Below, in pieces: positions 1-62,403 of a DNA stretch of 62,403 nt. The position numbers and the translations under genes were made by a program. The DNA lies in assembly GCF_009828775.2 (NCBI RefSeq), contig NZ_WTSY02000011.1:1-62403 (forward strand). Reading direction: 5' to 3'. The notes beneath the pieces are model-generated. The model ran no database searches and was not told the origin of the DNA. It was given only the letters and a program-made list of their open reading frames with translations. The DNA is from Erysipelothrix aquatica (lineage in GTDB: Bacteria; Bacillota_I; Bacilli_A; Erysipelotrichales; Erysipelotrichaceae). Every line of letters begins with the position of its first letter. Within the stretch, counting starts at the first letter, position 1.

Positions 1-1
1 A

Positions 2-115
2 TATCTTGATGACATTGCCTTTAAAATCAACTCAATGCCTCGCAAAATGTTTGACTTTAAAACTGCTTATGAGATAGAATTTTTAAAAATGAATAGTGGT
101 GCGGTTGAGATTTGA
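2..115 (+). CDS. IS30-family transposase, C-terminal end only (cut by window edge)
   Basis: An open frame enters from the left edge and stops with TGA at 113-115, giving 37 residues. The segment INSMPRKMFDFKTAYE matches the C-terminal signature of IS30-type DDE transposases (N-x-R/M-PRK-x-L/F-x-KT-P/A-x-E). The rest of the gene and the left end of the element lie outside the window, so it is unclear whether the copy is intact. No terminal inverted repeat could be identified between the stop codon and the following hairpin. The assignment rests on one short motif; another DDE recombinase family is possible. Confidence 0.55.
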   Translation, partial: YLDDIAFKINSMPRKMFDFKTAYEIEFLKMNSGAVEI

Positions 116-121
116 TAAAAG

Positions 122-148
122 AAAAAACATGGGCTAGCCATGTTTTTT
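122..148. terminator. Bidirectional intrinsic terminator
   Basis: ACATGG and CCATGT flank a short GCTAG-containing loop, with A6 on the left and T6 on the right. It can end both the transposase transcript and leftward dacA transcription. Confidence 0.75.
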
Positions 149-180
149 ATTTTCTTTAGTTGGATCATAGCAATGCATGC

Positions 181-1533
181 TTAATGGTTTTGGTTTCGAC
201 GTTGCATTTCCATTTGTTGACGGCGGAGCATTCGGCGCTTGCACAGTCTCACTCGGTTGATTTCACGAATCGTGATAATGAGTGCACCGAGAATCAAGAA
301 GACGATAAATACAACTTGACCTATGGATTTCATGAAATCCATAAAGACCTTGGTACCCTTTATATTGATGTCTAAAGGTGCTAACACTTGGGTTTCAAAA
401 ACGGTTTTGGTGTTATAGGATACTTTAATTTTTGCCATATCTGTATTTTGCGCAACAGGTGCGATAAAGTTTGGTTGAGTTGCTGTTACATTAATAGCAA
501 CATCCTGTGGAGAGATTCCGTTTGGTAAATAGGTCACAATGTCGTAGTCGAGCATTACCGGAAAGGGTGAACTCGCATGCAGTATAGGAATTTCTTGTAG
601 GATGGTATTGCGAGTTACAAGTGTTGTTCGTTTAAAATCGTCAAAGACACGTGAGTAAACGTTGATGGCATCAATTACGTTCGTGAAGAGTAAGTCTTCA
701 TTAGGTGCATTGGTGCTAATAAAAATTAAGTGGGAGTCTCCGCGTTTTGCTACACTTGAAAGTGAGCGTTCAGCCATCTCAGTGTAACCAGACTTAGCGC
801 CATACAAATCGGTAAATCCTTTTTCATGAGCTGCTTCTAAAGACCGATTCACAAGTTCTATGCCATTTGGTGCTGTAGGCGTTGGTGATGTTGTAAACGT
901 AACTGTGCTGTATATCTTCGCAAATGTTTTGTTTTTCATTGCGTATTGGACTAGTAATGCTAGGTCGTAGGGTGTCGAGAGATGATCATCTTCATCGAGG
1001 CCACTGGTATTTAGAAAATTAGAATCTTTCATGCCGATTTTTGCTGCGGTTGCATTCATGTGTTGTGCAAGACCTTCAGGATCTTGCGTGAGGCGCATTG
1101 AAATTGCGCGTGTCGCATCAGCACCAGACGGTAATATAATTGCGTAGAGTATGTCTTCAATTGTAACGGTATCGCCGCCTTCGAATCCGGCAACAGATGC
1201 AATACTCGTTAAATCATCAACAACCTCTGCAGGAATTGTATAGGTTTCTTTGAGTGATAAATTTTGGGACTCAAGCATTTCGAGTGCCGTAATTAAAGTA
1301 AGTACTTTGGTAATGGAAGCAGGATGAATTTTTGAATACCCATTCTTTTGTGTTAGAACCTGGCCGCTTTCCATATCCATTAAAAGATAATTAGAGCTGT
1401 ACATCATGATGTTTTGTACAGAGATAAGGTCTTCTTGTGTTTGATAGGCAGTTGTAGGTGATTGTGCATAAGCAGTCGTTGGTGTAGAAAAACATAAGAC
1501 ACCTACAAGTAGTAAAGTAAATATTCGTTTCAT
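181..1533 (-). CDS. dacA: D-alanyl-D-alanine carboxypeptidase (DacA-type low-molecular-weight PBP)
   Basis: The 450-residue product is a secreted, membrane-anchored serine enzyme that trims the terminal D-Ala of peptidoglycan stem peptides. It has a signal peptide (residues 1-24), the SxxK motif S73-I-T-K76, and a C-terminal membrane helix with a basic tail, typical of PBP5/DacA anchors. The other two active-site motifs are atypical: PSGAD stands where SxN is usual, and KSG replaces KTG. ATG at 1533 is preferred over the in-frame TTG at 1539 because AGGA lies 8 nt before it and it opens directly into the signal peptide. The gene faces left, divergent from the next gene, and ends at the shared terminator. 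Confidence 0.88.
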   Translation of the reverse strand: MKRIFTLLLVGVLCFSTPTTAYAQSPTTAYQTQEDLISVQNIMMYSSNYLLMDMESGQVLTQKNGYSKIHPASITKVLTLITALEMLESQNLSLKETYTIPAEVVDDLTSIASVAGFEGGDTVTIEDILYAIILPSGADATRAISMRLTQDPEGLAQHMNATAAKIGMKDSNFLNTSGLDEDDHLSTPYDLALLVQYAMKNKTFAKIYSTVTFTTSPTPTAPNGIELVNRSLEAAHEKGFTDLYGAKSGYTEMAERSLSSVAKRGDSHLIFISTNAPNEDLLFTNVIDAINVYSRVFDDFKRTTLVTRNTILQEIPILHASSPFPVMLDYDIVTYLPNGISPQDVAINVTATQPNFIAPVAQNTDMAKIKVSYNTKTVFETQVLAPLDINIKGTKVFMDFMKSIGQVVFIVFLILGALIITIREINRVRLCKRRMLRRQQMEMQRRNQNH

Positions 1534-1667
1534 GGACAATTTCCTTTCTTAAATAATATACCATAAAAGCAGAAATGGTATTGTGTAAAAAAGGTGGAAT
1601 TGCATCAAACTGCATCTGAATCCAAAGAATCATTGTATTATGATAGAATATAAAGGTGGAGGTTTTT

Positions 1668-2054
1668 ATGAAACGACTAATTATTGGGGATGGCGAAGCC
1701 ATCCAAAACGAAATGAAAAAACAAGGTTATGATGCGCCTTACATTGATCTCAGAGGAGGTCATCAAGAGGTGGAAAACTTAATGGATCTCTATGAGACGA
1801 TGAAGCCAGAATTAATTACTAAAGTTCGAGAAACTATAATTGCGGAGAGTCCTGATGAAATAATTGTTGTTGGGAAACTTGATGGTTACCTATGGCTGGG
1901 AACAATTATTACACGTTTTTTTGGACAGTTTAATTCATGGAATAACCAACGCGAAAATGACTATGGCGTTACAACGATTATTATTGATCAGAAGCCTGTA
2001 AAACTGTATGCAGTATCGCAATTAGAAGACTATAAATCAATCGAAAAGGTGTAA
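1668..2054 (+). CDS. Conserved-looking hypothetical protein (128 aa)
   Basis: I do not recognise this family. The small soluble protein starts MKRLIIGDGE at ATG 1668, with GGTGGAGG just upstream; the in-frame GTG at 1656 overlaps that ribosome binding site and is unlikely. It has alternating hydrophobic strands (EIIVVGKLDGY, VTTIIIDQ) and no signal peptide or membrane segment, which suggests a compact alpha/beta fold. It is a separate unit between divergent dacA and the rpsB promoter, with no clear terminator after it. No function can be given from the sequence. Confidence 0.7.
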   Translation: MKRLIIGDGEAIQNEMKKQGYDAPYIDLRGGHQEVENLMDLYETMKPELITKVRETIIAESPDEIIVVGKLDGYLWLGTIITRFFGQFNSWNNQRENDYGVTTIIIDQKPVKLYAVSQLEDYKSIEKV

Positions 2055-2065
2055 AGGATAAAACC

Positions 2066-2094
2066 TTGAACTCCCTATATTAATATGTTAAAAT
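2066..2094 (+). promoter_or_regulatory. Sigma-A promoter of the rpsB operon
   Basis: TTGAAC (2066-2071), a 17-nt spacer, then TAAAAT (2089-2094). It starts about 12 nt after the previous gene's stop and gives an rpsB leader of about 115 nt. Confidence 0.75.
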
Positions 2095-2099
2095 AATAA

Positions 2100-2213
2100 A
2101 CGGTGCAAAGACACCTATATTCACACATCATGGATTGACGGACTCCGTGCTCAAATATGAGTCGTCTCGTCTTGGAAGTGATGGAGGACTAACGGAAAGG
2201 TAGGAATTTAGTT
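2100..2213 (+). promoter_or_regulatory. Structured rpsB 5' leader
   Basis: The untranslated leader contains a hairpin in which GAC-g-GACTC (2137-2145) pairs with GAGTCGTC (2159-2166), followed by GATGGAGGACTAACGG and the ribosome binding site. S2 operons in several bacteria are autoregulated through leader RNA. That this leader binds S2 is inference; I cannot match it to a named family. Confidence 0.4.
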
Positions 2214-3143
2214 ATGTCAGTTGTGACAATGCGCAAATTATTAGAAAGTGGGGTTCATTACGGACATCAAACACGTCGTTGGAACCCAAAAATGAAGCCG
2301 TATATCTATGCAGCTAAAAACCGTATTTACATCATTGACTTGAACAAAACTCAAGACAAATTAGATGTAGCATACGCAGCAATGAAAGAAATTGCTGAAA
2401 AAAATGGAAAATTATTGATTGTTGGTACTAAAAAACAAGCACAAACAATCGTTGTAGAGGAAGCATTACGTAGTGGTTCATTCTTTATCAACCAACGTTG
2501 GTTAGGTGGAACATTAACAAACTTCCGTACAATCCAAAAAAGTATCCGTCGTCTTGTAGAAATCGAAGAGATGGAAGCAAGTGGATCAATCCAAGTTTAT
2601 ACTAAAAAAGAAATTGCTTTATTACTTAAAGAAAAAGACCGTTTAGAAAACTTCTTAGGCGGAATTAAAGAAATGAAGAAACTTCCAGATGCAGTATTCG
2701 TTGTTGACCCACTCGAAGATGCAAACGCAGTTGCTGAAGCACGTAAATTAGGAATCCCAGTATTCGGTATCGTTGATACAAACTGTGATCCAGATACAGT
2801 TGATTTCGCAATTCCTGGAAATGACGATGCAATTCGTTCAATCCGTACAATTGTTGGTGCTATGGCTGATGCTATGGTTGAACCAAAAGGTGGCGTATTA
2901 CAAGTTGCATACCAAGACCAAGATCAAGAAGACATTACAATGGAAGATGTTATCGTTAACGTAGAACAACAAGCTGCAGAAAACGATCGTCGTCGTCGTC
3001 AACGTATGGACGAACGTCGTAAACGTGATGACCGTCGTCGTCAACAACGTTTTACACCACGTAATGACAACCGTGAAGGTGCTCCACAACAACAACGTGA
3101 AGCACGTACAGAAGAGAAAAAAACAGAAAAAAGTGAGGCGTAA
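2214..3143 (+). CDS. rpsB: 30S ribosomal protein S2 with long charged C-terminal tail
   Basis: The first 225 or so residues are standard S2 ([33 protein letters not shown]). S2 sits at the head-body junction of the small subunit and is needed for S1 or mRNA docking. The protein is 309 aa, against about 240-255 in E. coli and B. subtilis. The extra part, about 235-309, is hydrophilic and dominated by Arg, Gln, Asp and Glu with Arg clusters, so it is probably disordered and RNA-binding. It heads the rpsB-tsf pair, with only 3 nt to tsf. Confidence 0.97.
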
Positions 3144-3146
3144 ACT

Positions 3147-4034
3147 ATGATTACAGCAAGTTTAGTAAAAGAACTTCGTGAACGTACTGGTGCCGGAATG
3201 ATGGATTGCAAGAAAGCTCTTGAAGCAACAGATGGAAACATCGAAGCTGCAATCGATTGGTTACGTGAAAAAGGTATGGCAAGCGCCGCTAAAAAATCAG
3301 GACGTATCGCTGCAGAAGGAACAAGTACAGTGTTATCATCAGGAAATACAGCAGTAATTCTTGAAGTTAACTCAGAAACAGACTTTGTTGCTAAGAACGA
3401 ACAATTCGTAGAATTAGTTAAAGACTTGGCAGAAGTTTTCCTTGCAAACAAACCTGCGGATTTAGATGCTGCTTTAGCACTTGATCTTAAAGGACAAACT
3501 GTAAATGATGCAATCATTTCAGCTACAGCAACAATCGGAGAAAAAATTACACTTCGTCGCGTTGCAGTTGTAGAAAAAGAAGATAACCAAGTATTCGGTG
3601 AATACATCCATATGGGTGGTAAAATTTCAGCTGTTACTGTATTAAACGGTGACAATGCAGAATTAGCACGTGACATTGCAATGCAAGTTGCGTCAATGAG
3701 CCCACAATATGTTTCACAAAAAGAAATCCCAAGCGAAATCGTAGATCACGAAACAGCTATCCAAGTGGAAATCGTTAAAAATGATGCTGAATTAGCTTCA
3801 AAACCTGAACAAGTTGTTCAAGGAATTATTAAAGGACGCGTAAGCAAACAAATGCAAGATATCTCATTAGTAGACCAAATCTACTTCAAAGATGGAAAAG
3901 CTAAAGTTTCACAAATCCTTAAAGACGCTGGAACAGACGTTGTAACTTTTGTACGTTACGCAGTCGGTGAAGGTATCGAAAAACGTGAAGAAGATTTTGC
4001 AGCTGAAGTTGCAAAAGCATCACAAGTTAAATAA
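3147..4034 (+). CDS. tsf: Elongation factor Ts
   Basis: Guanine nucleotide exchange factor that recycles EF-Tu-GDP in the cytoplasm. The 295-aa protein has the N-terminal UBA-like domain (RERTGAGMMDCKKAL) and the EF-Tu-contacting motif TDFVAKNEQF near residue 80, and length is normal. It starts 3 nt after rpsB; the SD GTGAGG lies in the end of rpsB, so the two are probably translationally coupled. A terminator hairpin follows. Confidence 0.98.
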   Translation: MITASLVKELRERTGAGMMDCKKALEATDGNIEAAIDWLREKGMASAAKKSGRIAAEGTSTVLSSGNTAVILEVNSETDFVAKNEQFVELVKDLAEVFLANKPADLDAALALDLKGQTVNDAIISATATIGEKITLRRVAVVEKEDNQVFGEYIHMGGKISAVTVLNGDNAELARDIAMQVASMSPQYVSQKEIPSEIVDHETAIQVEIVKNDAELASKPEQVVQGIIKGRVSKQMQDISLVDQIYFKDGKAKVSQILKDAGTDVVTFVRYAVGEGIEKREEDFAAEVAKASQVK

Positions 4035-4040
4035 AAATAA

Positions 4041-4063
4041 GGACACTCTTTAGTGTCCTTTTT
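4041..4063 (+). terminator. Intrinsic terminator or attenuator between tsf and pyrH
   Basis: GGACACT-CTTT-AGTGTCC followed by T5. The next gene starts 18 nt later with no visible promoter, so pyrH-frr-uppS-cdsA-rseP probably depend on partial read-through. Confidence 0.85.
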
Positions 4064-4080
4064 GAAAGGGCGTAAATCTC

Positions 4081-4791
4081 ATGTACAAACGGGTATTATT
4101 AAAACTGAGTGGAGAGGCACTTGCATCCGATTCGGGTATTTTCAGTCGTGAAGTTCTCGAAGATGTAGCAGCTCAAATTAAAACAGTTGTTGAAGATGGT
4201 ATCGAAGTTGCAATCGTCGTTGGCGGCGGTAACTTTGTACGCGGTCGTATGGCCGATGAGTTAGGGATTGATCGTACACAAGTAGACTCAATGGGGATGC
4301 TTGGTACGGTCATCAACGCACTTGCTATTCAAGGTGCACTTGAGGCGCAAGGAGTACCAACTCGTGTTCAAACAGCAATTGATATGATTAAAGTTGCAGA
4401 GCCATATATTCCACGTCGTGCAGTGCGTCATCTCGAAAAGGGACGCGTAGTAGTATTTGGGGCAGGTACAGGATCTGCATTCTTCTCTACTGATACAACA
4501 GCAGCATTACGAGCATCTGAAATTAAAGCAGATGTAATCCTAATGGCTAAAAACGGAGTTGATGGTGTTTACGATTCAGACCCACGTTTGAATCCGAATG
4601 CCAAGCGCTATGAGTCATTATCCTACAAAGACGTGTTACAGCAAGAACTTGCGGTAATGGATTCAACTGCAACATCAATGTGTATGAATAATGATATTGA
4701 TCTTATAGTGTTTAATATGAATGAAAAAAATAATATAATTAAAGCTGCAAGAGGCGAAGCAACCGCAACACGTGTTGCTAGGGAGGTATAA
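4081..4791 (+). CDS. pyrH: UMP kinase
   Basis: Bacterial hexameric uridylate kinase that phosphorylates UMP to UDP, feeding RNA synthesis and UDP-sugar precursors of the wall. The 236-aa amino-acid-kinase fold shows LKLSGEAL at the N-terminus, [11 protein letters not shown] for phosphate binding, and [19 protein letters not shown]. The SD GAAAGGGCG lies 10 nt before ATG. The order tsf-pyrH-frr is the classical bacterial arrangement. Confidence 0.97.
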
Positions 4792-4793
4792 TC

Positions 4794-5339
4794 ATGCAAG
4801 CAATTATCACAGATGGTCGCATGTTAATGCAAGATGCGATTGAGTCATACGAAGGTCGTTTAGGGACACTCCGTACAGGACGTGCAAACGTATCAATTCT
4901 TCACGGAATTATGGTTGATTACTATGGATCACCAACACCAATCGAACAAATCGCATCTTTATCAATCGTTGAAGGACGTCAAATCGTTGTGAAACCTTTT
5001 GACCCATCAAGTATGAAAGATATGGAGCGTGCAATTAATGAATCAACATTGAATTTACCAGTTCAAAACGATGGTTCTGTTCTACGTATTAACGTACCTC
5101 AATTAACAGAAGATGCGCGTCGTGAAGTTTCAAAATCAGTTGGAACCTTCGCAGAAGACGCAAAAGTTGTTGTTCGAAATGTACGTCGTGACTTGAACGA
5201 TGAAGTGAAAAAAGCAGATGATCTTCCAGAAGATCAAGAACGTGCATTACTTGAAGATGTTCAAAAGCTTACCGACGAATTCATCAAGAAAATTGATGAA
5301 ATTGCGAAAGCGAAATCAGCGGAGATTATGTCACTCTAA
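4794..5339 (+). CDS. frr: Ribosome recycling factor
   Basis: With EF-G, releases ribosomes from mRNA after termination. The 181-aa protein is of usual length (about 185) with the expected two-domain pattern: long helices around RTGRANVSIL and the C-terminal helix rich in Lys and Glu, with the beta domain (YGSPTPIEQIASL) between. GGGAGG is 8 nt before the ATG and inside the end of pyrH, and the gap to pyrH is 2 nt, so coupling is likely. Confidence 0.97.
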   Translation: MQAIITDGRMLMQDAIESYEGRLGTLRTGRANVSILHGIMVDYYGSPTPIEQIASLSIVEGRQIVVKPFDPSSMKDMERAINESTLNLPVQNDGSVLRINVPQLTEDARREVSKSVGTFAEDAKVVVRNVRRDLNDEVKKADDLPEDQERALLEDVQKLTDEFIKKIDEIAKAKSAEIMSL

Positions 5340-5341
5340 TT

Positions 5342-6022
5342 ATGGAGAGTCTAAGACATGTTGCCATCATCATGGATGGCAACGGCCGTTGGGCTCAAAA
5401 ACAACGTAAGGAACGTACGGTTGGACACTACTTTGGTAGTGAAAATGTTCGTGAAATAGCCTTAAAAGCGTTGGATTTGGGCATTGAAGCCATAACACTT
5501 TATGCATTTTCTACAGAAAACTGGAAACGCCCACAAAAAGAAATTGACTACTTGATGAAGTTGCCGGCAGTCTTTTTTGAGCGCTTTCTTAAAGAACTTA
5601 ACGAAAAGGGAATCCAAATTCGCACAATTGGCGATTTATCAATGATGCCTGAAAAGACTCGAAAAGTAATGGAAAACGCTGTCGAAAAAACAAAAGACAA
5701 TAAGGCTTTAATCCTTAATTTTGCACTTAATTATGGATCACGTGATGAAATCGTTCGCGCAACACGAAAAATTATCCAAGACGGACGGACGGATATTACT
5801 GAAGAAGTCTTTGAGAGTTACCTTGATACAGCAGGAATGCCAGCTGTTGATTTATTAATTCGTACAGGTGGCGATGAACGCCTCTCGAACTATTTATTAT
5901 GGCAATTGGCGTATGCTGAGTTGATTTTTGTTGATGATGAATGGCCACAATTTGGTCCTGACCAATTTGAATCATGTATTGAGGCATATCAAAAACGTCA
6001 AAGACGATTTGGAGGACTTTAG
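5342..6022 (+). CDS. uppS: Isoprenyl transferase (undecaprenyl diphosphate synthase)
   Basis: Cis-prenyltransferase that extends farnesyl diphosphate with IPP to make the C55 lipid carrier of peptidoglycan. The 226 aa contain the signature HVAIIMDGNGRWA at residues 6-18 with the catalytic Asp, TLYAFSTENWKRP, and the C-terminal LLIRTGGDERLSNYLLWQ. It starts 2 nt after frr and runs into cdsA, forming a carrier and phospholipid module. The SD is weak (a purine-rich stretch in the frr end), so translational coupling is likely. Confidence 0.96.
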   Translation: MESLRHVAIIMDGNGRWAQKQRKERTVGHYFGSENVREIALKALDLGIEAITLYAFSTENWKRPQKEIDYLMKLPAVFFERFLKELNEKGIQIRTIGDLSMMPEKTRKVMENAVEKTKDNKALILNFALNYGSRDEIVRATRKIIQDGRTDITEEVFESYLDTAGMPAVDLLIRTGGDERLSNYLLWQLAYAELIFVDDEWPQFGPDQFESCIEAYQKRQRRFGGL

Positions 6023-6023
6023 T

Positions 6024-6791
6024 ATGAAAGAGCGTTTGATTACAGGAATTGCACTAATTGTTGTTTTCGGAACGGCAATTTTGATGGGTAATCAAGCTCT
6101 TTTTTTATTACTGCTTGCAGTAGTTACAATTGGAGCTTATGAAATCTATCGTCTAAAAAAAGACGAGATGAAACCCATAATCTTACCGTTATTGATTGTT
6201 TCGACAATTTTAGGTGGGTTATTAGGACCCGAATATCTCAGTGTGTTTATCATGGGATGGATCATGACCCTATTTGTGCTTACCGTAGTGTTTGACTGGT
6301 TTGATTTCAGTCATGTAAACTATATTTTTGTCATGGTAATGATGCTTGTGGCTGCAATCCAAGCTGTTAAAGTGGTGTTATCTTTTAACACGATTACTTT
6401 CTTATTCATCTTGTTAGCAACGTATGTCACAGATGCTGCAGCATATTTTGGTGGTCGTCATTTTGGGAAACATAAACTTATTGAACGTATTTCTCCAAAG
6501 AAAACAATTGAAGGGGCAGTGATCGGATATGTTGCTTCCGCGACAATTGCGTTAATCTTTGGCCATATCTTTGTAATTGAATATGTTCCCGCAATCGTAG
6601 TATATTTAAGTGCCGTTCTGATTCCTATCATGGGTCAATTTGGTGATTTAGCATTTAGTTTAATTAAGAGATATTTTAATGTGAAAGATTTCGGATATAT
6701 TTTCCCAGGTCATGGTGGCATCTTAGACCGTGTGGATAGTGTAATCTTTGCACTCTTTACATTCAATATCCTCTTACAGATTTTTGTCTAG
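6024..6791 (+). CDS. cdsA: Phosphatidate cytidylyltransferase
   Basis: Integral membrane enzyme making CDP-diacylglycerol from phosphatidic acid and CTP. The 255-aa product is almost entirely hydrophobic helices and carries the CTP-transferase signature near the C-terminus (SPKKTIEGAVIGY, then GQFGDLAFSLIKR and KDFGYIFPGHGGILDRVDS). ATG at 6024 is chosen because GGAGG lies 8 nt upstream; the frame stays open back to 5928 only by overlap with uppS. Its product feeds PgsA at 35316. Confidence 0.95.
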   Translation: MKERLITGIALIVVFGTAILMGNQALFLLLLAVVTIGAYEIYRLKKDEMKPIILPLLIVSTILGGLLGPEYLSVFIMGWIMTLFVLTVVFDWFDFSHVNYIFVMVMMLVAAIQAVKVVLSFNTITFLFILLATYVTDAAAYFGGRHFGKHKLIERISPKKTIEGAVIGYVASATIALIFGHIFVIEYVPAIVVYLSAVLIPIMGQFGDLAFSLIKRYFNVKDFGYIFPGHGGILDRVDSVIFALFTFNILLQIFV

Positions 6792-6803
6792 GAGGCTGTC
6801 AAT

Positions 6804-7874
6804 ATGAGTATCATAATGTCAATTATTTACTTCGCACTCGTTCTAAGTATCCTTGTGTTTGTGCATGAGTTAGGACATCTCATTGCCGCAAAAATGTTTG
6901 GTGTGTATTGCCAAGAATTTGCAATCGGAATGGGGCCAAAAGTGTTTTCAATTAAGAAACCACACTGGGAAACAACCTATAGTATTCGAGCATTGCCGCT
7001 TGGAGGATTTGTTTCGATGGCGGGTGAGCCAGGTGAAGGTGATATGGGTGTTCCAGTTGAGCGTTCGATGATCGGAATCGCCCGTTGGAAACGTCTGATT
7101 ATTATGCTTGCTGGAATTTTTATGAATCTTGTGTTGGCGGTTGTTGTCTATGCTGGAATGTTTAGTATGAATGGTGTTGTTGAAGTACCTAAACCTATCG
7201 TAGCAGCAGTTGTTGAAGGCATGCCGGCTGATAAGGCGGGAATGCAGGCAAATGATGTTATGACTGAGATTACGTTTGCGGATGGAAGTGTTGTACATCC
7301 TAAAACATTTGCTGACTTACAAACAGGTATGGCAATGTACAAGGATAAGCCAATGACTATCAAATTAGACCGAAACGGCACAAGTGAAACTGTCACAGTG
7401 ACACCAGAACCATCAAAAGAAAATAAAGATGTGTATGTAATAGGAATTCAAGCGCCTGCCGCAACGCTACGAAATGTGAATCTTTTTGAGGCTGTGCCGC
7501 TTGCATTTGCGGAAGTAGGCAGTGTTATTGCTCAAATGATTTTTATCCTAAACCGTGTTTTTAGAGGGATAGGGTTGGATAGCCTCGGTGGTCCAATTGC
7601 AATATTTGGTGCAACGTCTCAAGTAAATACCTATGGCGCCGTTTATTTCTTTAATCTAGTAGCACTATTATCTGTTAACCTGGCAGTTGTAAACTTGTTA
7701 CCAATTCCAATTATGGACGGTGGTCGTGTTGTTATTACACTAATTGAAATGATAATTCGAAGACCGATTCCAGAAAAATTAGAAAATGCTTTGATGATTG
7801 CTGGTGTAGCACTCGTCCTTGTATTCTTCGTGTACATATCTTTTCAAGACGTGATGAGAATTATTCCAAATTAA
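6804..7874 (+). CDS. rseP: Site-2 protease RseP/RasP-type zinc metalloprotease
   Basis: Membrane-embedded M50 protease that cleaves transmembrane segments of anti-sigma factors and leftover signal peptides. The zinc motif HELGH is at residues 21-25 in the first membrane helix. A single PDZ domain follows (around 125-210, with GMPADKAGMQANDV), and the second metal site NLLPIPIMDGG is near residue 295. The 356 aa are shorter than B. subtilis RasP (about 420). GGAGG lies 8 nt before the chosen ATG. It is the last gene of the operon and is followed by a strong terminator. Confidence 0.95.
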   Translation: MSIIMSIIYFALVLSILVFVHELGHLIAAKMFGVYCQEFAIGMGPKVFSIKKPHWETTYSIRALPLGGFVSMAGEPGEGDMGVPVERSMIGIARWKRLIIMLAGIFMNLVLAVVVYAGMFSMNGVVEVPKPIVAAVVEGMPADKAGMQANDVMTEITFADGSVVHPKTFADLQTGMAMYKDKPMTIKLDRNGTSETVTVTPEPSKENKDVYVIGIQAPAATLRNVNLFEAVPLAFAEVGSVIAQMIFILNRVFRGIGLDSLGGPIAIFGATSQVNTYGAVYFFNLVALLSVNLAVVNLLPIPIMDGGRVVITLIEMIIRRPIPEKLENALMIAGVALVLVFFVYISFQDVMRIIPN

Positions 7875-7900
7875 AAAGGCGTTCGCCTTTTTTTTTTTTT
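7873..7900 (+). terminator. Intrinsic terminator after rseP
   Basis: AAAAGGCG-TT-CGCCTTTT followed by a long T tract; it overlaps the rseP stop codon. Confidence 0.85.
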
Positions 7901-8003
7901 GAAATATGCAATTAATTCGTAATTTATTTGAAAAACAAGTATAATCGTTTTATCTTTAGAAGTATGATTTGTCTAAAATATTAATATAAGGGGGGGATTT
8001 CAA

Positions 8004-9731
8004 ATGCGTAAACATATACAAATTATTTCATTATTAATCGTACTTGGAGTTGTTGGAAGCAGTGTGACTTCAGGATTATTATCTGTTCAGTCGATGAACG
8101 AAACTTCGCAAGAAGATAGCGTACCCAGTACCCATCTCGAAATTGCAGATGTAGGACAGGAACTAAATCCGGACGGGTTGGATTTGGAATACACATTAAA
8201 TGAGAGTGATCAGTTAGAAGAAAAAGATAGTGTCGATGCAAATGAAACCATAGAAGCGTCTGAAAAGTCAATCAATCAAGCAAACGTTGTTGAGTCTGTA
8301 TGGGGTAGTAGTAAAGTTATCTATAATATCGACACTGCGACATTAGACGTGTATGATGGACTTTTGGAAAATAAAGCAGGTTATGAATTTCTTGATAATC
8401 AAAATCAAATAGTCAAAAGCCAGGTAAAAACGATAAACTTACATGGTGACGTTTTTACTCCGAAAAATGCGGATTTATTCTTTGCCTATCCGTGGTCGAG
8501 TTTAGAAGTGATTAATGGAAACCTTAATACCTCGCTTACAGAATCGATGATGGGCATGTTTGAACGACAAAGAACCCTTAAAACGATTGACGTAAGTCAG
8601 TGGGACACATCAAATGTGACTGATATGGCATTTCTTTTTTCTCAGTCCGGTGTTACTGCTTTAGATGTTTCAAAGTGGGATACACGTAATGTTGTAACCT
8701 TGAACCACGCGTTTAATGGTACAGGATTTTTGAAAGAACTTGATGTTAGTGAATGGGATACATCAAATGTATCCATAATGTCATTTGTATTTAGTTATAC
8801 CGCTGTTGAATCGTTGGATGTTCATAAATGGAATACATCAAATGTCACAACAATGTCAAATATGTTTGCGATGACACAATCTCTAACTCATTTAGAAGGA
8901 AAACTGAATTGGGATACATCCAAAGTCACAAAGATGGATGGTATGTTTATCTTTAGCGGATTGTCGGAGTTAGATTTGAGTAACTTTGATACGTCAAATG
9001 TTACAGATATGGACGGAATGTTTGGCGGCATGGAAAATTTGGAAACCCTTGATATTGGTAGCTTTGATACGTCAAAGGTGACCAATGCCGAGAATATTTT
9101 TGGAATGGATGAAAAATTAAATCGCATTACGCTCGGTGCGAAAACGACGTTTCAGTCATTCTATACTGGATTACCGCTAATTTCTACAGAAAGTGGTGAG
9201 TATACAGGAGGTTGGATTCGAATTATACCTGAGAGTCCCTTTACAACTTATAGTTCAAGCGATATTTTTATGGAAAGTTTCAATGGGAATCTTGCTGGAA
9301 CGTATGTTTGGGAAAGACCTATCAAAAATGGCCAATTAATCGTTGAGTTTGTTGATACAGAAGGTAATGTCTTGACAGAGCAATCAATTTCACATGGTCC
9401 GATAGGGAGTTCATATATTGCTAAAAGCAAGACGATTAATGGCTATACATTAATAGAAGTTATTGGATTGGAAACAGGCCAATTTTCAACTGAAGTTAAA
9501 CATGTAAAATTTATCTATTCAAAGGATGAAGATCCTGAAGTTCCAGGTCCTGTTGATCCAACCAATCCGAAACCCGTCGATCCGAGTCCTAAAGAAGTTG
9601 AAACATTGCCCAATACGGGTCAGAATCCAGGGAATATGCTTTGGTTAGGTACTGCAATCTCATCCATGGGCGCCTTCTTACTGATTATGTTGAAAACAAA
9701 GACGCATGGTCGGAATGAAAGTAACTCGTGA
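8004..9731 (+). CDS. LPXTG surface protein with BspA-type repeats and a MucBP domain
   Basis: Sortase-anchored wall protein of 575 aa. It has a signal peptide (1-30), an acidic linker, then a run of about 25-residue repeats from about 193 to 375 built on LDVSxWDTSNVTxMxxMF. This is the 'bacterial surface protein 26-residue repeat' (DUF285), which forms a leucine-rich-like solenoid. A MucBP-like domain follows (about 443-505, with VEFVDTEGNVL), then a Pro-rich wall spacer and the sorting signal LPNTG at 535-539 with membrane helix and basic tail. Such proteins usually bind host or microbial surface ligands; the target here is unknown. It is a single gene, SD GGGGGGG, with its own terminator. 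Confidence 0.9.
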   Translation: MRKHIQIISLLIVLGVVGSSVTSGLLSVQSMNETSQEDSVPSTHLEIADVGQELNPDGLDLEYTLNESDQLEEKDSVDANETIEASEKSINQANVVESVWGSSKVIYNIDTATLDVYDGLLENKAGYEFLDNQNQIVKSQVKTINLHGDVFTPKNADLFFAYPWSSLEVINGNLNTSLTESMMGMFERQRTLKTIDVSQWDTSNVTDMAFLFSQSGVTALDVSKWDTRNVVTLNHAFNGTGFLKELDVSEWDTSNVSIMSFVFSYTAVESLDVHKWNTSNVTTMSNMFAMTQSLTHLEGKLNWDTSKVTKMDGMFIFSGLSELDLSNFDTSNVTDMDGMFGGMENLETLDIGSFDTSKVTNAENIFGMDEKLNRITLGAKTTFQSFYTGLPLISTESGEYTGGWIRIIPESPFTTYSSSDIFMESFNGNLAGTYVWERPIKNGQLIVEFVDTEGNVLTEQSISHGPIGSSYIAKSKTINGYTLIEVIGLETGQFSTEVKHVKFIYSKDEDPEVPGPVDPTNPKPVDPSPKEVETLPNTGQNPGNMLWLGTAISSMGAFLLIMLKTKTHGRNESNS

Positions 9732-9773
9732 TTCTAATAGTGTCTTAGAATGCGACATAAGAATCGCAGAATG

Positions 9774-9798
9774 AAAAAAAGGCGTCAGCCTTTTTTTT
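9774..9798 (+). terminator. Intrinsic terminator
   Basis: AAAAAAAGGC-GTCA-GCC followed by T8, after the BspA-repeat gene. Confidence 0.85.
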
Positions 9799-9834
9799 CC
9801 TATCTATGATATAATGATACAAAAGGAGTAAGTT

Positions 9835-10284
9835 ATGGCTTATACAGTAAATAAAATTGAATCAAAACCACAATGGTTTGCCGTCATGGATTTTACCATA
9901 CCAGACTTTTCTCGCGATACAGATGTTCGTGCGATGTACTCAATGCGCTCAGAATTGGCGCGTCTGGGTATAGAACTTGCATCACCAGAATATAACTATA
10001 TGATCGGGTATGACTCTGATGATCGTATTGAAGTTGTGGACGTAAAATTATTTGTAGCTATTGAAGCACCAACAGATAAAGAAACTACACTTACATTCAT
10101 TGAAAAAAATGATACTCGTGAAGTAATTCGTATCGAGACCGATTCATTCGAGGATGTACATACTGGCCTTGCGGAATGGATGCATGATAATGATTATATC
10201 GGCGATGGCGACGTTCGTCGTGTGCTTGTTAAGGATGCAACACGTCTTGTCTTTGATAGTCCGGTTAAGAATTCTGACGAATAG
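9835..10284 (+). CDS. Small protein resembling GyrI/effector-binding domains
   Basis: Cytoplasmic 149-aa protein without signal or membrane segment, expressed alone (SD AAAAGGAGT, terminators on both sides). The layout is a strand with a Phe-rich start (KPQWFAVMDFTIPDF), a helix (VRAMYSMRSELARLGIE), central strands, a second helix (HTGLAEWMHDNDY) and a last strand RRVLVKD. It is like the standalone ligand-binding domain of AraC/GyrI-type proteins. The resemblance is in pattern, not in a strong motif, so the family call is tentative. Ligand unknown. Confidence 0.45.
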   Translation: MAYTVNKIESKPQWFAVMDFTIPDFSRDTDVRAMYSMRSELARLGIELASPEYNYMIGYDSDDRIEVVDVKLFVAIEAPTDKETTLTFIEKNDTREVIRIETDSFEDVHTGLAEWMHDNDYIGDGDVRRVLVKDATRLVFDSPVKNSDE

Positions 10285-10315
10285 TAAATTCACATTAATT
10301 AAAATTGTAATTTTG

Positions 10316-10341
10316 ACATCAAACACTGTTTGATGTTTTTT
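10316..10341 (+). terminator. Intrinsic terminator
   Basis: ACATCAAACA-CTG-TTTGATGT followed by T-rich sequence. Confidence 0.85.
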
Positions 10342-10436
10342 TTATTTTTTGGAATCATAAAAATTTCAATGGGTCATCACAATGATGTATCATTCATTTG
10401 TTATATTGTTTGTAAACAACTACAGGAGGATGTCAT

Positions 10437-11867
10437 ATGGTATTTCCAAAAGGTTTTTTGTGGGGTGGTGCAACTGCTGCCAACCAATGTGAAGGGAGTT
10501 ATAACAAAGGCGGACGTGGCCTTGCTAATGTTGATTTGATTCCTCACGGACCAGAGCGGTGGGATGTTGCGATGGGAACGCGGAAAATGCTGGAGTTCGA
10601 GGAAGGATATTACTATCCTGCAAAGCAAGGCATCAATATGTATGATCATTTTAAAGAAGATATTGCACTGTTTGCTGATATGGGGTTTAAAACTTATCGT
10701 CTATCTATTGCGTGGTCACGAATCTATCCAGAAGGTGATGAAATGACTCCTAACGAAGAAGGACTCAAATTCTATGAAGATGTGTTTAAAGAGTGTCATC
10801 GGTATGGTATTGAACCATTAGTTACAATTACACACTTCGATGTTCCCATTCATCTGACCAAGCGATACGGTTCATGGCGTAGTAGAGAGCTGATTACGTT
10901 CTATGAACGTCTTGTGCGTACCTTGTTTACAAGATATAAAGGCCTCGTAACATATTGGTTAACCTTCAATGAAGTCAATATGATTCTTCATGCCCCATTC
11001 ATGGCTGCAGGACTTATCATTGAGTCGCATGAGAATGCAGATCAGATAAAGTATCAAGCAATTCATCATGAGCTCGTAGCGAGTGCACTTGCTACAAAAA
11101 TTGCACATGAAATTGATCCAAATAACAAAGTGGGATGTATGTTAGCTGCGGGTGCGAATTATCCCAGTACACCTCATCCTGATGATGTTTTCGAAGCATT
11201 GTAGCGTGATCGTGAAGGTTATTTCTTCATTGATGTACAATCACGAGGCTATTATCCATCGTACGCGTTGAAAAAAATGGAACAGCTTGGCGTTTTCTTA
11301 GAGATGGAATCTGAGGATGCCAATTTGTTGCGTGAGCATACCGTTGATTTTATTTCATTTTCTTACTACTCGTCACGTGTTGCAGCTGCAACATCATCGA
11401 ACCAAGAAACAGCAGATGCGAATGTCTTTGCATCATTGAGAAATCCATATCTTGAGGTATCGGAATGGGGTTGGCAAATAGATCCAAAAGGATTCCGAAC
11501 AACGATGAACCAGTTGTACGATCGCTATCAAAAACCTTTATTTGTCGTGGAAAATGGTCTTGGTGCAATGGATACTGTAACGGAAACACAAGAAATCCAC
11601 GATTCGTATCGTATTGATTACCTTCAAGCTCATATTCAAGCAATGCATGATGCGATAAAGCATGACGGAGTTGAACTATGGGGCTATACATCGTGGGGTT
11701 GTATTGATTTAGTGAGTGCGTCCACAGGTGAAATGTCAAAACGTTATGGTTACATTCATGTAGATTACGATGACACTGGAAAGGGAACGGGCAAACGAAC
11801 TCCAAAGCAATCGTATTATTGGTATAAAGATGTTATTGCATCAAATGGTGCGATGTTTGACAAATAA
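10437..11867 (+). pseudogene. bgl: 6-phospho-beta-glucosidase (GH1), interrupted by one in-frame TAG
   Basis: A glycoside hydrolase family 1 enzyme that would hydrolyse PTS-imported phospho-beta-glucosides. The reading frame spans 476 codons, the normal length, but codon 256 is TAG (11202-11204); both halves are in the same frame and otherwise intact. Acid/base Glu179 in TFNEVN and nucleophile Glu372 in VVENG are both kept. The context EAL-stop-RDREGYFFIDVQ matches a position where the family has Glu or Gln, so one GAG or CAG to TAG change explains it. SD AGGAGG is present. No PTS permease gene adjoins it. It could be a recent null mutation, read-through, or a sequencing error. Confidence 0.88.
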
Positions 11868-11874
11868 TGACGTT

Positions 11875-11902
11875 AACGCAGGAAAACTCCTGCGTTATTT
11901 TT
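11875..11902 (+). terminator. Intrinsic terminator after bgl
   Basis: AACGCAGGA-AAAC-TCCTGCGTT followed by ATTTTT. Confidence 0.88.
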
Positions 11903-12371
11903 ATGTCTAAAATTTAAGTATAGTGCTATTTAAGAGTTTTACACATACTTTACAATGTAGTGTTGTGAAAAAAAGAAAAGAAATCACAGACGAAAGCAAT
12001 AAAACATAATAGCATAATAAGTTAACAATACACTTATATAGCGGTGACAATTCAAACTTAAGGACTGTGAATGGAAATGTTAACGATAACGCCATTCTAA
12101 AGCCTTGAAATAACATGCATTTAATATATAAAAGCAATGGTAATTTAAACATTAGCAATCTTAAGATTGTTAGGATTATGTTTTGAAAAAGAAGTTCAAA
12201 AGAAAAATCTGAATTTTCGTAATGAAAGGTATAATTAATATATGTATGTACTATGTCTTTTATAAAGATACATCAGTGAAGTACTATGCACAAAAAACTA
12301 TCTTCTACTCTATAGGGGGGTACCGAGGTAGTGTGTCACAGTTTACCTGTCGACATCAAAAAGGAGGAAAT
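11903..12371 (+). promoter_or_regulatory. AT-rich upstream region and leader of the giant adhesin gene
   Basis: No credible gene is visible in these 469 nt. The region has a perfect 14-bp palindrome CAATCTTAAGATTG (12156-12169), and a TATAAT box at 12230-12235 whose -35 partner TCTGAA is weak. This would give a leader of about 130 nt ending in the strong SD AAGGAGG (12361-12367). The frame of the adhesin stays open back to 12222, but those 50 codons lack a signal-like start and precede the SD. Confidence 0.5.
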
Positions 12372-15300
12372 ATGTTTAAGTCAAAGAAAAGACTTGGGCG
12401 CGTTTTTAGTGTCGTAGCATTAGCGTTTGTGCTCACACTGTCTAGCTTAACCGTTAGTGCAGCAACAGAGACGAAACCAAAGACAAATAACGAACTCGTT
12501 CAAGCAATTATCAATGACAAAGATACTAAAGTGTCATTGACAAATACTTCAGAAGGATATAAAGCTGAAGTAACCATGGATTTTCATATTAAAGATGCGG
12601 ATTGGGTGACGATCCAAAACCTAACAGATTCTTTGGAAATGAAGTTTCCAGATTCAATGAAACTTGCGCCAAAGCAAGATATAAAGTTCGCAAATACAGA
12701 TAAAAACTTTGAAAACAACGTTTATCAGTCTTTAGATGATACACGCATTAAGACTGAAAACAACACGATTGCGATAGACTTTAAAGATCTCACACAACGT
12801 CCAGAAGATTTCAGATTAGTATTTGAACTTGATGTTGCGGAAGATAGCAAACTGATTGAAGCGATTGATCTTAAAGACTTCCCAATCGTTGCGCCGTTGA
12901 TTAAAGAAACGGTTGCATTTATTAAAAACGTTGAAGGGAACCAAACAAATACCCTTAACGCGATTTCAGATAATGAATCTGAAACAACTCCTACAGAAAC
13001 CCCTGATGCGGGTAATCCGGAATCAACAAAGCCTGAGGGTGAAAATGGTGTTTCAGAGGAAAACAATGAAACTGTAAAAACGCAAGTGTCTGGAGATATC
13101 AACATTGAACTCGTTGGAAACCCACAGGCTCGCGTGAAACACGCAAACAGAGAAATAAATGATTCAAACCCTATTGTGATGAATAACTACTCTGAAACCG
13201 CAACTAACTATTCAATTGATCTATTTACGGACGAGAACCCTACACATTTAGGTGTTTCGTATGTCATTAAGTTGGATGATCAATCACTCGCTCTTATCAC
13301 TGAAGAGAATAAAGCGAATGCGTTGGATTTCCAATACAAAAAAAATGGAGAACAAGTTCCATTCAAGTATGAGTATGCATTCCCAGAAGTTATTAAATTC
13401 TATGATCAAACTGGCGATAGTATTTTAGCGAGCACAAAGCTTTCAGATTATAGTACGTCGTCATTTAAACGTATAGCTCCGGGTACTAACGAAGGACCAT
13501 TCAAATTAGATATCGAAGAAATCAAGATTGATTCTAATGTTGAAGGCGCAGCCGTTCAATATAAGTTCCAAGACTTTCTTTCAACACAAATTAGTAACTA
13601 TATTAATGAAGAACTGCAAGCAGGGAAGTCATTAACTGATATCAAAGCAGCCTTGAAACAGGGAATTGTTGTGACAGAAGATCAATATAAAGTTGATGAC
13701 TATCGTTACCAACAAAGTCCAAAAGCAAGCTTTGAAAAATTAAATATTTATCCGTTAGAGATTAAAAACATATTAAACTCGCAAAAGGATATTAAACAAA
13801 ATCTACCAGTTACACCAATCGGTGGTATTGATAACAGTCTTGAAGCAAAATCATTTGAACAAGTTCCAAATGGTTTTGAATTAGTTTGGGAGGGCATTGC
13901 GAATACAAATCGTAAATCAACCCTAAATACTTTAGACTTGTCATTTGATGCACCAACAGTTGTTAAGACATCTGGTTTATCAAACTGGAATATTAAAACA
14001 GTTGTGAATGTATCTTATTTTGATGTGCTTAATGATGGGACACTCGTTCCTAATTCAACATTAACTCCAGAGCGTATTGAAAAAGTAAATGCTGCAACAG
14101 ACAAGATTGAGCCAATTTCTATTGATACACACGGGCAAAATGTTGCTATTAAATACGATGTAACTCAAACTTACACAAATACGGATCTTAACCTTGAAAT
14201 TGAAGGAAATCAAGTTGCTCGTTTGAGTGCAGCAATTAATAAGAATCAATTCAATAAATCCGTTGAAAACAAAAAAGAATTCCCACGTTCAATCGTTATT
14301 AACGGTGTAAAAGGTGCGGAAGGTGCACCGACAAGCTTGCACTGGGATGTTGTCTTCAACAACAATAAGTTGATTCGTCAACCCAATGATGGATTCAATT
14401 TCTATCTAGACGCAAGTAAAGTAAAAGCATACCGCTATAACGGTTCTGGTGATAGTTACAGCGAGATTAACGTCGCATACAACCAGATGAAGGTCAAAAC
14501 AACAATATTTGTTGATGGAAAAGAAATTTCTAAAGATGGTCGATTCTCTGTTGAATGGAATGCAGATTTTACAGAAGCAAAAATTCGTTTGAAACCAGGA
14601 CTTGCAGAACCTCTTAATAAAGAAGTTAAGTTCCAATTTAAATACGAAATTGATGTTGTCGAACCATATTCAGGTGAAAAAGCAATTCGTGATGAATTAT
14701 TAACGTCGTCAAAATTGAAATTTGAAGGTAATGCAAACGTTAAATCATTCACCAACGGAGTTGAAATAGAACCTACAAAACCAACAGAAGAAGAACTAAG
14801 GGCACAACAAGCGCTTAACTACCTCGTGCTTTTAGATAAACGTCCTGTGATGATTGACTACCGTACCAAAGAAGTAATTTGGGGCGTTGCGATTAATACC
14901 GTAACAGCAAATCGCATTGGTTTGGAAGGCTTTACATATTCTGATACCTTTAAATCACCAGGTATGTTCTTTGAACCAATGGATGAAAATAATCCAATCT
15001 TAATGTTCCAAATTGATCCAACGAAGACCCCTCAAACATCTCATGGGGAGTATTCGAAATTTATCTCGGAAGTTAAGAAAATCATGGATAATGCCGATAT
15101 TTATTCGGATGAAATTCCGAACGCAATTGTTGGCGCAGGTGGACTGTTAGAACAAAAACTTGATGCTGAAGCACCAGATTCTAAGACGTATGGCGATATT
15201 GTCAATTACGTGAATCCAAGTGATATTGCGTACTTAAAAGACGGTTCATCAACCCTTACAAATGAAAAATTTGCCCTCAGTCAACCGAAAGAATATCCTG

Positions 15301-18300
15301 GTTATGTCAACCAATTAAAAGGTAAAGTTGTAAATGGTGAACCCGGTGATCCATTTGTTTCAACACCGACAAAATCAGAACTTCTTAAAAATACAGACTT
15401 ACGTATAGATTTTATTGAATCAAACAAGGCTATCGGACCAGCTGGTGGCGAAGATGAAAATGCTTACTATATTTTATATAAGACAAAATTATCAAGCGAT
15501 ACACCAATGGAGACCGTAAAAAATGCCGGTGCTTTAACCTTTGCAACGTGGGTCATTGGTGAAGGCAACACCATTACATGGACTGGCGGCGACATTGAAG
15601 CATCGAAAGAGCTTGGTGAAGTAGCTAAATACAACACGGTCCCGAAAAAAGAGGGAACCGTTAAAGTTATCAATGATCCAGCAACAGGACGTCAACGCCT
15701 TGCTGCAAATTGGAACATTACATTTAATTACGATGTTGATACGCGTCGCGTTGGTGAAGTGCCAATGGTTGTTGTTGATACTATCGATAAAACACGTGAT
15801 TTAGGAGATTTCACTCTTGGGAACAAACACCTTGTTCCGCAAGAAATTGATGCGATAACACTCGCTAAATTTGAAGTTGATAAAGATGGAAATCTGAAGC
15901 CAACCAACGAAACTGTTGAGGTCACAAAAGCTTCAGGAGAACTCGTTGTTGAAAACACAAATGATACAATTACATATACGATTAAGAAACATCTTGATCC
16001 AAAATATGTCTACCGTTTTGAAATCAACACGCTCATTGAGAGTCATGAAGCAGTGATTCCAGATGCAACGGGCGAAGTATCCAATACTGTTGCGACAGGT
16101 GAATTTGAAAACAAAGTGACATATACACGTGGTCATAAACCAGATCAAGTCGATTTACCAGAACCCGGAGTTGCAATCGCTACTGCGGACTTAGGAAATC
16201 GGAACCGTGTCCAAAAAACAGGGTCCCTTGTTTCTGGAAGTTATCCAGGCTCACGTCAGCAAGTTCAATGGACACTTACGTTGAATGAAACGTATGAAAA
16301 TATGTCTAATATTGTGATTAAGGATACACTCGAAAGTAAACATACTTTCAAATTCATTAAAGATCACAATGACTTGGAACAAAGTGGTACAGGAAATGCC
16401 GTCTTGGATCGATTCTCGATTCAAGAACTTGTTGGATCAAGTTGGCGAACCATTCCAAGTGATAAATATGTCCTCACAAATGCTGATGGAGATGCAAATA
16501 AACCATTAGATAACTGGACAACTGGAGAAAGTGGATTTATCCTTCGTTTCACCGAAGCAATGTCCAACCCAATTCGCATTCAATATGCAACATTTGGTCA
16601 TGTTGTAGACAATAAAGAAATTCCATTGAAAAACCATGCGGATCTTTCTTACACCACTGATGCAGCACAACCAATTAATCACAAAGTAACTGCGGCCGTA
16701 ACATTTAAAGTAAATGATGAAGCGGGTGGTTATGATGATGAACGCTTTGATATTGGATTAACAATGCGTTACAACAACAATCAACCGGCATTACCAACCG
16801 ATTTGGATAAAGGTGAACGTATTACAGGGAATAATGTTGAGCAATCCATTATCGTGCTGTATCGTTACCAAAACAAATTTGTTGAAAACAACCACGTTTA
16901 TCGTATCGGACAACCGGATGAAAATGGTTACCTTGAATTCAAGAATATTGAAAAAGGTAACTATATCGTTAAACAATTTAATGTAGCAGACGGCTATTCA
17001 GTTCCAAACTCATTAGGTTATGTTGAAGCCGGACGAAATACAAATAAAGATAAATCTGTTGAAATTAATGCAAGCCAACTTGCATCTGGAAATCTTGTAA
17101 CACTTGATGTTAAAGATCCAAGTAAACGCATGTTTGATTTCTTTAGAGCAGATCCAGTTGTAACAAAAGTTGATTACGCAATTTACAACACAACACCAGT
17201 CTTTGAAGTAAAGACAGATGGCAAACTTGTAACAGCAACAGGTGCTGACGCAACGGAGAAACTCACCGATATTAATCTTGATATTACGAATGAAGCAAAA
17301 CAAAAATCAGCATTTAGAAGTAATGATCAAGGAACTTTCAAAGTTGGAACAGTAAATCCTACTGATGAGCGTATCGACTTTGGAAAATTTGCAATTGCGC
17401 AACCAGCACAATCACTTGATGGTTACCTCCATAACACGGAGACGGTAAGCCATACCCTCGCAAGAAATCCTAATGGTACAGTTGATGCAACAACCATCAA
17501 CGCTGCATTTAATAACTATAAAACAAGTGCAACAATGAAAGTTGTTCACCGTGGTACCGAAGACCTCATTGCGAACAGTGCGTATACGCTTGAACAATAT
17601 GATGGAACTGCTTGGGTACCTTATGAAGCAACATCAACTGGAAAAGGTGATGCAAACGCATATACCCTTACAAATGGAAAACTAACGGTTCATAATCTTG
17701 ATACAGGACGTTATCGTTTCAAACAAACTGCAGTTGGTGATGGATACCTCATTAATCCAGAGCCCCTAGAATTCTATGTCTATGGCCCAACACAAGCAAC
17801 AGCAACTGATTCATATGAAGGAAAACCAGAAGTCATGCAACTTACATTCGACAACATTAAAGCGTCTGTAAACTTCTCAAATGTCATTGGTACAGAAACA
17901 ATTTCTGGATCAACCTTTGAGATTAAAGATGCAAGTGATGTCGTTGTTGATACCTTCACAATTACGGATAAAGATGCTGGATACACACGCAATCTTGCTC
18001 CAGGAACGTATTCATTAGTTCAAACAGGAACAAGTGATAACCGTCCACTCAATGCTTCACCTATGACATTCGAAATCGAAAGTGACGAAGGCATCTTTGA
18101 AGGTGAAACCGAAGTAAGTACACGTACGATTGTGTTTGAAAACCATCTTGGAAGTTTCGAATTTGCGACACATACGCCATCGCTCGCAACCTTTGATATC
18201 GAGAGCTTTGCTTTAGATTACAATGAAACAGCAGTTGCCACACCAAGCCAAGTCAATCTTGGATATGGCAATTACGAAGTGAAAGATGTCCGCATTAACA

Positions 18301-20276
18301 ATGCATGGATACACGTACCAACAGATTACACATTTGCTGTTCCACAAAGCTACACAGATCCAGCTACCTTGAAACAAACAGTTCATGTTTATGCTACACA
18401 AGCAAATATGGATTATGTGAACCGAGACGGGGATATCTTAACCGATACAACACCGCTAACTGGTGGTACATTCACACTAACTGAAGAAACTTCAAATACA
18501 CTGGTTGCAAGTGTTGATGAAAGCAATCCAATCCGCAACATCGGACCTGGAACGTATGCTTTCGCACAAACAAATGCACCACAAGGATATGGACTCAACA
18601 CCGCAATTCTTGCGAACATTGTAGTACCACAATCCTTAAGTCAAACTGATGTTGTGATTGATACAGTCAACCACACAATTGAGAACTATAATTTAGAACC
18701 AATTACTTATTACAACTACCGTGGAAAAGTTGTGTTAACGAAAACCTCAGCAGAAACACAAGCTCCGCTTGCGGGTGTCGTTTTCAATCTCTATCACGAA
18801 GGTGTAAAACTTGATGGTGAGTATGTAACGGATGCAAACGGTAAAATTACGATTGATCGTTTAGCACCAGGAAACTACTACTTTGAAGAGATTAAAGGGG
18901 ATGGCAATCACATTGCGAACGCAAGTAAAACACCATTTACAATTGCAGCATCCAATGAGAATGCTTATGCACCACAAACCGTAGCAGTATCAAACTACTA
19001 TGCAGATGTTGTGTTTAAGAATACAAACCCAAGCCATGATGTCATCTATATGGATGGGACATTCACACTATTCTCTAACGAAAATGGAACGTGGACACCT
19101 GTTAATGGCTTCATAGACTTTAAAGTTACACCACAAACAGACACCTTTAAAATCTTTGGTGTTAAAGCAGGTTCATACAAACTCGTACAAACAAAAGCAC
19201 CGACACATACTGTCCGCAACACTTTTGAATACTTGTTTGAAATCCCAGACTATACGCCAGAAGAAATAGAAGGTCGCTTGACATTAGAACTTGATGATTA
19301 CATTAACTATCAAGCAACATTAAAAGTTGATCTTATCGATCCAAATGGTGCGTTTACAAACAACGTTGATGCAACATTTAACGATGCGTCAGGCCGTAAA
19401 GATCCAATGCTTCAAGTAGGCTCAGTCCTAACACGCGCTGGATTGGGGTCAGGAAACTATACCATCACAACAAACAAAGCCGATCAAGCAATTGTTGTTG
19501 ATGAAACATTAGATGTTGTAGTTCCGGAATCAGCATTGAATGACGAAGGCTTAGCACTCACTAAAACACTTCGCGTAACGTATGCTCGAAATACACTGAA
19601 ACTCGTTGATGGCCGTACCTCAAATGCCTTAAACTCAGGTATCTTCATGATCAACGATGTTGCATACACAGTAGGTTCCGATGGATTAATTAAACTTGAT
19701 GGACTTACACCAGGAACGTACGCTTATGTTCAAACTCAAGCAGCGAATGGTTATGTATTAAATACATTAAATCAAGGCAGCTTTGAGGTATTTGGTAAAT
19801 TGAGTGATTTTGAACCACAATTTGTAAACCGTGATGGTTTCCCATATGTTGATCTTCAAACAACGACATTCAATAATTACCGTGTCAATGTTATTATTAA
19901 CAAAGTTGATGATAAAGACCGTCCATTACAAGGCGTAGAATTTACATTAACACAGGACACAAAAAATACCGTAGTCACAACGAATGCTCGAGGTCAGGCG
20001 TTTATTAATGACCAAGCACCGGGAGCCTATGTTCTTAAAGAAACGAAAGCTCTACCAGGCTACGAAAGTATCACTGATTCCCATGAATTTATCATTGAGT
20101 CGACTCATGCTGGTGAACCAGAAGATATTATTTTCAATGTTACAAATAAAAAAATCATTGGTCCAACCCTACCTTCAACAGGTATGGCTGCAAGTATTCC
20201 TTGGTTTGCATTTGGCATCGTCGCAGTTGGTGGCATCTTCATTGTCGCTTCTCGCCGTCGTCGCAAAGATCAATAA
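12372..20276 (+). CDS. Giant LPXTG-anchored adhesin with serial SpaA/prealbumin-type modules (2634 aa)
   Basis: Sortase-anchored surface protein. The signal peptide (MFKSKKRLGRVF... to VSAAT) starts at ATG 12372 behind AAGGAGGAAAT. The N-terminal 1500 or so residues are large Thr/Asn-rich beta domains, as in MSCRAMM or pilus-tip proteins. From about residue 1528 to 2590 there are about ten modules ending in the SpaA/Cna-B signature: PGTYSLVQTG, PGTYAFAQTN, PGNYYFEEIK, AGSYKLVQTK, PGTYAYVQTQ, PGAYVLKETK. The last module keeps Lys, Glu (KETKA) and Asn (NVTNKK) suitable for an intramolecular isopeptide bond. LPSTG begins at residue 2600, then a membrane helix and RRRRK. The ligand is unknown; a host-binding or pilus-tip role is inference. 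Confidence 0.92.
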   Translation: MFKSKKRLGRVFSVVALAFVLTLSSLTVSAATETKPKTNNELVQAIINDKDTKVSLTNTSEGYKAEVTMDFHIKDADWVTIQNLTDSLEMKFPDSMKLAPKQDIKFANTDKNFENNVYQSLDDTRIKTENNTIAIDFKDLTQRPEDFRLVFELDVAEDSKLIEAIDLKDFPIVAPLIKETVAFIKNVEGNQTNTLNAISDNESETTPTETPDAGNPESTKPEGENGVSEENNETVKTQVSGDINIELVGNPQARVKHANREINDSNPIVMNNYSETATNYSIDLFTDENPTHLGVSYVIKLDDQSLALITEENKANALDFQYKKNGEQVPFKYEYAFPEVIKFYDQTGDSILASTKLSDYSTSSFKRIAPGTNEGPFKLDIEEIKIDSNVEGAAVQYKFQDFLSTQISNYINEELQAGKSLTDIKAALKQGIVVTEDQYKVDDYRYQQSPKASFEKLNIYPLEIKNILNSQKDIKQNLPVTPIGGIDNSLEAKSFEQVPNGFELVWEGIANTNRKSTLNTLDLSFDAPTVVKTSGLSNWNIKTVVNVSYFDVLNDGTLVPNSTLTPERIEKVNAATDKIEPISIDTHGQNVAIKYDVTQTYTNTDLNLEIEGNQVARLSAAINKNQFNKSVENKKEFPRSIVINGVKGAEGAPTSLHWDVVFNNNKLIRQPNDGFNFYLDASKVKAYRYNGSGDSYSEINVAYNQMKVKTTIFVDGKEISKDGRFSVEWNADFTEAKIRLKPGLAEPLNKEVKFQFKYEIDVVEPYSGEKAIRDELLTSSKLKFEGNANVKSFTNGVEIEPTKPTEEELRAQQALNYLVLLDKRPVMIDYRTKEVIWGVAINTVTANRIGLEGFTYSDTFKSPGMFFEPMDENNPILMFQIDPTKTPQTSHGEYSKFISEVKKIMDNADIYSDEIPNAIVGAGGLLEQKLDAEAPDSKTYGDIVNYVNPSDIAYLKDGSSTLTNEKFALSQPKEYPGYVNQLKGKVVNGEPGDPFVSTPTKSELLKNTDLRIDFIESNKAIGPAGGEDENAYYILYKTKLSSDTPMETVKNAGALTFATWVIGEGNTITWTGGDIEASKELGEVAKYNTVPKKEGTVKVINDPATGRQRLAANWNITFNYDVDTRRVGEVPMVVVDTIDKTRDLGDFTLGNKHLVPQEIDAITLAKFEVDKDGNLKPTNETVEVTKASGELVVENTNDTITYTIKKHLDPKYVYRFEINTLIESHEAVIPDATGEVSNTVATGEFENKVTYTRGHKPDQVDLPEPGVAIATADLGNRNRVQKTGSLVSGSYPGSRQQVQWTLTLNETYENMSNIVIKDTLESKHTFKFIKDHNDLEQSGTGNAVLDRFSIQELVGSSWRTIPSDKYVLTNADGDANKPLDNWTTGESGFILRFTEAMSNPIRIQYATFGHVVDNKEIPLKNHADLSYTTDAAQPINHKVTAAVTFKVNDEAGGYDDERFDIGLTMRYNNNQPALPTDLDKGERITGNNVEQSIIVLYRYQNKFVENNHVYRIGQPDENGYLEFKNIEKGNYIVKQFNVADGYSVPNSLGYVEAGRNTNKDKSVEINASQLASGNLVTLDVKDPSKRMFDFFRADPVVTKVDYAIYNTTPVFEVKTDGKLVTATGADATEKLTDINLDITNEAKQKSAFRSNDQGTFKVGTVNPTDERIDFGKFAIAQPAQSLDGYLHNTETVSHTLARNPNGTVDATTINAAFNNYKTSATMKVVHRGTEDLIANSAYTLEQYDGTAWVPYEATSTGKGDANAYTLTNGKLTVHNLDTGRYRFKQTAVGDGYLINPEPLEFYVYGPTQATATDSYEGKPEVMQLTFDNIKASVNFSNVIGTETISGSTFEIKDASDVVVDTFTITDKDAGYTRNLAPGTYSLVQTGTSDNRPLNASPMTFEIESDEGIFEGETEVSTRTIVFENHLGSFEFATHTPSLATFDIESFALDYNETAVATPSQVNLGYGNYEVKDVRINNAWIHVPTDYTFAVPQSYTDPATLKQTVHVYATQANMDYVNRDGDILTDTTPLTGGTFTLTEETSNTLVASVDESNPIRNIGPGTYAFAQTNAPQGYGLNTAILANIVVPQSLSQTDVVIDTVNHTIENYNLEPITYYNYRGKVVLTKTSAETQAPLAGVVFNLYHEGVKLDGEYVTDANGKITIDRLAPGNYYFEEIKGDGNHIANASKTPFTIAASNENAYAPQTVAVSNYYADVVFKNTNPSHDVIYMDGTFTLFSNENGTWTPVNGFIDFKVTPQTDTFKIFGVKAGSYKLVQTKAPTHTVRNTFEYLFEIPDYTPEEIEGRLTLELDDYINYQATLKVDLIDPNGAFTNNVDATFNDASGRKDPMLQVGSVLTRAGLGSGNYTITTNKADQAIVVDETLDVVVPESALNDEGLALTKTLRVTYARNTLKLVDGRTSNALNSGIFMINDVAYTVGSDGLIKLDGLTPGTYAYVQTQAANGYVLNTLNQGSFEVFGKLSDFEPQFVNRDGFPYVDLQTTTFNNYRVNVIINKVDDKDRPLQGVEFTLTQDTKNTVVTTNARGQAFINDQAPGAYVLKETKALPGYESITDSHEFIIESTHAGEPEDIIFNVTNKKIIGPTLPSTGMAASIPWFAFGIVAVGGIFIVASRRRRKDQ

Positions 20277-20280
20277 AATG

Positions 20281-20313
20281 AAAAGACCACTACGAACATG
20301 TAGTGGTCTTTTT
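20281..20313. terminator. Intrinsic terminator after giant adhesin
   Basis: AAAAGACCACTAC-GAACAT-GTAGTGGTCTTTTT; symmetrical A and T tracts allow use from both sides. Confidence 0.9.
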
Positions 20314-20321
20314 ATTTGCAT

Positions 20322-20347
20322 CAAAAAACGCATCCCGTAAGATGCGT
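20322..20347 (-). terminator. Intrinsic terminator of the hlyIII gene
   Basis: On the minus strand ACGCATC-TTACGG-GATGCGT followed by T6. Confidence 0.85.
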
Positions 20348-20360
20348 CTAAGTCCTATGA

Positions 20361-21029
20361 TTAAATCATGAAGAATACGATTGCGATGAAATGTGATATT
20401 GATGCTGCATTAATAAATAGATGCCAAATAAAGTGATAGTACTTTTTGTCTTTTTGAAGGTAGAAATAAGTTCCTACTGAGTAAAAGACACCACCAAGTA
20501 CAATCAATCCAATAAACATTGGGCTTGTATTTTGTATCAGTTGAGGGATTAACAATACTGCTGCCCATCCCATTACAAGATAGATTGCAACTGATAACTT
20601 TGGCATCGAACGTTTCGCAACTGTTTTTTGCAAAATTCCAATCAAGACCATGAGCCATTGAATCACGACGACAGTAACACCAAGCCATCCATCGATAACA
20701 GTTAATGCAATTGGCGTATAGGTCCCAGCAATCGCTACAAAAATAAAGCTGTGGTCCAATATTCTAAATATATATTTATGTTTCGTATCGTTGGCCATTG
20801 AGTGGTAAAGTGTCGATCCCATAAACATCAAAAATAAAGAAATAATAAATATCGCATCGCCGATGACTAAGAGCCATCCACCTTGTTGAAATGCGCGTAC
20901 TGATACATATGGATAAACTAAAAGTAGTAAACCAGCCATCACACCATGTGATACAGCATTCGCAACTTCTTCACCAAATGTGAGTCGTTTATAATCTTTC
21001 ATCGAACGATCCATCGTTTTAGTTGTCAT
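20361..21029 (-). CDS. Hemolysin III family (PAQR/YqfA-like) membrane protein
   Basis: Seven predicted membrane helices in 222 aa. The family pattern is GEEVANAVSHGVMAG near residue 18, then STLYHS (about residue 70), and a C-terminal HLFINAASISHFIAI, which supply the conserved Ser, Asp and His residues of PAQR-type putative metallohydrolases. Bacterial members are named after hemolysin III of Bacillus cereus, but hemolytic activity cannot be assumed. The gene is monocistronic and faces left between two surface-protein genes; SD GGAGAT precedes ATG 21029. Confidence 0.85.
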   Translation of the reverse strand: MTTKTMDRSMKDYKRLTFGEEVANAVSHGVMAGLLLLVYPYVSVRAFQQGGWLLVIGDAIFIISLFLMFMGSTLYHSMANDTKHKYIFRILDHSFIFVAIAGTYTPIALTVIDGWLGVTVVVIQWLMVLIGILQKTVAKRSMPKLSVAIYLVMGWAAVLLIPQLIQNTSPMFIGLIVLGGVFYSVGTYFYLQKDKKYYHFIWHLFINAASISHFIAIVFFMI

Positions 21030-21137
21030 AATGTCATCTCCGTTCTATGAAAGTGTAACATAAAAACCAAATGTTTGTATATCAAAGTATATAAGAAAAT
21101 TGTGAAGTATATATGAACACATTCGACGTTAAGAAAC

Positions 21138-21166
21138 TTGTATAATTTATACACACTCTATATAAT
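21138..21166 (+). promoter_or_regulatory. Sigma-A promoter of the dockerin glucosaminidase gene
   Basis: TTGTAT (21138-21143), 17-nt spacer, TATAAT (21161-21166); the start codon is 26 nt downstream. Confidence 0.75.
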
Positions 21167-21182
21167 TAAAGTAAACGTTTAG

Positions 21183-23012
<1,830 letters not shown>

Positions 23013-23023
23013 AGGAGATTTAA

Positions 23024-24493
23024 ATGAAGAAAATATTTAAAATAACTTTGATAGCTATAGTTTTGGCTTTTGCTACAATTCCTGTATTCGCTGCAAGTGT
23101 CTTTGTTAGCATAAATAGAACTACGGTTTCTCCAGGTGACACTATAACGATCACAGTTGGTATTGATGACCCTGAAGGATTGGTACAAGCAGACTTTGGA
23201 ACTACTGGCGGTATTTCATCGCCAAATGGGAATAGAATTGTATCTAGAGGTAATTCAGATAGTCTCAGTTTTGTAGCTAATTCAAGTGGTAGAATATCTG
23301 TAACAGGATTTGGTGAGGACCTTGATGGAACTAAATATCCCGTTAATAGAATATTTGATATTACTGTGGAAAATAGTACGAGCGAGGAAGGTGATGGAGA
23401 CGAAAGCACTGAAAGTGGTAGTGGTGGCCATACAGGTGGTGTTGGGAACGGTTCATCGAATAGTGGAAGTTCATCGACTCCAGATAAAAATAAAAACCCA
23501 GAGCAGTTAGCAGAAGAAAAAGCTGCTGAAGAAGCTAAGGCAAAAGAAGATGCACAAAAAAATCCACTGATCAGCTCATTCAATATCATTTCAAATAACG
23601 AAAAGAAATTTGGTGAGACACTAAGTGATATTCCTACAGCGGTTGATACATGGGAATATGAGTATAAGTTACCGAAACGAATTGATAGTGTACTATTAGA
23701 TGTTAAGAGTGTAAGTGAAACAACAACACTTACTTTCGATAAAGAACAAAAATTTGCTGAAGGTGAAAAAACAAAAGACATTGTGATTCGTGCGGTTGAC
23801 GGCGAAATCACACAAGAGTATAAATTAAAACTAACACGTGATGACAGTGAACCTGTTAAAGTCAATGTTGGTGATAAGACTGCTACACTCTATGATGATG
23901 AAGCACTGGATAAATTGATGACAGAGTATGGGTTTACAAAAGAAGCAATCGATCAAAATGGAACGGCATCCTTTGCTTACCAAAAAGATGCGATGAAACT
24001 GCAACTCTTAACCGATGAAAAACAAAATGCGCAATGGTTAGCCTTGGATAAAACTAATGCTGCTAAAACTGTAGTGTATCCGGTACTTCAAGATGAAGGA
24101 AAAATGTATCTCTTGACAGCTCCAAACCCAGAAATGGCAAAGCAAACATACGGTGGGGTCGCGGTAACACCAAAGGATTTAGATTTCAAAAAATTTGAAG
24201 GTGTTGATAGCTCATTAAAATTCGACAAACAAGTATCGGTTTGGAATTTAGAAGGTGAATCAGGTATGATCGTGAATGGAATGCAAACCACGGACTCAGA
24301 ACCACGACTTTACCATCTTGATAATACACAAAAACTAACACCTGCATTTGTTGCGTTTGATGTAACGTCATCAAAAACGACAAAAGTATGGGCAATTACC
24401 GCAACAGTTGTGGCAGTTGCACTTGCAGCAGGATTCGGTGCGTATCTATACGTCAATCGTGCACCTAAAAAACGTAAAGACGTAAACATTTAG
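23024..24493 (+). CDS. Membrane-anchored beta-sandwich protein; candidate cohesin-like partner of the dockerin enzyme
   Basis: Signal peptide (1-24), then an Ig/cohesin-like sandwich of about 95 residues (INRTTVSPGDTITITVGID...). Next come a Gly/Ser/acidic linker, an Ala/Glu/Lys helix, and a cadherin-like beta-sandwich (about 175-285, NPLISSFNIIS to YKLKLTRDD). A further domain and a C-terminal membrane helix with a Lys/Arg tail (PKKRKD) follow; there is no LPXTG motif. It lies 11 nt after the dockerin gene with SD AGAGGAG, clearly in the same operon. The S/N-PGDT opening resembles cohesins, but many Ig-like domains share it, so the partner role is inference. Confidence 0.7.
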   Translation: MKKIFKITLIAIVLAFATIPVFAASVFVSINRTTVSPGDTITITVGIDDPEGLVQADFGTTGGISSPNGNRIVSRGNSDSLSFVANSSGRISVTGFGEDLDGTKYPVNRIFDITVENSTSEEGDGDESTESGSGGHTGGVGNGSSNSGSSSTPDKNKNPEQLAEEKAAEEAKAKEDAQKNPLISSFNIISNNEKKFGETLSDIPTAVDTWEYEYKLPKRIDSVLLDVKSVSETTTLTFDKEQKFAEGEKTKDIVIRAVDGEITQEYKLKLTRDDSEPVKVNVGDKTATLYDDEALDKLMTEYGFTKEAIDQNGTASFAYQKDAMKLQLLTDEKQNAQWLALDKTNAAKTVVYPVLQDEGKMYLLTAPNPEMAKQTYGGVAVTPKDLDFKKFEGVDSSLKFDKQVSVWNLEGESGMIVNGMQTTDSEPRLYHLDNTQKLTPAFVAFDVTSSKTTKVWAITATVVAVALAAGFGAYLYVNRAPKKRKDVNI

Positions 24494-24499
24494 AAATTA

Positions 24500-24527
24500 A
24501 AACTCGGGCGAAAATCTCGAGTTTTTT
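24500..24527 (+). terminator. Intrinsic terminator
   Basis: AAACTCG and CGAGTTT with an 11-nt loop, followed by T-rich sequence. Confidence 0.7.
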
Positions 24528-24596
24528 TATGCGAAAATTATCGGAAGATACGCTATCGGTTGTCAAATATGATAGAATAATACAAGAGGTGCGTGC

Positions 24597-25061
24597 ATGA
24601 ATAAAATTATCAAATCATTTCTTAAATCACTGCTTTTAGTAGCTCTTGCAATCCTATTATTTTGGATAGGATATGTGGGCTTTATTGGCGGTCCTGCGCG
24701 TGCATATGAACGCGAAGATCGACTCATGGTAGAAGCAATGATGGAATCAAAAGGATTTACAGAAGCAACAATTATTGATCGATTTTCATATGACGAAGTG
24801 TATTACATAACAGAAATAAATGATGACACTGGGAACTTTATATTTTGGTTTAACAAAGACCTAACAAAGACAGGACAACATGATGTTGTGACAACAGAGC
24901 CAGTCCATGCACTCGCAACCAATTTTGGAATGCGTCCCGAGGATGTATCCTTCGGAGTTTATCAAGATAAACTCGTGTATGTGCTCAAAAATAAGCACTT
25001 TGAAAAATTTGTAGATATTGATTCGCACAATGTTGTATATGATCGAGGGAGTGGTGTTTAA
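24597..25061 (+). CDS. YpmB-like (DUF5590) membrane-tethered protein
   Basis: 154 aa with one N-terminal membrane helix (about residues 8-32) and an extracytoplasmic domain with a PepSY/DUF5590-like pattern (YEREDRLMVEAMMESKG, FSYDEVYYITEIND, WFNKDL). The order before dnaD and nth parallels ypmB-...-dnaD-nth of Bacillus, which supports the family call. Function is unknown in the family. The SD AAGAGGTG precedes ATG, and 2 nt separate it from dnaD. Confidence 0.65.
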   Translation: MNKIIKSFLKSLLLVALAILLFWIGYVGFIGGPARAYEREDRLMVEAMMESKGFTEATIIDRFSYDEVYYITEINDDTGNFIFWFNKDLTKTGQHDVVTTEPVHALATNFGMRPEDVSFGVYQDKLVYVLKNKHFEKFVDIDSHNVVYDRGSGV

Positions 25062-25063
25062 AA

Positions 25064-25564
25064 ATGTGGTGGAATAAATCATACATCAATCGAAGAGATT
25101 GGATATTAGAAAATATGAGTACACTAAAAGTAACGCCGAATCAGGTGGTAGTGCTACTCTTAATTGATTTCTTAAACGAACAAAACATTGCCATATCGCT
25201 CGAAGTTCTTGCCGAACAATCAGGGATGAGTGTGCAAGCGGTAGATGAAGTAATGCATGACTTAATGCGTCAGAAAATGCTTGCAATCAAAGTCGAAAAT
25301 GAGTCCATTCGTTTTATTATGGATGGATTGTTTCAAGATGGCGTTGCCTATGAATACGTCAATCAGTCTATCTTTGAAGTATTTGAGAGCGAATTTGGAA
25401 GGCTTTTATCACAACCAGAATTAGTGATGCTGAACAATTGGATGAAACAATATACTGAAGCAGATATTCTAGATGCCTTGCGTAATGCTATGGTATATAA
25501 GAAAGTCTCAATGAACTACATAAATACAATTTTGGCAAACAAACAAAAAGAAAAGCAAGGTTAG
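25064..25564 (+). CDS. dnaD: DnaD-family primosomal replication protein
   Basis: 166 aa. The N-terminal winged helix (about 1-85) is followed by the DnaB/DnaD C-terminal domain (about 100-155, FEVFESEFGRLLSQPELVML and ending near YINTILANK). DnaD acts in PriA- and DnaA-dependent helicase loading in Firmicutes. It is shorter than B. subtilis DnaD (232 aa), lacking much of the C-terminal tail. Position between ypmB-like and nth is the Bacillus order. GAGGGAG lies 12 nt before the ATG. Confidence 0.85.
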   Translation: MWWNKSYINRRDWILENMSTLKVTPNQVVVLLLIDFLNEQNIAISLEVLAEQSGMSVQAVDEVMHDLMRQKMLAIKVENESIRFIMDGLFQDGVAYEYVNQSIFEVFESEFGRLLSQPELVMLNNWMKQYTEADILDALRNAMVYKKVSMNYINTILANKQKEKQG

Positions 25565-25567
25565 ATC

Positions 25568-26188
25568 ATGGATGTAAATATGATACTGGACATTCTTGAG
25601 GCGGAATTTCCCGAAGAGCACGGAGAACTGGATTATAAGAATCCATTTGAACTGTTGATTGCTGTAGCTTTATCGGCGCAAACAACCGATGCTGCCGTAA
25701 ATAAAGTAACGCCGGGCCTGTTCGAAAGGTATCCAACCCCACAAGCACTCGCAAAAGCAAATCCAGAGGATGTGGAAGCATTAATATCCAAAATTGGGTT
25801 GTATCGAAATAAAACCAAATTTATTATTGCGTGTTCCCAAATGCTTGTGGAAGACTTTAATGGCGAAGTGCCACAAAATCGTAAAGCGTTAATGAAACTT
25901 CCGGGCGTTGGACGTAAAACGGCAAACGTTGTTTTATCGGAAGGGTTTGGATTGCCAGCCATTGCAGTTGATACACATATCGAAAGAGTTGCCAAACGAT
26001 TGAAACTTGCGAAACCGGATGATTCGGTTCTAAAAGTCGAAGAAAAACTGATGCGTAAGATTCCACGTGAACGATGGGCACGAGCACATTTACTATTACT
26101 ACTCTTCGGAAGGTATTACTCAACGGCACGCAATCAACAAGATGCATTTGAGATTCTTGAGGCGTTAAAGGAGAAACATAACTTATGA
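25568..26188 (+). CDS. nth: Endonuclease III lacking the Fe-S cluster cysteines
   Basis: Bifunctional DNA glycosylase/AP lyase for oxidised pyrimidines in base excision repair. The 206-aa protein keeps the helix-hairpin-helix LPGVGRKTAN with catalytic Lys117, and Asp135 in VDTHIERV. The C-terminal 4Fe-4S motif (C-x6-C-x2-C-x5-C) is absent: where GRYTC is usual it has GRYYS (181-185), and no Cys follows; only a helix rich in Glu, Leu and Lys remains. It overlaps murF by 4 nt (ATGA). Confidence 0.92.
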   Translation: MDVNMILDILEAEFPEEHGELDYKNPFELLIAVALSAQTTDAAVNKVTPGLFERYPTPQALAKANPEDVEALISKIGLYRNKTKFIIACSQMLVEDFNGEVPQNRKALMKLPGVGRKTANVVLSEGFGLPAIAVDTHIERVAKRLKLAKPDDSVLKVEEKLMRKIPRERWARAHLLLLLFGRYYSTARNQQDAFEILEALKEKHNL

Positions 26189-27501
26189 AACAATTAAATC
26201 TGAACACAATTGGTCAATGGTCAAGTGGCATCGTTGATGGAAACGGAGCGGTCGACGGGATTAACGTAGATACACGTTTTGTTAAAGAAGGAGACTTATT
26301 TGTCTGTTTACGAGGCGAACGCGTTGATGGCCATACATTTGCACAGACCGCAATTGATAATGGTGCAACTGCATTGCTTGTTGACCATAAATTAGAAACG
26401 CTCGATGTTCCGCAAATTATTGTTGAGGATACGCTTGTTGCACTTCAAAAAATTGCAAAGGGATATCGCAATACATTGAGTGCATACTTCATTGGAATTA
26501 CAGGAAGTAATGGAAAAACATCGACAAAAGATATTCTTTTCAGTATCCTTGCACCACTCGGAAAAACAATAGCAACTTACAAGAACCAAAATACAGAGAT
26601 AGGAACTTATCTCAATCTCTTCCGTATGGATGAAGACACACAATATGGTATTTTTGAAATGGGACTGGACTTTCCTAATGATGTAGCGGTGATGACAGAA
26701 ATTGTGAGGCCACATGCCGCAATGGTTACAAGTTTAGCACCGACACATATTGTAAATTTTGAAGACATTCATCATATTGCCCGTGAAAAATTTGTGATCT
26801 TCAACCATGTTCAAAACAAAGATATGGCGTTCTATCAAGGAGATTTTCAAGAGTACCGCCAACTAGATCAGGGATTCCATACATTTGGTTACAATGCTGA
26901 TAATGAATATATTGTAGATAACGTCAATGCTGATTCAACAGGAATTTCTTTTACAGTAAATCAAGAGGCGTATACTTGCAATCTGCTAGGTGGACATCAA
27001 GCAAGTAACTGTGCTGGTGTGATTGCTATGTTAAGCAAAATTGGAATTAGCAAAGAAGCAATCCAATATGGATTAAATAATGTCGCATTAACGTCACTAC
27101 GAACTGAACTTGTGAACCATGCAGCATCATTGGTGCTTTTGGATGCGTACAAGTCAAATCCAATCAGTGCAATCTATGCGCTAGAACTCCTTAACAATTA
27201 TGCGTATTCGGGTGATCGAATCGCTGTTTTAAGTGATATGGTAGAACTGGGTGACGATAGTATCAAGTATCATGAAGAAGTGCTTGAGTACATTAATACG
27301 CTTAATCTACAACACGTATTCTTATTGGGACCTGATTTCAAATCAGCACTAACCAATGTACCACTGAATACACCGTACACGACATTTGAAACATTTGAAA
27401 CTCTTTATAATGCAGTTGCACCGCAATTCGATAAAGAACAAATGATTCTAATCAAAGGATCACGATTCTATGCGCTAGAACGCTTAATGAAAGAGGCATA
27501 A
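26185..27501 (+). CDS. murF: UDP-N-acetylmuramoyl-tripeptide--D-alanyl-D-alanine ligase
   Basis: Adds the D-Ala-D-X dipeptide to the UDP-MurNAc-tripeptide in the cytoplasm. 438 aa: N-terminal substrate domain with VDTRFVKEGDLFVCLRGERVDGH (split here only for naming), central ATPase with ITGSNGKTSTKD around 107, and C-terminal ligase domain with LLDAYKSNPIS and VLSDMVELG. It overlaps nth by 4 nt and is 1 nt from ddl, forming a murF-ddl-alr cluster that makes, joins and attaches the terminal D-amino acids of the stem peptide. Confidence 0.95.
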   Translation: MKQLNLNTIGQWSSGIVDGNGAVDGINVDTRFVKEGDLFVCLRGERVDGHTFAQTAIDNGATALLVDHKLETLDVPQIIVEDTLVALQKIAKGYRNTLSAYFIGITGSNGKTSTKDILFSILAPLGKTIATYKNQNTEIGTYLNLFRMDEDTQYGIFEMGLDFPNDVAVMTEIVRPHAAMVTSLAPTHIVNFEDIHHIAREKFVIFNHVQNKDMAFYQGDFQEYRQLDQGFHTFGYNADNEYIVDNVNADSTGISFTVNQEAYTCNLLGGHQASNCAGVIAMLSKIGISKEAIQYGLNNVALTSLRTELVNHAASLVLLDAYKSNPISAIYALELLNNYAYSGDRIAVLSDMVELGDDSIKYHEEVLEYINTLNLQHVFLLGPDFKSALTNVPLNTPYTTFETFETLYNAVAPQFDKEQMILIKGSRFYALERLMKEA

Positions 27502-27502
27502 T

Positions 27503-28516
27503 ATGAAAAAACAAGTAGCAGTAATTTTTGGATCACCCAATGCAGAACATGATATTTCTGTTGCATCTGCAGCATCAGCAATCGAGCATTTCCCTCATGA
27601 TTTGTATGATTTAATTCCAGTTTTTATTAGTAAAGAAGGTCGTTGGTTTACAGGTGATTACTCATTAGAAATGCTTCAGGCGAATAAACTTGAAGGGCAT
27701 CATGAGTTACTCTTACAATTCAACCCAGAACGTCCAGGTTTCGTTTTTAAAGAGACAAATGCAGTATTACCAATTGATGCAGCATTCCTTATGCTTCATG
27801 GACGAATGGGTGAAGGTGGAGAAATTCAAGGATTGTTGAATATTGCAAGAATTCCATATGCAGGATGTGAGGTGTTGTCATCAGCATTATGCATGGATAA
27901 AGCTTATACCCATATGATTGCTGAATTGAATGATATTCCCATGGCAGATTACCGTTTACTTCTCAAAGGAGAGGCCTATGATATTACAGACATTGAGTAT
28001 CCTGTTATCGTAAAACCAAGCCGTGAAGGATCGTCTTTTGGTGTGACATTAGCTAAAGATGAAGCTGCACTACATGCAGCATTGGAATTTGCATTTAGCT
28101 TTGATTCACGTGTGCTCATTGAAGAATACATTAAGGGTACAGAATGTGGTATGGGAATTTTAAAAACGAAAAAAGACTATATTGTGAGCGATGTAGATCA
28201 GGTTAATGTTGCTGGAGAGGTATTTGATTTTCAAGAAAAATATCATCCTCATGCAACTGAAACGTTACCAGTATCAACATTCCCAGAGTCGGTACGCAAA
28301 CAAATTCAGGCGTATGGCGAAAGAGTGTTCGAATTATTAGATTGTAAAACATTTGCGCGTATTGATTTCTTTGTGACAGATGATCATAAGATTTTCTTCA
28401 ATGAAATTAATACAATACCTGGATTTACGGCGAATTCACGTTATCCGAAAATGATGGACCGTCAAGGTGTGAACTATACATCGTTAATTGCTAAAATGGT
28501 GGAAGACGTTTTATGA
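27503..28516 (+). CDS. ddl: D-alanine--D-X ligase, Ddl family with VanC/VanG-like C-terminal half
   Basis: ATP-grasp ligase making the D-Ala-D-X dipeptide. In 337 aa it keeps Glu15 (AEHDIS), the loop REGSSFGVT (Ser177/178) and Tyr247 in FQEKY, residues linked to D-Ala or D-Ser, not D-Lac, at the second site. From about 200 on it reads more like VanC/VanG/VanE than housekeeping Ddl: ECGMGIL, VFDFQEKY, ARIDFFVT, and NEINTIPGFT followed by SRYPKMM (312-318), where Ddl usually has WSMYPLLW. It overlaps alr by 4 nt. D-Ala-D-Ala or D-Ala-D-Ser product cannot be decided from sequence alone; the resemblance is from memory of the families. Confidence 0.85.
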   Translation: MKKQVAVIFGSPNAEHDISVASAASAIEHFPHDLYDLIPVFISKEGRWFTGDYSLEMLQANKLEGHHELLLQFNPERPGFVFKETNAVLPIDAAFLMLHGRMGEGGEIQGLLNIARIPYAGCEVLSSALCMDKAYTHMIAELNDIPMADYRLLLKGEAYDITDIEYPVIVKPSREGSSFGVTLAKDEAALHAALEFAFSFDSRVLIEEYIKGTECGMGILKTKKDYIVSDVDQVNVAGEVFDFQEKYHPHATETLPVSTFPESVRKQIQAYGERVFELLDCKTFARIDFFVTDDHKIFFNEINTIPGFTANSRYPKMMDRQGVNYTSLIAKMVEDVL

Positions 28517-29637
28517 TTGAAAGCGTAACAGTTTATGTCGATGAAGCGGCAGTTGTGCACAATACCAAGCTTTTACGTAAAACATTGAATCCGAATACAA
28601 AGATAATTTCTGTAATTAAAGCTAACGGATACGGCCTTGGAATGGTGCAGTTAGCGTTGTTAAGTGAAAAGATGAATATTGATATCCTTGCGGTTTTAGA
28701 CGTCGCACAAGCGATTGAATTGCGTGAGGGTGGCGTAACGGCACCAATTCTCTTAATGGGTGCGACATTGGTTTCGAATTTTGAACTACTAATCAAGTAT
28801 GATCTCATACAAGTACTCATTGACTATGATTATGCCCAGAAGTTAAGTGACTTTGGTTTGGAGCATGATGAAGTTGTAAAAACACATCTCAAAGTGAATA
28901 CAGGATTGAATCGACTCGGGATGCGTGATTACGAAGAAATTGAAGCAACTTACAATTTACCTGGAATAGAAGTCCAAGGAATCTACAGTCATTTCGTAGA
29001 AGCGCAAGCATACGAAGTTGATGCAGTTGAGTTTTCAAAAGCACAGATTCGTGAATTCAAAAGTGTTCTTCAACGACTTGTAGAGCAGGGAATTAATCCC
29101 GGATTAACTCATATGCAAAATAGCCCATCAGTACTTCACTTTGGAGATTTAGGGTTTGATGCAGTTCGATGCGGAATGGTAATGTTTGGATTATTCCATC
29201 CATCTCAAAAAGCCTATGCGGATCAAGAAGGATATAAAGATGTCGTCCGTCTTGAAAGTCGCATAGCAATGATTCGTAATATTCGTAAAGGTGAGTTTGT
29301 TGGTTACGGCCGCTCATTTTACGCTGATCGTGATATCCGCCTTGCAACAATTTCTGCTGGATACTGTGATGGCGTTATGAAACAATTATCGTTAAATGGT
29401 GGTGGCGTGTACATCAATGGGACATGGTGCCCAATCTTAGGTGATATTGCGATGTCACAATTTATGGTTGATGTTACACATGTTGCTTGTGAACCAGAAG
29501 ATGTAGTCATGATTTTTGGTGGACCACAGCAAACAATCTACGACTATATAGCGATTACGGGACAATCAATTAATGAACTGGTGAGTCATCTTCGCTATAA
29601 CATTCCGCGAGTTTATGAAAATAAAATATTTGAATAA
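28513..29637 (+). CDS. alr: Alanine racemase (with VanT-like features)
   Basis: PLP enzyme interconverting L- and D-Ala. 374 aa: PLP lysine K36 in IKANGYGLG, substrate motifs LKVNTGLNRLGM and HMQNSPSVLHF, FVGYGRSF with the second catalytic Tyr region, and AGYCDGV. The HMQNS and DYDYAQKL segments recall the racemase domain of VanT serine racemases. However, the C-terminal RYNIPRVY keeps the Tyr equivalent to Tyr354 of Geobacillus Alr, which favours alanine over serine. It has no membrane domain like VanT. It is the last gene of the murF-ddl-alr cluster, followed by a strong terminator. Confidence 0.9.
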   Translation: MIESVTVYVDEAAVVHNTKLLRKTLNPNTKIISVIKANGYGLGMVQLALLSEKMNIDILAVLDVAQAIELREGGVTAPILLMGATLVSNFELLIKYDLIQVLIDYDYAQKLSDFGLEHDEVVKTHLKVNTGLNRLGMRDYEEIEATYNLPGIEVQGIYSHFVEAQAYEVDAVEFSKAQIREFKSVLQRLVEQGINPGLTHMQNSPSVLHFGDLGFDAVRCGMVMFGLFHPSQKAYADQEGYKDVVRLESRIAMIRNIRKGEFVGYGRSFYADRDIRLATISAGYCDGVMKQLSLNGGGVYINGTWCPILGDIAMSQFMVDVTHVACEPEDVVMIFGGPQQTIYDYIAITGQSINELVSHLRYNIPRVYENKIFE

Positions 29638-29677
29638 AGAGTATGATTCATACTCTTTATTTTTTTTTTTTTTTTTT
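29636..29677 (+). terminator. Intrinsic terminator with T18 tract
   Basis: AAAGAGTATG-ATT-CATACTCTTT, an A-T step, then 18 consecutive T (29660-29677). It overlaps the alr stop. Confidence 0.9.
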
Positions 29678-29690
29678 CGATGGGTCAATA

Positions 29691-29722
29691 AAAAAAGCAC
29701 CAACGTACTATGTTGGTGCTTT
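29691..29722 (-). terminator. Intrinsic terminator of pbp1
   Basis: On the minus strand AAAGCACCAAC and GTTGGTGCTTT pair around a 7-nt loop, followed by a T run. Confidence 0.85.
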
Positions 29723-29729
29723 CTGTTTG

Positions 29730-32700
29730 TTATTCGAGAACAAGTGTTACTGGGTTTTTTCCAACGACGGATGTTCGAATAGATTGTGTAGTTGTACCGT
29801 TGACGGTATAACCAATGATTCGTTTCTTGTCTTGACCGGATGCATTCACAATGTTCAAATATTGAGAATTTGGATCATTGAGTAATGTCTCTACGGTAAT
29901 GCCAGACTCAAATTGATTATCGCTAACATCAACCTTTAAGGTCAATGCCGCAAGTTCTTTCGAAGTATACTGTTTACCTGCAACATTAGGTGAGACACTA
30001 ATTACTTCACCATATGTCATATCGTTACGAACGACAAAGTTTGGTTGCAGTGTAACACCTTTTGGTTCAGCCCAACCGCGCATGATGCCATAAGACTGGC
30101 CAACAAAGTTGGGGAAGGCTTCGCTAGGAATTTGAGAAGCATCTACCGGCTTACAAATTTGATTTGACTTCCGTGATGTTGCTTTTTCAAATGTGTAGTA
30201 TGAGCAAACTTCAAGTTGTTTTGTTCCTGGTGGAACAGAAGCAGCAACGGTGAAGGTATTTGATTCACTCATTTGCTCTGCAATAGGATTTCCGTCTGCA
30301 CGGATTTCTGTTTTGTATCGGACTGCACCATAAATCCAGGATTCATCGAAGACACGTTTTCCAGTAACACTTCCTCCGTGAGGGTGAGGCATTACTAAGC
30401 TTGCATCTGCTTCTTTAAGTTTTGAAGCATCAGGGTAAGCTGTCATATCAATATTGAATGTAAATTGTTGCCCAATAGATGTTGCGGTAAATGTAGCATC
30501 TGAAAGTGGGCTTAGATCCTGAGGTTTTGCTTCAGCAAGTTTTGCAAAGTCTTTGAGGATGTACCCAGTTGAAATTAGGTCTTTATTCATATCAGGTAAT
30601 GGTGATTGATATGGGAAAGGTCCTTTAATATGCGTAATCTGAGTTACATCAGAAGGCATTGAGACATCTGTTGGAACCCCGAAGGAATCTTCAAGTAAGG
30701 ACAGAATGTAACTATTTAGTTTACCAGGTACGTTACGCTCTTGCTCTGAAGATGAGAAATAAGGCTGACTAATTTTTGCGCGATCAGCAGATGGGAAACC
30801 AACCCATGTTGAGATTGAAAAATCTCCGGTAGCGGTCATCATGAGGCGTGACTCTTGCGCCGCTTTAGGGTAACCAAGTTCTTCTGCCATGATAGGGTCG
30901 TATTGGTTTGTTCCTGTTTTACCGTAAACTGGATAGTTTCTACGTGTTACGTTTGTATAGTCTGTGCTTCCACTGTCGATAACATATTTCATGTTTCGGG
31001 TTGCCATGTATGCAGCTCCAGGTTGGATAACCTGAGTTGGAGTGTACTCTGGCACGTAAGGTGCACTACCATCTTCAAATTCGATACGAACGACAGTATG
31101 TGGTTTGATATATTTTCCATCATTGTAAAGCATTGCATTTGCAGCGGCCATTTCAGCAGGTGTTGCATAGAGAGGGTCATTACCCATCGCAACTCCCCAA
31201 CCAAAGCCGTTATTTGTTTCATCAATCGTTAATCCGATATTTGTGAAATATTGACGGTATGCGTCGTAACCGATTTTTTCGGCGACGGTCATAAATGTTT
31301 TTACGGCCGGAACGTTTCGTGAATCGGAGATAGCACGGTCTAGTGTGATTTCACCTTCGTAGCGGTTGTCGTAGTTTGTAACAACAAATCCGCCACCGGT
31401 ATCGTATGGATCATCGGTAATGATGTGATCTGTTGACCAACCTAAGTAGTTGTATGCTGGAGCATAACTGACAACGGGTTTCAAAGTAGAAGCAGGGCGA
31501 ACACGAGCGTATTTAGTATTCGTTGCGCGGTTTGTGATTCGTTGACCGTTATAATCATAACCACCAACAGTTCCGACAATTTCTCCAGTTTTATTATTGA
31601 CGACTGCGGATCCAACTTGGATACCAGAATCTTCATTGAATGTTAACTCATCAATTTCGCGAGCTTGAACGCGGTCAAGTCCAGCTTGGACATCAAGATC
31701 AAGTGCTGTATAGACCTTCATTGGCACTTTTCCAGGATCTTTTCCTGTTAATTCAATGACCTCTTCGACTACAGCGTCAGCGTAGGATTGATAAGGGTGT
31801 GCATTACCTTGTTGAGCTTTACGTTCGACCAGTAAGTCTTCGACACGGACAGCAGATGCGATAGCATGTTCCTCTTCACTAATATAACCATGTTGAAGCA
31901 TTAAATCGAGAACTTGTTGTGTTCGTTCATTTGCTTTTTGAATGTTCATATATGGAGAATAAGCATAAGGAGCATTGATAACACCAGCCATCATTGCGGC
32001 TTCAACCGTGTTTAACTCACTTGCTGATTTTCCGAAATAGGCTTTGGAACTGTTTTCGATACCAACGGTATTATTTCCAACGCCAAAATCAATTTGGTTG
32101 AGATACAGTTCTAAGATAAGTTTTTTACTTAGGACACCACCACCATCAATTTTTTGTGAAAGATAGATTTCCTGAATTTTACGGCTGATTCCAGAGCTTC
32201 CGACATCAGGACCTTTGACCTCTTCACCATCGGAACCGTCAGACATAAATTCAGTTTGTTTAATTAACTGCATCGTAAAGGTTGATCCACCTTCTGAGAA
32301 GTCCAAACGTCCACTTGTAATAGTTTTCTTTAAGTTGTTAAGCGCTGCACGTGTGAAACGTGGAACATCAAACCCGTTGTGTGTAAAGAAACGGGAATCT
32401 TCAATTGCAATAAAGGCATCGATGACAGAATTGGAGAGGTCATCGTAACCGATGTTGTCTCGCAATTTATATCCTGTTTCGAAGAAGGATTGGTCATTGG
32501 ATGCATAGAATGTTGAGCTCGAGGTTGGAATAAAATCCTCGTGAGCAAGTGGTGTTGTTTTACTAATCTGAATACCGGCATAAATACCGACAGTCGCAAC
32601 ACCAAGAACACCAAGTGATGTCAAAACGATTAATACCCAAGCGGTAATACGTTGTGCTTTAAGTTTACCTGCTACGGGTTCTTTTCTTTTTTTCTTTTTC

Positions 32701-32804
32701 ATTGGACCTTTTGATTGTTTCTTTTTTGAATTATCAGCTGAAGGCGCTGTGTTTCCATCTGAAACACGTCGGAATTCAACTGTTTTCTCATTGTTATCAC
32801 TCAT
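29730..32804 (-). CDS. pbp1A: Class A penicillin-binding protein (bifunctional transglycosylase/transpeptidase)
   Basis: 1024 aa, membrane-anchored peptidoglycan polymerase. Order: basic cytoplasmic N-terminus, one membrane helix near 55-80, GT51 transglycosylase with catalytic Glu135 (EDSRFF) and GGSTFTMQLIKQ. Next is the transpeptidase with Ser439-T-L-Lys442, SDSRN and KTG around 629-631. The C-terminal 300 residues are beta-rich and include a PASTA-like stretch (FPNFVGQSYGIMRGWAEPKG) near 895-960. Downstream of recU, with 8 nt overlap, as in recU-ponA of Bacillus. The order links it to GpsB, a known regulator of class A PBPs, encoded divergently. Confidence 0.94.
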   Translation of the reverse strand: MSDNNEKTVEFRRVSDGNTAPSADNSKKKQSKGPMKKKKRKEPVAGKLKAQRITAWVLIVLTSLGVLGVATVGIYAGIQISKTTPLAHEDFIPTSSSTFYASNDQSFFETGYKLRDNIGYDDLSNSVIDAFIAIEDSRFFTHNGFDVPRFTRAALNNLKKTITSGRLDFSEGGSTFTMQLIKQTEFMSDGSDGEEVKGPDVGSSGISRKIQEIYLSQKIDGGGVLSKKLILELYLNQIDFGVGNNTVGIENSSKAYFGKSASELNTVEAAMMAGVINAPYAYSPYMNIQKANERTQQVLDLMLQHGYISEEEHAIASAVRVEDLLVERKAQQGNAHPYQSYADAVVEEVIELTGKDPGKVPMKVYTALDLDVQAGLDRVQAREIDELTFNEDSGIQVGSAVVNNKTGEIVGTVGGYDYNGQRITNRATNTKYARVRPASTLKPVVSYAPAYNYLGWSTDHIITDDPYDTGGGFVVTNYDNRYEGEITLDRAISDSRNVPAVKTFMTVAEKIGYDAYRQYFTNIGLTIDETNNGFGWGVAMGNDPLYATPAEMAAANAMLYNDGKYIKPHTVVRIEFEDGSAPYVPEYTPTQVIQPGAAYMATRNMKYVIDSGSTDYTNVTRRNYPVYGKTGTNQYDPIMAEELGYPKAAQESRLMMTATGDFSISTWVGFPSADRAKISQPYFSSSEQERNVPGKLNSYILSLLEDSFGVPTDVSMPSDVTQITHIKGPFPYQSPLPDMNKDLISTGYILKDFAKLAEAKPQDLSPLSDATFTATSIGQQFTFNIDMTAYPDASKLKEADASLVMPHPHGGSVTGKRVFDESWIYGAVRYKTEIRADGNPIAEQMSESNTFTVAASVPPGTKQLEVCSYYTFEKATSRKSNQICKPVDASQIPSEAFPNFVGQSYGIMRGWAEPKGVTLQPNFVVRNDMTYGEVISVSPNVAGKQYTSKELAALTLKVDVSDNQFESGITVETLLNDPNSQYLNIVNASGQDKKRIIGYTVNGTTTQSIRTSVVGKNPVTLVLE

Positions 32805-33384
32805 AAGATACTCCTTTTTGGTAGACCTCTGCGATTACAGGAATGTAATTGCAAGGTATTTGGTAGGACGCGGCCACACTATGACCGTGTTGTTTTATCC
32901 ATTTATATGGAATAGAACGTTGTGTTGTATCCTTTATAAATGGCAGTAAGTCTTTGGCAAAGATTAGGTAAGTTTCGTCATACTCGCTAAAACGTATAAT
33001 TAAGAAGGCAATTGCACCTTGGCGATGAACTGCAGTCAAATGGTCAATTTGATGCTGATGCAACGCTGCAAGTGGAAAGACAGTTTTGTTCCGTGTTTCT
33101 TTCGCCTCGAAATCTAAAGCATAGCTGTTCCAAACCCCTTGGTAATCGGTGGTAGATGCTTGCCTGAAATAGGCTTCGGTTATTTTAGCTTTATTTCGCG
33201 AAGGGTAGTCAACATTCACAATCTGGATCGGAGTCGGTTTTTTATGGACTACCGCGATCTCTCGGATGAGATACTGTTCATTGGTTCTGTTGAGGTCTTC
33301 TTCTAAACTCATTCCACGCCGGCTTGTGACACCAGAAGTGGTAGTTCTTTGGTAGACTTTTTTGCTACCAGGATAATTTATCAT
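32797..33384 (-). CDS. recU: Holliday junction resolvase RecU
   Basis: 195 aa, Firmicutes Holliday junction endonuclease. It starts INYPGSKKVY, then GMSLEEDLNRTNEQYL, PTPIQIVNVDYPSR, and the catalytic core with YQGVWNSYALDFEAKET (Asp and Glu-x-Lys metal site), plus LHQHQIDHL. Usual length is about 170-205. The 3' end overlaps the pbp1 start by 8 nt; the pbp1 SD lies inside recU. It is divergent from gpsB. Confidence 0.95.
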   Translation of the reverse strand: MINYPGSKKVYQRTTTSGVTSRRGMSLEEDLNRTNEQYLIREIAVVHKKPTPIQIVNVDYPSRNKAKITEAYFRQASTTDYQGVWNSYALDFEAKETRNKTVFPLAALHQHQIDHLTAVHRQGAIAFLIIRFSEYDETYLIFAKDLLPFIKDTTQRSIPYKWIKQHGHSVAASYQIPCNYIPVIAEVYQKGVSYE

Positions 33385-33548
33385 AGAATCACCATAGTTA
33401 TTATACTATAATGCCATATTTTTACATACTTTTGAAATGTGGGAAGTTACGTAAGGGCGAAGTACGCGTGCAAAATATGAAAGATTTGTGTATTTTCATG
33501 AAATTGCGGTAAAGAAATCTACGGTATACGAAATGCACGCAATCGTGC

Positions 33549-33577
33549 TTGAAGTCAAAGACCCTTTTTGAGATAAT
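33549..33577 (+). promoter_or_regulatory. Sigma-A promoter of gpsB
   Basis: TTGAAG (33549-33554), 17-nt spacer, GATAAT (33572-33577). It is 19 nt before the gpsB ATG, giving a very short leader. Confidence 0.65.
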
Positions 33578-33595
33578 ACTTATGAGGTGAATGCG

Positions 33596-33916
33596 ATGAC
33601 ACAGAAACTAACACAAGATATGATTTTAAACAAAGAATTCCATGTCGATTTCAAAGGATACAGTGCGCTTGAAGTTGATCAATTTTTAGATGATGTTTTA
33701 AATGATTATGCAATGTTTGAAACACTTCTTAAAGAACAACACGAGCGTTTAGTGAAATATGAAGAATCATTAGCGCAGCAACGTAAGATGTTACTTGAGT
33801 ATGAAGGCAAATCGCGCGCACAAGGCGACATAACTCCAAACCAATACAGTCACGTTGATGTTCTAAAAAGAATTTCAAAATTAGAGGCTGCAGTCTTCGA
33901 AAACCAAGATAAATAG
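33596..33916 (+). CDS. gpsB: GpsB/DivIVA-family cell-cycle protein
   Basis: 106 aa. The N-terminal DivIVA-like domain reads LTQDMILNKEFHVDFKGYSALEVDQFLDDVLNDY (quoted in part: KGYSALEVDQFLDDVL), then a coiled coil (about 45-75) and a short C-terminal helix for hexamerisation. GpsB shuttles class A PBPs between septum and side wall. ATG 33596 is chosen because AGGTG lies 6 nt upstream; the in-frame GTG 33587 overlaps that SD. The order gpsB-rnpB is conserved in Firmicutes, which supports the call. Confidence 0.9.
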   Translation: MTQKLTQDMILNKEFHVDFKGYSALEVDQFLDDVLNDYAMFETLLKEQHERLVKYEESLAQQRKMLLEYEGKSRAQGDITPNQYSHVDVLKRISKLEAAVFENQDK

Positions 33917-33917
33917 T

Positions 33918-33923
33918 GTATAA
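33918..33923 (+). promoter_or_regulatory. -10 box of rnpB
   Basis: Perfect TATAAT immediately after the gpsB stop codon; the upstream TTCGAA (33896-33901, 16-nt spacer) is a weak -35. The RNA would begin near 33927. Confidence 0.6.
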
Positions 33924-33926
33924 TAC

Positions 33927-34278
33927 TCACGTACATGAAAGATAATCGCTGCATTCGTAAGAATGTAGAGGAAAGTCCATGCTCGCACAGTCTGCGATGA
34001 CTGTAGTGTTTGTGTCTGATGAAACCATAAGTCAGAGCATAGAGGCATCTATGACGGCAGATCAATATCCTAAGGCCTTGGCTATGGATGGCGTCTTGAA
34101 AGTGCCACAGTGACGGAGTCTATTGTGAAAACAGTAGAGTGGAACGCGGTAAACCCCACAAGCGAGAAACCCAAAATTGGTAGGGGAACTCTAACATACA
34201 AATTGAAGTATCACGGAGACGTCTTCGGACGTAGATAAATGATTATCGTAACAGAACATGGCTTAATGATTGTATATG
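33927..34278 (+). ncRNA. rnpB: RNase P RNA, type B
   Basis: Catalytic RNA that matures tRNA 5' ends. Diagnostic segments in order: GAGGAAAGTCCATGCTCGCA, AGGCATCTATGACGGCA, GAAAGTGCCACAGTGACG, GAGTGGAACGCGGTAAACCC, GAAACCCAAAATTGGTAGG, and the 3' AACAGAACATGGCTTA. This layout matches the Bacillus-type (B) RNA. Ends are set by P1: CACGTACA (33927-33934) can pair with TGTATATG (34271-34278) apart from one mismatch. It is about 352 nt, slightly shorter than B. subtilis (about 400). Confidence 0.95.
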
Positions 34279-34282
34279 CATT

Positions 34283-34308
34283 AAAGGAGCGTAAGCTCCT
34301 TTTTTTTA
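34283..34308 (+). terminator. Intrinsic terminator of rnpB
   Basis: AAAGGAGC-GTAA-GCTCCTTT followed by further T. Confidence 0.9.
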
Positions 34309-34322
34309 TCCATATGAACGCA

Positions 34323-34351
34323 TTGTAAAAGTTGGTTTAGATTGTTATAAT
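34323..34351 (+). promoter_or_regulatory. Sigma-A promoter of rodZ-pgsA
   Basis: TTGTAA (34323-34328), 17-nt spacer, TATAAT (34346-34351), about 50 nt before the rodZ TTG start. Confidence 0.75.
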
Positions 34352-34401
34352 CGGTATGTATGAAAACAAATAAGTAAAAATATAAGGAAGGTGGGTTAAA
34401 G

Positions 34402-35319
34402 TTGGAAAGAATCGGATCCATTTTAAAAGAAAAACGAATTGAAAAAGGATTGTCACTTGAAGATATGAGTAAAACGACAAAACTTTCGACAATTCAATTG
34501 GAAGCGATTGAAGAGGGAAACATTCAGTTTTTTAAAGAAGACCTCTCATACCTCAGCTATTTTGTTCGTTATTATGCAAATGCCTTAGGGGTTAGCTATG
34601 ATGAACTGCGTGGTGAATTGGATGATACCATTCATGCGTATACAGATTCCATAACGGTATCACAAATACAAAAACAAGATGAAATTACAACAAATATAAG
34701 AAATAAAGTGAATCCGAATGCAAACGTCAAAGTGCACCGGGCTAAAAAATCACGCCGTTTTGATTTTGGTACAGTCGGTCTCGTCGTGCTTGGAGTTGCA
34801 ATTGTTACCTTATTTGGTTATTTAGCAATTACATATGTTGTACCGATGTTCGGAAGTGCCGATCCCATCGAGAAACCTGTAATTACTGTTCCTAAAGTCG
34901 AAGAGGAAGAGAAACCAGCAGAAGGCAGTGGAAATACTGGAACTGAAACGACTCCAGAAACCAAGCCAAATACAACGGTTACTGTCAATCGTACATCCCC
35001 AACAGAATATACAATTGCGGGTTGGGAGCAAGGGAAAGATGTCACCCTTGATTTCACATTCAACGCGACTTCTTGGATGCAGTTTGAAGAAGATGGCAAG
35101 ATTATGACAAGCCCAGCAAGTGGTACATACCCACAAGGTCAGACGGCTAAAGTTACCGTTAAACCAAGTAAGAACAAAAAAATTGAAGTCCAATACGGAG
35201 CATTCAAAGGAAATACAATCAAGGTTAATGGCGTAGATTTGGAAATTGATCCAAGCATCGCGCCTGCAGATGTCGTGTTGTTAACCTTTACGTTTATTGA
35301 AGGAGCAACGCAATCATGA
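34402..35319 (+). CDS. rodZ: RodZ-like membrane protein with cytoplasmic helix-turn-helix
   Basis: 305 aa: N-terminal Cro/CI-type HTH (ERIGSILKEKRIEKGLSLED, about 1-85), a basic juxtamembrane stretch, one membrane helix (about 128-155), a Thr/Pro/Glu-rich linker and an extracellular beta domain (DUF4115-like, about 195-300). RodZ links MreB and elongasome proteins to the membrane. The only plausible start is TTG 34402, with GGAAGGTGGG upstream. It overlaps pgsA by 4 nt, the order of ymfM-pgsA in Bacillus. Confidence 0.85.
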   Translation: MERIGSILKEKRIEKGLSLEDMSKTTKLSTIQLEAIEEGNIQFFKEDLSYLSYFVRYYANALGVSYDELRGELDDTIHAYTDSITVSQIQKQDEITTNIRNKVNPNANVKVHRAKKSRRFDFGTVGLVVLGVAIVTLFGYLAITYVVPMFGSADPIEKPVITVPKVEEEEKPAEGSGNTGTETTPETKPNTTVTVNRTSPTEYTIAGWEQGKDVTLDFTFNATSWMQFEEDGKIMTSPASGTYPQGQTAKVTVKPSKNKKIEVQYGAFKGNTIKVNGVDLEIDPSIAPADVVLLTFTFIEGATQS

Positions 35320-35909
35320 ATTTAGCAAATAAATTGACTGTTTTTAGAATTATTTTAATACCGATTATTTTACTGATCGAACTTTTCCCATATAGCCAAT
35401 TCGGAATTAGTATTCCATACTATACAATTGATCACGTTTCAATTTCACTTAAAAGTATCATTGTCCTCATTGTCTTTATTGTAGCGTCACTTACAGATTT
35501 TGTAGATGGTTATTTGGCGCGAAGCCGTAACATGGTGACAACATTTGGAAAATTCTTAGATCCAATTGCAGACAAGTTATTGGTGAATACATTGTTCATT
35601 CTATTTGCATACCAAGGAGTTGTTCCTGTTGTTGCAGTTATTGTAATGATTTGGCGCGATACTATAGTGGATGCAGTTCGGATGTTATTATCTCAAAAAG
35701 GTATGGTAATGGCGGCTGGGTATCTTGGTAAAGTAAAAACTGTAGCTCAGATGCTTGCTATTATTTTTGTTTTACTAAATAACTTACCGTTTGAATTGTT
35801 TGGAGTACCGTTTTCATCCATACTTGTATGGTTTGCAACAATCATGTCACTACTCAGTGGTGCATCATACGTAATTCAAGCACGTTCATATTTAACAGAA
35901 TCAATGTAG
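35316..35909 (+). CDS. pgsA: CDP-diacylglycerol--glycerol-3-phosphate 3-phosphatidyltransferase
   Basis: Makes phosphatidylglycerol phosphate from CDP-DAG (product of CdsA) in the membrane. 197 aa with multiple helices and the CDP-alcohol phosphotransferase motif D-x2-D-G-x2-A-R-x8-G-x3-D-x3-D seen in TDFVDGYLARSR and FGKFLDPIADK. It overlaps rodZ (ATGA). recA follows 43 nt later; cinA, usually between the two in Bacillus, is absent. Confidence 0.95.
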   Translation: MNLANKLTVFRIILIPIILLIELFPYSQFGISIPYYTIDHVSISLKSIIVLIVFIVASLTDFVDGYLARSRNMVTTFGKFLDPIADKLLVNTLFILFAYQGVVPVVAVIVMIWRDTIVDAVRMLLSQKGMVMAAGYLGKVKTVAQMLAIIFVLLNNLPFELFGVPFSSILVWFATIMSLLSGASYVIQARSYLTESM

Positions 35910-35952
35910 GATTTCAAAGTAAACTCGTGTATTTAAACTAGAGGAGATCACC

Positions 35953-36972
35953 ATGGAAAATGATAAAAGAGATAAGATTTTAGACGAAACACTGAAACAA
36001 ATTGAAAAACAATTTGGTAAAGGATCCATCATGAAACTCGGCGAACGTAGTGCCGTTGATATTGATGCAATCAGTTCGGGTTCATTAGCATTAGATGCTG
36101 CACTCGGAATTGGTGGTTATCCGAAAGGCCGTATTATTGAAATTTATGGTCCTGAATCAAGTGGTAAGACAACGTTGGCACTTCATGCAATTGCTGAAGT
36201 TCAAAAGACCGGTGGAAAAGCCGCATTTATTGATGCTGAGAATGCCATCGATCCTGTTTATGCACAAAATTTAGGCGTAAATATTGACGAGTTAATTCTA
36301 TCTCAACCGGATTCGGGTGAGCAGGGGTTAGAAATCGTGGATGTATTAGTACGTAGTGGTGCCGTTGATCTTATTGTTGTGGATAGTGTTGCTGCTCTAG
36401 TTCCTCAAGCTGAGCTTGATGGTGAAATGTCAGATGCACATGTTGGTTTACAAGCTCGGATGATGTCAAAAGCGATGCGTAAGCTTGCGGGTGGTATGAA
36501 CCGCGGAAACTGTACAGCGATTTTCATTAACCAATTACGTGAAAAAGTGGGTGTTATGTTTGGAAGTCCCGAAACAACACCAGGTGGTCGGGCGCTTAAG
36601 TTCTACTCATCGGTTCGCTTAGATATTCGTCGTTCTGAACAAATTAAGCAAGGTACAGATATTGTTGGGAATAAAGCTAACATTAAAGTTGTAAAAAACA
36701 AGGTTGCACCGCCATTTAAGGCTGTACAAGTTGAAATCATTTATGGTAAAGGTATTAGTTATACTGGAGAAGTTATTGATTTAGGTGTTGAACACAACAT
36801 TATCAACAAAAGCGGCTCATGGTATTCTTATAATGACCAAAAAATTGGACAAGGTCGTGAAGCAGTCCGTACATACCTTGATGATAATCCAGAAATTAAA
36901 AAAGAGGTTGGAGCCTTGGTGCGCGATAAAGTATTACCGCCAAAAGAACAATCAATTGAAAAAGAGTCATAG
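35953..36972 (+). CDS. recA: RecA recombinase
   Basis: 339 aa, ATP-dependent strand exchange and SOS co-protease. Walker [10 protein letters not shown] near 67, Walker [11 protein letters not shown] near 141, the L1/L2 region with MMSKAMRKL and [12 protein letters not shown], and the C-terminal domain ending in a charged tail. SD GAGGAG 8 nt before ATG. No CinA partner upstream. It ends with TAG, so TAG is a normal stop in this genome. Confidence 0.99.
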
Positions 36973-36984
36973 ACTCTTTTTTTT
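36961..36984 (+). terminator. Intrinsic terminator overlapping the end of recA
   Basis: AAAGAGTC-ATA-GACTCTTT followed by T. The left arm is inside the last recA codons. Confidence 0.85.
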
Positions 36985-37050
36985 GTTTGTTTCATTGCAA
37001 GCAAGATTACTGATAGCGTACCCTTGGAAACATTATTTTTGGCTCTACGA

Positions 37051-37158
37051 GTGAATTACTATAAAACTTATAAAGTAGAAAATGATACGGTTTTCATTGT
37101 GGTGAAGATGGAAACTGTGAAAGACGAGCCAATTCAGTATGGGTGGTTTGATTTCTAG
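37051..37158 (+). CDS. Possible short ORF or gene remnant after recA (uncertain)
   Basis: The recA frame, after its stop, stays open through 37156-37158 (TAG). From GTG 37051 it encodes 35 residues, starting VNYYKTYKVENDTVFIVV and ending YGWFDF, with a protein-like alternation of charged and hydrophobic residues. There is no ribosome binding site before GTG 37051 or before the upstream TTG codons, so it may be the tail of a decayed gene. I do not recognise it. Confidence 0.25.
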   Translation: MNYYKTYKVENDTVFIVVKMETVKDEPIQYGWFDF

Positions 37159-37241
37159 TTGTGAAACGCTCCAAAATAAAGTATTATATATATGTTAGTT
37201 ATCTAACAATTTAATTATTTTAAAGAAGGTAGGGGCAAATA

Positions 37242-38798
37242 ATGGACAATGTAACATTATTCTCCATCATTACCGGTTTGATTGTATTTGTTGTTATGGG
37301 GATTGCGATGGTCGTCATCAACAAATTAGGAATTAGTCGCTCTAAAAAAGAAGCGAATTCAATTATCAATGACGCAAAAGAAAGAGCAGAAACATTAACT
37401 CGTCAAGCACATTTAGAAGCGAAGACGAATGCCTATGAAGTTAAATTAAATGCTGAACGAGAAGCGCAAAAATTACGACAAGAATTACAAGAATTTGAAA
37501 GTCGTCTCGAACGTCGTGACGAAAATTTAAATATGCGCGACAAGAATATTGTCACTCGTGATAATGAGCTACTTGATATGAAACGCGATTTAGAATCTAA
37601 ATCTGCCAAATTGGACAAGATGGAAGAAGCATTAAATGAACGTACGGAAGTACAACTTAGAGAGCTTGAGCGCGTCGCATCGATGCCTGCTTCAGAAGCT
37701 AAAACAGAATTATTTGAAATTGTAGAAAAACAAATGGAACATGAAGTATTGTCATATATCCGTGATCAAGAAGAGGAAGCTCGTTCACGAGCTGATGACA
37801 TCGCACGTAATATTATATCTCTTGCTATTTCACGCTATGCACAAGAAGAAACAACCCAACGTACTTCTACAACAATTACATTACCAAACGAAGAAATGAA
37901 AGGCCGTATTATAGGTCGTGAAGGTCGAAATATTCGTGCCTTTGAAAACGCTACAGGTGTTGATTTACTGATTGATGATACACCAGAAGTTATTACACTA
38001 TCATGTTTTGATCCAATTCGCCGTGAAGTTGCGCGAATGGCTCTTGAAACACTTCTCAGTGATGGTCGTATTCAACCAGGCCGCATTGAAGAAGCGGTTG
38101 ATAAAGCACGTAAAGAACTGAATACAATTATTTCAAAAACAGGTCAAGATACACTCTTTGAACTTGGTATTAGTAAAATGGATAAAGAAATTGTGAATGT
38201 CTTAGGACGTCTCAAATACCGTTATTCATACGGTCAAAATGCACTTGCACATAGTATTGAGGTTGCTAATTTAGCCGGCATGATGGCGGCGGAGTTAGGA
38301 CTTAACCAAAAACTTGCGAAGCGTGCTGGTTTACTCCATGACATCGGGAAAGGTCTCGATTTTGAAATGGAAGGATCCCACGTTGAGCTTGGTGTAAGAC
38401 TTGCGAAGAAATATAACGAACACCCAATCGTTGTGAATGCAATTGCATCTCACCACGGTGATGTCGATGCAACGAGCGCAATCTCTGTTCTTGTAGCAGC
38501 CGCTGACACATTAAGTGCAGCACGACCAGGAGCACGATTCGAATCATTTGAAAGTTATATTCAACGACTCGAAGATCTTGAAGCAATTGCTTCAACGCAT
38601 GAAGGTGTTCAACGTTCATTCGCAATTCAAGCAGGTCGTGAACTTCGTGTACTAGTAGTACCAGAAGAAGTTGATGATCTTGGAACTGTTAAGATGGCAC
38701 GCGAAATTCGTGAGTCAATCGAAGAAAATCTAACATACCCTGGACAAATTAAAGTAACGGTTATTCGCGAACTCCGTGCCTTGGAGCTTGCAAAATAA
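37242..38798 (+). CDS. rny: Ribonuclease Y
   Basis: 518 aa, membrane-tethered endoribonuclease starting mRNA decay in Firmicutes. N-terminal membrane helix (about 5-27), a long charged coiled coil (about 35-200), a KH domain ([20 protein letters not shown] near 222) and an HD domain with LLHDIGKG and later ASHHGD. Usual length 520. The SD is AAGAAGGTAGGGG. The stop overlaps the ymdB start by 1 nt (TAATG), as in the rny-ymdB pair of Bacillus. Confidence 0.97.
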
Positions 38799-39562
38799 TG
38801 CGTATCTTGTTTGTCGGAGATATTGTAGGAGCAAGTGGTCGACAAATTGTTGTTGACCACTTACCTATGTTAAAACAGCAATACAGTATTGATTTCACAA
38901 TCGCGAATGGTGAAAACAGTGCACATGGTAAGGGGATTACAAAGAAAATTTATAATCAACTCATCAATGCAGGTATTGAGTGTATTACAATGGGAAATCA
39001 TACGTTTGCGAAACGTGAAATTTTTGATGATTATGAGTCCTGTCCAGAACTGCTAGTTCCTGCGAATATAGATCCAGTTGATTTTGGAAACTACTACAAA
39101 GTATATACAGTAAAAGAAAAACGGATTTGTGTTATTAATCTCTATGGAGAAGCATTCATGAATCGTGTTGGTGGAAGTCCGTATCCTTTTATGGACGATG
39201 TTCTTGAAAACGTTAAAGCTGATTATTATTTTGTCGATTTTCATGCAGAGTCAACAAGTGAAAAAATGCTTTTTGCAAATGTATATAGTGAAGATATCAA
39301 CGCTTGTGTTGGGACTCACACGCATGTTCAAACAGCCGATGAACGTTTGATTGGTCGTGTAGCTTATATAACAGACGTCGGTATGTGTGGTGCTCGTGAT
39401 AGCATTATTGGTCGTGATGTTGAAGAACTCTACCACAATGTTATTCTGGGTGAAAAAACCCGTTATACTGTTGCAAGCGGCGATTCATTCTTGAATGCGG
39501 TTGTCATTGATATCGATGATATAACCATGGAATCAAAATCAATTCAACGCATTGCCATTTAA
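38798..39562 (+). CDS. ymdB: YmdB-family metallophosphoesterase
   Basis: 254 aa, calcineurin-like phosphoesterase reported in B. subtilis to hydrolyse 2',3'-cAMP and affect biofilm and motility decisions. Metal ligands are seen in FVGDIVG (residues 4-10), NGENSAHGKG, MGNHTFAK, DFHAESTSEK and GTHTHVQTAD. The start codon overlaps the rny stop, so it is translationally coupled. The role in this organism is not known. Confidence 0.93.
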   Translation: MRILFVGDIVGASGRQIVVDHLPMLKQQYSIDFTIANGENSAHGKGITKKIYNQLINAGIECITMGNHTFAKREIFDDYESCPELLVPANIDPVDFGNYYKVYTVKEKRICVINLYGEAFMNRVGGSPYPFMDDVLENVKADYYFVDFHAESTSEKMLFANVYSEDINACVGTHTHVQTADERLIGRVAYITDVGMCGARDSIIGRDVEELYHNVILGEKTRYTVASGDSFLNAVVIDIDDITMESKSIQRIAI

Positions 39563-39581
39563 GCATCTTCGGATGCTTTTT
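39561..39581 (+). terminator. Intrinsic terminator after ymdB
   Basis: AAGCATC-TTCG-GATGCTT plus T; overlaps the ymdB stop codon. Confidence 0.88.
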
Positions 39582-39634
39582 ATATTGGTGTTCGATGATA
39601 AATTACGTATAATAAGAAAAACGGAGGTATACTA

Positions 39635-40633
39635 ATGCAATATAATCAACGATTTACACTAAATCCTGGCGACACCATTGGATTTTTCTCGCCATCTTCG
39701 CCAATCACAGCAACCGTTCCAACACGTTATGAAACTGCAAAACAGTATCTGCGTTCTAAGGGGTTTAAAATCAAAGAAGGTAAATTGACAGGAAAACAGG
39801 ATTTCTACCGCTCTGGCACGATACAAGAGCGTGCTGCTGAATTTAATGCGCTTTTAAGAGATCCAGAAGTTCGCTGTATCATGTCGACGATTGGCGGTTT
39901 TAATTCTAACGCCATGCTTCCGTATATTGATTACGATGCCTTTCGTGCTGATCCGAAGATAATTATTGGGTATTCCGATGTAACGGCCGTTTTGTTTGCA
40001 ATGTATACGCAAACGGGAATCCCTACATTTTACGGTCCGGCAGTCGTTCCTTCTTTTGGCGAGGTAGAGCCATTTAAGGGATTAACATATCATTATTTTG
40101 AACAAGTCTTGATGAATAGTGAGTTACCCATTGCGTTGGTTAAACCCGAAGTGTGGACCGAAGAGCGAAAGCCCTGGCATCTTCCTTATAATCAAAAAAT
40201 AGAAAACAATAATTCATGGACGATTATTAATTCAGGGAATGCCCGTGGACGTCTTATAGCTGGGAATTTAAACACCATGCAAGGGATTTTCGGAACTCAA
40301 TATATGCCAGAGATTAAACAGGGGGATATATTGTTGATTGAGGATTCCATGAAAGATGCCATGACCGTTGAACGTTCATTTGCGCTATTAAAAAACGCCG
40401 GTGTATTTGAGCGTATTGGTGGTTTAATGTACGGAAAGCATGAACTGTTTGATGATCAAGGAACTGGACGGAAGCCAATTGATATCCTTTGTGAAGTCAT
40501 CGGAAACCTTCCCAATATTCCGGTGATTGATGGTGTTGACTGTAGTCATACACATCCCATGTTTACACTCCCTATTGGTGCTGTTGTAGAAATTGATACT
40601 GAAAAAGAAACTCTTGAAATCATATCTTATTAA
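39635..40633 (+). CDS. S66-family peptidase (LD-carboxypeptidase / MccF-like)
   Basis: 332 aa, cytoplasmic serine peptidase fold shared by LdcA (cleaves murein tetrapeptide in recycling) and MccF (microcin C7 immunity). Nucleophile Ser in IIGYSDVTAVLF near 113, Glu in GDILLIEDSM near 232, and His in CSHTHPMFTLPIGA near the C-terminus complete the Ser-Glu-His triad. SD CGGAGG; monocistronic between terminators. MccF-like members are slightly longer with a YSTP-type loop as here, so the natural substrate is uncertain. Confidence 0.85.
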   Translation: MQYNQRFTLNPGDTIGFFSPSSPITATVPTRYETAKQYLRSKGFKIKEGKLTGKQDFYRSGTIQERAAEFNALLRDPEVRCIMSTIGGFNSNAMLPYIDYDAFRADPKIIIGYSDVTAVLFAMYTQTGIPTFYGPAVVPSFGEVEPFKGLTYHYFEQVLMNSELPIALVKPEVWTEERKPWHLPYNQKIENNNSWTIINSGNARGRLIAGNLNTMQGIFGTQYMPEIKQGDILLIEDSMKDAMTVERSFALLKNAGVFERIGGLMYGKHELFDDQGTGRKPIDILCEVIGNLPNIPVIDGVDCSHTHPMFTLPIGAVVEIDTEKETLEIISY

Positions 40634-40645
40634 GATAAAAAAAGT

Positions 40646-40675
40646 AAAATACCCGTTCGTGTCGGGTATTTTTTA
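40646..40675 (+). terminator. Intrinsic terminator
   Basis: AAAATACCCG-TTCGTGT-CGGGTATTTT with extra T. Confidence 0.88.
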
Positions 40676-40760
40676 ATGAACTTAAGCCGTTAGTAGTGTA
40701 TAATAGAAATAACGAATTCACACTTAATACATAAGAATGTTTAAAAAGGAGATTTTTTTT

Positions 40761-42419
40761 ATGGACAAAATTAAATTCCTCGCACTAGGAGGACTTGACG
40801 AAGAAGGAAAAAACCTAAATATCGTTGAGATAAATGACGACATGTATATTGTCGACGCAGGATTGAAATATCCAAAAAGTGATCAATTAGGAGTTGAAGA
40901 AGTAATTCCTGATTTATCCTATATTAAAAAGAACAAGAACCGTGTTCGTGCTATTTTCATTACGCACGGTCATGACGATGTGGTAGGTGCATTACCATAC
41001 TTACTAAAAGAAGTAAAAGCACCAGTATATACAACCCCTTTGGTTGCGAATATCATCGAAGACGATTTACGTGCGCGTAAAGTTAAAAACGTTAAAATTT
41101 TCAGAATTAAACGCGATAGCAAATTTAAAGTTGGAAGCCGTCAAATGATTTCATTTGGTGTTACCCATTCAATTCCAGATTCATTTGGATTAGCCATTGC
41201 TTCTGATCAAGGGTATATCGTGTTTGCAAGTGAATTCATTATTGACTTCAATATTCAAAATAAAGGATTTACGACTGAACTTGCAAATATATCAGATATT
41301 GGGAAAAAAGGTGTTTTCTTACTTGCTGCCGAATCAGGATATGCAAAACATGAAGGATTTACATCCCCACATCATCGTACTAGCCGACGTTTAGAACGTG
41401 TATTTGAAAATACCGATAACCGTATCATTGTAACGTTGTATGAACAAAATATTTTCCGTTTCATTGAAACAATTGAAATGGCTCAAAAATTTGGCCGTAA
41501 AGTGTTTATTTACGGTGATGCTCAAAGACGATTGATTACACATATTGAAAAACTAAATTACTATAAAATGCCAGAAAATATTGAAATTGATACTAAAGAA
41601 TTCGACAATACTGACGAAAATGTTGTGATTATCGTGTCAGATGTCGGTCCAAATGTATTCCGTAAAATGGCGAAAATTGCGATGGGAGAAGATTTAAAAA
41701 TTGAAATCCGTGATACAGATAGTGTCATCGTCGCATCACCAGAAATTCCTGGAACTGAACAAGAAGCAGGATTGATGATTAATGAACTCTATAAAGATGG
41801 CGTTCAAGTTACAACAATGAGTTACAAAGAAGTACTTGCAATGCATGCATCTGTTGAAGATATCAAAATGATGATTTCATTATTGAAACCGAAATATTTC
41901 GTACCTGTAAAAGGTGAGTATCAACATTTAGTTGCGAACGCAAGTATTGCGGTAGAAATGGGCATCAGCGCTGGAAATATTGTGATTCTTGATAATGGTC
42001 AAGTCGCTACTTTTGAAGAAGGTCGTTTAAAATCAACCAAAGAAGTAATCAAACTTGAAGATGTGCTTATTGATGGTAAAGACCATTTAGATACATCGGG
42101 CCTTGTTCTTCGCGATCGTCAAATTCTTGCGACCGATGGAACAATCATTGTAGGTGTAGTCATCAACAATAAAACAAAAGAAGTTCTTGGAGGTCCAGAC
42201 ATTCAATCACGCGGTGTTATCTACCTTAAAGATGCTGACAATGTTATGAGCGAAGTTGGAACTATTCTTGAAAATACCATTGCGAAATTTAAAGAAGAAC
42301 GACGTTACACCAATGTCGATGCCCGTAACGAAGCACGTGATTTAATCGCAAAATATATCTTTAAACAAACTGGAAAACGACCAATGATTCTTCCAGTCAT
42401 TATTGAAATTAACGTTTAA
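40761..42419 (+). CDS. rnjB: RNase J2-like ribonuclease with degenerate metal motif
   Basis: 552-aa metallo-beta-lactamase/beta-CASP RNase J family protein. The metal motif HGHEDH of active RNase J1 is HGHDDV here (His69, His71), and the late VHGEY is VKGEY (Lys384). This pattern is typical of J2 paralogues, which form a complex with J1 and have low activity of their own. The C-terminal domain (KFKEERRYTNVDARNEARDLI) is present. Placement before ftsK mirrors rnjB-...-spoIIIE in Bacillus. ATG 40761 is used because AAAGGAG lies just before it; the ATG at 40737 precedes that SD. Confidence 0.85.
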   Translation: MDKIKFLALGGLDEEGKNLNIVEINDDMYIVDAGLKYPKSDQLGVEEVIPDLSYIKKNKNRVRAIFITHGHDDVVGALPYLLKEVKAPVYTTPLVANIIEDDLRARKVKNVKIFRIKRDSKFKVGSRQMISFGVTHSIPDSFGLAIASDQGYIVFASEFIIDFNIQNKGFTTELANISDIGKKGVFLLAAESGYAKHEGFTSPHHRTSRRLERVFENTDNRIIVTLYEQNIFRFIETIEMAQKFGRKVFIYGDAQRRLITHIEKLNYYKMPENIEIDTKEFDNTDENVVIIVSDVGPNVFRKMAKIAMGEDLKIEIRDTDSVIVASPEIPGTEQEAGLMINELYKDGVQVTTMSYKEVLAMHASVEDIKMMISLLKPKYFVPVKGEYQHLVANASIAVEMGISAGNIVILDNGQVATFEEGRLKSTKEVIKLEDVLIDGKDHLDTSGLVLRDRQILATDGTIIVGVVINNKTKEVLGGPDIQSRGVIYLKDADNVMSEVGTILENTIAKFKEERRYTNVDARNEARDLIAKYIFKQTGKRPMILPVIIEINV

Positions 42420-42433
42420 AAAGGGGGACCATT

Positions 42434-44788
42434 GTGGCGGCTAAGAAAAAAAGAAAAACAAAAGCAAGTATAGCGAGACAAAATGAATTGATTCGCTTTC
42501 TCGTATCGATCGCGACAATCGGATTCTCGGTTATCGGATATTTCCGATATGGAATAGTTGGTGAAATCATCGATAACACCATGCGCGTCGTCGTAGGGCA
42601 ATATACGTTCCCATACTACATTCTCATTACTGGAATTGCATTCGTTGCGATGGTGAAACCAAAACAGTTTTCCCGATCCATAAGCTTCTGGTTAGGGATT
42701 AGTTTATTAATGGTATCTTTGATATTAACCGTATCATTATCCTTCAATCAAGATTTGGTTGGATGGCCAATAATTGTGGATTACTTTACGAGTGTTCCCA
42801 AGATTTTTATGAATTATAATCAACCTGCATATGGTGGGATTATTGGTGCAATCTTATATGGCGGTTTATCATTTCTCGTTGCCCGAGAAGGTGTCATTGT
42901 AATTATCTTTGTCTTTTCAATTTCAGCGTTAGCGTTACTCTTTTCACCGCAACAAATTGTGGATACGGCAAGCAAAGGGACAGAAAAAACAAGTTCATTC
43001 TTTGGGCGTCGTAAAGAAAAACGCGAAGCAAAGCAACTTGAAAAAGAAGCTAAAAGCGCGGCAACCGTTGAAGATATGATTGCGAAGAATTATGATGAAC
43101 CAGATGTTCGAGCTGGATTCATGTCGTTAGATGATGCTTCAAGCCAACAGCCAAGTCAACATACCGGAAGTTCATTGTTTGTAACGTTGGATGATGACAT
43201 GCAGCATGAACCGATCGGTAACGAAGATTCTGTAAAGGTATTAGATGCATCTACTTCAGAGACACGTGAAATTGTCGATTCTGTAACATTACCGTCTTCT
43301 GATGCAACTACATTACGTGAAAATGTTAAAAATGATAGTGATCAGAGACCCTTAAACTATGACAATTATCGAGTGCCGCCGGTCACGTTGCTTGAAACGG
43401 CAAAAGCGAATAATCGCTCTAACGCAAATGCAACGAGTGCAAAAAATAAAGCTGACCGCTTAATCAATGTACTGAAACAGTTTGGTATAGAAGCGACGCT
43501 TATCGATATTCATATCGGACCCGCAGTTACAAAATTTGAACTCAAACCAGATAGCAATGTGAAAATATCTAAGATTTCATCAATCCAAGATAATTTGATG
43601 ATGGAACTTGCTGTCAAAACCTTACGCATTGAAGCGCCAATTCCCGGAAAGAGTGCAGTTGGAATTGAAATTCCAAATGTTGAAATGATTCCAGTTAAAA
43701 TGAAGGAAGTTATTAACCAATCACCTAATTTTGCGGATAAAGACAACATCAACGTTGCTCTAGGGAAAGATTTAATGGGGAAACCGATTACTGTTGCCCT
43801 GAATAAAATGCCACACCTTTTGGTTGCTGGAGCAACGGGTAGCGGTAAGTCTGTATGTATGAACTCTATCATTACGTCAATAATTCTCAATAAAAAACCA
43901 GATGAGCTTAAGCTGCTGTTAGTGGATCCTAAAAAAGTGGAGTTTACACCCTACATGGATATTCCACATTTAATTGGACCCGTTATTTCAGACCCAATGC
44001 AAGCATCGATGGCTTTAAAGGTTATCGTTGATGAAATGGAAGAACGTTATGATACATTCTCTAAAGTGGGTGTCCGTAATATTGGATCTTACAACGAGAA
44101 GGTAAAATTACACCCAGAAGAAAATCGACCATTCATGCCTTGGATTGTTGTTATTATCGATGAGTTGGCAGATTTAATGGCAGTTGCTGGAAAAGATGTT
44201 GAAACCAGTATTCAACGAATTACACAACTTGCACGTGCTGCTGGAATCCATCTCATCGTTGCAACGCAAAGACCATCAGTGGATGTTGTAACTGGAGTTA
44301 TTAAAGCAAATATTCCGTCACGCATTGCATTTGCGGTTTCAAGTTCGATCGATTCGAGAACTATTCTTGATACAGTAGGTGCCGAGAAACTATTAGGTTA
44401 TGGGGATATGTTATACATTCCTATGGGAGAGCCTAACCCTGTACGAGTTCAAGGTGTTTATGTAAGTGATGATGAAGTACGTCGGATCGCGGAGAAAGCA
44501 AGCATGCAAGCAAAACCACAGTATGACGATGCATTTATTCGTCTTGATGGTGTTGAAGGAAATAATGGTTTTATTCAATCAAATGAAGACCCATTGTATG
44601 AAGAAGCTTACGAATTTGTTGTTAAAGAACAACGTGCTTCAACGTCTTTGCTACAACGTCGCTTTAAAGTTGGTTATAACCGTGCAGCAAACCTTATTGA
44701 TGCTCTTGAACAAAATGGTATCATTGGACCTGCAAATGGAAGTAAGCCACGCGATGTTTACAAACAAGGGTCTATAGAAACAGAATAA
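42434..44788 (+). CDS. ftsK: FtsK/SpoIIIE DNA translocase
   Basis: 784 aa, septal ATPase that pumps chromosome ends through the closing division site. Four N-terminal membrane helices (to about 180), an acidic/Ser-rich linker, the alpha/beta motor with Walker A GATGSGKSV near 464 and IVVIIDELADLM (Walker B), and the C-terminal winged-helix gamma domain (about 715-775, STSLLQRRFKVGYNRAANLI) for KOPS/SRS recognition. Start is GTG 42434 with GGGGGA upstream. It lies 14 nt after rnjB. Confidence 0.96.
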   Translation: MAAKKKRKTKASIARQNELIRFLVSIATIGFSVIGYFRYGIVGEIIDNTMRVVVGQYTFPYYILITGIAFVAMVKPKQFSRSISFWLGISLLMVSLILTVSLSFNQDLVGWPIIVDYFTSVPKIFMNYNQPAYGGIIGAILYGGLSFLVAREGVIVIIFVFSISALALLFSPQQIVDTASKGTEKTSSFFGRRKEKREAKQLEKEAKSAATVEDMIAKNYDEPDVRAGFMSLDDASSQQPSQHTGSSLFVTLDDDMQHEPIGNEDSVKVLDASTSETREIVDSVTLPSSDATTLRENVKNDSDQRPLNYDNYRVPPVTLLETAKANNRSNANATSAKNKADRLINVLKQFGIEATLIDIHIGPAVTKFELKPDSNVKISKISSIQDNLMMELAVKTLRIEAPIPGKSAVGIEIPNVEMIPVKMKEVINQSPNFADKDNINVALGKDLMGKPITVALNKMPHLLVAGATGSGKSVCMNSIITSIILNKKPDELKLLLVDPKKVEFTPYMDIPHLIGPVISDPMQASMALKVIVDEMEERYDTFSKVGVRNIGSYNEKVKLHPEENRPFMPWIVVIIDELADLMAVAGKDVETSIQRITQLARAAGIHLIVATQRPSVDVVTGVIKANIPSRIAFAVSSSIDSRTILDTVGAEKLLGYGDMLYIPMGEPNPVRVQGVYVSDDEVRRIAEKASMQAKPQYDDAFIRLDGVEGNNGFIQSNEDPLYEEAYEFVVKEQRASTSLLQRRFKVGYNRAANLIDALEQNGIIGPANGSKPRDVYKQGSIETE

Positions 44789-44816
44789 CTCACGAAATTA
44801 GTGAGTTATTTTTTTA
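44787..44816 (+). terminator. Intrinsic terminator after ftsK
   Basis: AACTCAC-GAAATTA-GTGAGTT followed by A then T7. Confidence 0.85.
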
Positions 44817-44822
44817 TATATG

Positions 44823-44848
44823 CAAAAAAAACTGACCGTAGTCAGTTT
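44823..44848 (-). terminator. Intrinsic terminator of proS
   Basis: On the minus strand AAACTGAC-TACG-GTCAGTTT followed by T. Confidence 0.85.
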
Positions 44849-44852
44849 GATT

Positions 44853-46541
44853 TTATTTTAAAAATGATTGAATTGTAGTGAGGACTTCGTCACGATCAAG
44901 TTTAATTGCTTCGTCTTTATTACGCTCTTTAAATTCAACTTGATTGTTCTCAACATCACGACCAATAGTAATTCGTAATGGGATACCAATCAATTCCATG
45001 TCATTAAATTTGACACCAGGACGTTGGTTACGATCATCAAGAAGAACCTCAATTCCTGCTTGTGTTAACTCGTTGTAAAGATCAGTGGCATAAGCCATAT
45101 GTTCATCACTCTTGCTGTTGATGACAACAATTGAGACATGATATGGTGCTAAATTGATTGGCCAAATGATTCCGTTGTCGTCATGACTTTGTTCAACGAT
45201 AGCAGCCAAAGTACGACCCAGTCCGATTCCGTAAGAACCCATATATACATCTTGAAGTTTGTTGTTTTGGTCAAGATATTCTAGGTTCATTGCTTTTGAG
45301 TATTTAGTTCCTAATTTAAAGGTGTTTCCTACTTCAATTCCTTTTGAGAATGTGAGGACACCAGTGCCATCAGGGTTTGGATCGCCTTCTTTAACGTTGG
45401 AAACATCTACAATATGTGTCGCTTCGAAATCTGAGTGGTTAGCATTGATGAAGTGGAAGTCGTTTTCGTTAGCTCCAACAGTAAAGTTACGTAAGCCTTC
45501 AATTTCTTTGTCAACAACAATATCAATATCGAGACCGATTGGACCTGCAAATCCAACATTAGCATTTGTAATGCGTTGGACATTTTCAAAGTCAGCAAGT
45601 TCAACTTCGGTTGCGCCATAGATTTTGGAGAGTTTTGTTTCGTTTACATCACGATCACCTAAAACGCAAACAGCCACGAACTTATCGTCAAGACGGTAAA
45701 TAAGAGTTTTAACGAACGTTTTGACATCTTGGTTTAAAAAGGTTGATACTTCTTCGATTGTTTTTGCATTGGGTGTGTGTACTTTTTCAAGAGATTTAAA
45801 ATCTTCGGTACTTACGATACGTGATACGTTCTCAGCAACTTCTAAGTTGCTTGCAAAACCTGTATCTTCGCCAAGTACTAGGATATCTTCACCAATATCA
45901 GTAACTGCTTGGAACTCTTCTGAGAGAAGACCTCCCATAATTCCAGTATCCGCACGCACAATACGATAATCTAAGCCAACACGATCAAAAATACGTTTGT
46001 AAGCTTCAAACATTGCATCGTAGGAGTCGTTTGCATCTTCCAATGTTGCATCGAATGTGTATGCATCTTTCATCACAAATTCACGAACACGAATGAGTCC
46101 AAAACGAGGACGGGCTTCATCACGGAATTTAGTTTGGAATTGGTATAAACTAAATGGCATATCTTTATATGATTTAATTTTCATCTGTGCTGCTTGAGCA
46201 AAGAGTTCTTCATGAGTCGGTCCTAAAACGAACGGCTTTTGGTAGCGATCTTTCAATGTAAACATACTTGAACCAATGATGTCCCGACGGCCAGATGCAA
46301 TATAGACATCTTCAGGGATGAGAGTGGGCATAGTCATTTCCATAGAATCAATGCCATTCATTTCTTCACGAATGATAGTTTCAATTTTATCTTTTACACG
46401 AAGTCCTAACGGCATATACATATACACACCTGAAGAGCTTTTTTTGATAAAGCCGGCACGTACAAGTAGGTTACCACTTGTTGAATCTTCGTCTTTTACA
46501 TCCTCGCGTAGGGTGTAAAAGAAACTTTTACTTAATTTCAT
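44853..46541 (-). CDS. proS: Prolyl-tRNA synthetase (bacterial type, with editing insertion)
   Basis: 562 aa class II synthetase. Motif 1 to 3 segments include GVYMYMPLGLRV, RDEARPRFGLIRVREF and the late GSYGIGLGRT. The INS editing domain (about 225-385, IEEVSTFLNQ to TVGANENDFHF) is present, which removes Ala-tRNA(Pro). The anticodon-binding domain is at the C-terminus. SD GAGGTG precedes ATG 46541. No T-box leader is visible upstream. Confidence 0.96.
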   Translation of the reverse strand: MKLSKSFFYTLREDVKDEDSTSGNLLVRAGFIKKSSSGVYMYMPLGLRVKDKIETIIREEMNGIDSMEMTMPTLIPEDVYIASGRRDIIGSSMFTLKDRYQKPFVLGPTHEELFAQAAQMKIKSYKDMPFSLYQFQTKFRDEARPRFGLIRVREFVMKDAYTFDATLEDANDSYDAMFEAYKRIFDRVGLDYRIVRADTGIMGGLLSEEFQAVTDIGEDILVLGEDTGFASNLEVAENVSRIVSTEDFKSLEKVHTPNAKTIEEVSTFLNQDVKTFVKTLIYRLDDKFVAVCVLGDRDVNETKLSKIYGATEVELADFENVQRITNANVGFAGPIGLDIDIVVDKEIEGLRNFTVGANENDFHFINANHSDFEATHIVDVSNVKEGDPNPDGTGVLTFSKGIEVGNTFKLGTKYSKAMNLEYLDQNNKLQDVYMGSYGIGLGRTLAAIVEQSHDDNGIIWPINLAPYHVSIVVINSKSDEHMAYATDLYNELTQAGIEVLLDDRNQRPGVKFNDMELIGIPLRITIGRDVENNQVEFKERNKDEAIKLDRDEVLTTIQSFLK

Positions 46542-46693
46542 AGTTCACCTCGAATTGTTTCTTTTATAGTATAGCATGAAACGTATTTCTATCCTATATT
46601 AAAAGTGCTATTTAAGTGCGTTTAGACCAGTAATAATGTATTCTGCACACAACGATTAGTAGTAGGATATCGGATGGATAGCGGTTACAAATC

Positions 46694-46721
46694 TTGTGGT
46701 TTGGTCAAATTGTGATATAAT
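46694..46721 (+). promoter_or_regulatory. Promoter of the 6S-like RNA
   Basis: TTGTGG (46694-46699), 16-nt spacer, TGa-TATAAT extended -10 box (46716-46721). Predicted start near 46728. Confidence 0.7.
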
Positions 46722-46727
46722 ATAAAT

Positions 46728-46886
46728 GCCTAGAAGGAACTAATATTTTTCCGACACTTTGATATAAGGGAGTTCGGATGTACTTGCGGCAGCGTGAAAA
46801 CTAGCTACGTGTTAGAATCCCAAACCAAGAGACAGAACACCCACCTGTAAGAAACAGGGGACAATATCAACCTTCTGGGTTTTTTT
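46728..46886 (+). ncRNA. ssrS: Structured small RNA, probable 6S RNA
   Basis: About 155 nt between a good promoter and a T7 tract, with no reading frame. The ends close on each other: CCTAGAAGG (46729-46737) pairs with CCTTCTGGG (46871-46879), and TTGATAT pairs with ATATCAA just inside, leaving a large open middle. Other helices are TCCGA/TCGGA, GGGA/TCCC and the hairpin CCTGT-AAGAA-ACAGG. A long rod closed by the 5' and 3' ends with an internal bubble is the 6S RNA plan, and the ACCCACCTG hairpin near the 3' end resembles Firmicutes 6S. I cannot confirm this without a covariance search; another housekeeping RNA or a leader of yneF is possible. Confidence 0.5.
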
Positions 46887-46973
46887 ATGTTTAAGAGGGA
46901 GTCTGGGGTTGTTTTTACCCACTAAACAGTATAGAATATAGATATAAATTAGTTTAATAAGGATGGTGAAACC

Positions 46974-47204
46974 ATGTTAAGTATTCTTGAAGCGAACACA
47001 ACTCTCATCAGTATTGGATGGGTGTTACTAGGAGCAGTTATTGGAGGAATCGCAACTTTCTTCATAACAAAACATATGTTTGAAAAACAAATTAAAGAAA
47101 ATCCACCAATCAACGAAAAAATGATTCGTGCAATGTATATGCAGATGGGGCGTAAGCCTTCAGAAGCGCAGATTCGTCAAATTATGAAATCGATGGGTCA
47201 ATAA
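46974..47204 (+). CDS. yneF: YneF/UPF0154 small membrane protein
   Basis: 76 aa: one membrane helix (about 12-35) and a short basic cytoplasmic part with the family signature PPINEKMIRAMYMQMGRKPS followed by EAQIRQIMKSM. The family is conserved in Firmicutes but its function is unknown. SD AAGGATGG; a terminator overlaps the stop codon. Confidence 0.92.
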   Translation: MLSILEANTTLISIGWVLLGAVIGGIATFFITKHMFEKQIKENPPINEKMIRAMYMQMGRKPSEAQIRQIMKSMGQ

Positions 47205-47229
47205 AAAACACAGGCGACTGTGTTTTTTC
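47205..47229 (+). terminator. Intrinsic terminator right before the transglycosylase start
   Basis: AAAAACACAG-GCGA-CTGTGTTTTT. It ends 7 nt before the next ATG and takes the place of a ribosome binding site there. Confidence 0.88.
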
Positions 47230-47235
47230 ATTAAA

Positions 47236-47949
47236 ATGAAAAAGAAAATACTTAAAGGTTTATTGGTGGTTGCCTTAGCTGTTTCGGCGGTTACAGGATG
47301 GATTGTATACCAAGGTTACGAAGAATATACGCGAGCGATTGCGGAGCGTCCTGTTGCGCAAATGTTTGCGGATGAAATGGCAGAGGATGATTTTGTGTAT
47401 GCCGATCAATTACCTGAAATGTTGAAGGCGAGTGTTATCGCAACTGAGGATGCACGCTTTATGACACGCTGGACAACGTTAGATTACATCGCACTCTCAC
47501 GAGCAACGATACGAAATATCCAGAATCTTGGTTATGTTGAAGGTGGCAGTACAATTCCACAACAAATTGCAAAGAATTTTTATTTTGGCGATGAAATGAC
47601 GCTTCGCCGCAAAGTTGCCGAATATTTTGTCGCGCGTGATATGCTAAAAGCTTTTAGTAAAGAAGAAATTCTAGCAATTTATATTAATATGAATTACTAT
47701 GGCGATGGTTATGATGGTCTGGAAGCAGCGACACATGGCTATTTTGGTGTCGATCCAATTGATTTAACGGATGCTCAAGCAACAATCCTTGCAGGTATTC
47801 CGCAAGCGCCGTCGCATTATCAACTTAGTACAAATTATGATGGTGCGAAAGCACGACAGCGTCACGTACTGAATCGACTTGTTAAAACGAACGTCATTAC
47901 TGAAGCACGTGCTCAAGAAATTTACGATACCGATATTTACGGAGGATAA
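47236..47949 (+). CDS. Monofunctional peptidoglycan transglycosylase (GT51)
   Basis: 237 aa, membrane-anchored glycan-strand polymerase using lipid II. N-terminal helix (about 5-27), then the GT51 domain with catalytic Glu71 in EDARFM, GGSTIPQQIAKNFYF near 115, and KEEILAIYINMNYYGDG. It lacks a transpeptidase domain. The start lies directly after a terminator and has no Shine-Dalgarno sequence; the next possible start would cut into the membrane helix. Translation may be leaderless-like or tied to read-through. It is 1 nt from trpS. Confidence 0.88.
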   Translation: MKKKILKGLLVVALAVSAVTGWIVYQGYEEYTRAIAERPVAQMFADEMAEDDFVYADQLPEMLKASVIATEDARFMTRWTTLDYIALSRATIRNIQNLGYVEGGSTIPQQIAKNFYFGDEMTLRRKVAEYFVARDMLKAFSKEEILAIYINMNYYGDGYDGLEAATHGYFGVDPIDLTDAQATILAGIPQAPSHYQLSTNYDGAKARQRHVLNRLVKTNVITEARAQEIYDTDIYGG

Positions 47950-47950
47950 C

Positions 47951-48940
47951 ATGAAAAAAAGAATGATTAGTGGAATTAAACCCACTGGACAATTAACGTT
48001 AGGAAACTATATTGGCGCTTTGAGACCTTTTGTCCAATCTCAGGAAGAGTACGATGTCAATGTGTTTATTGCAAACTTGCATTGTATTACAATGCCGATT
48101 GATCCCCAAGAACTTGAGACAAATCTCAAGGATGCTTTGTTATTCTATTTAGCAAGCGGATTAGATCCCGAGAAATGTACCATTTTTTTACAAAGTGATG
48201 TGAAAGAAATTGCACAATTAGGTTTTATTATGTCTTGTGTAACACCAATGGGTGAATTAAATCGAATGACTCAATATAAAGACAAAAAGGATACAGGAAT
48301 GTCACTCAGTGGTGGATTCTATACATATCCGACACTAATGACCGCGGATATTGTGATTCACCAAGCAGATTTAGTACCAGTAGGTGAGGATCAAAAGCAA
48401 CATGTAGAGCTTGCACGTAATACTGCTGAACGATTCAACAATCGCTTTGGCGATACTTTTGTAATTCCAGAACCTGTCATTGCAAAAGTTGGAAGCAAAA
48501 TTATGTCACTTCAAGACCCAACGAAAAAGATGAGCAAGTCAGACACCGAGGGCGAAAAAGGCGTTATTTATCTTCGTGATAATCTTAAATCAGCACGTAA
48601 AAAAATTATGTCTGCAGTAACCGATTCACTTGGTGTTGTGAAGTATGATGTTGAGAATCAACCTGGAGTGTCAAACTTACTTACCATTTATGCAGCTTTA
48701 GAAAATATTTCAATTCCTGAAGCAGAAGCGCAATTTAAAGACTCGCAATATGGCGGATTCAAAAAAGCAGTGGCAGATCGGGTTGTCGCAGAGTTGGAAA
48801 TGCTCCAGACAGGTTATGAGAAATTTAACCAAGGAGAATACCTTGCTGAAGTACTCGAAAAAGGCGCAGAGGCAATGCGTCCAACAGCGAAAAAGACGCT
48901 TGAAGACGTCCAACGTAAAATGGGTTTGGATTGGTTGTAA
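47951..48940 (+). CDS. trpS: Tryptophanyl-tRNA synthetase
   Basis: 329 aa class I synthetase charging tRNA-Trp. HIGH-type motif in SGIKPTGQLTLGNYIGAL (residues 6-23), KMSKS as KKMSKSD near 195. ATG 47951 has GGAGG 6 nt upstream, inside the end of the transglycosylase gene; the open frame back to 47879 overlaps that gene. No T-box leader. Confidence 0.97.
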   Translation: MKKRMISGIKPTGQLTLGNYIGALRPFVQSQEEYDVNVFIANLHCITMPIDPQELETNLKDALLFYLASGLDPEKCTIFLQSDVKEIAQLGFIMSCVTPMGELNRMTQYKDKKDTGMSLSGGFYTYPTLMTADIVIHQADLVPVGEDQKQHVELARNTAERFNNRFGDTFVIPEPVIAKVGSKIMSLQDPTKKMSKSDTEGEKGVIYLRDNLKSARKKIMSAVTDSLGVVKYDVENQPGVSNLLTIYAALENISIPEAEAQFKDSQYGGFKKAVADRVVAELEMLQTGYEKFNQGEYLAEVLEKGAEAMRPTAKKTLEDVQRKMGLDWL

Positions 48941-49028
48941 CATAATATCACACACCAATCTAACGCAAAAAACACTATGAAATAAAGGCTTTACACGTTA
49001 TAATGATAAGTAAAAGAGGAGGTCTCTT

Positions 49029-49427
49029 ATGATTGTACTATACTCATCTCCCGGATGTGCGTCGTGCCGCAAAGTGCGACAATGGCTAAAAGAACGTAAT
49101 CTCAAGTTTATTGAGAAAAACATTTTCACATCTATGTTGAGTGAAAAAGAAATTAAACATCTTTTGATGCGTAGTGAAAATGGAACTGAGGATATTATTT
49201 CCAAACGCTCAAAAGTTATGCAAGAATCACAAATCGATCTTGATGCATTATCAATTAATGAATTAATCGTTTTCATACAAAGACATCCTTCAATTCTTAA
49301 AAGACCAATCGTTATGAATGAAAAAACTTTCTTGGTAGGGTATGATGAAGAGGAAATCGATGCATTTTTACCGTCTGAAATGAGACAGGCGCATCGTATT
49401 TCTATGGAAACAGCATCTGAATTATAA
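49029..49427 (+). CDS. spxA: Spx/ArsC-family regulator
   Basis: 132 aa, thioredoxin-fold protein that binds the RNA polymerase alpha C-terminal domain and controls disulfide-stress genes. Redox switch C-A-S-C at residues 10-13 (CASCRK), and SILKRPIVM near 97, which holds the conserved RPI. Length fits Spx. SD AGGAGGT. A TATAAT box at 49001-49006 lies upstream, so it is probably its own unit, with mnmA 19 nt downstream. Confidence 0.92.
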   Translation: MIVLYSSPGCASCRKVRQWLKERNLKFIEKNIFTSMLSEKEIKHLLMRSENGTEDIISKRSKVMQESQIDLDALSINELIVFIQRHPSILKRPIVMNEKTFLVGYDEEEIDAFLPSEMRQAHRISMETASEL

Positions 49428-49446
49428 GCAATAGAAAGTTGGTATT

Positions 49447-50571
49447 ATGAAAGTATTAGTAGGTTTATCAGGGGGCGTCGATAGCGCAGTCGCTGCTCAC
49501 TTATTGAAGTCGCAAGGACACGATGTTACTTGCGCTTTTATGCGTAATTGGGATTCGTTTGCCAATAATGATATTATGGGAAACCCAACAATTATGGACG
49601 ATATGTGTACACAGGAAGTTGATTATGCTGATGCGAAACGTGTTGCTGATCATTTAGGTCTACCCTTGCTTCGCGTCGATTACGTCAAAGAATACTGGGA
49701 CAATGTCTTTTCCTTCTTTCTAGCAGAAACAGAACGAGGACATACCCCTAATCCAGATATTCTTTGTAACCGATATGTAAAATTTGACTCATTCTATGAT
49801 TTCATGGATAAAAATGGCTTTGATATGCTTGCTACTGGTCACTATGCAGTAACAAAAGAAGGCAAAATGTTTAGAGCTGAAGATCAAAATAAAGATCAAA
49901 CATACTTCTTGAGTCGTGTAAAACCAGAGGTTTTACCACGTGTTATGTTTCCGTTAGGTGAGCTTAATAAAGAAGAAGTTCGTAAAATTGCGCTAGAATT
50001 AGATTTACCAGTAGCTACCAAAAAAGATTCAACCGGAATCTGTTTTATTGGTGAACGTGAATACCGTGATTTTTTAAAAAATTATCTTAAAGATTCGGAA
50101 GGATCAATTGTTGAAGTTGATTCAGGCAAGCAAATTGGCCGCCACCAGGGCGTCATGTTCTATACAATTGGGCAACGTCATGGACTGAATATCAATACAT
50201 CAGTTGGACCATTTTTCGTTGTTGGAAAAGACCTATCAACGAATACAATCTATGTTGGTAAAGGATCAGACCATCCGATGCTCTTCGCCTCAAAAGCAGA
50301 GATTGCTGAAATGAATTGGTTCACAGACAAACCCAAAGAAACAATGGATGCAACGGCAAAATTCCGTTACCGTCAAAAAGACTTGAAAGTTCGTATTTCA
50401 TGGCTTGACGACACTCGCATTGAAGTAACGATGTTAGAAGATGTTAAATCTGTAACATTGGGACAAGAAGCAGTATTTTATCTTGGTGATGAGGTACTTG
50501 GTGGTGGACGCATTGATCGAGTATTTGACATAAATGGTAAAGAAGTTAAGTATGACTCACGTCTCGCTTAA
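49447..50571 (+). CDS. mnmA: tRNA-specific 2-thiouridylase
   Basis: 374 aa. ATP-dependent thiolation of U34 in tRNA Lys, Glu and Gln. PP-loop VGLSGGVDSAVAAHLL (4-19), DTC-type Cys in NPDILCNRYVKF, and the second Cys in STGICFIGEREY near 200 form the persulfide pair; C-terminal beta barrel. SD AGAAAGTTGG. Its end overlaps the start of the next gene. Confidence 0.96.
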   Translation: MKVLVGLSGGVDSAVAAHLLKSQGHDVTCAFMRNWDSFANNDIMGNPTIMDDMCTQEVDYADAKRVADHLGLPLLRVDYVKEYWDNVFSFFLAETERGHTPNPDILCNRYVKFDSFYDFMDKNGFDMLATGHYAVTKEGKMFRAEDQNKDQTYFLSRVKPEVLPRVMFPLGELNKEEVRKIALELDLPVATKKDSTGICFIGEREYRDFLKNYLKDSEGSIVEVDSGKQIGRHQGVMFYTIGQRHGLNINTSVGPFFVVGKDLSTNTIYVGKGSDHPMLFASKAEIAEMNWFTDKPKETMDATAKFRYRQKDLKVRISWLDDTRIEVTMLEDVKSVTLGQEAVFYLGDEVLGGGRIDRVFDINGKEVKYDSRLA

Positions 50572-51286
50572 TCAATCAAATAAAAATGCCATATTTACGC
50601 TTAAGGAGACCTTGGGTGTATTGGCACATTACTTTGTGGGTATGCAATTTGCATATCCACTTTTAGGAATGTGGGTGTCCTTGGACATACTTAAAACTAA
50701 GACACTTGATTCAAGAATTACAATCATATTGTTACTGATCGGTTTCTTTGGGATGCTATATCTCATCCGTCGACCACTTAGACTTTTAATTAAGGATTTT
50801 AAGCTGCGATGGCGTTATGTAAGCCAGCAAATTGTGATGGGGACTATTATTCTTATCATCGTAAATCTCTTAATGAATTGGATAATACAGTTCTTTTGGG
50901 GGAGTGGCGCAGTGGCAATGAATCAAAAATTCGTATCTGTAAAACTTGCGCATGCCCCAATAAGTGCATTTATTTCAATTGTATGTGTAACCCCATTGGT
51001 AGAAGAAATTGTATTTCGCGGTGTATTATTTCAAAAGTTAGGGAGTGAAAGTTCCCACCGTATTGGAATCGTCATATCTTCATTGCTATTCGGGTTGTTC
51101 CATGCTATGCCCAGTGAAAGTGTTAATGTCTTTTGGCTATTCCCGATACACGTGATCCAATATACGGTTATGGGATTTCTACTCGCTAGATATACTGCAA
51201 AAACAGATACAATTTTTACTTCAATTGGTATACATTTTTTGAATAACTTGATAGGCTATATAGGAATAATACTAATGATAGGATGA
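50552..51286 (+). CDS. CPBP-family intramembrane metalloprotease (Abi/CaaX protease-like)
   Basis: 244 aa, about seven membrane helices. Motif 1 EEIVFRGVLF near 155 (Glu-Glu-x3-Arg), motif 2 FGLFHAM near 190, and the last His in an HFLNN segment near 232 form the metal site. Such proteases process bacteriocins or confer immunity in some Firmicutes; here it sits between mnmA and recD2, with no peptide genes nearby. ATG 50552 (overlap with mnmA 20 nt) is favoured; ATG 50534 in frame is also possible as neither has a strong SD. Confidence 0.83.
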   Translation: MTHVSLNQSNKNAIFTLKETLGVLAHYFVGMQFAYPLLGMWVSLDILKTKTLDSRITIILLLIGFFGMLYLIRRPLRLLIKDFKLRWRYVSQQIVMGTIILIIVNLLMNWIIQFFWGSGAVAMNQKFVSVKLAHAPISAFISIVCVTPLVEEIVFRGVLFQKLGSESSHRIGIVISSLLFGLFHAMPSESVNVFWLFPIHVIQYTVMGFLLARYTAKTDTIFTSIGIHFLNNLIGYIGIILMIG

Positions 51287-51294
51287 GGGAAAGT

Positions 51295-53421
51295 ATGGAG
51301 CAAACGGTTAAAGGCGTCGTAGATTCAGCGATATTTGTAAATGAGCAATCTGGATTCGGAATCTTCAGAATTGTTCTTTTTAATACAAACCAAAAACCAT
51401 TAACAATCAAAGGTCCAATTAGTGCCTTGGAACTAGAATCATTCTATGAATTTACGGGTGCTTATCGTGAAGATTCGCGCTTTGGCATGCAATTTGCGGT
51501 TAGTGCATATCAGAAGATGATGCCTCAAGATCGTGATTTTATCATTCGTTACTTGAGTGGTCCGAATTTTCCAGGGGTTGGTCAAAAGTCAGCTGAAGCA
51601 CTTGTAGATAAGTACGGTGCAACGATTTTGGATGATATCAGAAATAGTTCTGATTTTACTATTGAATGCAAAGGTATAACACAAGGTAAAGCTGAGATGA
51701 TTATGGAAAAAGTTAGGTATCAAGATCCAATTGAAGATGCCGTAGCCTTTTTGATTGCAAATGGACTCGGAAATAAGCAAATTATTAAAATTACTAAAGC
51801 ATACGGAGAGGAGTCTGTTCCTCTAATTAAGAGTAATCCGTATCGACTGGTCTATGATATTGATGGAATAGGATTTAAAACTGCCGATAAAGTAGCGATG
51901 TCATTAGGATATGATATGGATGATCCGAATAGAATCGAAGCACTGATGCTTGATCGCTATAAAACCATCGCATTCGGTCAAGGTGATAGTTTCATTTCGC
52001 GTTCACAACTTATAGAAAGCATTCGACCATCGGAGTTAGAACGGGCTGAGATTGCGATTGACGCACTCATAGAGCATGGAGAACTCATTGAAGATGAAGC
52101 ACGTCTTTATCACTATACGCAATACGAAAGCGAGACTTATGTTTCGGATTTTTTGAAAGAATTCAGCTATCCTGCGGATGAATTTCTGCTTGATGATATT
52201 GATGAGAAAATCGATGCGGTTGCGCAAGATTTGCGAATAGATTTTGATGACGTTCAGTTAAATGCTATTAAAGAATTTATGGCATCCAATATGATGATTT
52301 TGACAGGGGGTCCGGGAACTGGTAAAAGTACACTATTATCCGGGATCGTGACGTTACTTCAAAAAAACATGCCATGGTTACAGATCACGTTGTGTGCCCC
52401 AACAGGACGTGCAGCGAAACGTATGGAAGCTCTAACGAATGTACAAGCATCAACAGTTCATTCGGCACTTCGATGGGATTTAGAATCCAATCAGTTTGGT
52501 ATGCATGAGGATAATCCACTCGAGGCTGACATCTTAATTGTTGATGAATTCTCGATGGTTGATATTTGGTTGTTTTCAAATCTTCTAAAAGCAAGTGGTC
52601 GTGTTAAAAAGTTTCTATTTGTCGGTGATCAAAATCAGCTACCATCTGTAGGGAGCGGATTTGTATTGGGTGACTTGATTGCATCCAAAGCCATTCCAAC
52701 GATTGAGTTGGAACGAAACTATCGTCAAGAATCGGGTTCTGAAGTTATTGATCTTGCGGTAAATATGAATCAAGGTATTTTTGAAGTGGAATCGTATCAT
52801 CGTGATGTTAAATTCTTTGATGCACGTTATGGAAGTGTGAAGGACATTGTCCTCAAACTTGTGGATCAGGCATTATCTAAGGGTTATAGTTTGCAGGATA
52901 TTCAAGTTCTGGCACCTATGTATGACGGCATTGCGGGGATTGATAACCTAAATCATTTCCTTCAAAAAATGTGTAACCCAGAGAGCATCTCGAAACCACA
53001 ACACATGGTGGGAACGCGAATTTTTAGAGAAGGGGATAAAATTCTTCAACTCAAAAATCAACCGGATGATTTTGTTTTTAATGGCGATATCGGAACGTTA
53101 GTCGAAGTAGATGCCAAATATATGGTTGTTGATTTTGATGGCAATTTTGTCGAATATGAACCTTCTAATTTTATCAACATTACACATGCATATGCGATGA
53201 GTGTTCATAAAGCACAGGGTAGTGAATATCCGATTGTAATTCTTGTTGCAGTATCAGATTTTTATCGAATGTTGTCACGTCGCTTGTATTATACCGGTGC
53301 AACCCGTTCATCGAAATCATTGATTTTGGTCGGTGAATATGATGCTTTTAGAAGAGCCGTTGACAATCATCATGAATCCAAAAGACAAACATATCTTAAA
53401 GAGCGAATGGAAGCTAAATAA
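51295..53421 (+). CDS. recD2: RecD2/YrrC-type helicase
   Basis: 708 aa. SF1B 5'-3' DNA helicase not associated with RecBC. N-terminal OB-like and helix-hairpin-helix domains (NFPGVGQKSAEAL near 85, GIGFKTADKVAM near 190), Walker A TGGPGTGKST near 345, DE motif VDEFSMVD, and the C-terminal motif AMSVHKAQGSEYP with YTGATR. ATG 51295 has GAGGG 6 nt upstream; ATG 51283 in frame has none. The gene is close to the CPBP gene and ends at a two-way terminator. Confidence 0.94.
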   Translation: MEQTVKGVVDSAIFVNEQSGFGIFRIVLFNTNQKPLTIKGPISALELESFYEFTGAYREDSRFGMQFAVSAYQKMMPQDRDFIIRYLSGPNFPGVGQKSAEALVDKYGATILDDIRNSSDFTIECKGITQGKAEMIMEKVRYQDPIEDAVAFLIANGLGNKQIIKITKAYGEESVPLIKSNPYRLVYDIDGIGFKTADKVAMSLGYDMDDPNRIEALMLDRYKTIAFGQGDSFISRSQLIESIRPSELERAEIAIDALIEHGELIEDEARLYHYTQYESETYVSDFLKEFSYPADEFLLDDIDEKIDAVAQDLRIDFDDVQLNAIKEFMASNMMILTGGPGTGKSTLLSGIVTLLQKNMPWLQITLCAPTGRAAKRMEALTNVQASTVHSALRWDLESNQFGMHEDNPLEADILIVDEFSMVDIWLFSNLLKASGRVKKFLFVGDQNQLPSVGSGFVLGDLIASKAIPTIELERNYRQESGSEVIDLAVNMNQGIFEVESYHRDVKFFDARYGSVKDIVLKLVDQALSKGYSLQDIQVLAPMYDGIAGIDNLNHFLQKMCNPESISKPQHMVGTRIFREGDKILQLKNQPDDFVFNGDIGTLVEVDAKYMVVDFDGNFVEYEPSNFINITHAYAMSVHKAQGSEYPIVILVAVSDFYRMLSRRLYYTGATRSSKSLILVGEYDAFRRAVDNHHESKRQTYLKERMEAK

Positions 53422-53450
53422 AAGAGTTACACGAACTGTGTAACTCTCTT
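53422..53450. terminator. Bidirectional terminator between recD2 and mscL
   Basis: AGAGTTACAC-GAACT-GTGTAACTCT, A-rich on the left and T-rich on the right. Confidence 0.85.
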
Positions 53451-53452
53451 CT

Positions 53453-53860
53453 TTATTTTTTTGCTTTTAATTCATCGAGAATGCCTTGGAGAAGAATGAC
53501 TTCTTCGCTTGGCGTTGCAGGTGTTTCTTCAGTAACCTCTGCTTCTTGTTTTTTCGAAAACTTATTAATTGCTTTGATAGCGACGAAGATACTCATTGCA
53601 ATGATTAAGAAATCAATCGTTGTTTGAATGAATGAACCGTAGTTTAATGTCAACGGATTCGTTGGATCCGGTCTTAAAAGTATGTTCAATGACGCAAATG
53701 ATCCACCACCTGTGACAACTCCAACTAAAGGCATAATAATATCATTGACTAAAGAGGTAACAATTTTCCCGAATGCACCCCCAATAACAACCCCAATTGC
53801 CATGTCGAGAACATTTCCCTTCATTGCAAATTCTTTAAATTCTTCTAGAAATTTTTTCAT
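53453..53860 (-). CDS. mscL: Large-conductance mechanosensitive channel
   Basis: 135 aa, pentameric osmotic emergency valve. N-terminal amphipathic helix ([20 protein letters not shown]), TM1 with [18 protein letters not shown], periplasmic loop, TM2 near 75-97 ([17 protein letters not shown]), and a C-terminal helix. Start 53860 has GGAGGAGG upstream. Length is normal for MscL. Confidence 0.96.
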
Positions 53861-54015
53861 GTAATCCTCCTCCTTATAATTACTTGAAATTTCAAATACT
53901 AACTTAATACTATCAAATATAGGACCGATACTCAAAGGATATGAAATAAAAATTAAATACGGTTCACAGGTTGATTCTATGGTATGATAATCACATTAGA
54001 AAGAAGGATCTTATA

Positions 54016-55440
54016 ATGAATGAATCAACAATTATGAACTATTTTAAAGCGATAAGCGCTATTCCTCGTGCTTCTTTCAACGAAAAAGGCATGCATGACT
54101 ATCTCGTAAATTTTGCTAATGAGCGCGGACTTAAAGTTATTACTGACGCAATGTGGAATGTAATTATTTTTAAACCGGCATCAATTGGTTATGAAAACGC
54201 ACCATCCGTAATGCTGCAAGGTCATACAGACATGGTTGCAGAAAAAGATAGCAGTAGTGCTCACAATTTCGAAACAGATGGTTTAGAACTTTATGAAGAG
54301 GACGGCTTTCTCAAAGCAAAAGGGACAACATTAGGAGCAGATAATGGTGTTGCGGTTGCATACATGTTAGCACTTCTTGATGATAAGAATGCGAAACACC
54401 CAGCATTGGAATGTGTCTTCACGGTTCAAGAAGAAACAGGATTAACAGGGGCTGAGAAAATTGATGTGTCGATGCTTGAATCACGTTTAGTGATTGGTCT
54501 TGACTCATCGGGTGAATCAGAAATTTATGTATCATCTTGTGGTGGTGCACGTGCAGTTTTAAATCGTGATGTCACATTTGAAGAAAAGGTGATGAATACA
54601 GTAACTGTAGCAATTACGGGTCTTTTCGGTGGTCACTCTGGTGGCGAGATAGACAAAGAGCGTGGAAATGCTAACAAAATTGCAGGTATACTGATGTATC
54701 GTGCAGCTCAATTGATGGATGTTCGTGTTGTAGCTTTTGCCGGTGGCGATAAAATGAATGCCATCACACGTGAGGCAACGTTTACACTTGCTGTTGAAGA
54801 TATCGCAGCGTTCAAAGCATTTTATGAAACATCAACACAAGAGTTCAAGTTGCAATATGCAGCTAGTGATGCAGGATTAACGTTTACCCTAACTGAAGGT
54901 AAAACGGATATAGTTCTAGATGCAGATGCATCTCATGCAGTGATCACATCATTGTTCATGCTCCCATATGGAGTTATTCAAATGAGTAAAGATATTGAAG
55001 GACTTGTTATTACATCAAGCAATATCGGTAAAGTATCCCTAACTGATAGTACTTATGAAGTTCAAATGTCAGTCCGTGCTACCCAAGCATTTGTAAAGGA
55101 TACGGTACTTGCACAAGTTGACTGGATTGGTCAACAATGTGGCATGACGTCTGAGTTTTCTGCGAAATATCCTGGATGGATGTATGATCCACAATCAAAA
55201 TTCCGCGAGTATACTGAAGAAGCTTATCGAAACTTGCGCGGCGAAGTAATGAAACATGAAGCTACTCATGGTGGTATGGAACTGGGAATTTGGAGCGATA
55301 AACTACCAGGATCAGATATTGTTAGCTTTGGTCCAATTATGTATGACATTCATACACCTTTGGAAAGACTTGATATTGGCTCATTTGAGCGTACTTATGA
55401 ATTTTTAGTGGTCTTGTTAGAAGGACTCAACAATTACTAA
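54016..55440 (+). CDS. pepD: Aminoacyl-histidine dipeptidase (PepD, M20 family)
   Basis: 474 aa, cytoplasmic zinc dipeptidase for Xaa-His and other dipeptides. Metal ligands and catalytic residues are in LQGHTDMVAEKD near 73, TTLGADNGVAVAYM near 108 and VQEETGLTGA near 138; FGGHSGGEIDKERGN supports the M20 dimerisation fold. ATG 54016 follows AAGAAGGATC. Peptide uptake and hydrolysis fits an organism poor in amino-acid synthesis (inference). Confidence 0.93.
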   Translation: MNESTIMNYFKAISAIPRASFNEKGMHDYLVNFANERGLKVITDAMWNVIIFKPASIGYENAPSVMLQGHTDMVAEKDSSSAHNFETDGLELYEEDGFLKAKGTTLGADNGVAVAYMLALLDDKNAKHPALECVFTVQEETGLTGAEKIDVSMLESRLVIGLDSSGESEIYVSSCGGARAVLNRDVTFEEKVMNTVTVAITGLFGGHSGGEIDKERGNANKIAGILMYRAAQLMDVRVVAFAGGDKMNAITREATFTLAVEDIAAFKAFYETSTQEFKLQYAASDAGLTFTLTEGKTDIVLDADASHAVITSLFMLPYGVIQMSKDIEGLVITSSNIGKVSLTDSTYEVQMSVRATQAFVKDTVLAQVDWIGQQCGMTSEFSAKYPGWMYDPQSKFREYTEEAYRNLRGEVMKHEATHGGMELGIWSDKLPGSDIVSFGPIMYDIHTPLERLDIGSFERTYEFLVVLLEGLNNY

Positions 55441-55444
55441 GCAC

Positions 55445-55475
55445 AAAGCCATCAGAGTTGTCTGGTGGCTTTTCT
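55445..55475 (+). terminator. Intrinsic terminator after pepD
   Basis: AAGCCATCAG-AGTTGT-CTGGTGGCTTTT with one G-U pair. Confidence 0.8.
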
Positions 55476-55532
55476 ATATCAATACACCGAGTTCTAAGAA
55501 TGTGGTATTATAGATTATATGGAGGAAGAATC

Positions 55533-55988
55533 ATGCCCAGTAAATTAAAGTTTAATTCCTTTGGAAGTGGTACAGTTTTGAAATTGGAAGATGTTCCAGA
55601 TGAGGTATTCGCGAATCAAATTATGGGTGAGGGATATGCAATTGATCTTAATTTAGGTGAAATCTATGCTCCTGTTGATGGTGAGGTAAATATGTTATTT
55701 CCTACAGGTCATGCCATAGGTTTTATTTGTGATGATGGTTCAGAGTTTATCATTCACTTGGGAATTGACACCGTTTCATTAAATGGCAAGGGATTTGAAA
55801 CAATGGTTGAAATTGGCGAATATGTTAAACAGGGACAGCTAATTTCGAAGATGGATTTGAATTTCATTAATGAAAAGGGGTATAGCACAATTAGCCCCAT
55901 AGTTTTTACGACGGGACAGAAAATTAAACTGGTTGCCGAGGGAAAGCATGTTAACTATGGTGAATTCGGCCTGTTCAAATTTGTCTAA
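55533..55988 (+). CDS. PTS glucose-family IIA protein (Crr-like)
   Basis: 151 aa, stand-alone EIIA-Glc. Phosphorylated His in EFIIHLGIDTVSLNG near 72; the partner His in PTGHAIGF near 57; LNLGEIYAPVDGEV is the N-terminal strand pattern. It relays phosphate from HPr to a sugar-specific EIIB/C, but no EIIBC gene is nearby. ATG 55533 has GGAGGAAG. It is the last core gene before the tRNA and the integrated element. Confidence 0.9.
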   Translation: MPSKLKFNSFGSGTVLKLEDVPDEVFANQIMGEGYAIDLNLGEIYAPVDGEVNMLFPTGHAIGFICDDGSEFIIHLGIDTVSLNGKGFETMVEIGEYVKQGQLISKMDLNFINEKGYSTISPIVFTTGQKIKLVAEGKHVNYGEFGLFKFV

Positions 55989-56050
55989 TTGCATTTTTCA
56001 CTACTAAAGTTAAATTGTGCTAATTTTATTAACTTTAATTGGAAATTCTA

Positions 56051-56079
56051 TTGATTTATCGGCCCATTTGGATTATTAT
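56051..56079 (+). promoter_or_regulatory. Promoter of tRNA-Leu
   Basis: TTGATT (56051-56056), 17-nt spacer, TATTAT (56074-56079); the tRNA starts 12 nt later. Confidence 0.65.
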
Positions 56080-56090
56080 AGTTAAGCAAT

Positions 56091-56177
56091 GCCCGAGTGG
56101 TGAAATCGGTAGACGCACTGGACTCAAAATCCAGCGAGGTAAAACTCATGACGGTTCGAGTCCGTCCTCGGGCACCA
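56091..56177 (+). tRNA. tRNA-Leu, anticodon CAA
   Basis: 87 nt with encoded CCA. Acceptor arms GCCCGAG (56091-56097) and CTCGGGC (56167-56173) pair fully; anticodon stem TGGA/TCCA with loop CTCAAAA gives CAA, reading UUG; a long variable arm and GGTTCGAGTCC T-arm fit a leucine type II tRNA. The 3' end is the apparent junction between core chromosome and an integrated element. Confidence 0.97.
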
Positions 56178-56190
56178 TCATATGTGTAAC

Positions 56191-56225
56191 AAGACCTAGT
56201 ATTTATTCTACTAGGTCTTTTTTTG
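56191..56225 (+). terminator. Intrinsic terminator after tRNA-Leu
   Basis: AAGACCTAGTA-TTTATTC-TACTAGGTCTT followed by T run. The next SD begins only a few bases later. Confidence 0.88.
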
Positions 56226-56245
56226 TTATTCTGGAGGTGATAAAA

Positions 56246-56482
56246 ATGACATTAAAGCCACTCATTAGTGTAATTGGTGAATATGTAGTTGATGAGTTAG
56301 ATAAAAATAAACTTACTCAAAGACAGTTCGCCAAAATTTCTGGAGTATCCCAGGCAACGCTAGTGAAAATTATTAGGGGCGACAGCAAAGACGGGATCAG
56401 CACGAAGAGTATTGACCTGTTACTGAAGAACACAAACACTTCAATGAGTGAATTGTTAAATAAATATGGTGAGTATAAATAA
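56246..56482 (+). CDS. Cro/CI (XRE)-type DNA-binding protein
   Basis: 78 aa consisting of a single helix-turn-helix domain: NKLTQRQFAKISGVSQATLV is the HTH core at about 21-40, with recognition helix around SQATLVKII. SD GGAGGTG is 7 nt before the ATG, almost inside the tRNA terminator, leaving no room for a promoter of its own; it may depend on read-through from the tRNA. The palindromic CAAGTTAGTTTACTTACTTG at 56690-56709 is a candidate operator (inference). Likely controls element maintenance or excision. Confidence 0.8.
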   Translation: MTLKPLISVIGEYVVDELDKNKLTQRQFAKISGVSQATLVKIIRGDSKDGISTKSIDLLLKNTNTSMSELLNKYGEYK

Positions 56483-56635
56483 AAAAGAGCCCGAAGGCTC
56501 CTGAACTGGCAAGTTCAATTTTACATCTTACAAAGGACGGCAATCCTAAGTAAGACTAACAACCAGCATCTTGCTGTTATAAACAGAAGATACAAATTGT
56601 AGTTTTAAACACGCGCTTTTTAAGCACCTGCTTTC
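56481..56635 (-). ncRNA. Small structured RNA transcribed leftwards
   Basis: A minus-strand transcription unit of about 155 nt with promoter and terminator but no ORF. Read on the minus strand from 56635, helices are GUGCUU/AAGCGC, CAGCA-AGA-UGCUG, the rod UCUUAC-uu-AGGA-UUGCCG-UCCU-uu-GUAAGA, UGAACU-UGCC-AGUUCA, and the final GAGCC-UUCG-GGCUC with U6. Two adjacent loops share UGCC. The terminator works only on this strand, since there is no T run on the other side. It might be a countertranscribed regulator of replication, a trans-acting RNA, or an antitoxin RNA; which is unknown. Confidence 0.65.
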
Positions 56636-56641
56636 GCTTAT

Positions 56642-56670
56642 AGTATACGACATTATTTGTCGCAAATCAA
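56642..56670 (-). promoter_or_regulatory. Promoter of the leftward small RNA
   Basis: On the minus strand TTGATT (complement of 56665-56670), 17-nt spacer, TATACT (complement of 56642-56647). The spacer holds the inverted repeat CGACA-TTATT-TGTCG. Confidence 0.7.
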
Positions 56671-56895
56671 ATTAAACATACAAAAAAAACAAGTTAGTTT
56701 ACTTACTTGTGGTTATATTATAGAAAGCATTTTATCTAAGTCAATAAATACTTTAAGAAGGTTCTTATCTTTTAAAGACTTTAAGGAATTCAAGGAATTT
56801 TATTTATTAATATGCTAACGCATATTGTGTCGCGAACAAAGTCTGAGTCAAGACCTTTTGTTAGAAAGTTTTAACTAATTTACTGGAGGAAATCA
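56671..56895 (+). promoter_or_regulatory. AT-rich control region upstream of the 421-aa gene; possible origin or leader
   Basis: Contains the imperfect palindrome CAAGTTAGTTTACTTACTTG (56690-56709) overlapping a weak -35 for TATTAT at 56716-56721, a short tandem AAGGAATTC/AAGGAATTT, the hairpin AATATGC-TAAC-GCATATT (56809-56826), and a second hairpin joining AACAAAGTCT (56835-56844) with AGACCTTTTGTT (56851-56862). The SD GGAGG follows at 56885-56889. The layout suits replication or expression control, but no iteron series was found. Confidence 0.4.
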
Positions 56896-58161
56896 ATGAG
56901 TTACACAAATCATAAATTTGAATCGAATGACTGGTTTCATTTTGGTTTTGATGTTTGGTATCAAGTAGAGAATGTACGAAATTTGAAATCTGAAATAAAG
57001 AAAATGCATGCTTCTAATAAGCGTTATCTCATGAAAAGTAAGCATGATGGAATGGTGATTGATGATTTAATTGAGTCGTACCTAAAGACTTCAGATGTCA
57101 CTAACAAGAATTGTAAAAAGTATAAGCAGAACAAAACAAATAAGAAACATCAAAAGCGTTTTGGTTCATACTTTTTAATTCACCTGGGCAAGTCCTATGG
57201 ATTAAATATGCAGGTGAAAATTGTACATGAATTCATCAAGCAAGTTTGTTACGGTGAAGAGAACTTACCATATTTTGCAACTACTTCAAAAAATGGTTCA
57301 GATATCTATATTCACCTATGGATATGTGATCGTGAATATGTCAAAGATGAAGCACGTGTATACGAAAGTGATTACTGGCAAAAAGATGGTAAGCGTTGTA
57401 AAGCTAATACACTTGGTGGTGTTCTATTACATAAACAAGGTGACATTCAGTATGACAAAGAGGGAAACCCCAAAATGTTAAACGGATGGCGTCAAACAAA
57501 GACAAGGATATTTGCAGAGAATTGGAAGACTTCAGCTAAACGTTGGAGAGATGCATTTGTCGCAGTATTCTATTGTGTCTTAAGACGTACAGAACCAATG
57601 CTTAAGTTCAAACTTAAACCAATGAGTTATGACGTTGAATTAGCAATTGTAGAAAGTGATATTAATGCAATTAAAGCGAAGAATCCGGAAATGAGTGAAG
57701 TGGTGGCTAGAAAGCACTTAGAATTTGAACGCTACCAAAATGACAAACAATCCAAAAAGGATAGAGAGTTCATAAATGTAAACAGAAACGCTGCAGAATG
57801 GAAAAATATTAAATATCGAGAAATTGCTTCTCTTCAGTACTTCGTTAAGTACGTCATACATGAACTCATGAGCGATGATATTGATAATTGGAAACAATAC
57901 GAACCTGACTCGTGGAATGAGCGTAGATACATTGACTTTGACAATCCGCCTACTGCATTAAGTAAATCACTAAAGGACTTATTCACACAATACAATCAAG
58001 TATTTAATAAGTGGGAATATACCTCTATAGGTGGCGAAACTCGAAAAATCATGTTTGCATCCAATGAAGAGGTAATTCCAAACTTGCGAGAGTTACGTGA
58101 TAAGTTCAAACACCAGATTAATTCAATTCTAAAAAAATATAAACCAGCATTAGCGTACTAA
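56896..58161 (+). CDS. Unrecognised 421-aa protein of the element, possibly replication- or transfer-related
   Basis: I do not recognise this family. The protein is soluble and basic, with no signal peptide. A region around 90-165 reads as strand (GSYFLIHLGKSYGL), helix (NMQVKIVHEFIKQV), strand (DIYIHLWICDREYV), then YESDYWQKDGKR, an arrangement seen in HUH nucleases; however, only one His is present in the would-be HUH strand. The second half is helical and charged. SD GGAGGAAATC is strong. Being the largest gene and placed between a control region and parAB, it could be a Rep or Mob protein; this is a guess from context. Confidence 0.6.
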   Translation: MSYTNHKFESNDWFHFGFDVWYQVENVRNLKSEIKKMHASNKRYLMKSKHDGMVIDDLIESYLKTSDVTNKNCKKYKQNKTNKKHQKRFGSYFLIHLGKSYGLNMQVKIVHEFIKQVCYGEENLPYFATTSKNGSDIYIHLWICDREYVKDEARVYESDYWQKDGKRCKANTLGGVLLHKQGDIQYDKEGNPKMLNGWRQTKTRIFAENWKTSAKRWRDAFVAVFYCVLRRTEPMLKFKLKPMSYDVELAIVESDINAIKAKNPEMSEVVARKHLEFERYQNDKQSKKDREFINVNRNAAEWKNIKYREIASLQYFVKYVIHELMSDDIDNWKQYEPDSWNERRYIDFDNPPTALSKSLKDLFTQYNQVFNKWEYTSIGGETRKIMFASNEEVIPNLRELRDKFKHQINSILKKYKPALAY

Positions 58162-58232
58162 TTAATCTACATTTAAGGATGATTCATAATTTACCGAAAC
58201 GTACAAACTCTATAGATACAAAAGGATCATTG

Positions 58233-58466
58233 ATGAACATATATCAAATAACAAAACAGAGTCAACTCCAACAGTTAAACCTACAGGAGTTGGATGCATT
58301 AAATGAAGCGGTTTTTGACGAACGAGAATTGCTATGGGAAAACAACTGGATAAATGGTGAATATACTGAACTTACAGAGGATCAACGAGAACGAGAAAAA
58401 CATCTCGTTAAACTCGACCAGATGATCGTAATTGAACTTAACCGAAGAAATGTAGTATCAAATTAG
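58233..58466 (+). CDS. Small hypothetical protein (77 aa)
   Basis: Acidic helical protein starting MNIYQITKQSQLQQLNL, with ELDALNEAVFDERELLWE and a basic end. No domain recognised. ATG 58233 follows AAAGGATC by 4 nt; the frame is open back to 58179, but without an SD. It ends 2 nt before the first TGAGCAA palindrome. Confidence 0.6.
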   Translation: MNIYQITKQSQLQQLNLQELDALNEAVFDERELLWENNWINGEYTELTEDQREREKHLVKLDQMIVIELNRRNVVSN

Positions 58467-58468
58467 AG

Positions 58469-58486
58469 GTGAGCAAATTTGCTCAC
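58469..58486. repeat. TGAGCAA palindrome copy 1 (parS/operator candidate)
   Basis: Perfect 18-bp palindrome GTGAGCAAATTTGCTCAC, 16 nt before ATG 58503 and just before its SD AAAGGGGAG. Confidence 0.85.
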
Positions 58487-58502
58487 AGCAAAGGGGAGTA
58501 AA

Positions 58503-58892
58503 ATGAGAAATCTTGCAACCATGATTTACACGAGACCAGACGTAACTGATATTTCTAATACACTATCATCACTTAACATAATTTTCTTCTTATTATTGGG
58601 CATTATAGCTTTTGTGATGTTAGTAAAACTGCAAAAATTAGGACGAAACGAGCAGAGCGTACTCATGAATATGTTTAGTAGGTTTCGCAAAAAAAGTAAA
58701 CAAGGCTTTATTTTTAACGAATTAGAATTAGAGAAAATCGAAAAGGATGTAACTGTACTAGAAAAAATACTTATCAGTAAAGAGACTGCATATACACCAA
58801 TATATCAAGTAACCATCTATGATAAAGACTATGACTTATTGGTTAGAACAATGGTTAAAATTGGAATGTTAAAGTCAAAGGAGTACAAATGA
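58503..58892 (+). CDS. Hypothetical membrane protein (129 aa)
   Basis: One hydrophobic helix at about 27-45 (IIFFLLLGIIAFVMLVKL) after a short exterior or N-terminal part, then a basic stretch and a cytoplasmic domain of about 75 residues with LELEKIEKDVTVLEKIL and YTPIYQVTIYDKDYDLL. No known family. SD AAAGGGGAG; its stop overlaps the next gene's start (ATGA), so the two are coupled. Confidence 0.65.
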   Translation: MRNLATMIYTRPDVTDISNTLSSLNIIFFLLLGIIAFVMLVKLQKLGRNEQSVLMNMFSRFRKKSKQGFIFNELELEKIEKDVTVLEKILISKETAYTPIYQVTIYDKDYDLLVRTMVKIGMLKSKEYK

Positions 58893-59137
58893 GCGATATA
58901 GAAAAATGTAAACGTTGTGGATGTGACTGGTATCATCCCTGTGAGGGTGGCTGTTATTGGGTAGATGATGAATTATGCAGTTCATGTGCAACAGAAGATG
59001 AACTAAAAATGTATGAAGAGATTAAACAAGCACATATTGACTATTTCTCTTCGGCTATTGGACTAGATCGAAAAAATGAAAGTAAATTGAATGAAAATAT
59101 ATCAGTGAGCAAGCTTGCTCACAACAAAGGAGAATAA
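58889..59137 (+). CDS. Small Cys-rich, probable zinc-binding protein (82 aa)
   Basis: Seven Cys in the first 31 residues: EKCKRCGCDWYHPCEGGCYW and ELCSSCA, a pattern of paired CxxC and CxC ligands known from short phage and plasmid proteins with a treble-clef-like zinc site. The rest is acidic and helical. The last codons (VSKLAHNKGE) are encoded by the second palindrome and the parA SD. Function unknown. Confidence 0.65.
   Translation: MSDIEKCKRCGCDWYHPCEGGCYWVDDELCSSCATEDELKMYEEIKQAHIDYFSSAIGLDRKNESKLNENISVSKLAHNKGE
59105..59122. repeat. TGAGCAA palindrome copy 2
   Basis: Perfect 18-bp palindrome GTGAGCAAGCTTGCTCAC inside the end of the Cys-rich gene, 17 nt before the parA ATG. Confidence 0.85.
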
Positions 59138-59139
59138 TA

Positions 59140-59997
59140 ATGAGTAAAGTTATCGCACTACTAAACATGAAAGGTGGAGTTGGAAAAACAACTTCCAGCA
59201 TTAACATTGCAACTGGGTTTGCGAACAAAGGATACAATGTTTTATTGATAGATTTTGACCCACAAGCGAACTCTACAGATATCTTACTGGACATCAAACA
59301 AGAAGAAGTATTTATAAATAATGAAGTAACTGAAGCAATCAACTCGATGGACTCAGACAAACTCGAGGAGATCCTAAAGCATCTCAACAAATATAACTAT
59401 TCAGAAACGTTTATCGACCAAATGCTCTTCGATGCAGAACTTACAAAGACTTATCAAACAACGGTACCTAACTTGCACATCATCCCATCTCGACTTGAAC
59501 TAGCAAAAGCAGAGAAAGAAATTCGTAATGGTGATACTGCAGTTCATAACAGACTCAAGCGAGTGGTTAAAAAAATACGAGGAGATTATGATTATATCTT
59601 CATTGATTGTCCACCTATCATAAATGTACTTAGTACAAACGTCCTGAACATTGCGGATGAAATCATCGCTCCAATTAAGATTGACCGAGGAGCAGAAAAA
59701 GGACTCATAATGACTATCCAGCAACTCATTGGAATCGCAACAAGTTATGATCTGGACATTCTTATCCGACCACTCTTTACAATGGTAACTAACAATAATC
59801 AAAGTAAGGAAAGACTTCAGGTACTTAATACCTTTAACAACGATATCGTTAAACCAATTGTACCTAAAATTCGTTTTCAAGATAAACCAGTCAATAAAGC
59901 ATCGTTTGAAAATGAACTAATTATCAACAATAACAAAGCAAATGTCGGTCAAGACTACAGAAATGTAGTTGATTACTTAGACAAGGAGTGGAACTAA
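59140..59997 (+). CDS. parA: ParA-type partition ATPase
   Basis: 285 aa. Deviant Walker A LNMKGGVGKTTSSINI at residues 8-23, A' motif LLIDFDPQANSTD near 41, Walker B DYIFIDCPPI near 150. It lacks an N-terminal DNA-binding domain, so belongs to the short ParA type (Ib or Soj-like), somewhat long due to an insertion around 55-105. It drives segregation of the element, or stabilises its circular form. SD AAAGGAG directly follows palindrome copy 2; parB is 1 nt downstream. Confidence 0.95.
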   Translation: MSKVIALLNMKGGVGKTTSSINIATGFANKGYNVLLIDFDPQANSTDILLDIKQEEVFINNEVTEAINSMDSDKLEEILKHLNKYNYSETFIDQMLFDAELTKTYQTTVPNLHIIPSRLELAKAEKEIRNGDTAVHNRLKRVVKKIRGDYDYIFIDCPPIINVLSTNVLNIADEIIAPIKIDRGAEKGLIMTIQQLIGIATSYDLDILIRPLFTMVTNNNQSKERLQVLNTFNNDIVKPIVPKIRFQDKPVNKASFENELIINNNKANVGQDYRNVVDYLDKEWN

Positions 59998-59998
59998 T

Positions 59999-60844
59999 AT
60001 GACAATTCTAAATGAACTGGATAATGAAGCAACAAAACAACATCAATTATCCAAAATCATGAATATCGAGATTGAAGATATTGAACGAAACCCTTTAAAC
60101 TCAGCGCCCATGAATTACCTGGATGAATTAGAGGAACTTGTAAAGAAAAATGGAATAATTAATCCGATTGTTGTATACAAGGTTGCTAATCATCAATACA
60201 GATTGATCGCTGGAGAAAGACGATTCACGATTGCTAAGCGGTTAAACTATGAAACGCTACCAGGTCTCATCATTGATGCACCTAAAGACCAGATAGAAGA
60301 AGAAATGTTAATTCGATTGCATAACGTTCAGAGACCTGATGACACGGAAACATTGCGCGAAAAGATTACAGGCTTTAAATCGCTATGTGATATGAAGCGC
60401 GAGCGCGGTGATGAAGACGTGCAGGGTGTTAGAACTACCGAATGGATTAGCAAACAATTAGGGGGTCTATCGGCTCGAACAATACAAGAATATCTGACTG
60501 GTAAGTATTCAGAATCATACGTTGAAGAACTTGTTAGTGAACTTGACGGAACTCAAGATAGCAAACAAGAAAGGGTGCAAAAACCTAAATCACTAAAGTC
60601 GATTACAAAAGCAATGGAAAAATTGAGACGTGATCTAGAAGCGTTGAATTTACAAGAAAATGATTATGAGTACAAAGAGCTACTCTCATTTGAATATGAA
60701 AGCAGTGAGATGTTTGCCTATTTCGGAAGAAATGGTGCAGACATATCCAGGGCAAAGAAAAAGTTCAGTGATGAGCGCAGTCGTGTTGAATTATTGAAAG
60801 CAAAAGAAGAACAATTGTCATTAAATGACGAAATTGAAATGTAA
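59999..60844 (+). CDS. parB: ParB-family centromere-binding protein
   Basis: 281 aa. N-terminal ParB/Srx CTPase fold: IEDIERNPLNSAPMNYLDE, box I HQYRLIAGERRFTIAKRL near 63-80, box II LIRLHNVQRPDDTETLRE near 103. The HTH centre (TEWISKQLGGLSARTIQEYL) lies near 143-162, and a C-terminal dimerisation region follows. The GERR motif implies CTP-dependent sliding on DNA after loading at a parS palindrome. Such palindromes flank the gene pair (copies 2 and 3), the natural candidate sites. Confidence 0.95.
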   Translation: MTILNELDNEATKQHQLSKIMNIEIEDIERNPLNSAPMNYLDELEELVKKNGIINPIVVYKVANHQYRLIAGERRFTIAKRLNYETLPGLIIDAPKDQIEEEMLIRLHNVQRPDDTETLREKITGFKSLCDMKRERGDEDVQGVRTTEWISKQLGGLSARTIQEYLTGKYSESYVEELVSELDGTQDSKQERVQKPKSLKSITKAMEKLRRDLEALNLQENDYEYKELLSFEYESSEMFAYFGRNGADISRAKKKFSDERSRVELLKAKEEQLSLNDEIEM

Positions 60845-60845
60845 C

Positions 60846-60861
60846 TGAGCAAGTTTGCTCA
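60846..60861. repeat. TGAGCAA palindrome copy 3
   Basis: TGAGCAA-GT-TTGCTCA, 16 bp, arms identical to the other copies; starts 1 nt after the parB stop and ends 16 nt before ATG 60878. Confidence 0.82.
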
Positions 60862-60877
60862 CTGAAAGGAAAAGACT

Positions 60878-61162
60878 ATGAACCCAAACATTTTTGACTT
60901 AATCATTGACACAGTAGTGTCAGTAATAAACTTTCTATTCAATTGTTTTATAACAGTGATGGATCTATCTTCAACAATATATAGAGCGTTATTTAATAAC
61001 CAAGTACCACAATCTACTGCTGGAGAATTACTCTACCTGGTTGTCGGCTTAGTGTTTCAGCTTGCGGTACTTTGTTTGTTAATTGCTGGAGTATTCATAG
61101 TCTTCTCTTACATTGTTAAAGGAGGGATGAAAATTGCAGAAAGAATACGACAACGAAACTAA
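60878..61162 (+). CDS. Small membrane protein (94 aa)
   Basis: Two hydrophobic segments (about 7-30 and 52-80) with a short loop between and a basic C-terminus (MKIAERIRQRN). SD AAAGGAAAAG. Small hydrophobic proteins of this kind are common near conjugation modules, but no family is recognised. Its 3' end overlaps the next gene by 29 nt in another frame. Confidence 0.6.
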   Translation: MNPNIFDLIIDTVVSVINFLFNCFITVMDLSSTIYRALFNNQVPQSTAGELLYLVVGLVFQLAVLCLLIAGVFIVFSYIVKGGMKIAERIRQRN

Positions 61163-61409
61163 AGATATACTTCAAAAAATAAAGGGCAGTAAGTTATATG
61201 TGCCGACTGTTGGAGTTGTTGTTGCTTTTATTGCTTACGGATTATCCATATTAATACCAGGAACACCAGGACTAATCCTTTTAGCTATCGGAATATTCGT
61301 GTTTGTATATTGTATGGTCTACACTGTGGGACGTTCACTGATTCAATCATCAAAAAACGTTAAGGATGCTTATGAGGAAGCGCGAGGTAAGAAGCGAGAT
61401 GCCAAATAA
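61134..61409 (+). CDS. Small membrane protein (91 aa)
   Basis: Begins at TTG 61134 with AAGGAGGG upstream. MQKEYDNETKDILQKIKGSK, then two hydrophobic helices (about 24-42 and 45-66) with a LIPGTPGLILL turn, and a charged C-terminal helix. No family recognised. Overlaps both neighbours, so it probably belongs to one translational unit with them. Confidence 0.55.
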   Translation: MQKEYDNETKDILQKIKGSKLYVPTVGVVVAFIAYGLSILIPGTPGLILLAIGIFVFVYCMVYTVGRSLIQSSKNVKDAYEEARGKKRDAK

Positions 61410-61698
61410 GAATAAAAGATATCTACTTAGAAAACTGGGTAATCGAGAATCGGTTGAGCTAAGCCGTTCTGAGATATATCGAATTGTGGAACATGAATCG
61501 GGGAGTGTTGATGTCATTGTTCAACAATTGTTACTTACTGAACTTAACAAGCGCAAAGAAGAGCTTGCTGGTGTGATAGACTTTAACTATATGTATATGC
61601 ATCAAGTTCTTACAGATAATGAACTAACAACAACTGAACTTGCATATTTGCTTACAGTTTTATTTGGGGGAAATAAGGATGAGAGAGTTTATAGATAA
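61399..61698 (+). CDS. Small hypothetical protein (99 aa)
   Basis: Basic N-terminus (MPNKNKRYLLRKLGNRE), then helices with SRSEIYRIVEHESG and TELNKRKEELAGV. No recognised domain. Start ATG 61399 is favoured because of the purine-rich GAGGTAAGAAGCGAG upstream; the in-frame ATG at 61366 would add 11 residues. Ends overlapping the next gene by 20 nt. Confidence 0.5.
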   Translation: MPNKNKRYLLRKLGNRESVELSRSEIYRIVEHESGSVDVIVQQLLLTELNKRKEELAGVIDFNYMYMHQVLTDNELTTTELAYLLTVLFGGNKDERVYR

Positions 61699-62305
61699 AA
61701 ACGCGTTATTTGAAATTGTGATGGATGTAAGAGATGGATTAATTCCAAACAAACAAGGTTTAAAGAAGATATTTAATTTGTTGCTATCTCTACACGGACG
61801 AGTTGGGGTTGTTGATGGAGAAGTCATTTATAACCCCGATAGATATGCATATCTATCTTACGTAGAAAAATCATCATCTATCATCAAAATGCCAGAAGGT
61901 GATGGATCAGGGATTAGTCGCTCTATGCGTATTGCGATACTTGAAGATGCTCAAGAATGGGAAATTAGAGTGGGTGAGCAAATTTGCTCACAGATCAACG
62001 AAGCACTTCAGTCCTATCCATGTGAGGATAGAATGTTACTGCTCGAACAAAGCATCAATGGAATGTCTGTTAATGCTATTGCTGAACAGTATGCAGTTAG
62101 TAAATCAAGTGTACACCGTAAAGTTAAGCAACTACGCGGAGGGATAATTAAATCATTTAACTTGGTTCCAAGAGACCAAGAAGAGTTGTACCTTAGATCG
62201 ATATCTGAATATCTTGAAAAATCGAAGAGCTTAGGTTTTAGAAAAAGGTGTCAAGATAAAATTGAATTATCCTTTGAAATCATAGAGTGGGAGAAAACAC
62301 TGTAA
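61679..62305 (+). CDS. Sigma-like helix-turn-helix protein (208 aa)
   Basis: Soluble protein with a C-terminal-half HTH of sigma-70 region 4 type: EDRMLLLEQSINGMSVNAIA, then EQYAVSKSSVHRKVKQLR (about 118-156). The N-terminal part (RDGLIPNKQGLKKIFNLLL) matches nothing I know. ATG 61679 follows GGGGGAAATAAGG. Palindrome copy 4 lies within the coding sequence. It may activate genes of the element; that is inference. Confidence 0.65.
   Translation: MREFIDKNALFEIVMDVRDGLIPNKQGLKKIFNLLLSLHGRVGVVDGEVIYNPDRYAYLSYVEKSSSIIKMPEGDGSGISRSMRIAILEDAQEWEIRVGEQICSQINEALQSYPCEDRMLLLEQSINGMSVNAIAEQYAVSKSSVHRKVKQLRGGIIKSFNLVPRDQEELYLRSISEYLEKSKSLGFRKRCQDKIELSFEIIEWEKTL
61974..61991. repeat. TGAGCAA palindrome copy 4 (intragenic)
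   Basis: Perfect 18-bp palindrome GTGAGCAAATTTGCTCAC, identical to copy 1, but inside the sigma-like gene and with no start codon behind it. Confidence 0.85.
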
Positions 62306-62350
62306 TATCCACTATTCAGTGCATACTGAAGGTTAATTTCAAAATCACAT

Positions 62351-62380
62351 AAAGTGTGTCAAACACGGTTGACACTTTTT
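62351..62380 (+). terminator. Probable intrinsic terminator after the sigma-like gene
   Basis: AAAGTGT(gt)CAA-ACACGG-TTGACACTTTTT: one two-base bulge in the stem. TTGACA here followed by TATAAT-like boxes might also be promoter elements, but the spacings (13 and 21) are poor. Confidence 0.55.
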
Positions 62381-62403
62381 GAATATATATAATGGTATAA
62401 TAT

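Follow-up and report, generated by a model that had tools for sequence, protein, structure and literature searches.

A probable countertranscribed RNA gene upstream of a candidate replication initiator on tRNA-integrated conjugative elements of Erysipelothrix

Between a small Cro/CI regulator gene and a 421-aa gene of Erysipelothrix aquatica lies a stretch of DNA that is predicted to be transcribed against the direction of its neighbours, which raises the question of what this transcript is and what it might control. The locus is found in a 62,403-nucleotide stretch of contig NZ_WTSY02000011.1 (the window, referred to here at its full length), within an element integrated at the 3′ end of a plus-strand tRNA-Leu (CAA) gene (56091..56177, located with ARAGORN). 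The element continues on the same strand with an intrinsic terminator (56191..56219), the 78-aa Cro/CI gene adjoining the att site (56246..56482; HTH_3, PF01381, E = 9.8e-9; the XRE gene below), the 421-aa rep-like gene (56896..58161), small genes, and the genes for ParA (59140..59997; PF13614, E = 3e-40) and ParB (59999..60844; PF02195, E = 5e-15); the putative small RNA gene lies on the minus strand between the XRE and rep-like genes. A hairpin with a T run, equivalent to the terminator in the gap between the tRNA and the XRE gene, is visible at the matching place in other elements. The evidence assembled below makes it likely that the feature is the gene of a countertranscribed RNA (ctRNA) belonging to a plasmid-like replication module, carried on a conjugative element that has integrated at a tRNA gene.

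The proposed ctRNA, about 155–158 nt in length, was assigned to 56479..56637 of the minus strand on the basis of its promoter, fold, terminator and seven intact relatives. The promoter (TTGATT-17-TATACT) and terminator claimed in the original prediction are both present on this strand: the promoter, P1, lies at 56642..56670, and the intrinsic terminator, which forms helix H5 with a UUCG loop, lies at 56485..56502 and abuts the XRE stop codon. Promoter matches with the score of P1 are commonplace in the window (11 found, compared to 17 expected in shuffles), so P1 by itself proves nothing, and its conservation is what counts. In the relative G108 (see below), P1 is replaced at the equivalent place by TTGATA-17-TATAAT amid different surrounding sequence, which indicates a real promoter, and in the relative G082 the version at this place is TTGATT-16-TATAAT. 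The signals conserved across the copies are thus a TTGAT(T/A)-16/17-TATA(C/A)T promoter and a GAGCC..GGCTC-U run terminator, the five GC-rich pairs of the latter being invariant in the eight sequences. The region was also predicted to contain no ORF, and only TTG-started frames of 20–48 aa, none of them plausible, were found.

Folding of the 158-nt minus-strand RNA gave –56.6 kcal/mol (z = –5.66), with none of 200 shuffles as good, compared to z = –2.50 for the plus strand of the same region. The five helices described earlier were recovered: H1 (56607..56633), an outer helix with double compensatory changes and 100 percent of its cells paired; H2 (56559..56600), a long hairpin that persists in the relatives while its sequence changes; H3 (56525..56556), with the stem CUUAC..GUAAG and a divergent apical hairpin, which is the proposed main recognition loop; H4 (56502..56517), GAACU-UGCC-AGUUC; and the terminator helix H5 (56486..56501). 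The UGCC motif reported to be common to two neighbouring loops does occur in the window copy and is not conserved among the relatives; since relatives lack it, the pair of UGCC loops was rejected as a conserved feature. The H4 loop is different in every relative, and helix H4 is absent from G108, G129 and G166. An Rfam search, suggested together with the original prediction, returned no family at the gathering threshold and nothing near at a relaxed threshold (best match tsr26, 24.1 bits with a cut-off of 141), and a blastn search of the small RNA against 72,556 plasmid records gave no match.

Seven intact relatives of the small RNA were identified in Erysipelothrix, one of them in the window's own genome. 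The latter (C43; the window copy is designated C11) was found by a DNA search, is 89 percent identical to C11, and lies beside a tRNA-Gln gene. A search with the 421-aa protein led to the HDW6A element at tRNA-Val (HDW6A_Val) and the G108 element at tRNA-Leu, and a covariance model of these first four copies detected four more: HDW6A_Phe (tRNA-Phe), G082 (tRNA-Gln), and G129 and G166 (both tRNA-Leu), the G166 element being preceded by the tRNA 3′ end only. G129 and G166 score 40 and 33 bits with this first model, of which they are independent; their scores of 99–103 bits with the second model are those of sequences that are themselves members of it. A decayed copy of the small RNA was found in G185. 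The XRE gene, the small RNA on the opposite strand and the rep-like gene follow one another in 8 of 8 intact loci, where the tRNA comes first, followed by a terminator, the small HTH gene, the RNA, whose own terminator sits at the HTH stop, and the rep-like gene; in G129, the HTH frame extends beyond the RNA terminator. A weaker match (41 bits) in another genus, G020, is situated between a small regulator-like ORF and a gene for a 471-aa protein with weak primase and HTH matches. In this distant relative (L058 660–810), the terminator hairpin itself has the loop CGCCAA, like RNA1 of plasmid pSA564. The R2 matches in G044, G058 and G136 sit among ordinary chromosomal genes and were taken as chance.

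To what extent the fold is preserved among these copies bears directly on whether it is functional. Unconstrained folding gave a common arrangement of four or five helices in all eight intact copies (about 145–165 nt long), with z-scores of –2.8 to –7.0 on the minus strand and –1.5 to –5.2 on the opposite (plus) strand. The minus strand has the better folding energy in 8 of 8 copies and the better z-score in 7 of 8, the exception being G129. The original prediction was to stand or fall with compensating changes in the helices of homologues, and double-sided changes are indeed above both types of control: the model alignment contains 23 cells changed on both sides, compared to 8.7 ± 2.3 in shuffles and 5–9 in slid controls, figures that are supportive rather than exact because the sequences, which are few (eight) and related, were aligned by fitting to the model. 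After correction of two helix registers, 21 double-sided cells remain (9.2 in shuffles, 4–8 in slid controls), and 85.6 percent of cells are paired. After this correction, neither the number of pairs nor the number of pair types clearly exceeds the shuffled values (69 and 112 of 500), and the case therefore depends on the cell counts and the covariation score. In H1 alone, compensatory changes affect three pairs, and no cell is broken. Judged from these sequence comparisons, the fold of the small RNA is under selection.

The nature of the host element is best seen in G108, where it is complete: it spans 37 kb, its ends are the tRNA-Leu gene and a 16-bp copy of the tRNA 3′ end, and it encodes a MobL relaxase, a coupling protein, a TraG-type ATPase, a TrbL-like protein and a serine recombinase. 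Near the right end of the element, no recombinase gene other than that of the serine recombinase (L025 18467–19516) was noticed, and this type of enzyme would be an unusual choice for integration at a tRNA 3′ end. The same element contains a gene for a ToxN-type toxin of the type III toxin-antitoxin class (L025 14207–14938). In G166 (contig C1 708693–744284), the tRNA-Leu 3′ end occurs twice, 35 kb apart, with the RepA_N element after the second copy; apparently, two elements are arranged in tandem at one tRNA.

The XRE genes show 38–42 percent identity among the tRNA-Leu elements irrespective of the type of rep gene, and those of C11 and C43 are unrelated although the RNA and the rep gene of the two elements match. 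The XRE gene therefore tracks the tRNA target rather than the rep gene and may belong to the integration or excision functions; on these comparisons, it seems to be part of the integration end of the element.

The identity of the gene downstream of the RNA provides a link to plasmid replication. In G129 and G166, this gene encodes a RepA_N protein (PF06970, E about 1e-24), with ParA next to it in G166. In the other six Erysipelothrix loci, its position is occupied by the 421-aa family, which is unrelated to RepA_N, has no counterpart in Pfam, NCBIfam or PHROGs, and gave no relatives in plasmids, phages or IMG/VR contigs; its members occur in 35 of the 294 genomes searched from the order. Minus-strand terminators are present upstream of some more distant relatives of the 421-aa protein and were considered too unspecific to count. 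An AlphaFold2 model of the protein (pLDDT 73.8) predicted a HUH relaxase fold for residues 18–232, matching MobA of R1162 with Z = 13.7 and the NES relaxase with Z = 12.9 (Foldseek probabilities 1.00 and 0.99). Alignment with the MobA-like member L012 indicated that the family has other residues (T, W or others, then mostly Y) at the first two histidine positions of the metal triad and that the third histidine is kept only in some of its members, and the window protein is without two of the three metal-binding histidines. Given this degenerate triad, the 421-aa protein is probably not a nicking enzyme, nor is it needed as a transfer relaxase, since the G108 element has a separate MobL relaxase. 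The economical reading, based on its position, the ParAB neighbours and the relaxase-like fold of the model, is that the 421-aa protein is probably an initiator.

If the RNA regulates such a replicon, its recognition loops might be expected to be where related copies part company. Comparison of C11 and C43, whose probable initiators are 83 percent identical, showed differences at 13 of 23 apical positions (the H3 apex and the H4 loop) and at 10 of 135 positions elsewhere (p = 1.8e-7), the regions having been picked after the alignment was viewed, yet including both loops named in the original prediction. A cruder test of paired and unpaired positions in the same two copies was not significant (p = 0.18). 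For the pair G129 and G166, 15 differences were counted in the 148 positions of the RNA and one in the 196 positions of the leader that follows it (p = 2e-5), with mismatches enriched at unpaired positions (p = 0.02), and in HDW6A_Val and HDW6A_Phe both loops differ. As read from these alignments, diverging tips on persisting stems and flanks are the pattern of replicon-specific recognition. The H3 loop of C43 and of G082 is CGCCAA, a hexamer that has been proposed as the kissing loop in RNA1 of the RepA_N plasmid pSA564; mutation of three nucleotides there increased the copy number to the same degree as loss of the RNA (PMC8129170). The sharing of this hexamer may reflect convergence or chance.

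Any mRNA reading through from the XRE region into the rep gene would have a leader with perfect complementarity to the small RNA, and we propose the following mode of control. RNA polymerase would initiate at P1 and terminate next to the XRE stop codon, and the product would be a short structured RNA. The rep mRNA would enter from the XRE side, starting upstream of the small RNA, in which case the remaining leader of the rep-like gene would correspond to 56638..56895 of the plus strand, a region that aligns with C43. Pairing of the small RNA with this mRNA leader would reduce the amount of initiator made, by premature termination or by blocked translation, and consequently the copy number of the excised circle would be held down and like elements would exclude one another (incompatibility).

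Simple folding revealed no ON/OFF switch in the leader, as the ribosome-binding site did not become sequestered when the RNA-paired part was dropped, and the interval between the small RNA and the 421-aa gene contains no plus-strand terminator. Upstream of the RNA, no convincing rep promoter was found in the window copy, and no rep promoter common to all elements was found, candidate sites inside the XRE gene being present in 4 of 8 elements only. When the ends of the G108 element were joined, no promoter directed across the junction was detected at the threshold used. In HDW6A_Phe, the distance from the RNA start to the annotated rep start is 66 nt, which leaves little room for a separate rep promoter. 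The countertranscribed copy-number or expression regulator that was the first reading of the original prediction is supported by the covariation, the RepA_N gene downstream in two relatives, and the divergence of the loops.

Four other explanations of the feature were considered. A small RNA of the element that acts in trans, pairing through its loops with host or other element mRNAs, would equally have its own promoter and terminator, a stable fold and loops free for pairing. However, the divergence of the tips argues against a conserved seed of the kind that a trans-acting RNA would use: the loops, which would have to serve as that seed, are the least conserved part of the molecule, even between copies in one genome, and the RNA is always encoded in antisense orientation upstream of a rep-like gene, so that we regard this explanation as unlikely. 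The RNA might instead be a ctRNA that acts mainly on an XRE-rep readthrough transcript, and thereby controls not copy number but whether the element becomes excised and ready for transfer. In favour of this, the gap that separates the XRE gene from the tRNA terminator offers no obvious space for a promoter, and transcription may therefore originate elsewhere. Against it, the type of XRE gene varies with the tRNA target and is unrelated between C11 and C43, but the RNA keeps to the rep gene, which leaves this explanation a rather small chance of being correct.

A purely cis-acting structure, such as an attenuator in the plus-strand leader or hairpins of an origin or oriT, would dispense with a separate RNA altogether, and the plus strand does fold somewhat, both in the window and across the copies. 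The preference for the minus strand by energy in every copy and by z-score in all but one, together with the frequent G-U pairs on that strand and the preservation of its promoter and U-tract terminator despite changing promoter sequence, makes this very improbable. As for an RNA antitoxin of type I or type III, which like the trans-acting RNA had been offered as an alternative in the original prediction, a ToxN-type toxin is encoded elsewhere in the complete G108 element. Unlike type III antitoxin RNAs, however, the small RNA contains no repeated units in tandem, no ToxN-like or other toxin gene was recognised beside it in the window or in the relatives, and the opposite strand has no coding content apart from the end of the XRE gene and weak frames that start with TTG; we give such a function hardly any credence. 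Both of these earlier alternatives are thus disfavoured by the lack of conserved loops, of tandem repeats and of an adjacent toxin gene.

The antisense RNA of a replication module, which we favour, has its closest counterparts in the RNAs of RepA_N plasmids (RNAI of pSK41, pSK1, and RNA1 of pSA564), which are likewise encoded upstream of the initiator gene in the opposite orientation and consist of stem-loops and a terminator hairpin, with an initiator of the same family as in G129 and G166 (PMC5703833, PMC8129170). The plasmid RNAs differ in being about 83–100 nt long with two stem-loops, compared to about 145–165 nt and four or five helices here, and in residing on free staphylococcal plasmids rather than on chromosome-integrated elements. 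According to a 2017 review, similar RNA control did not appear to be present in the RepA_N plasmids of non-staphylococcal genera (PMC5703833).

In plasmid pIP501 (Inc18), the order copR - RNAIII - repR corresponds to the small HTH_3 gene, antisense RNA and initiator gene described here, but the initiator is from another family, and a role of the XRE protein as a rep repressor is only putative. RNAIII of pIP501 is a structured RNA similar in size to the small RNA of the window. That XRE similarity follows the tRNA target and not the rep type speaks against the CopR-like role, namely transcriptional repression of rep. The attenuation system of pT181 (RNAI/repC) also uses an RNA antisense to the initiator leader; here, in contrast, the sequence following the RNA-paired region revealed no attenuator terminator, and the initiator differs.

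Streptococcal ICEs of the Tn5252, Tn1549 and TnGBS families resemble the Erysipelothrix elements as integrated conjugative elements with plasmid-type replication and partition genes, and RepA_N together with ParA is already known from them, although the integration target and the main initiator family are different (PMC4701971). The word 'antisense' is absent from the main text of that paper, and no antisense copy-control RNA on an integrated conjugative element was described in the literature searched (open papers). Integrated conjugative elements are increasingly regarded as part-time plasmids with rep and par genes, and little is known about how their copy number is limited after excision. 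If the proposed control is correct, it would amount to a simple rule at the RNA level for which elements can coexist, and would point to an unannotated, relaxase-derived family of probable initiators. A broader and more tentative hypothesis, which we put forward as somewhat less than an even bet, is that the RNA forms part of an antisense cassette for copy control that is portable and works with at least two, and perhaps three, unrelated initiators on chromosome-integrated conjugative elements (RepA_N, the nuclease-dead relaxase-fold family and the primase-like protein), its loops deciding which of them may share a cell.

Several other features were observed in the leader of the 421-aa gene. 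Upstream of P1, a second promoter-like site on the minus strand (TTGACT-16-TATAAT, within 56744–56685) is followed about 30 nt on by a hairpin with an eight-T run; this promoter-terminator pair is conserved in C11, C43, HDW6A_Val and G108, with AG/CU changed to CG/CG in G108. An iteron-like unit, AAGAAGGTTCTTAT..AAAGACT.TAAGG..TTCAA (56755–56800), is present in one copy in C11 and C43, in two copies in HDW6A_Val (L019), and in diverged copies in G108 (L006). The palindrome AATATGCTAACGCATATT (56809–56826), which is identical in C11, C43 and HDW6A_Val and absent in G108, is possibly an operator or a parS-like site in front of the 421-aa gene. Directly before the ribosome-binding site lies a leader hairpin, AACAAA(AGG)..(CC)TTTTGTT (56835–56862), of which the loop is changed and the stem is kept across C11, C43 and HDW6A_Val.
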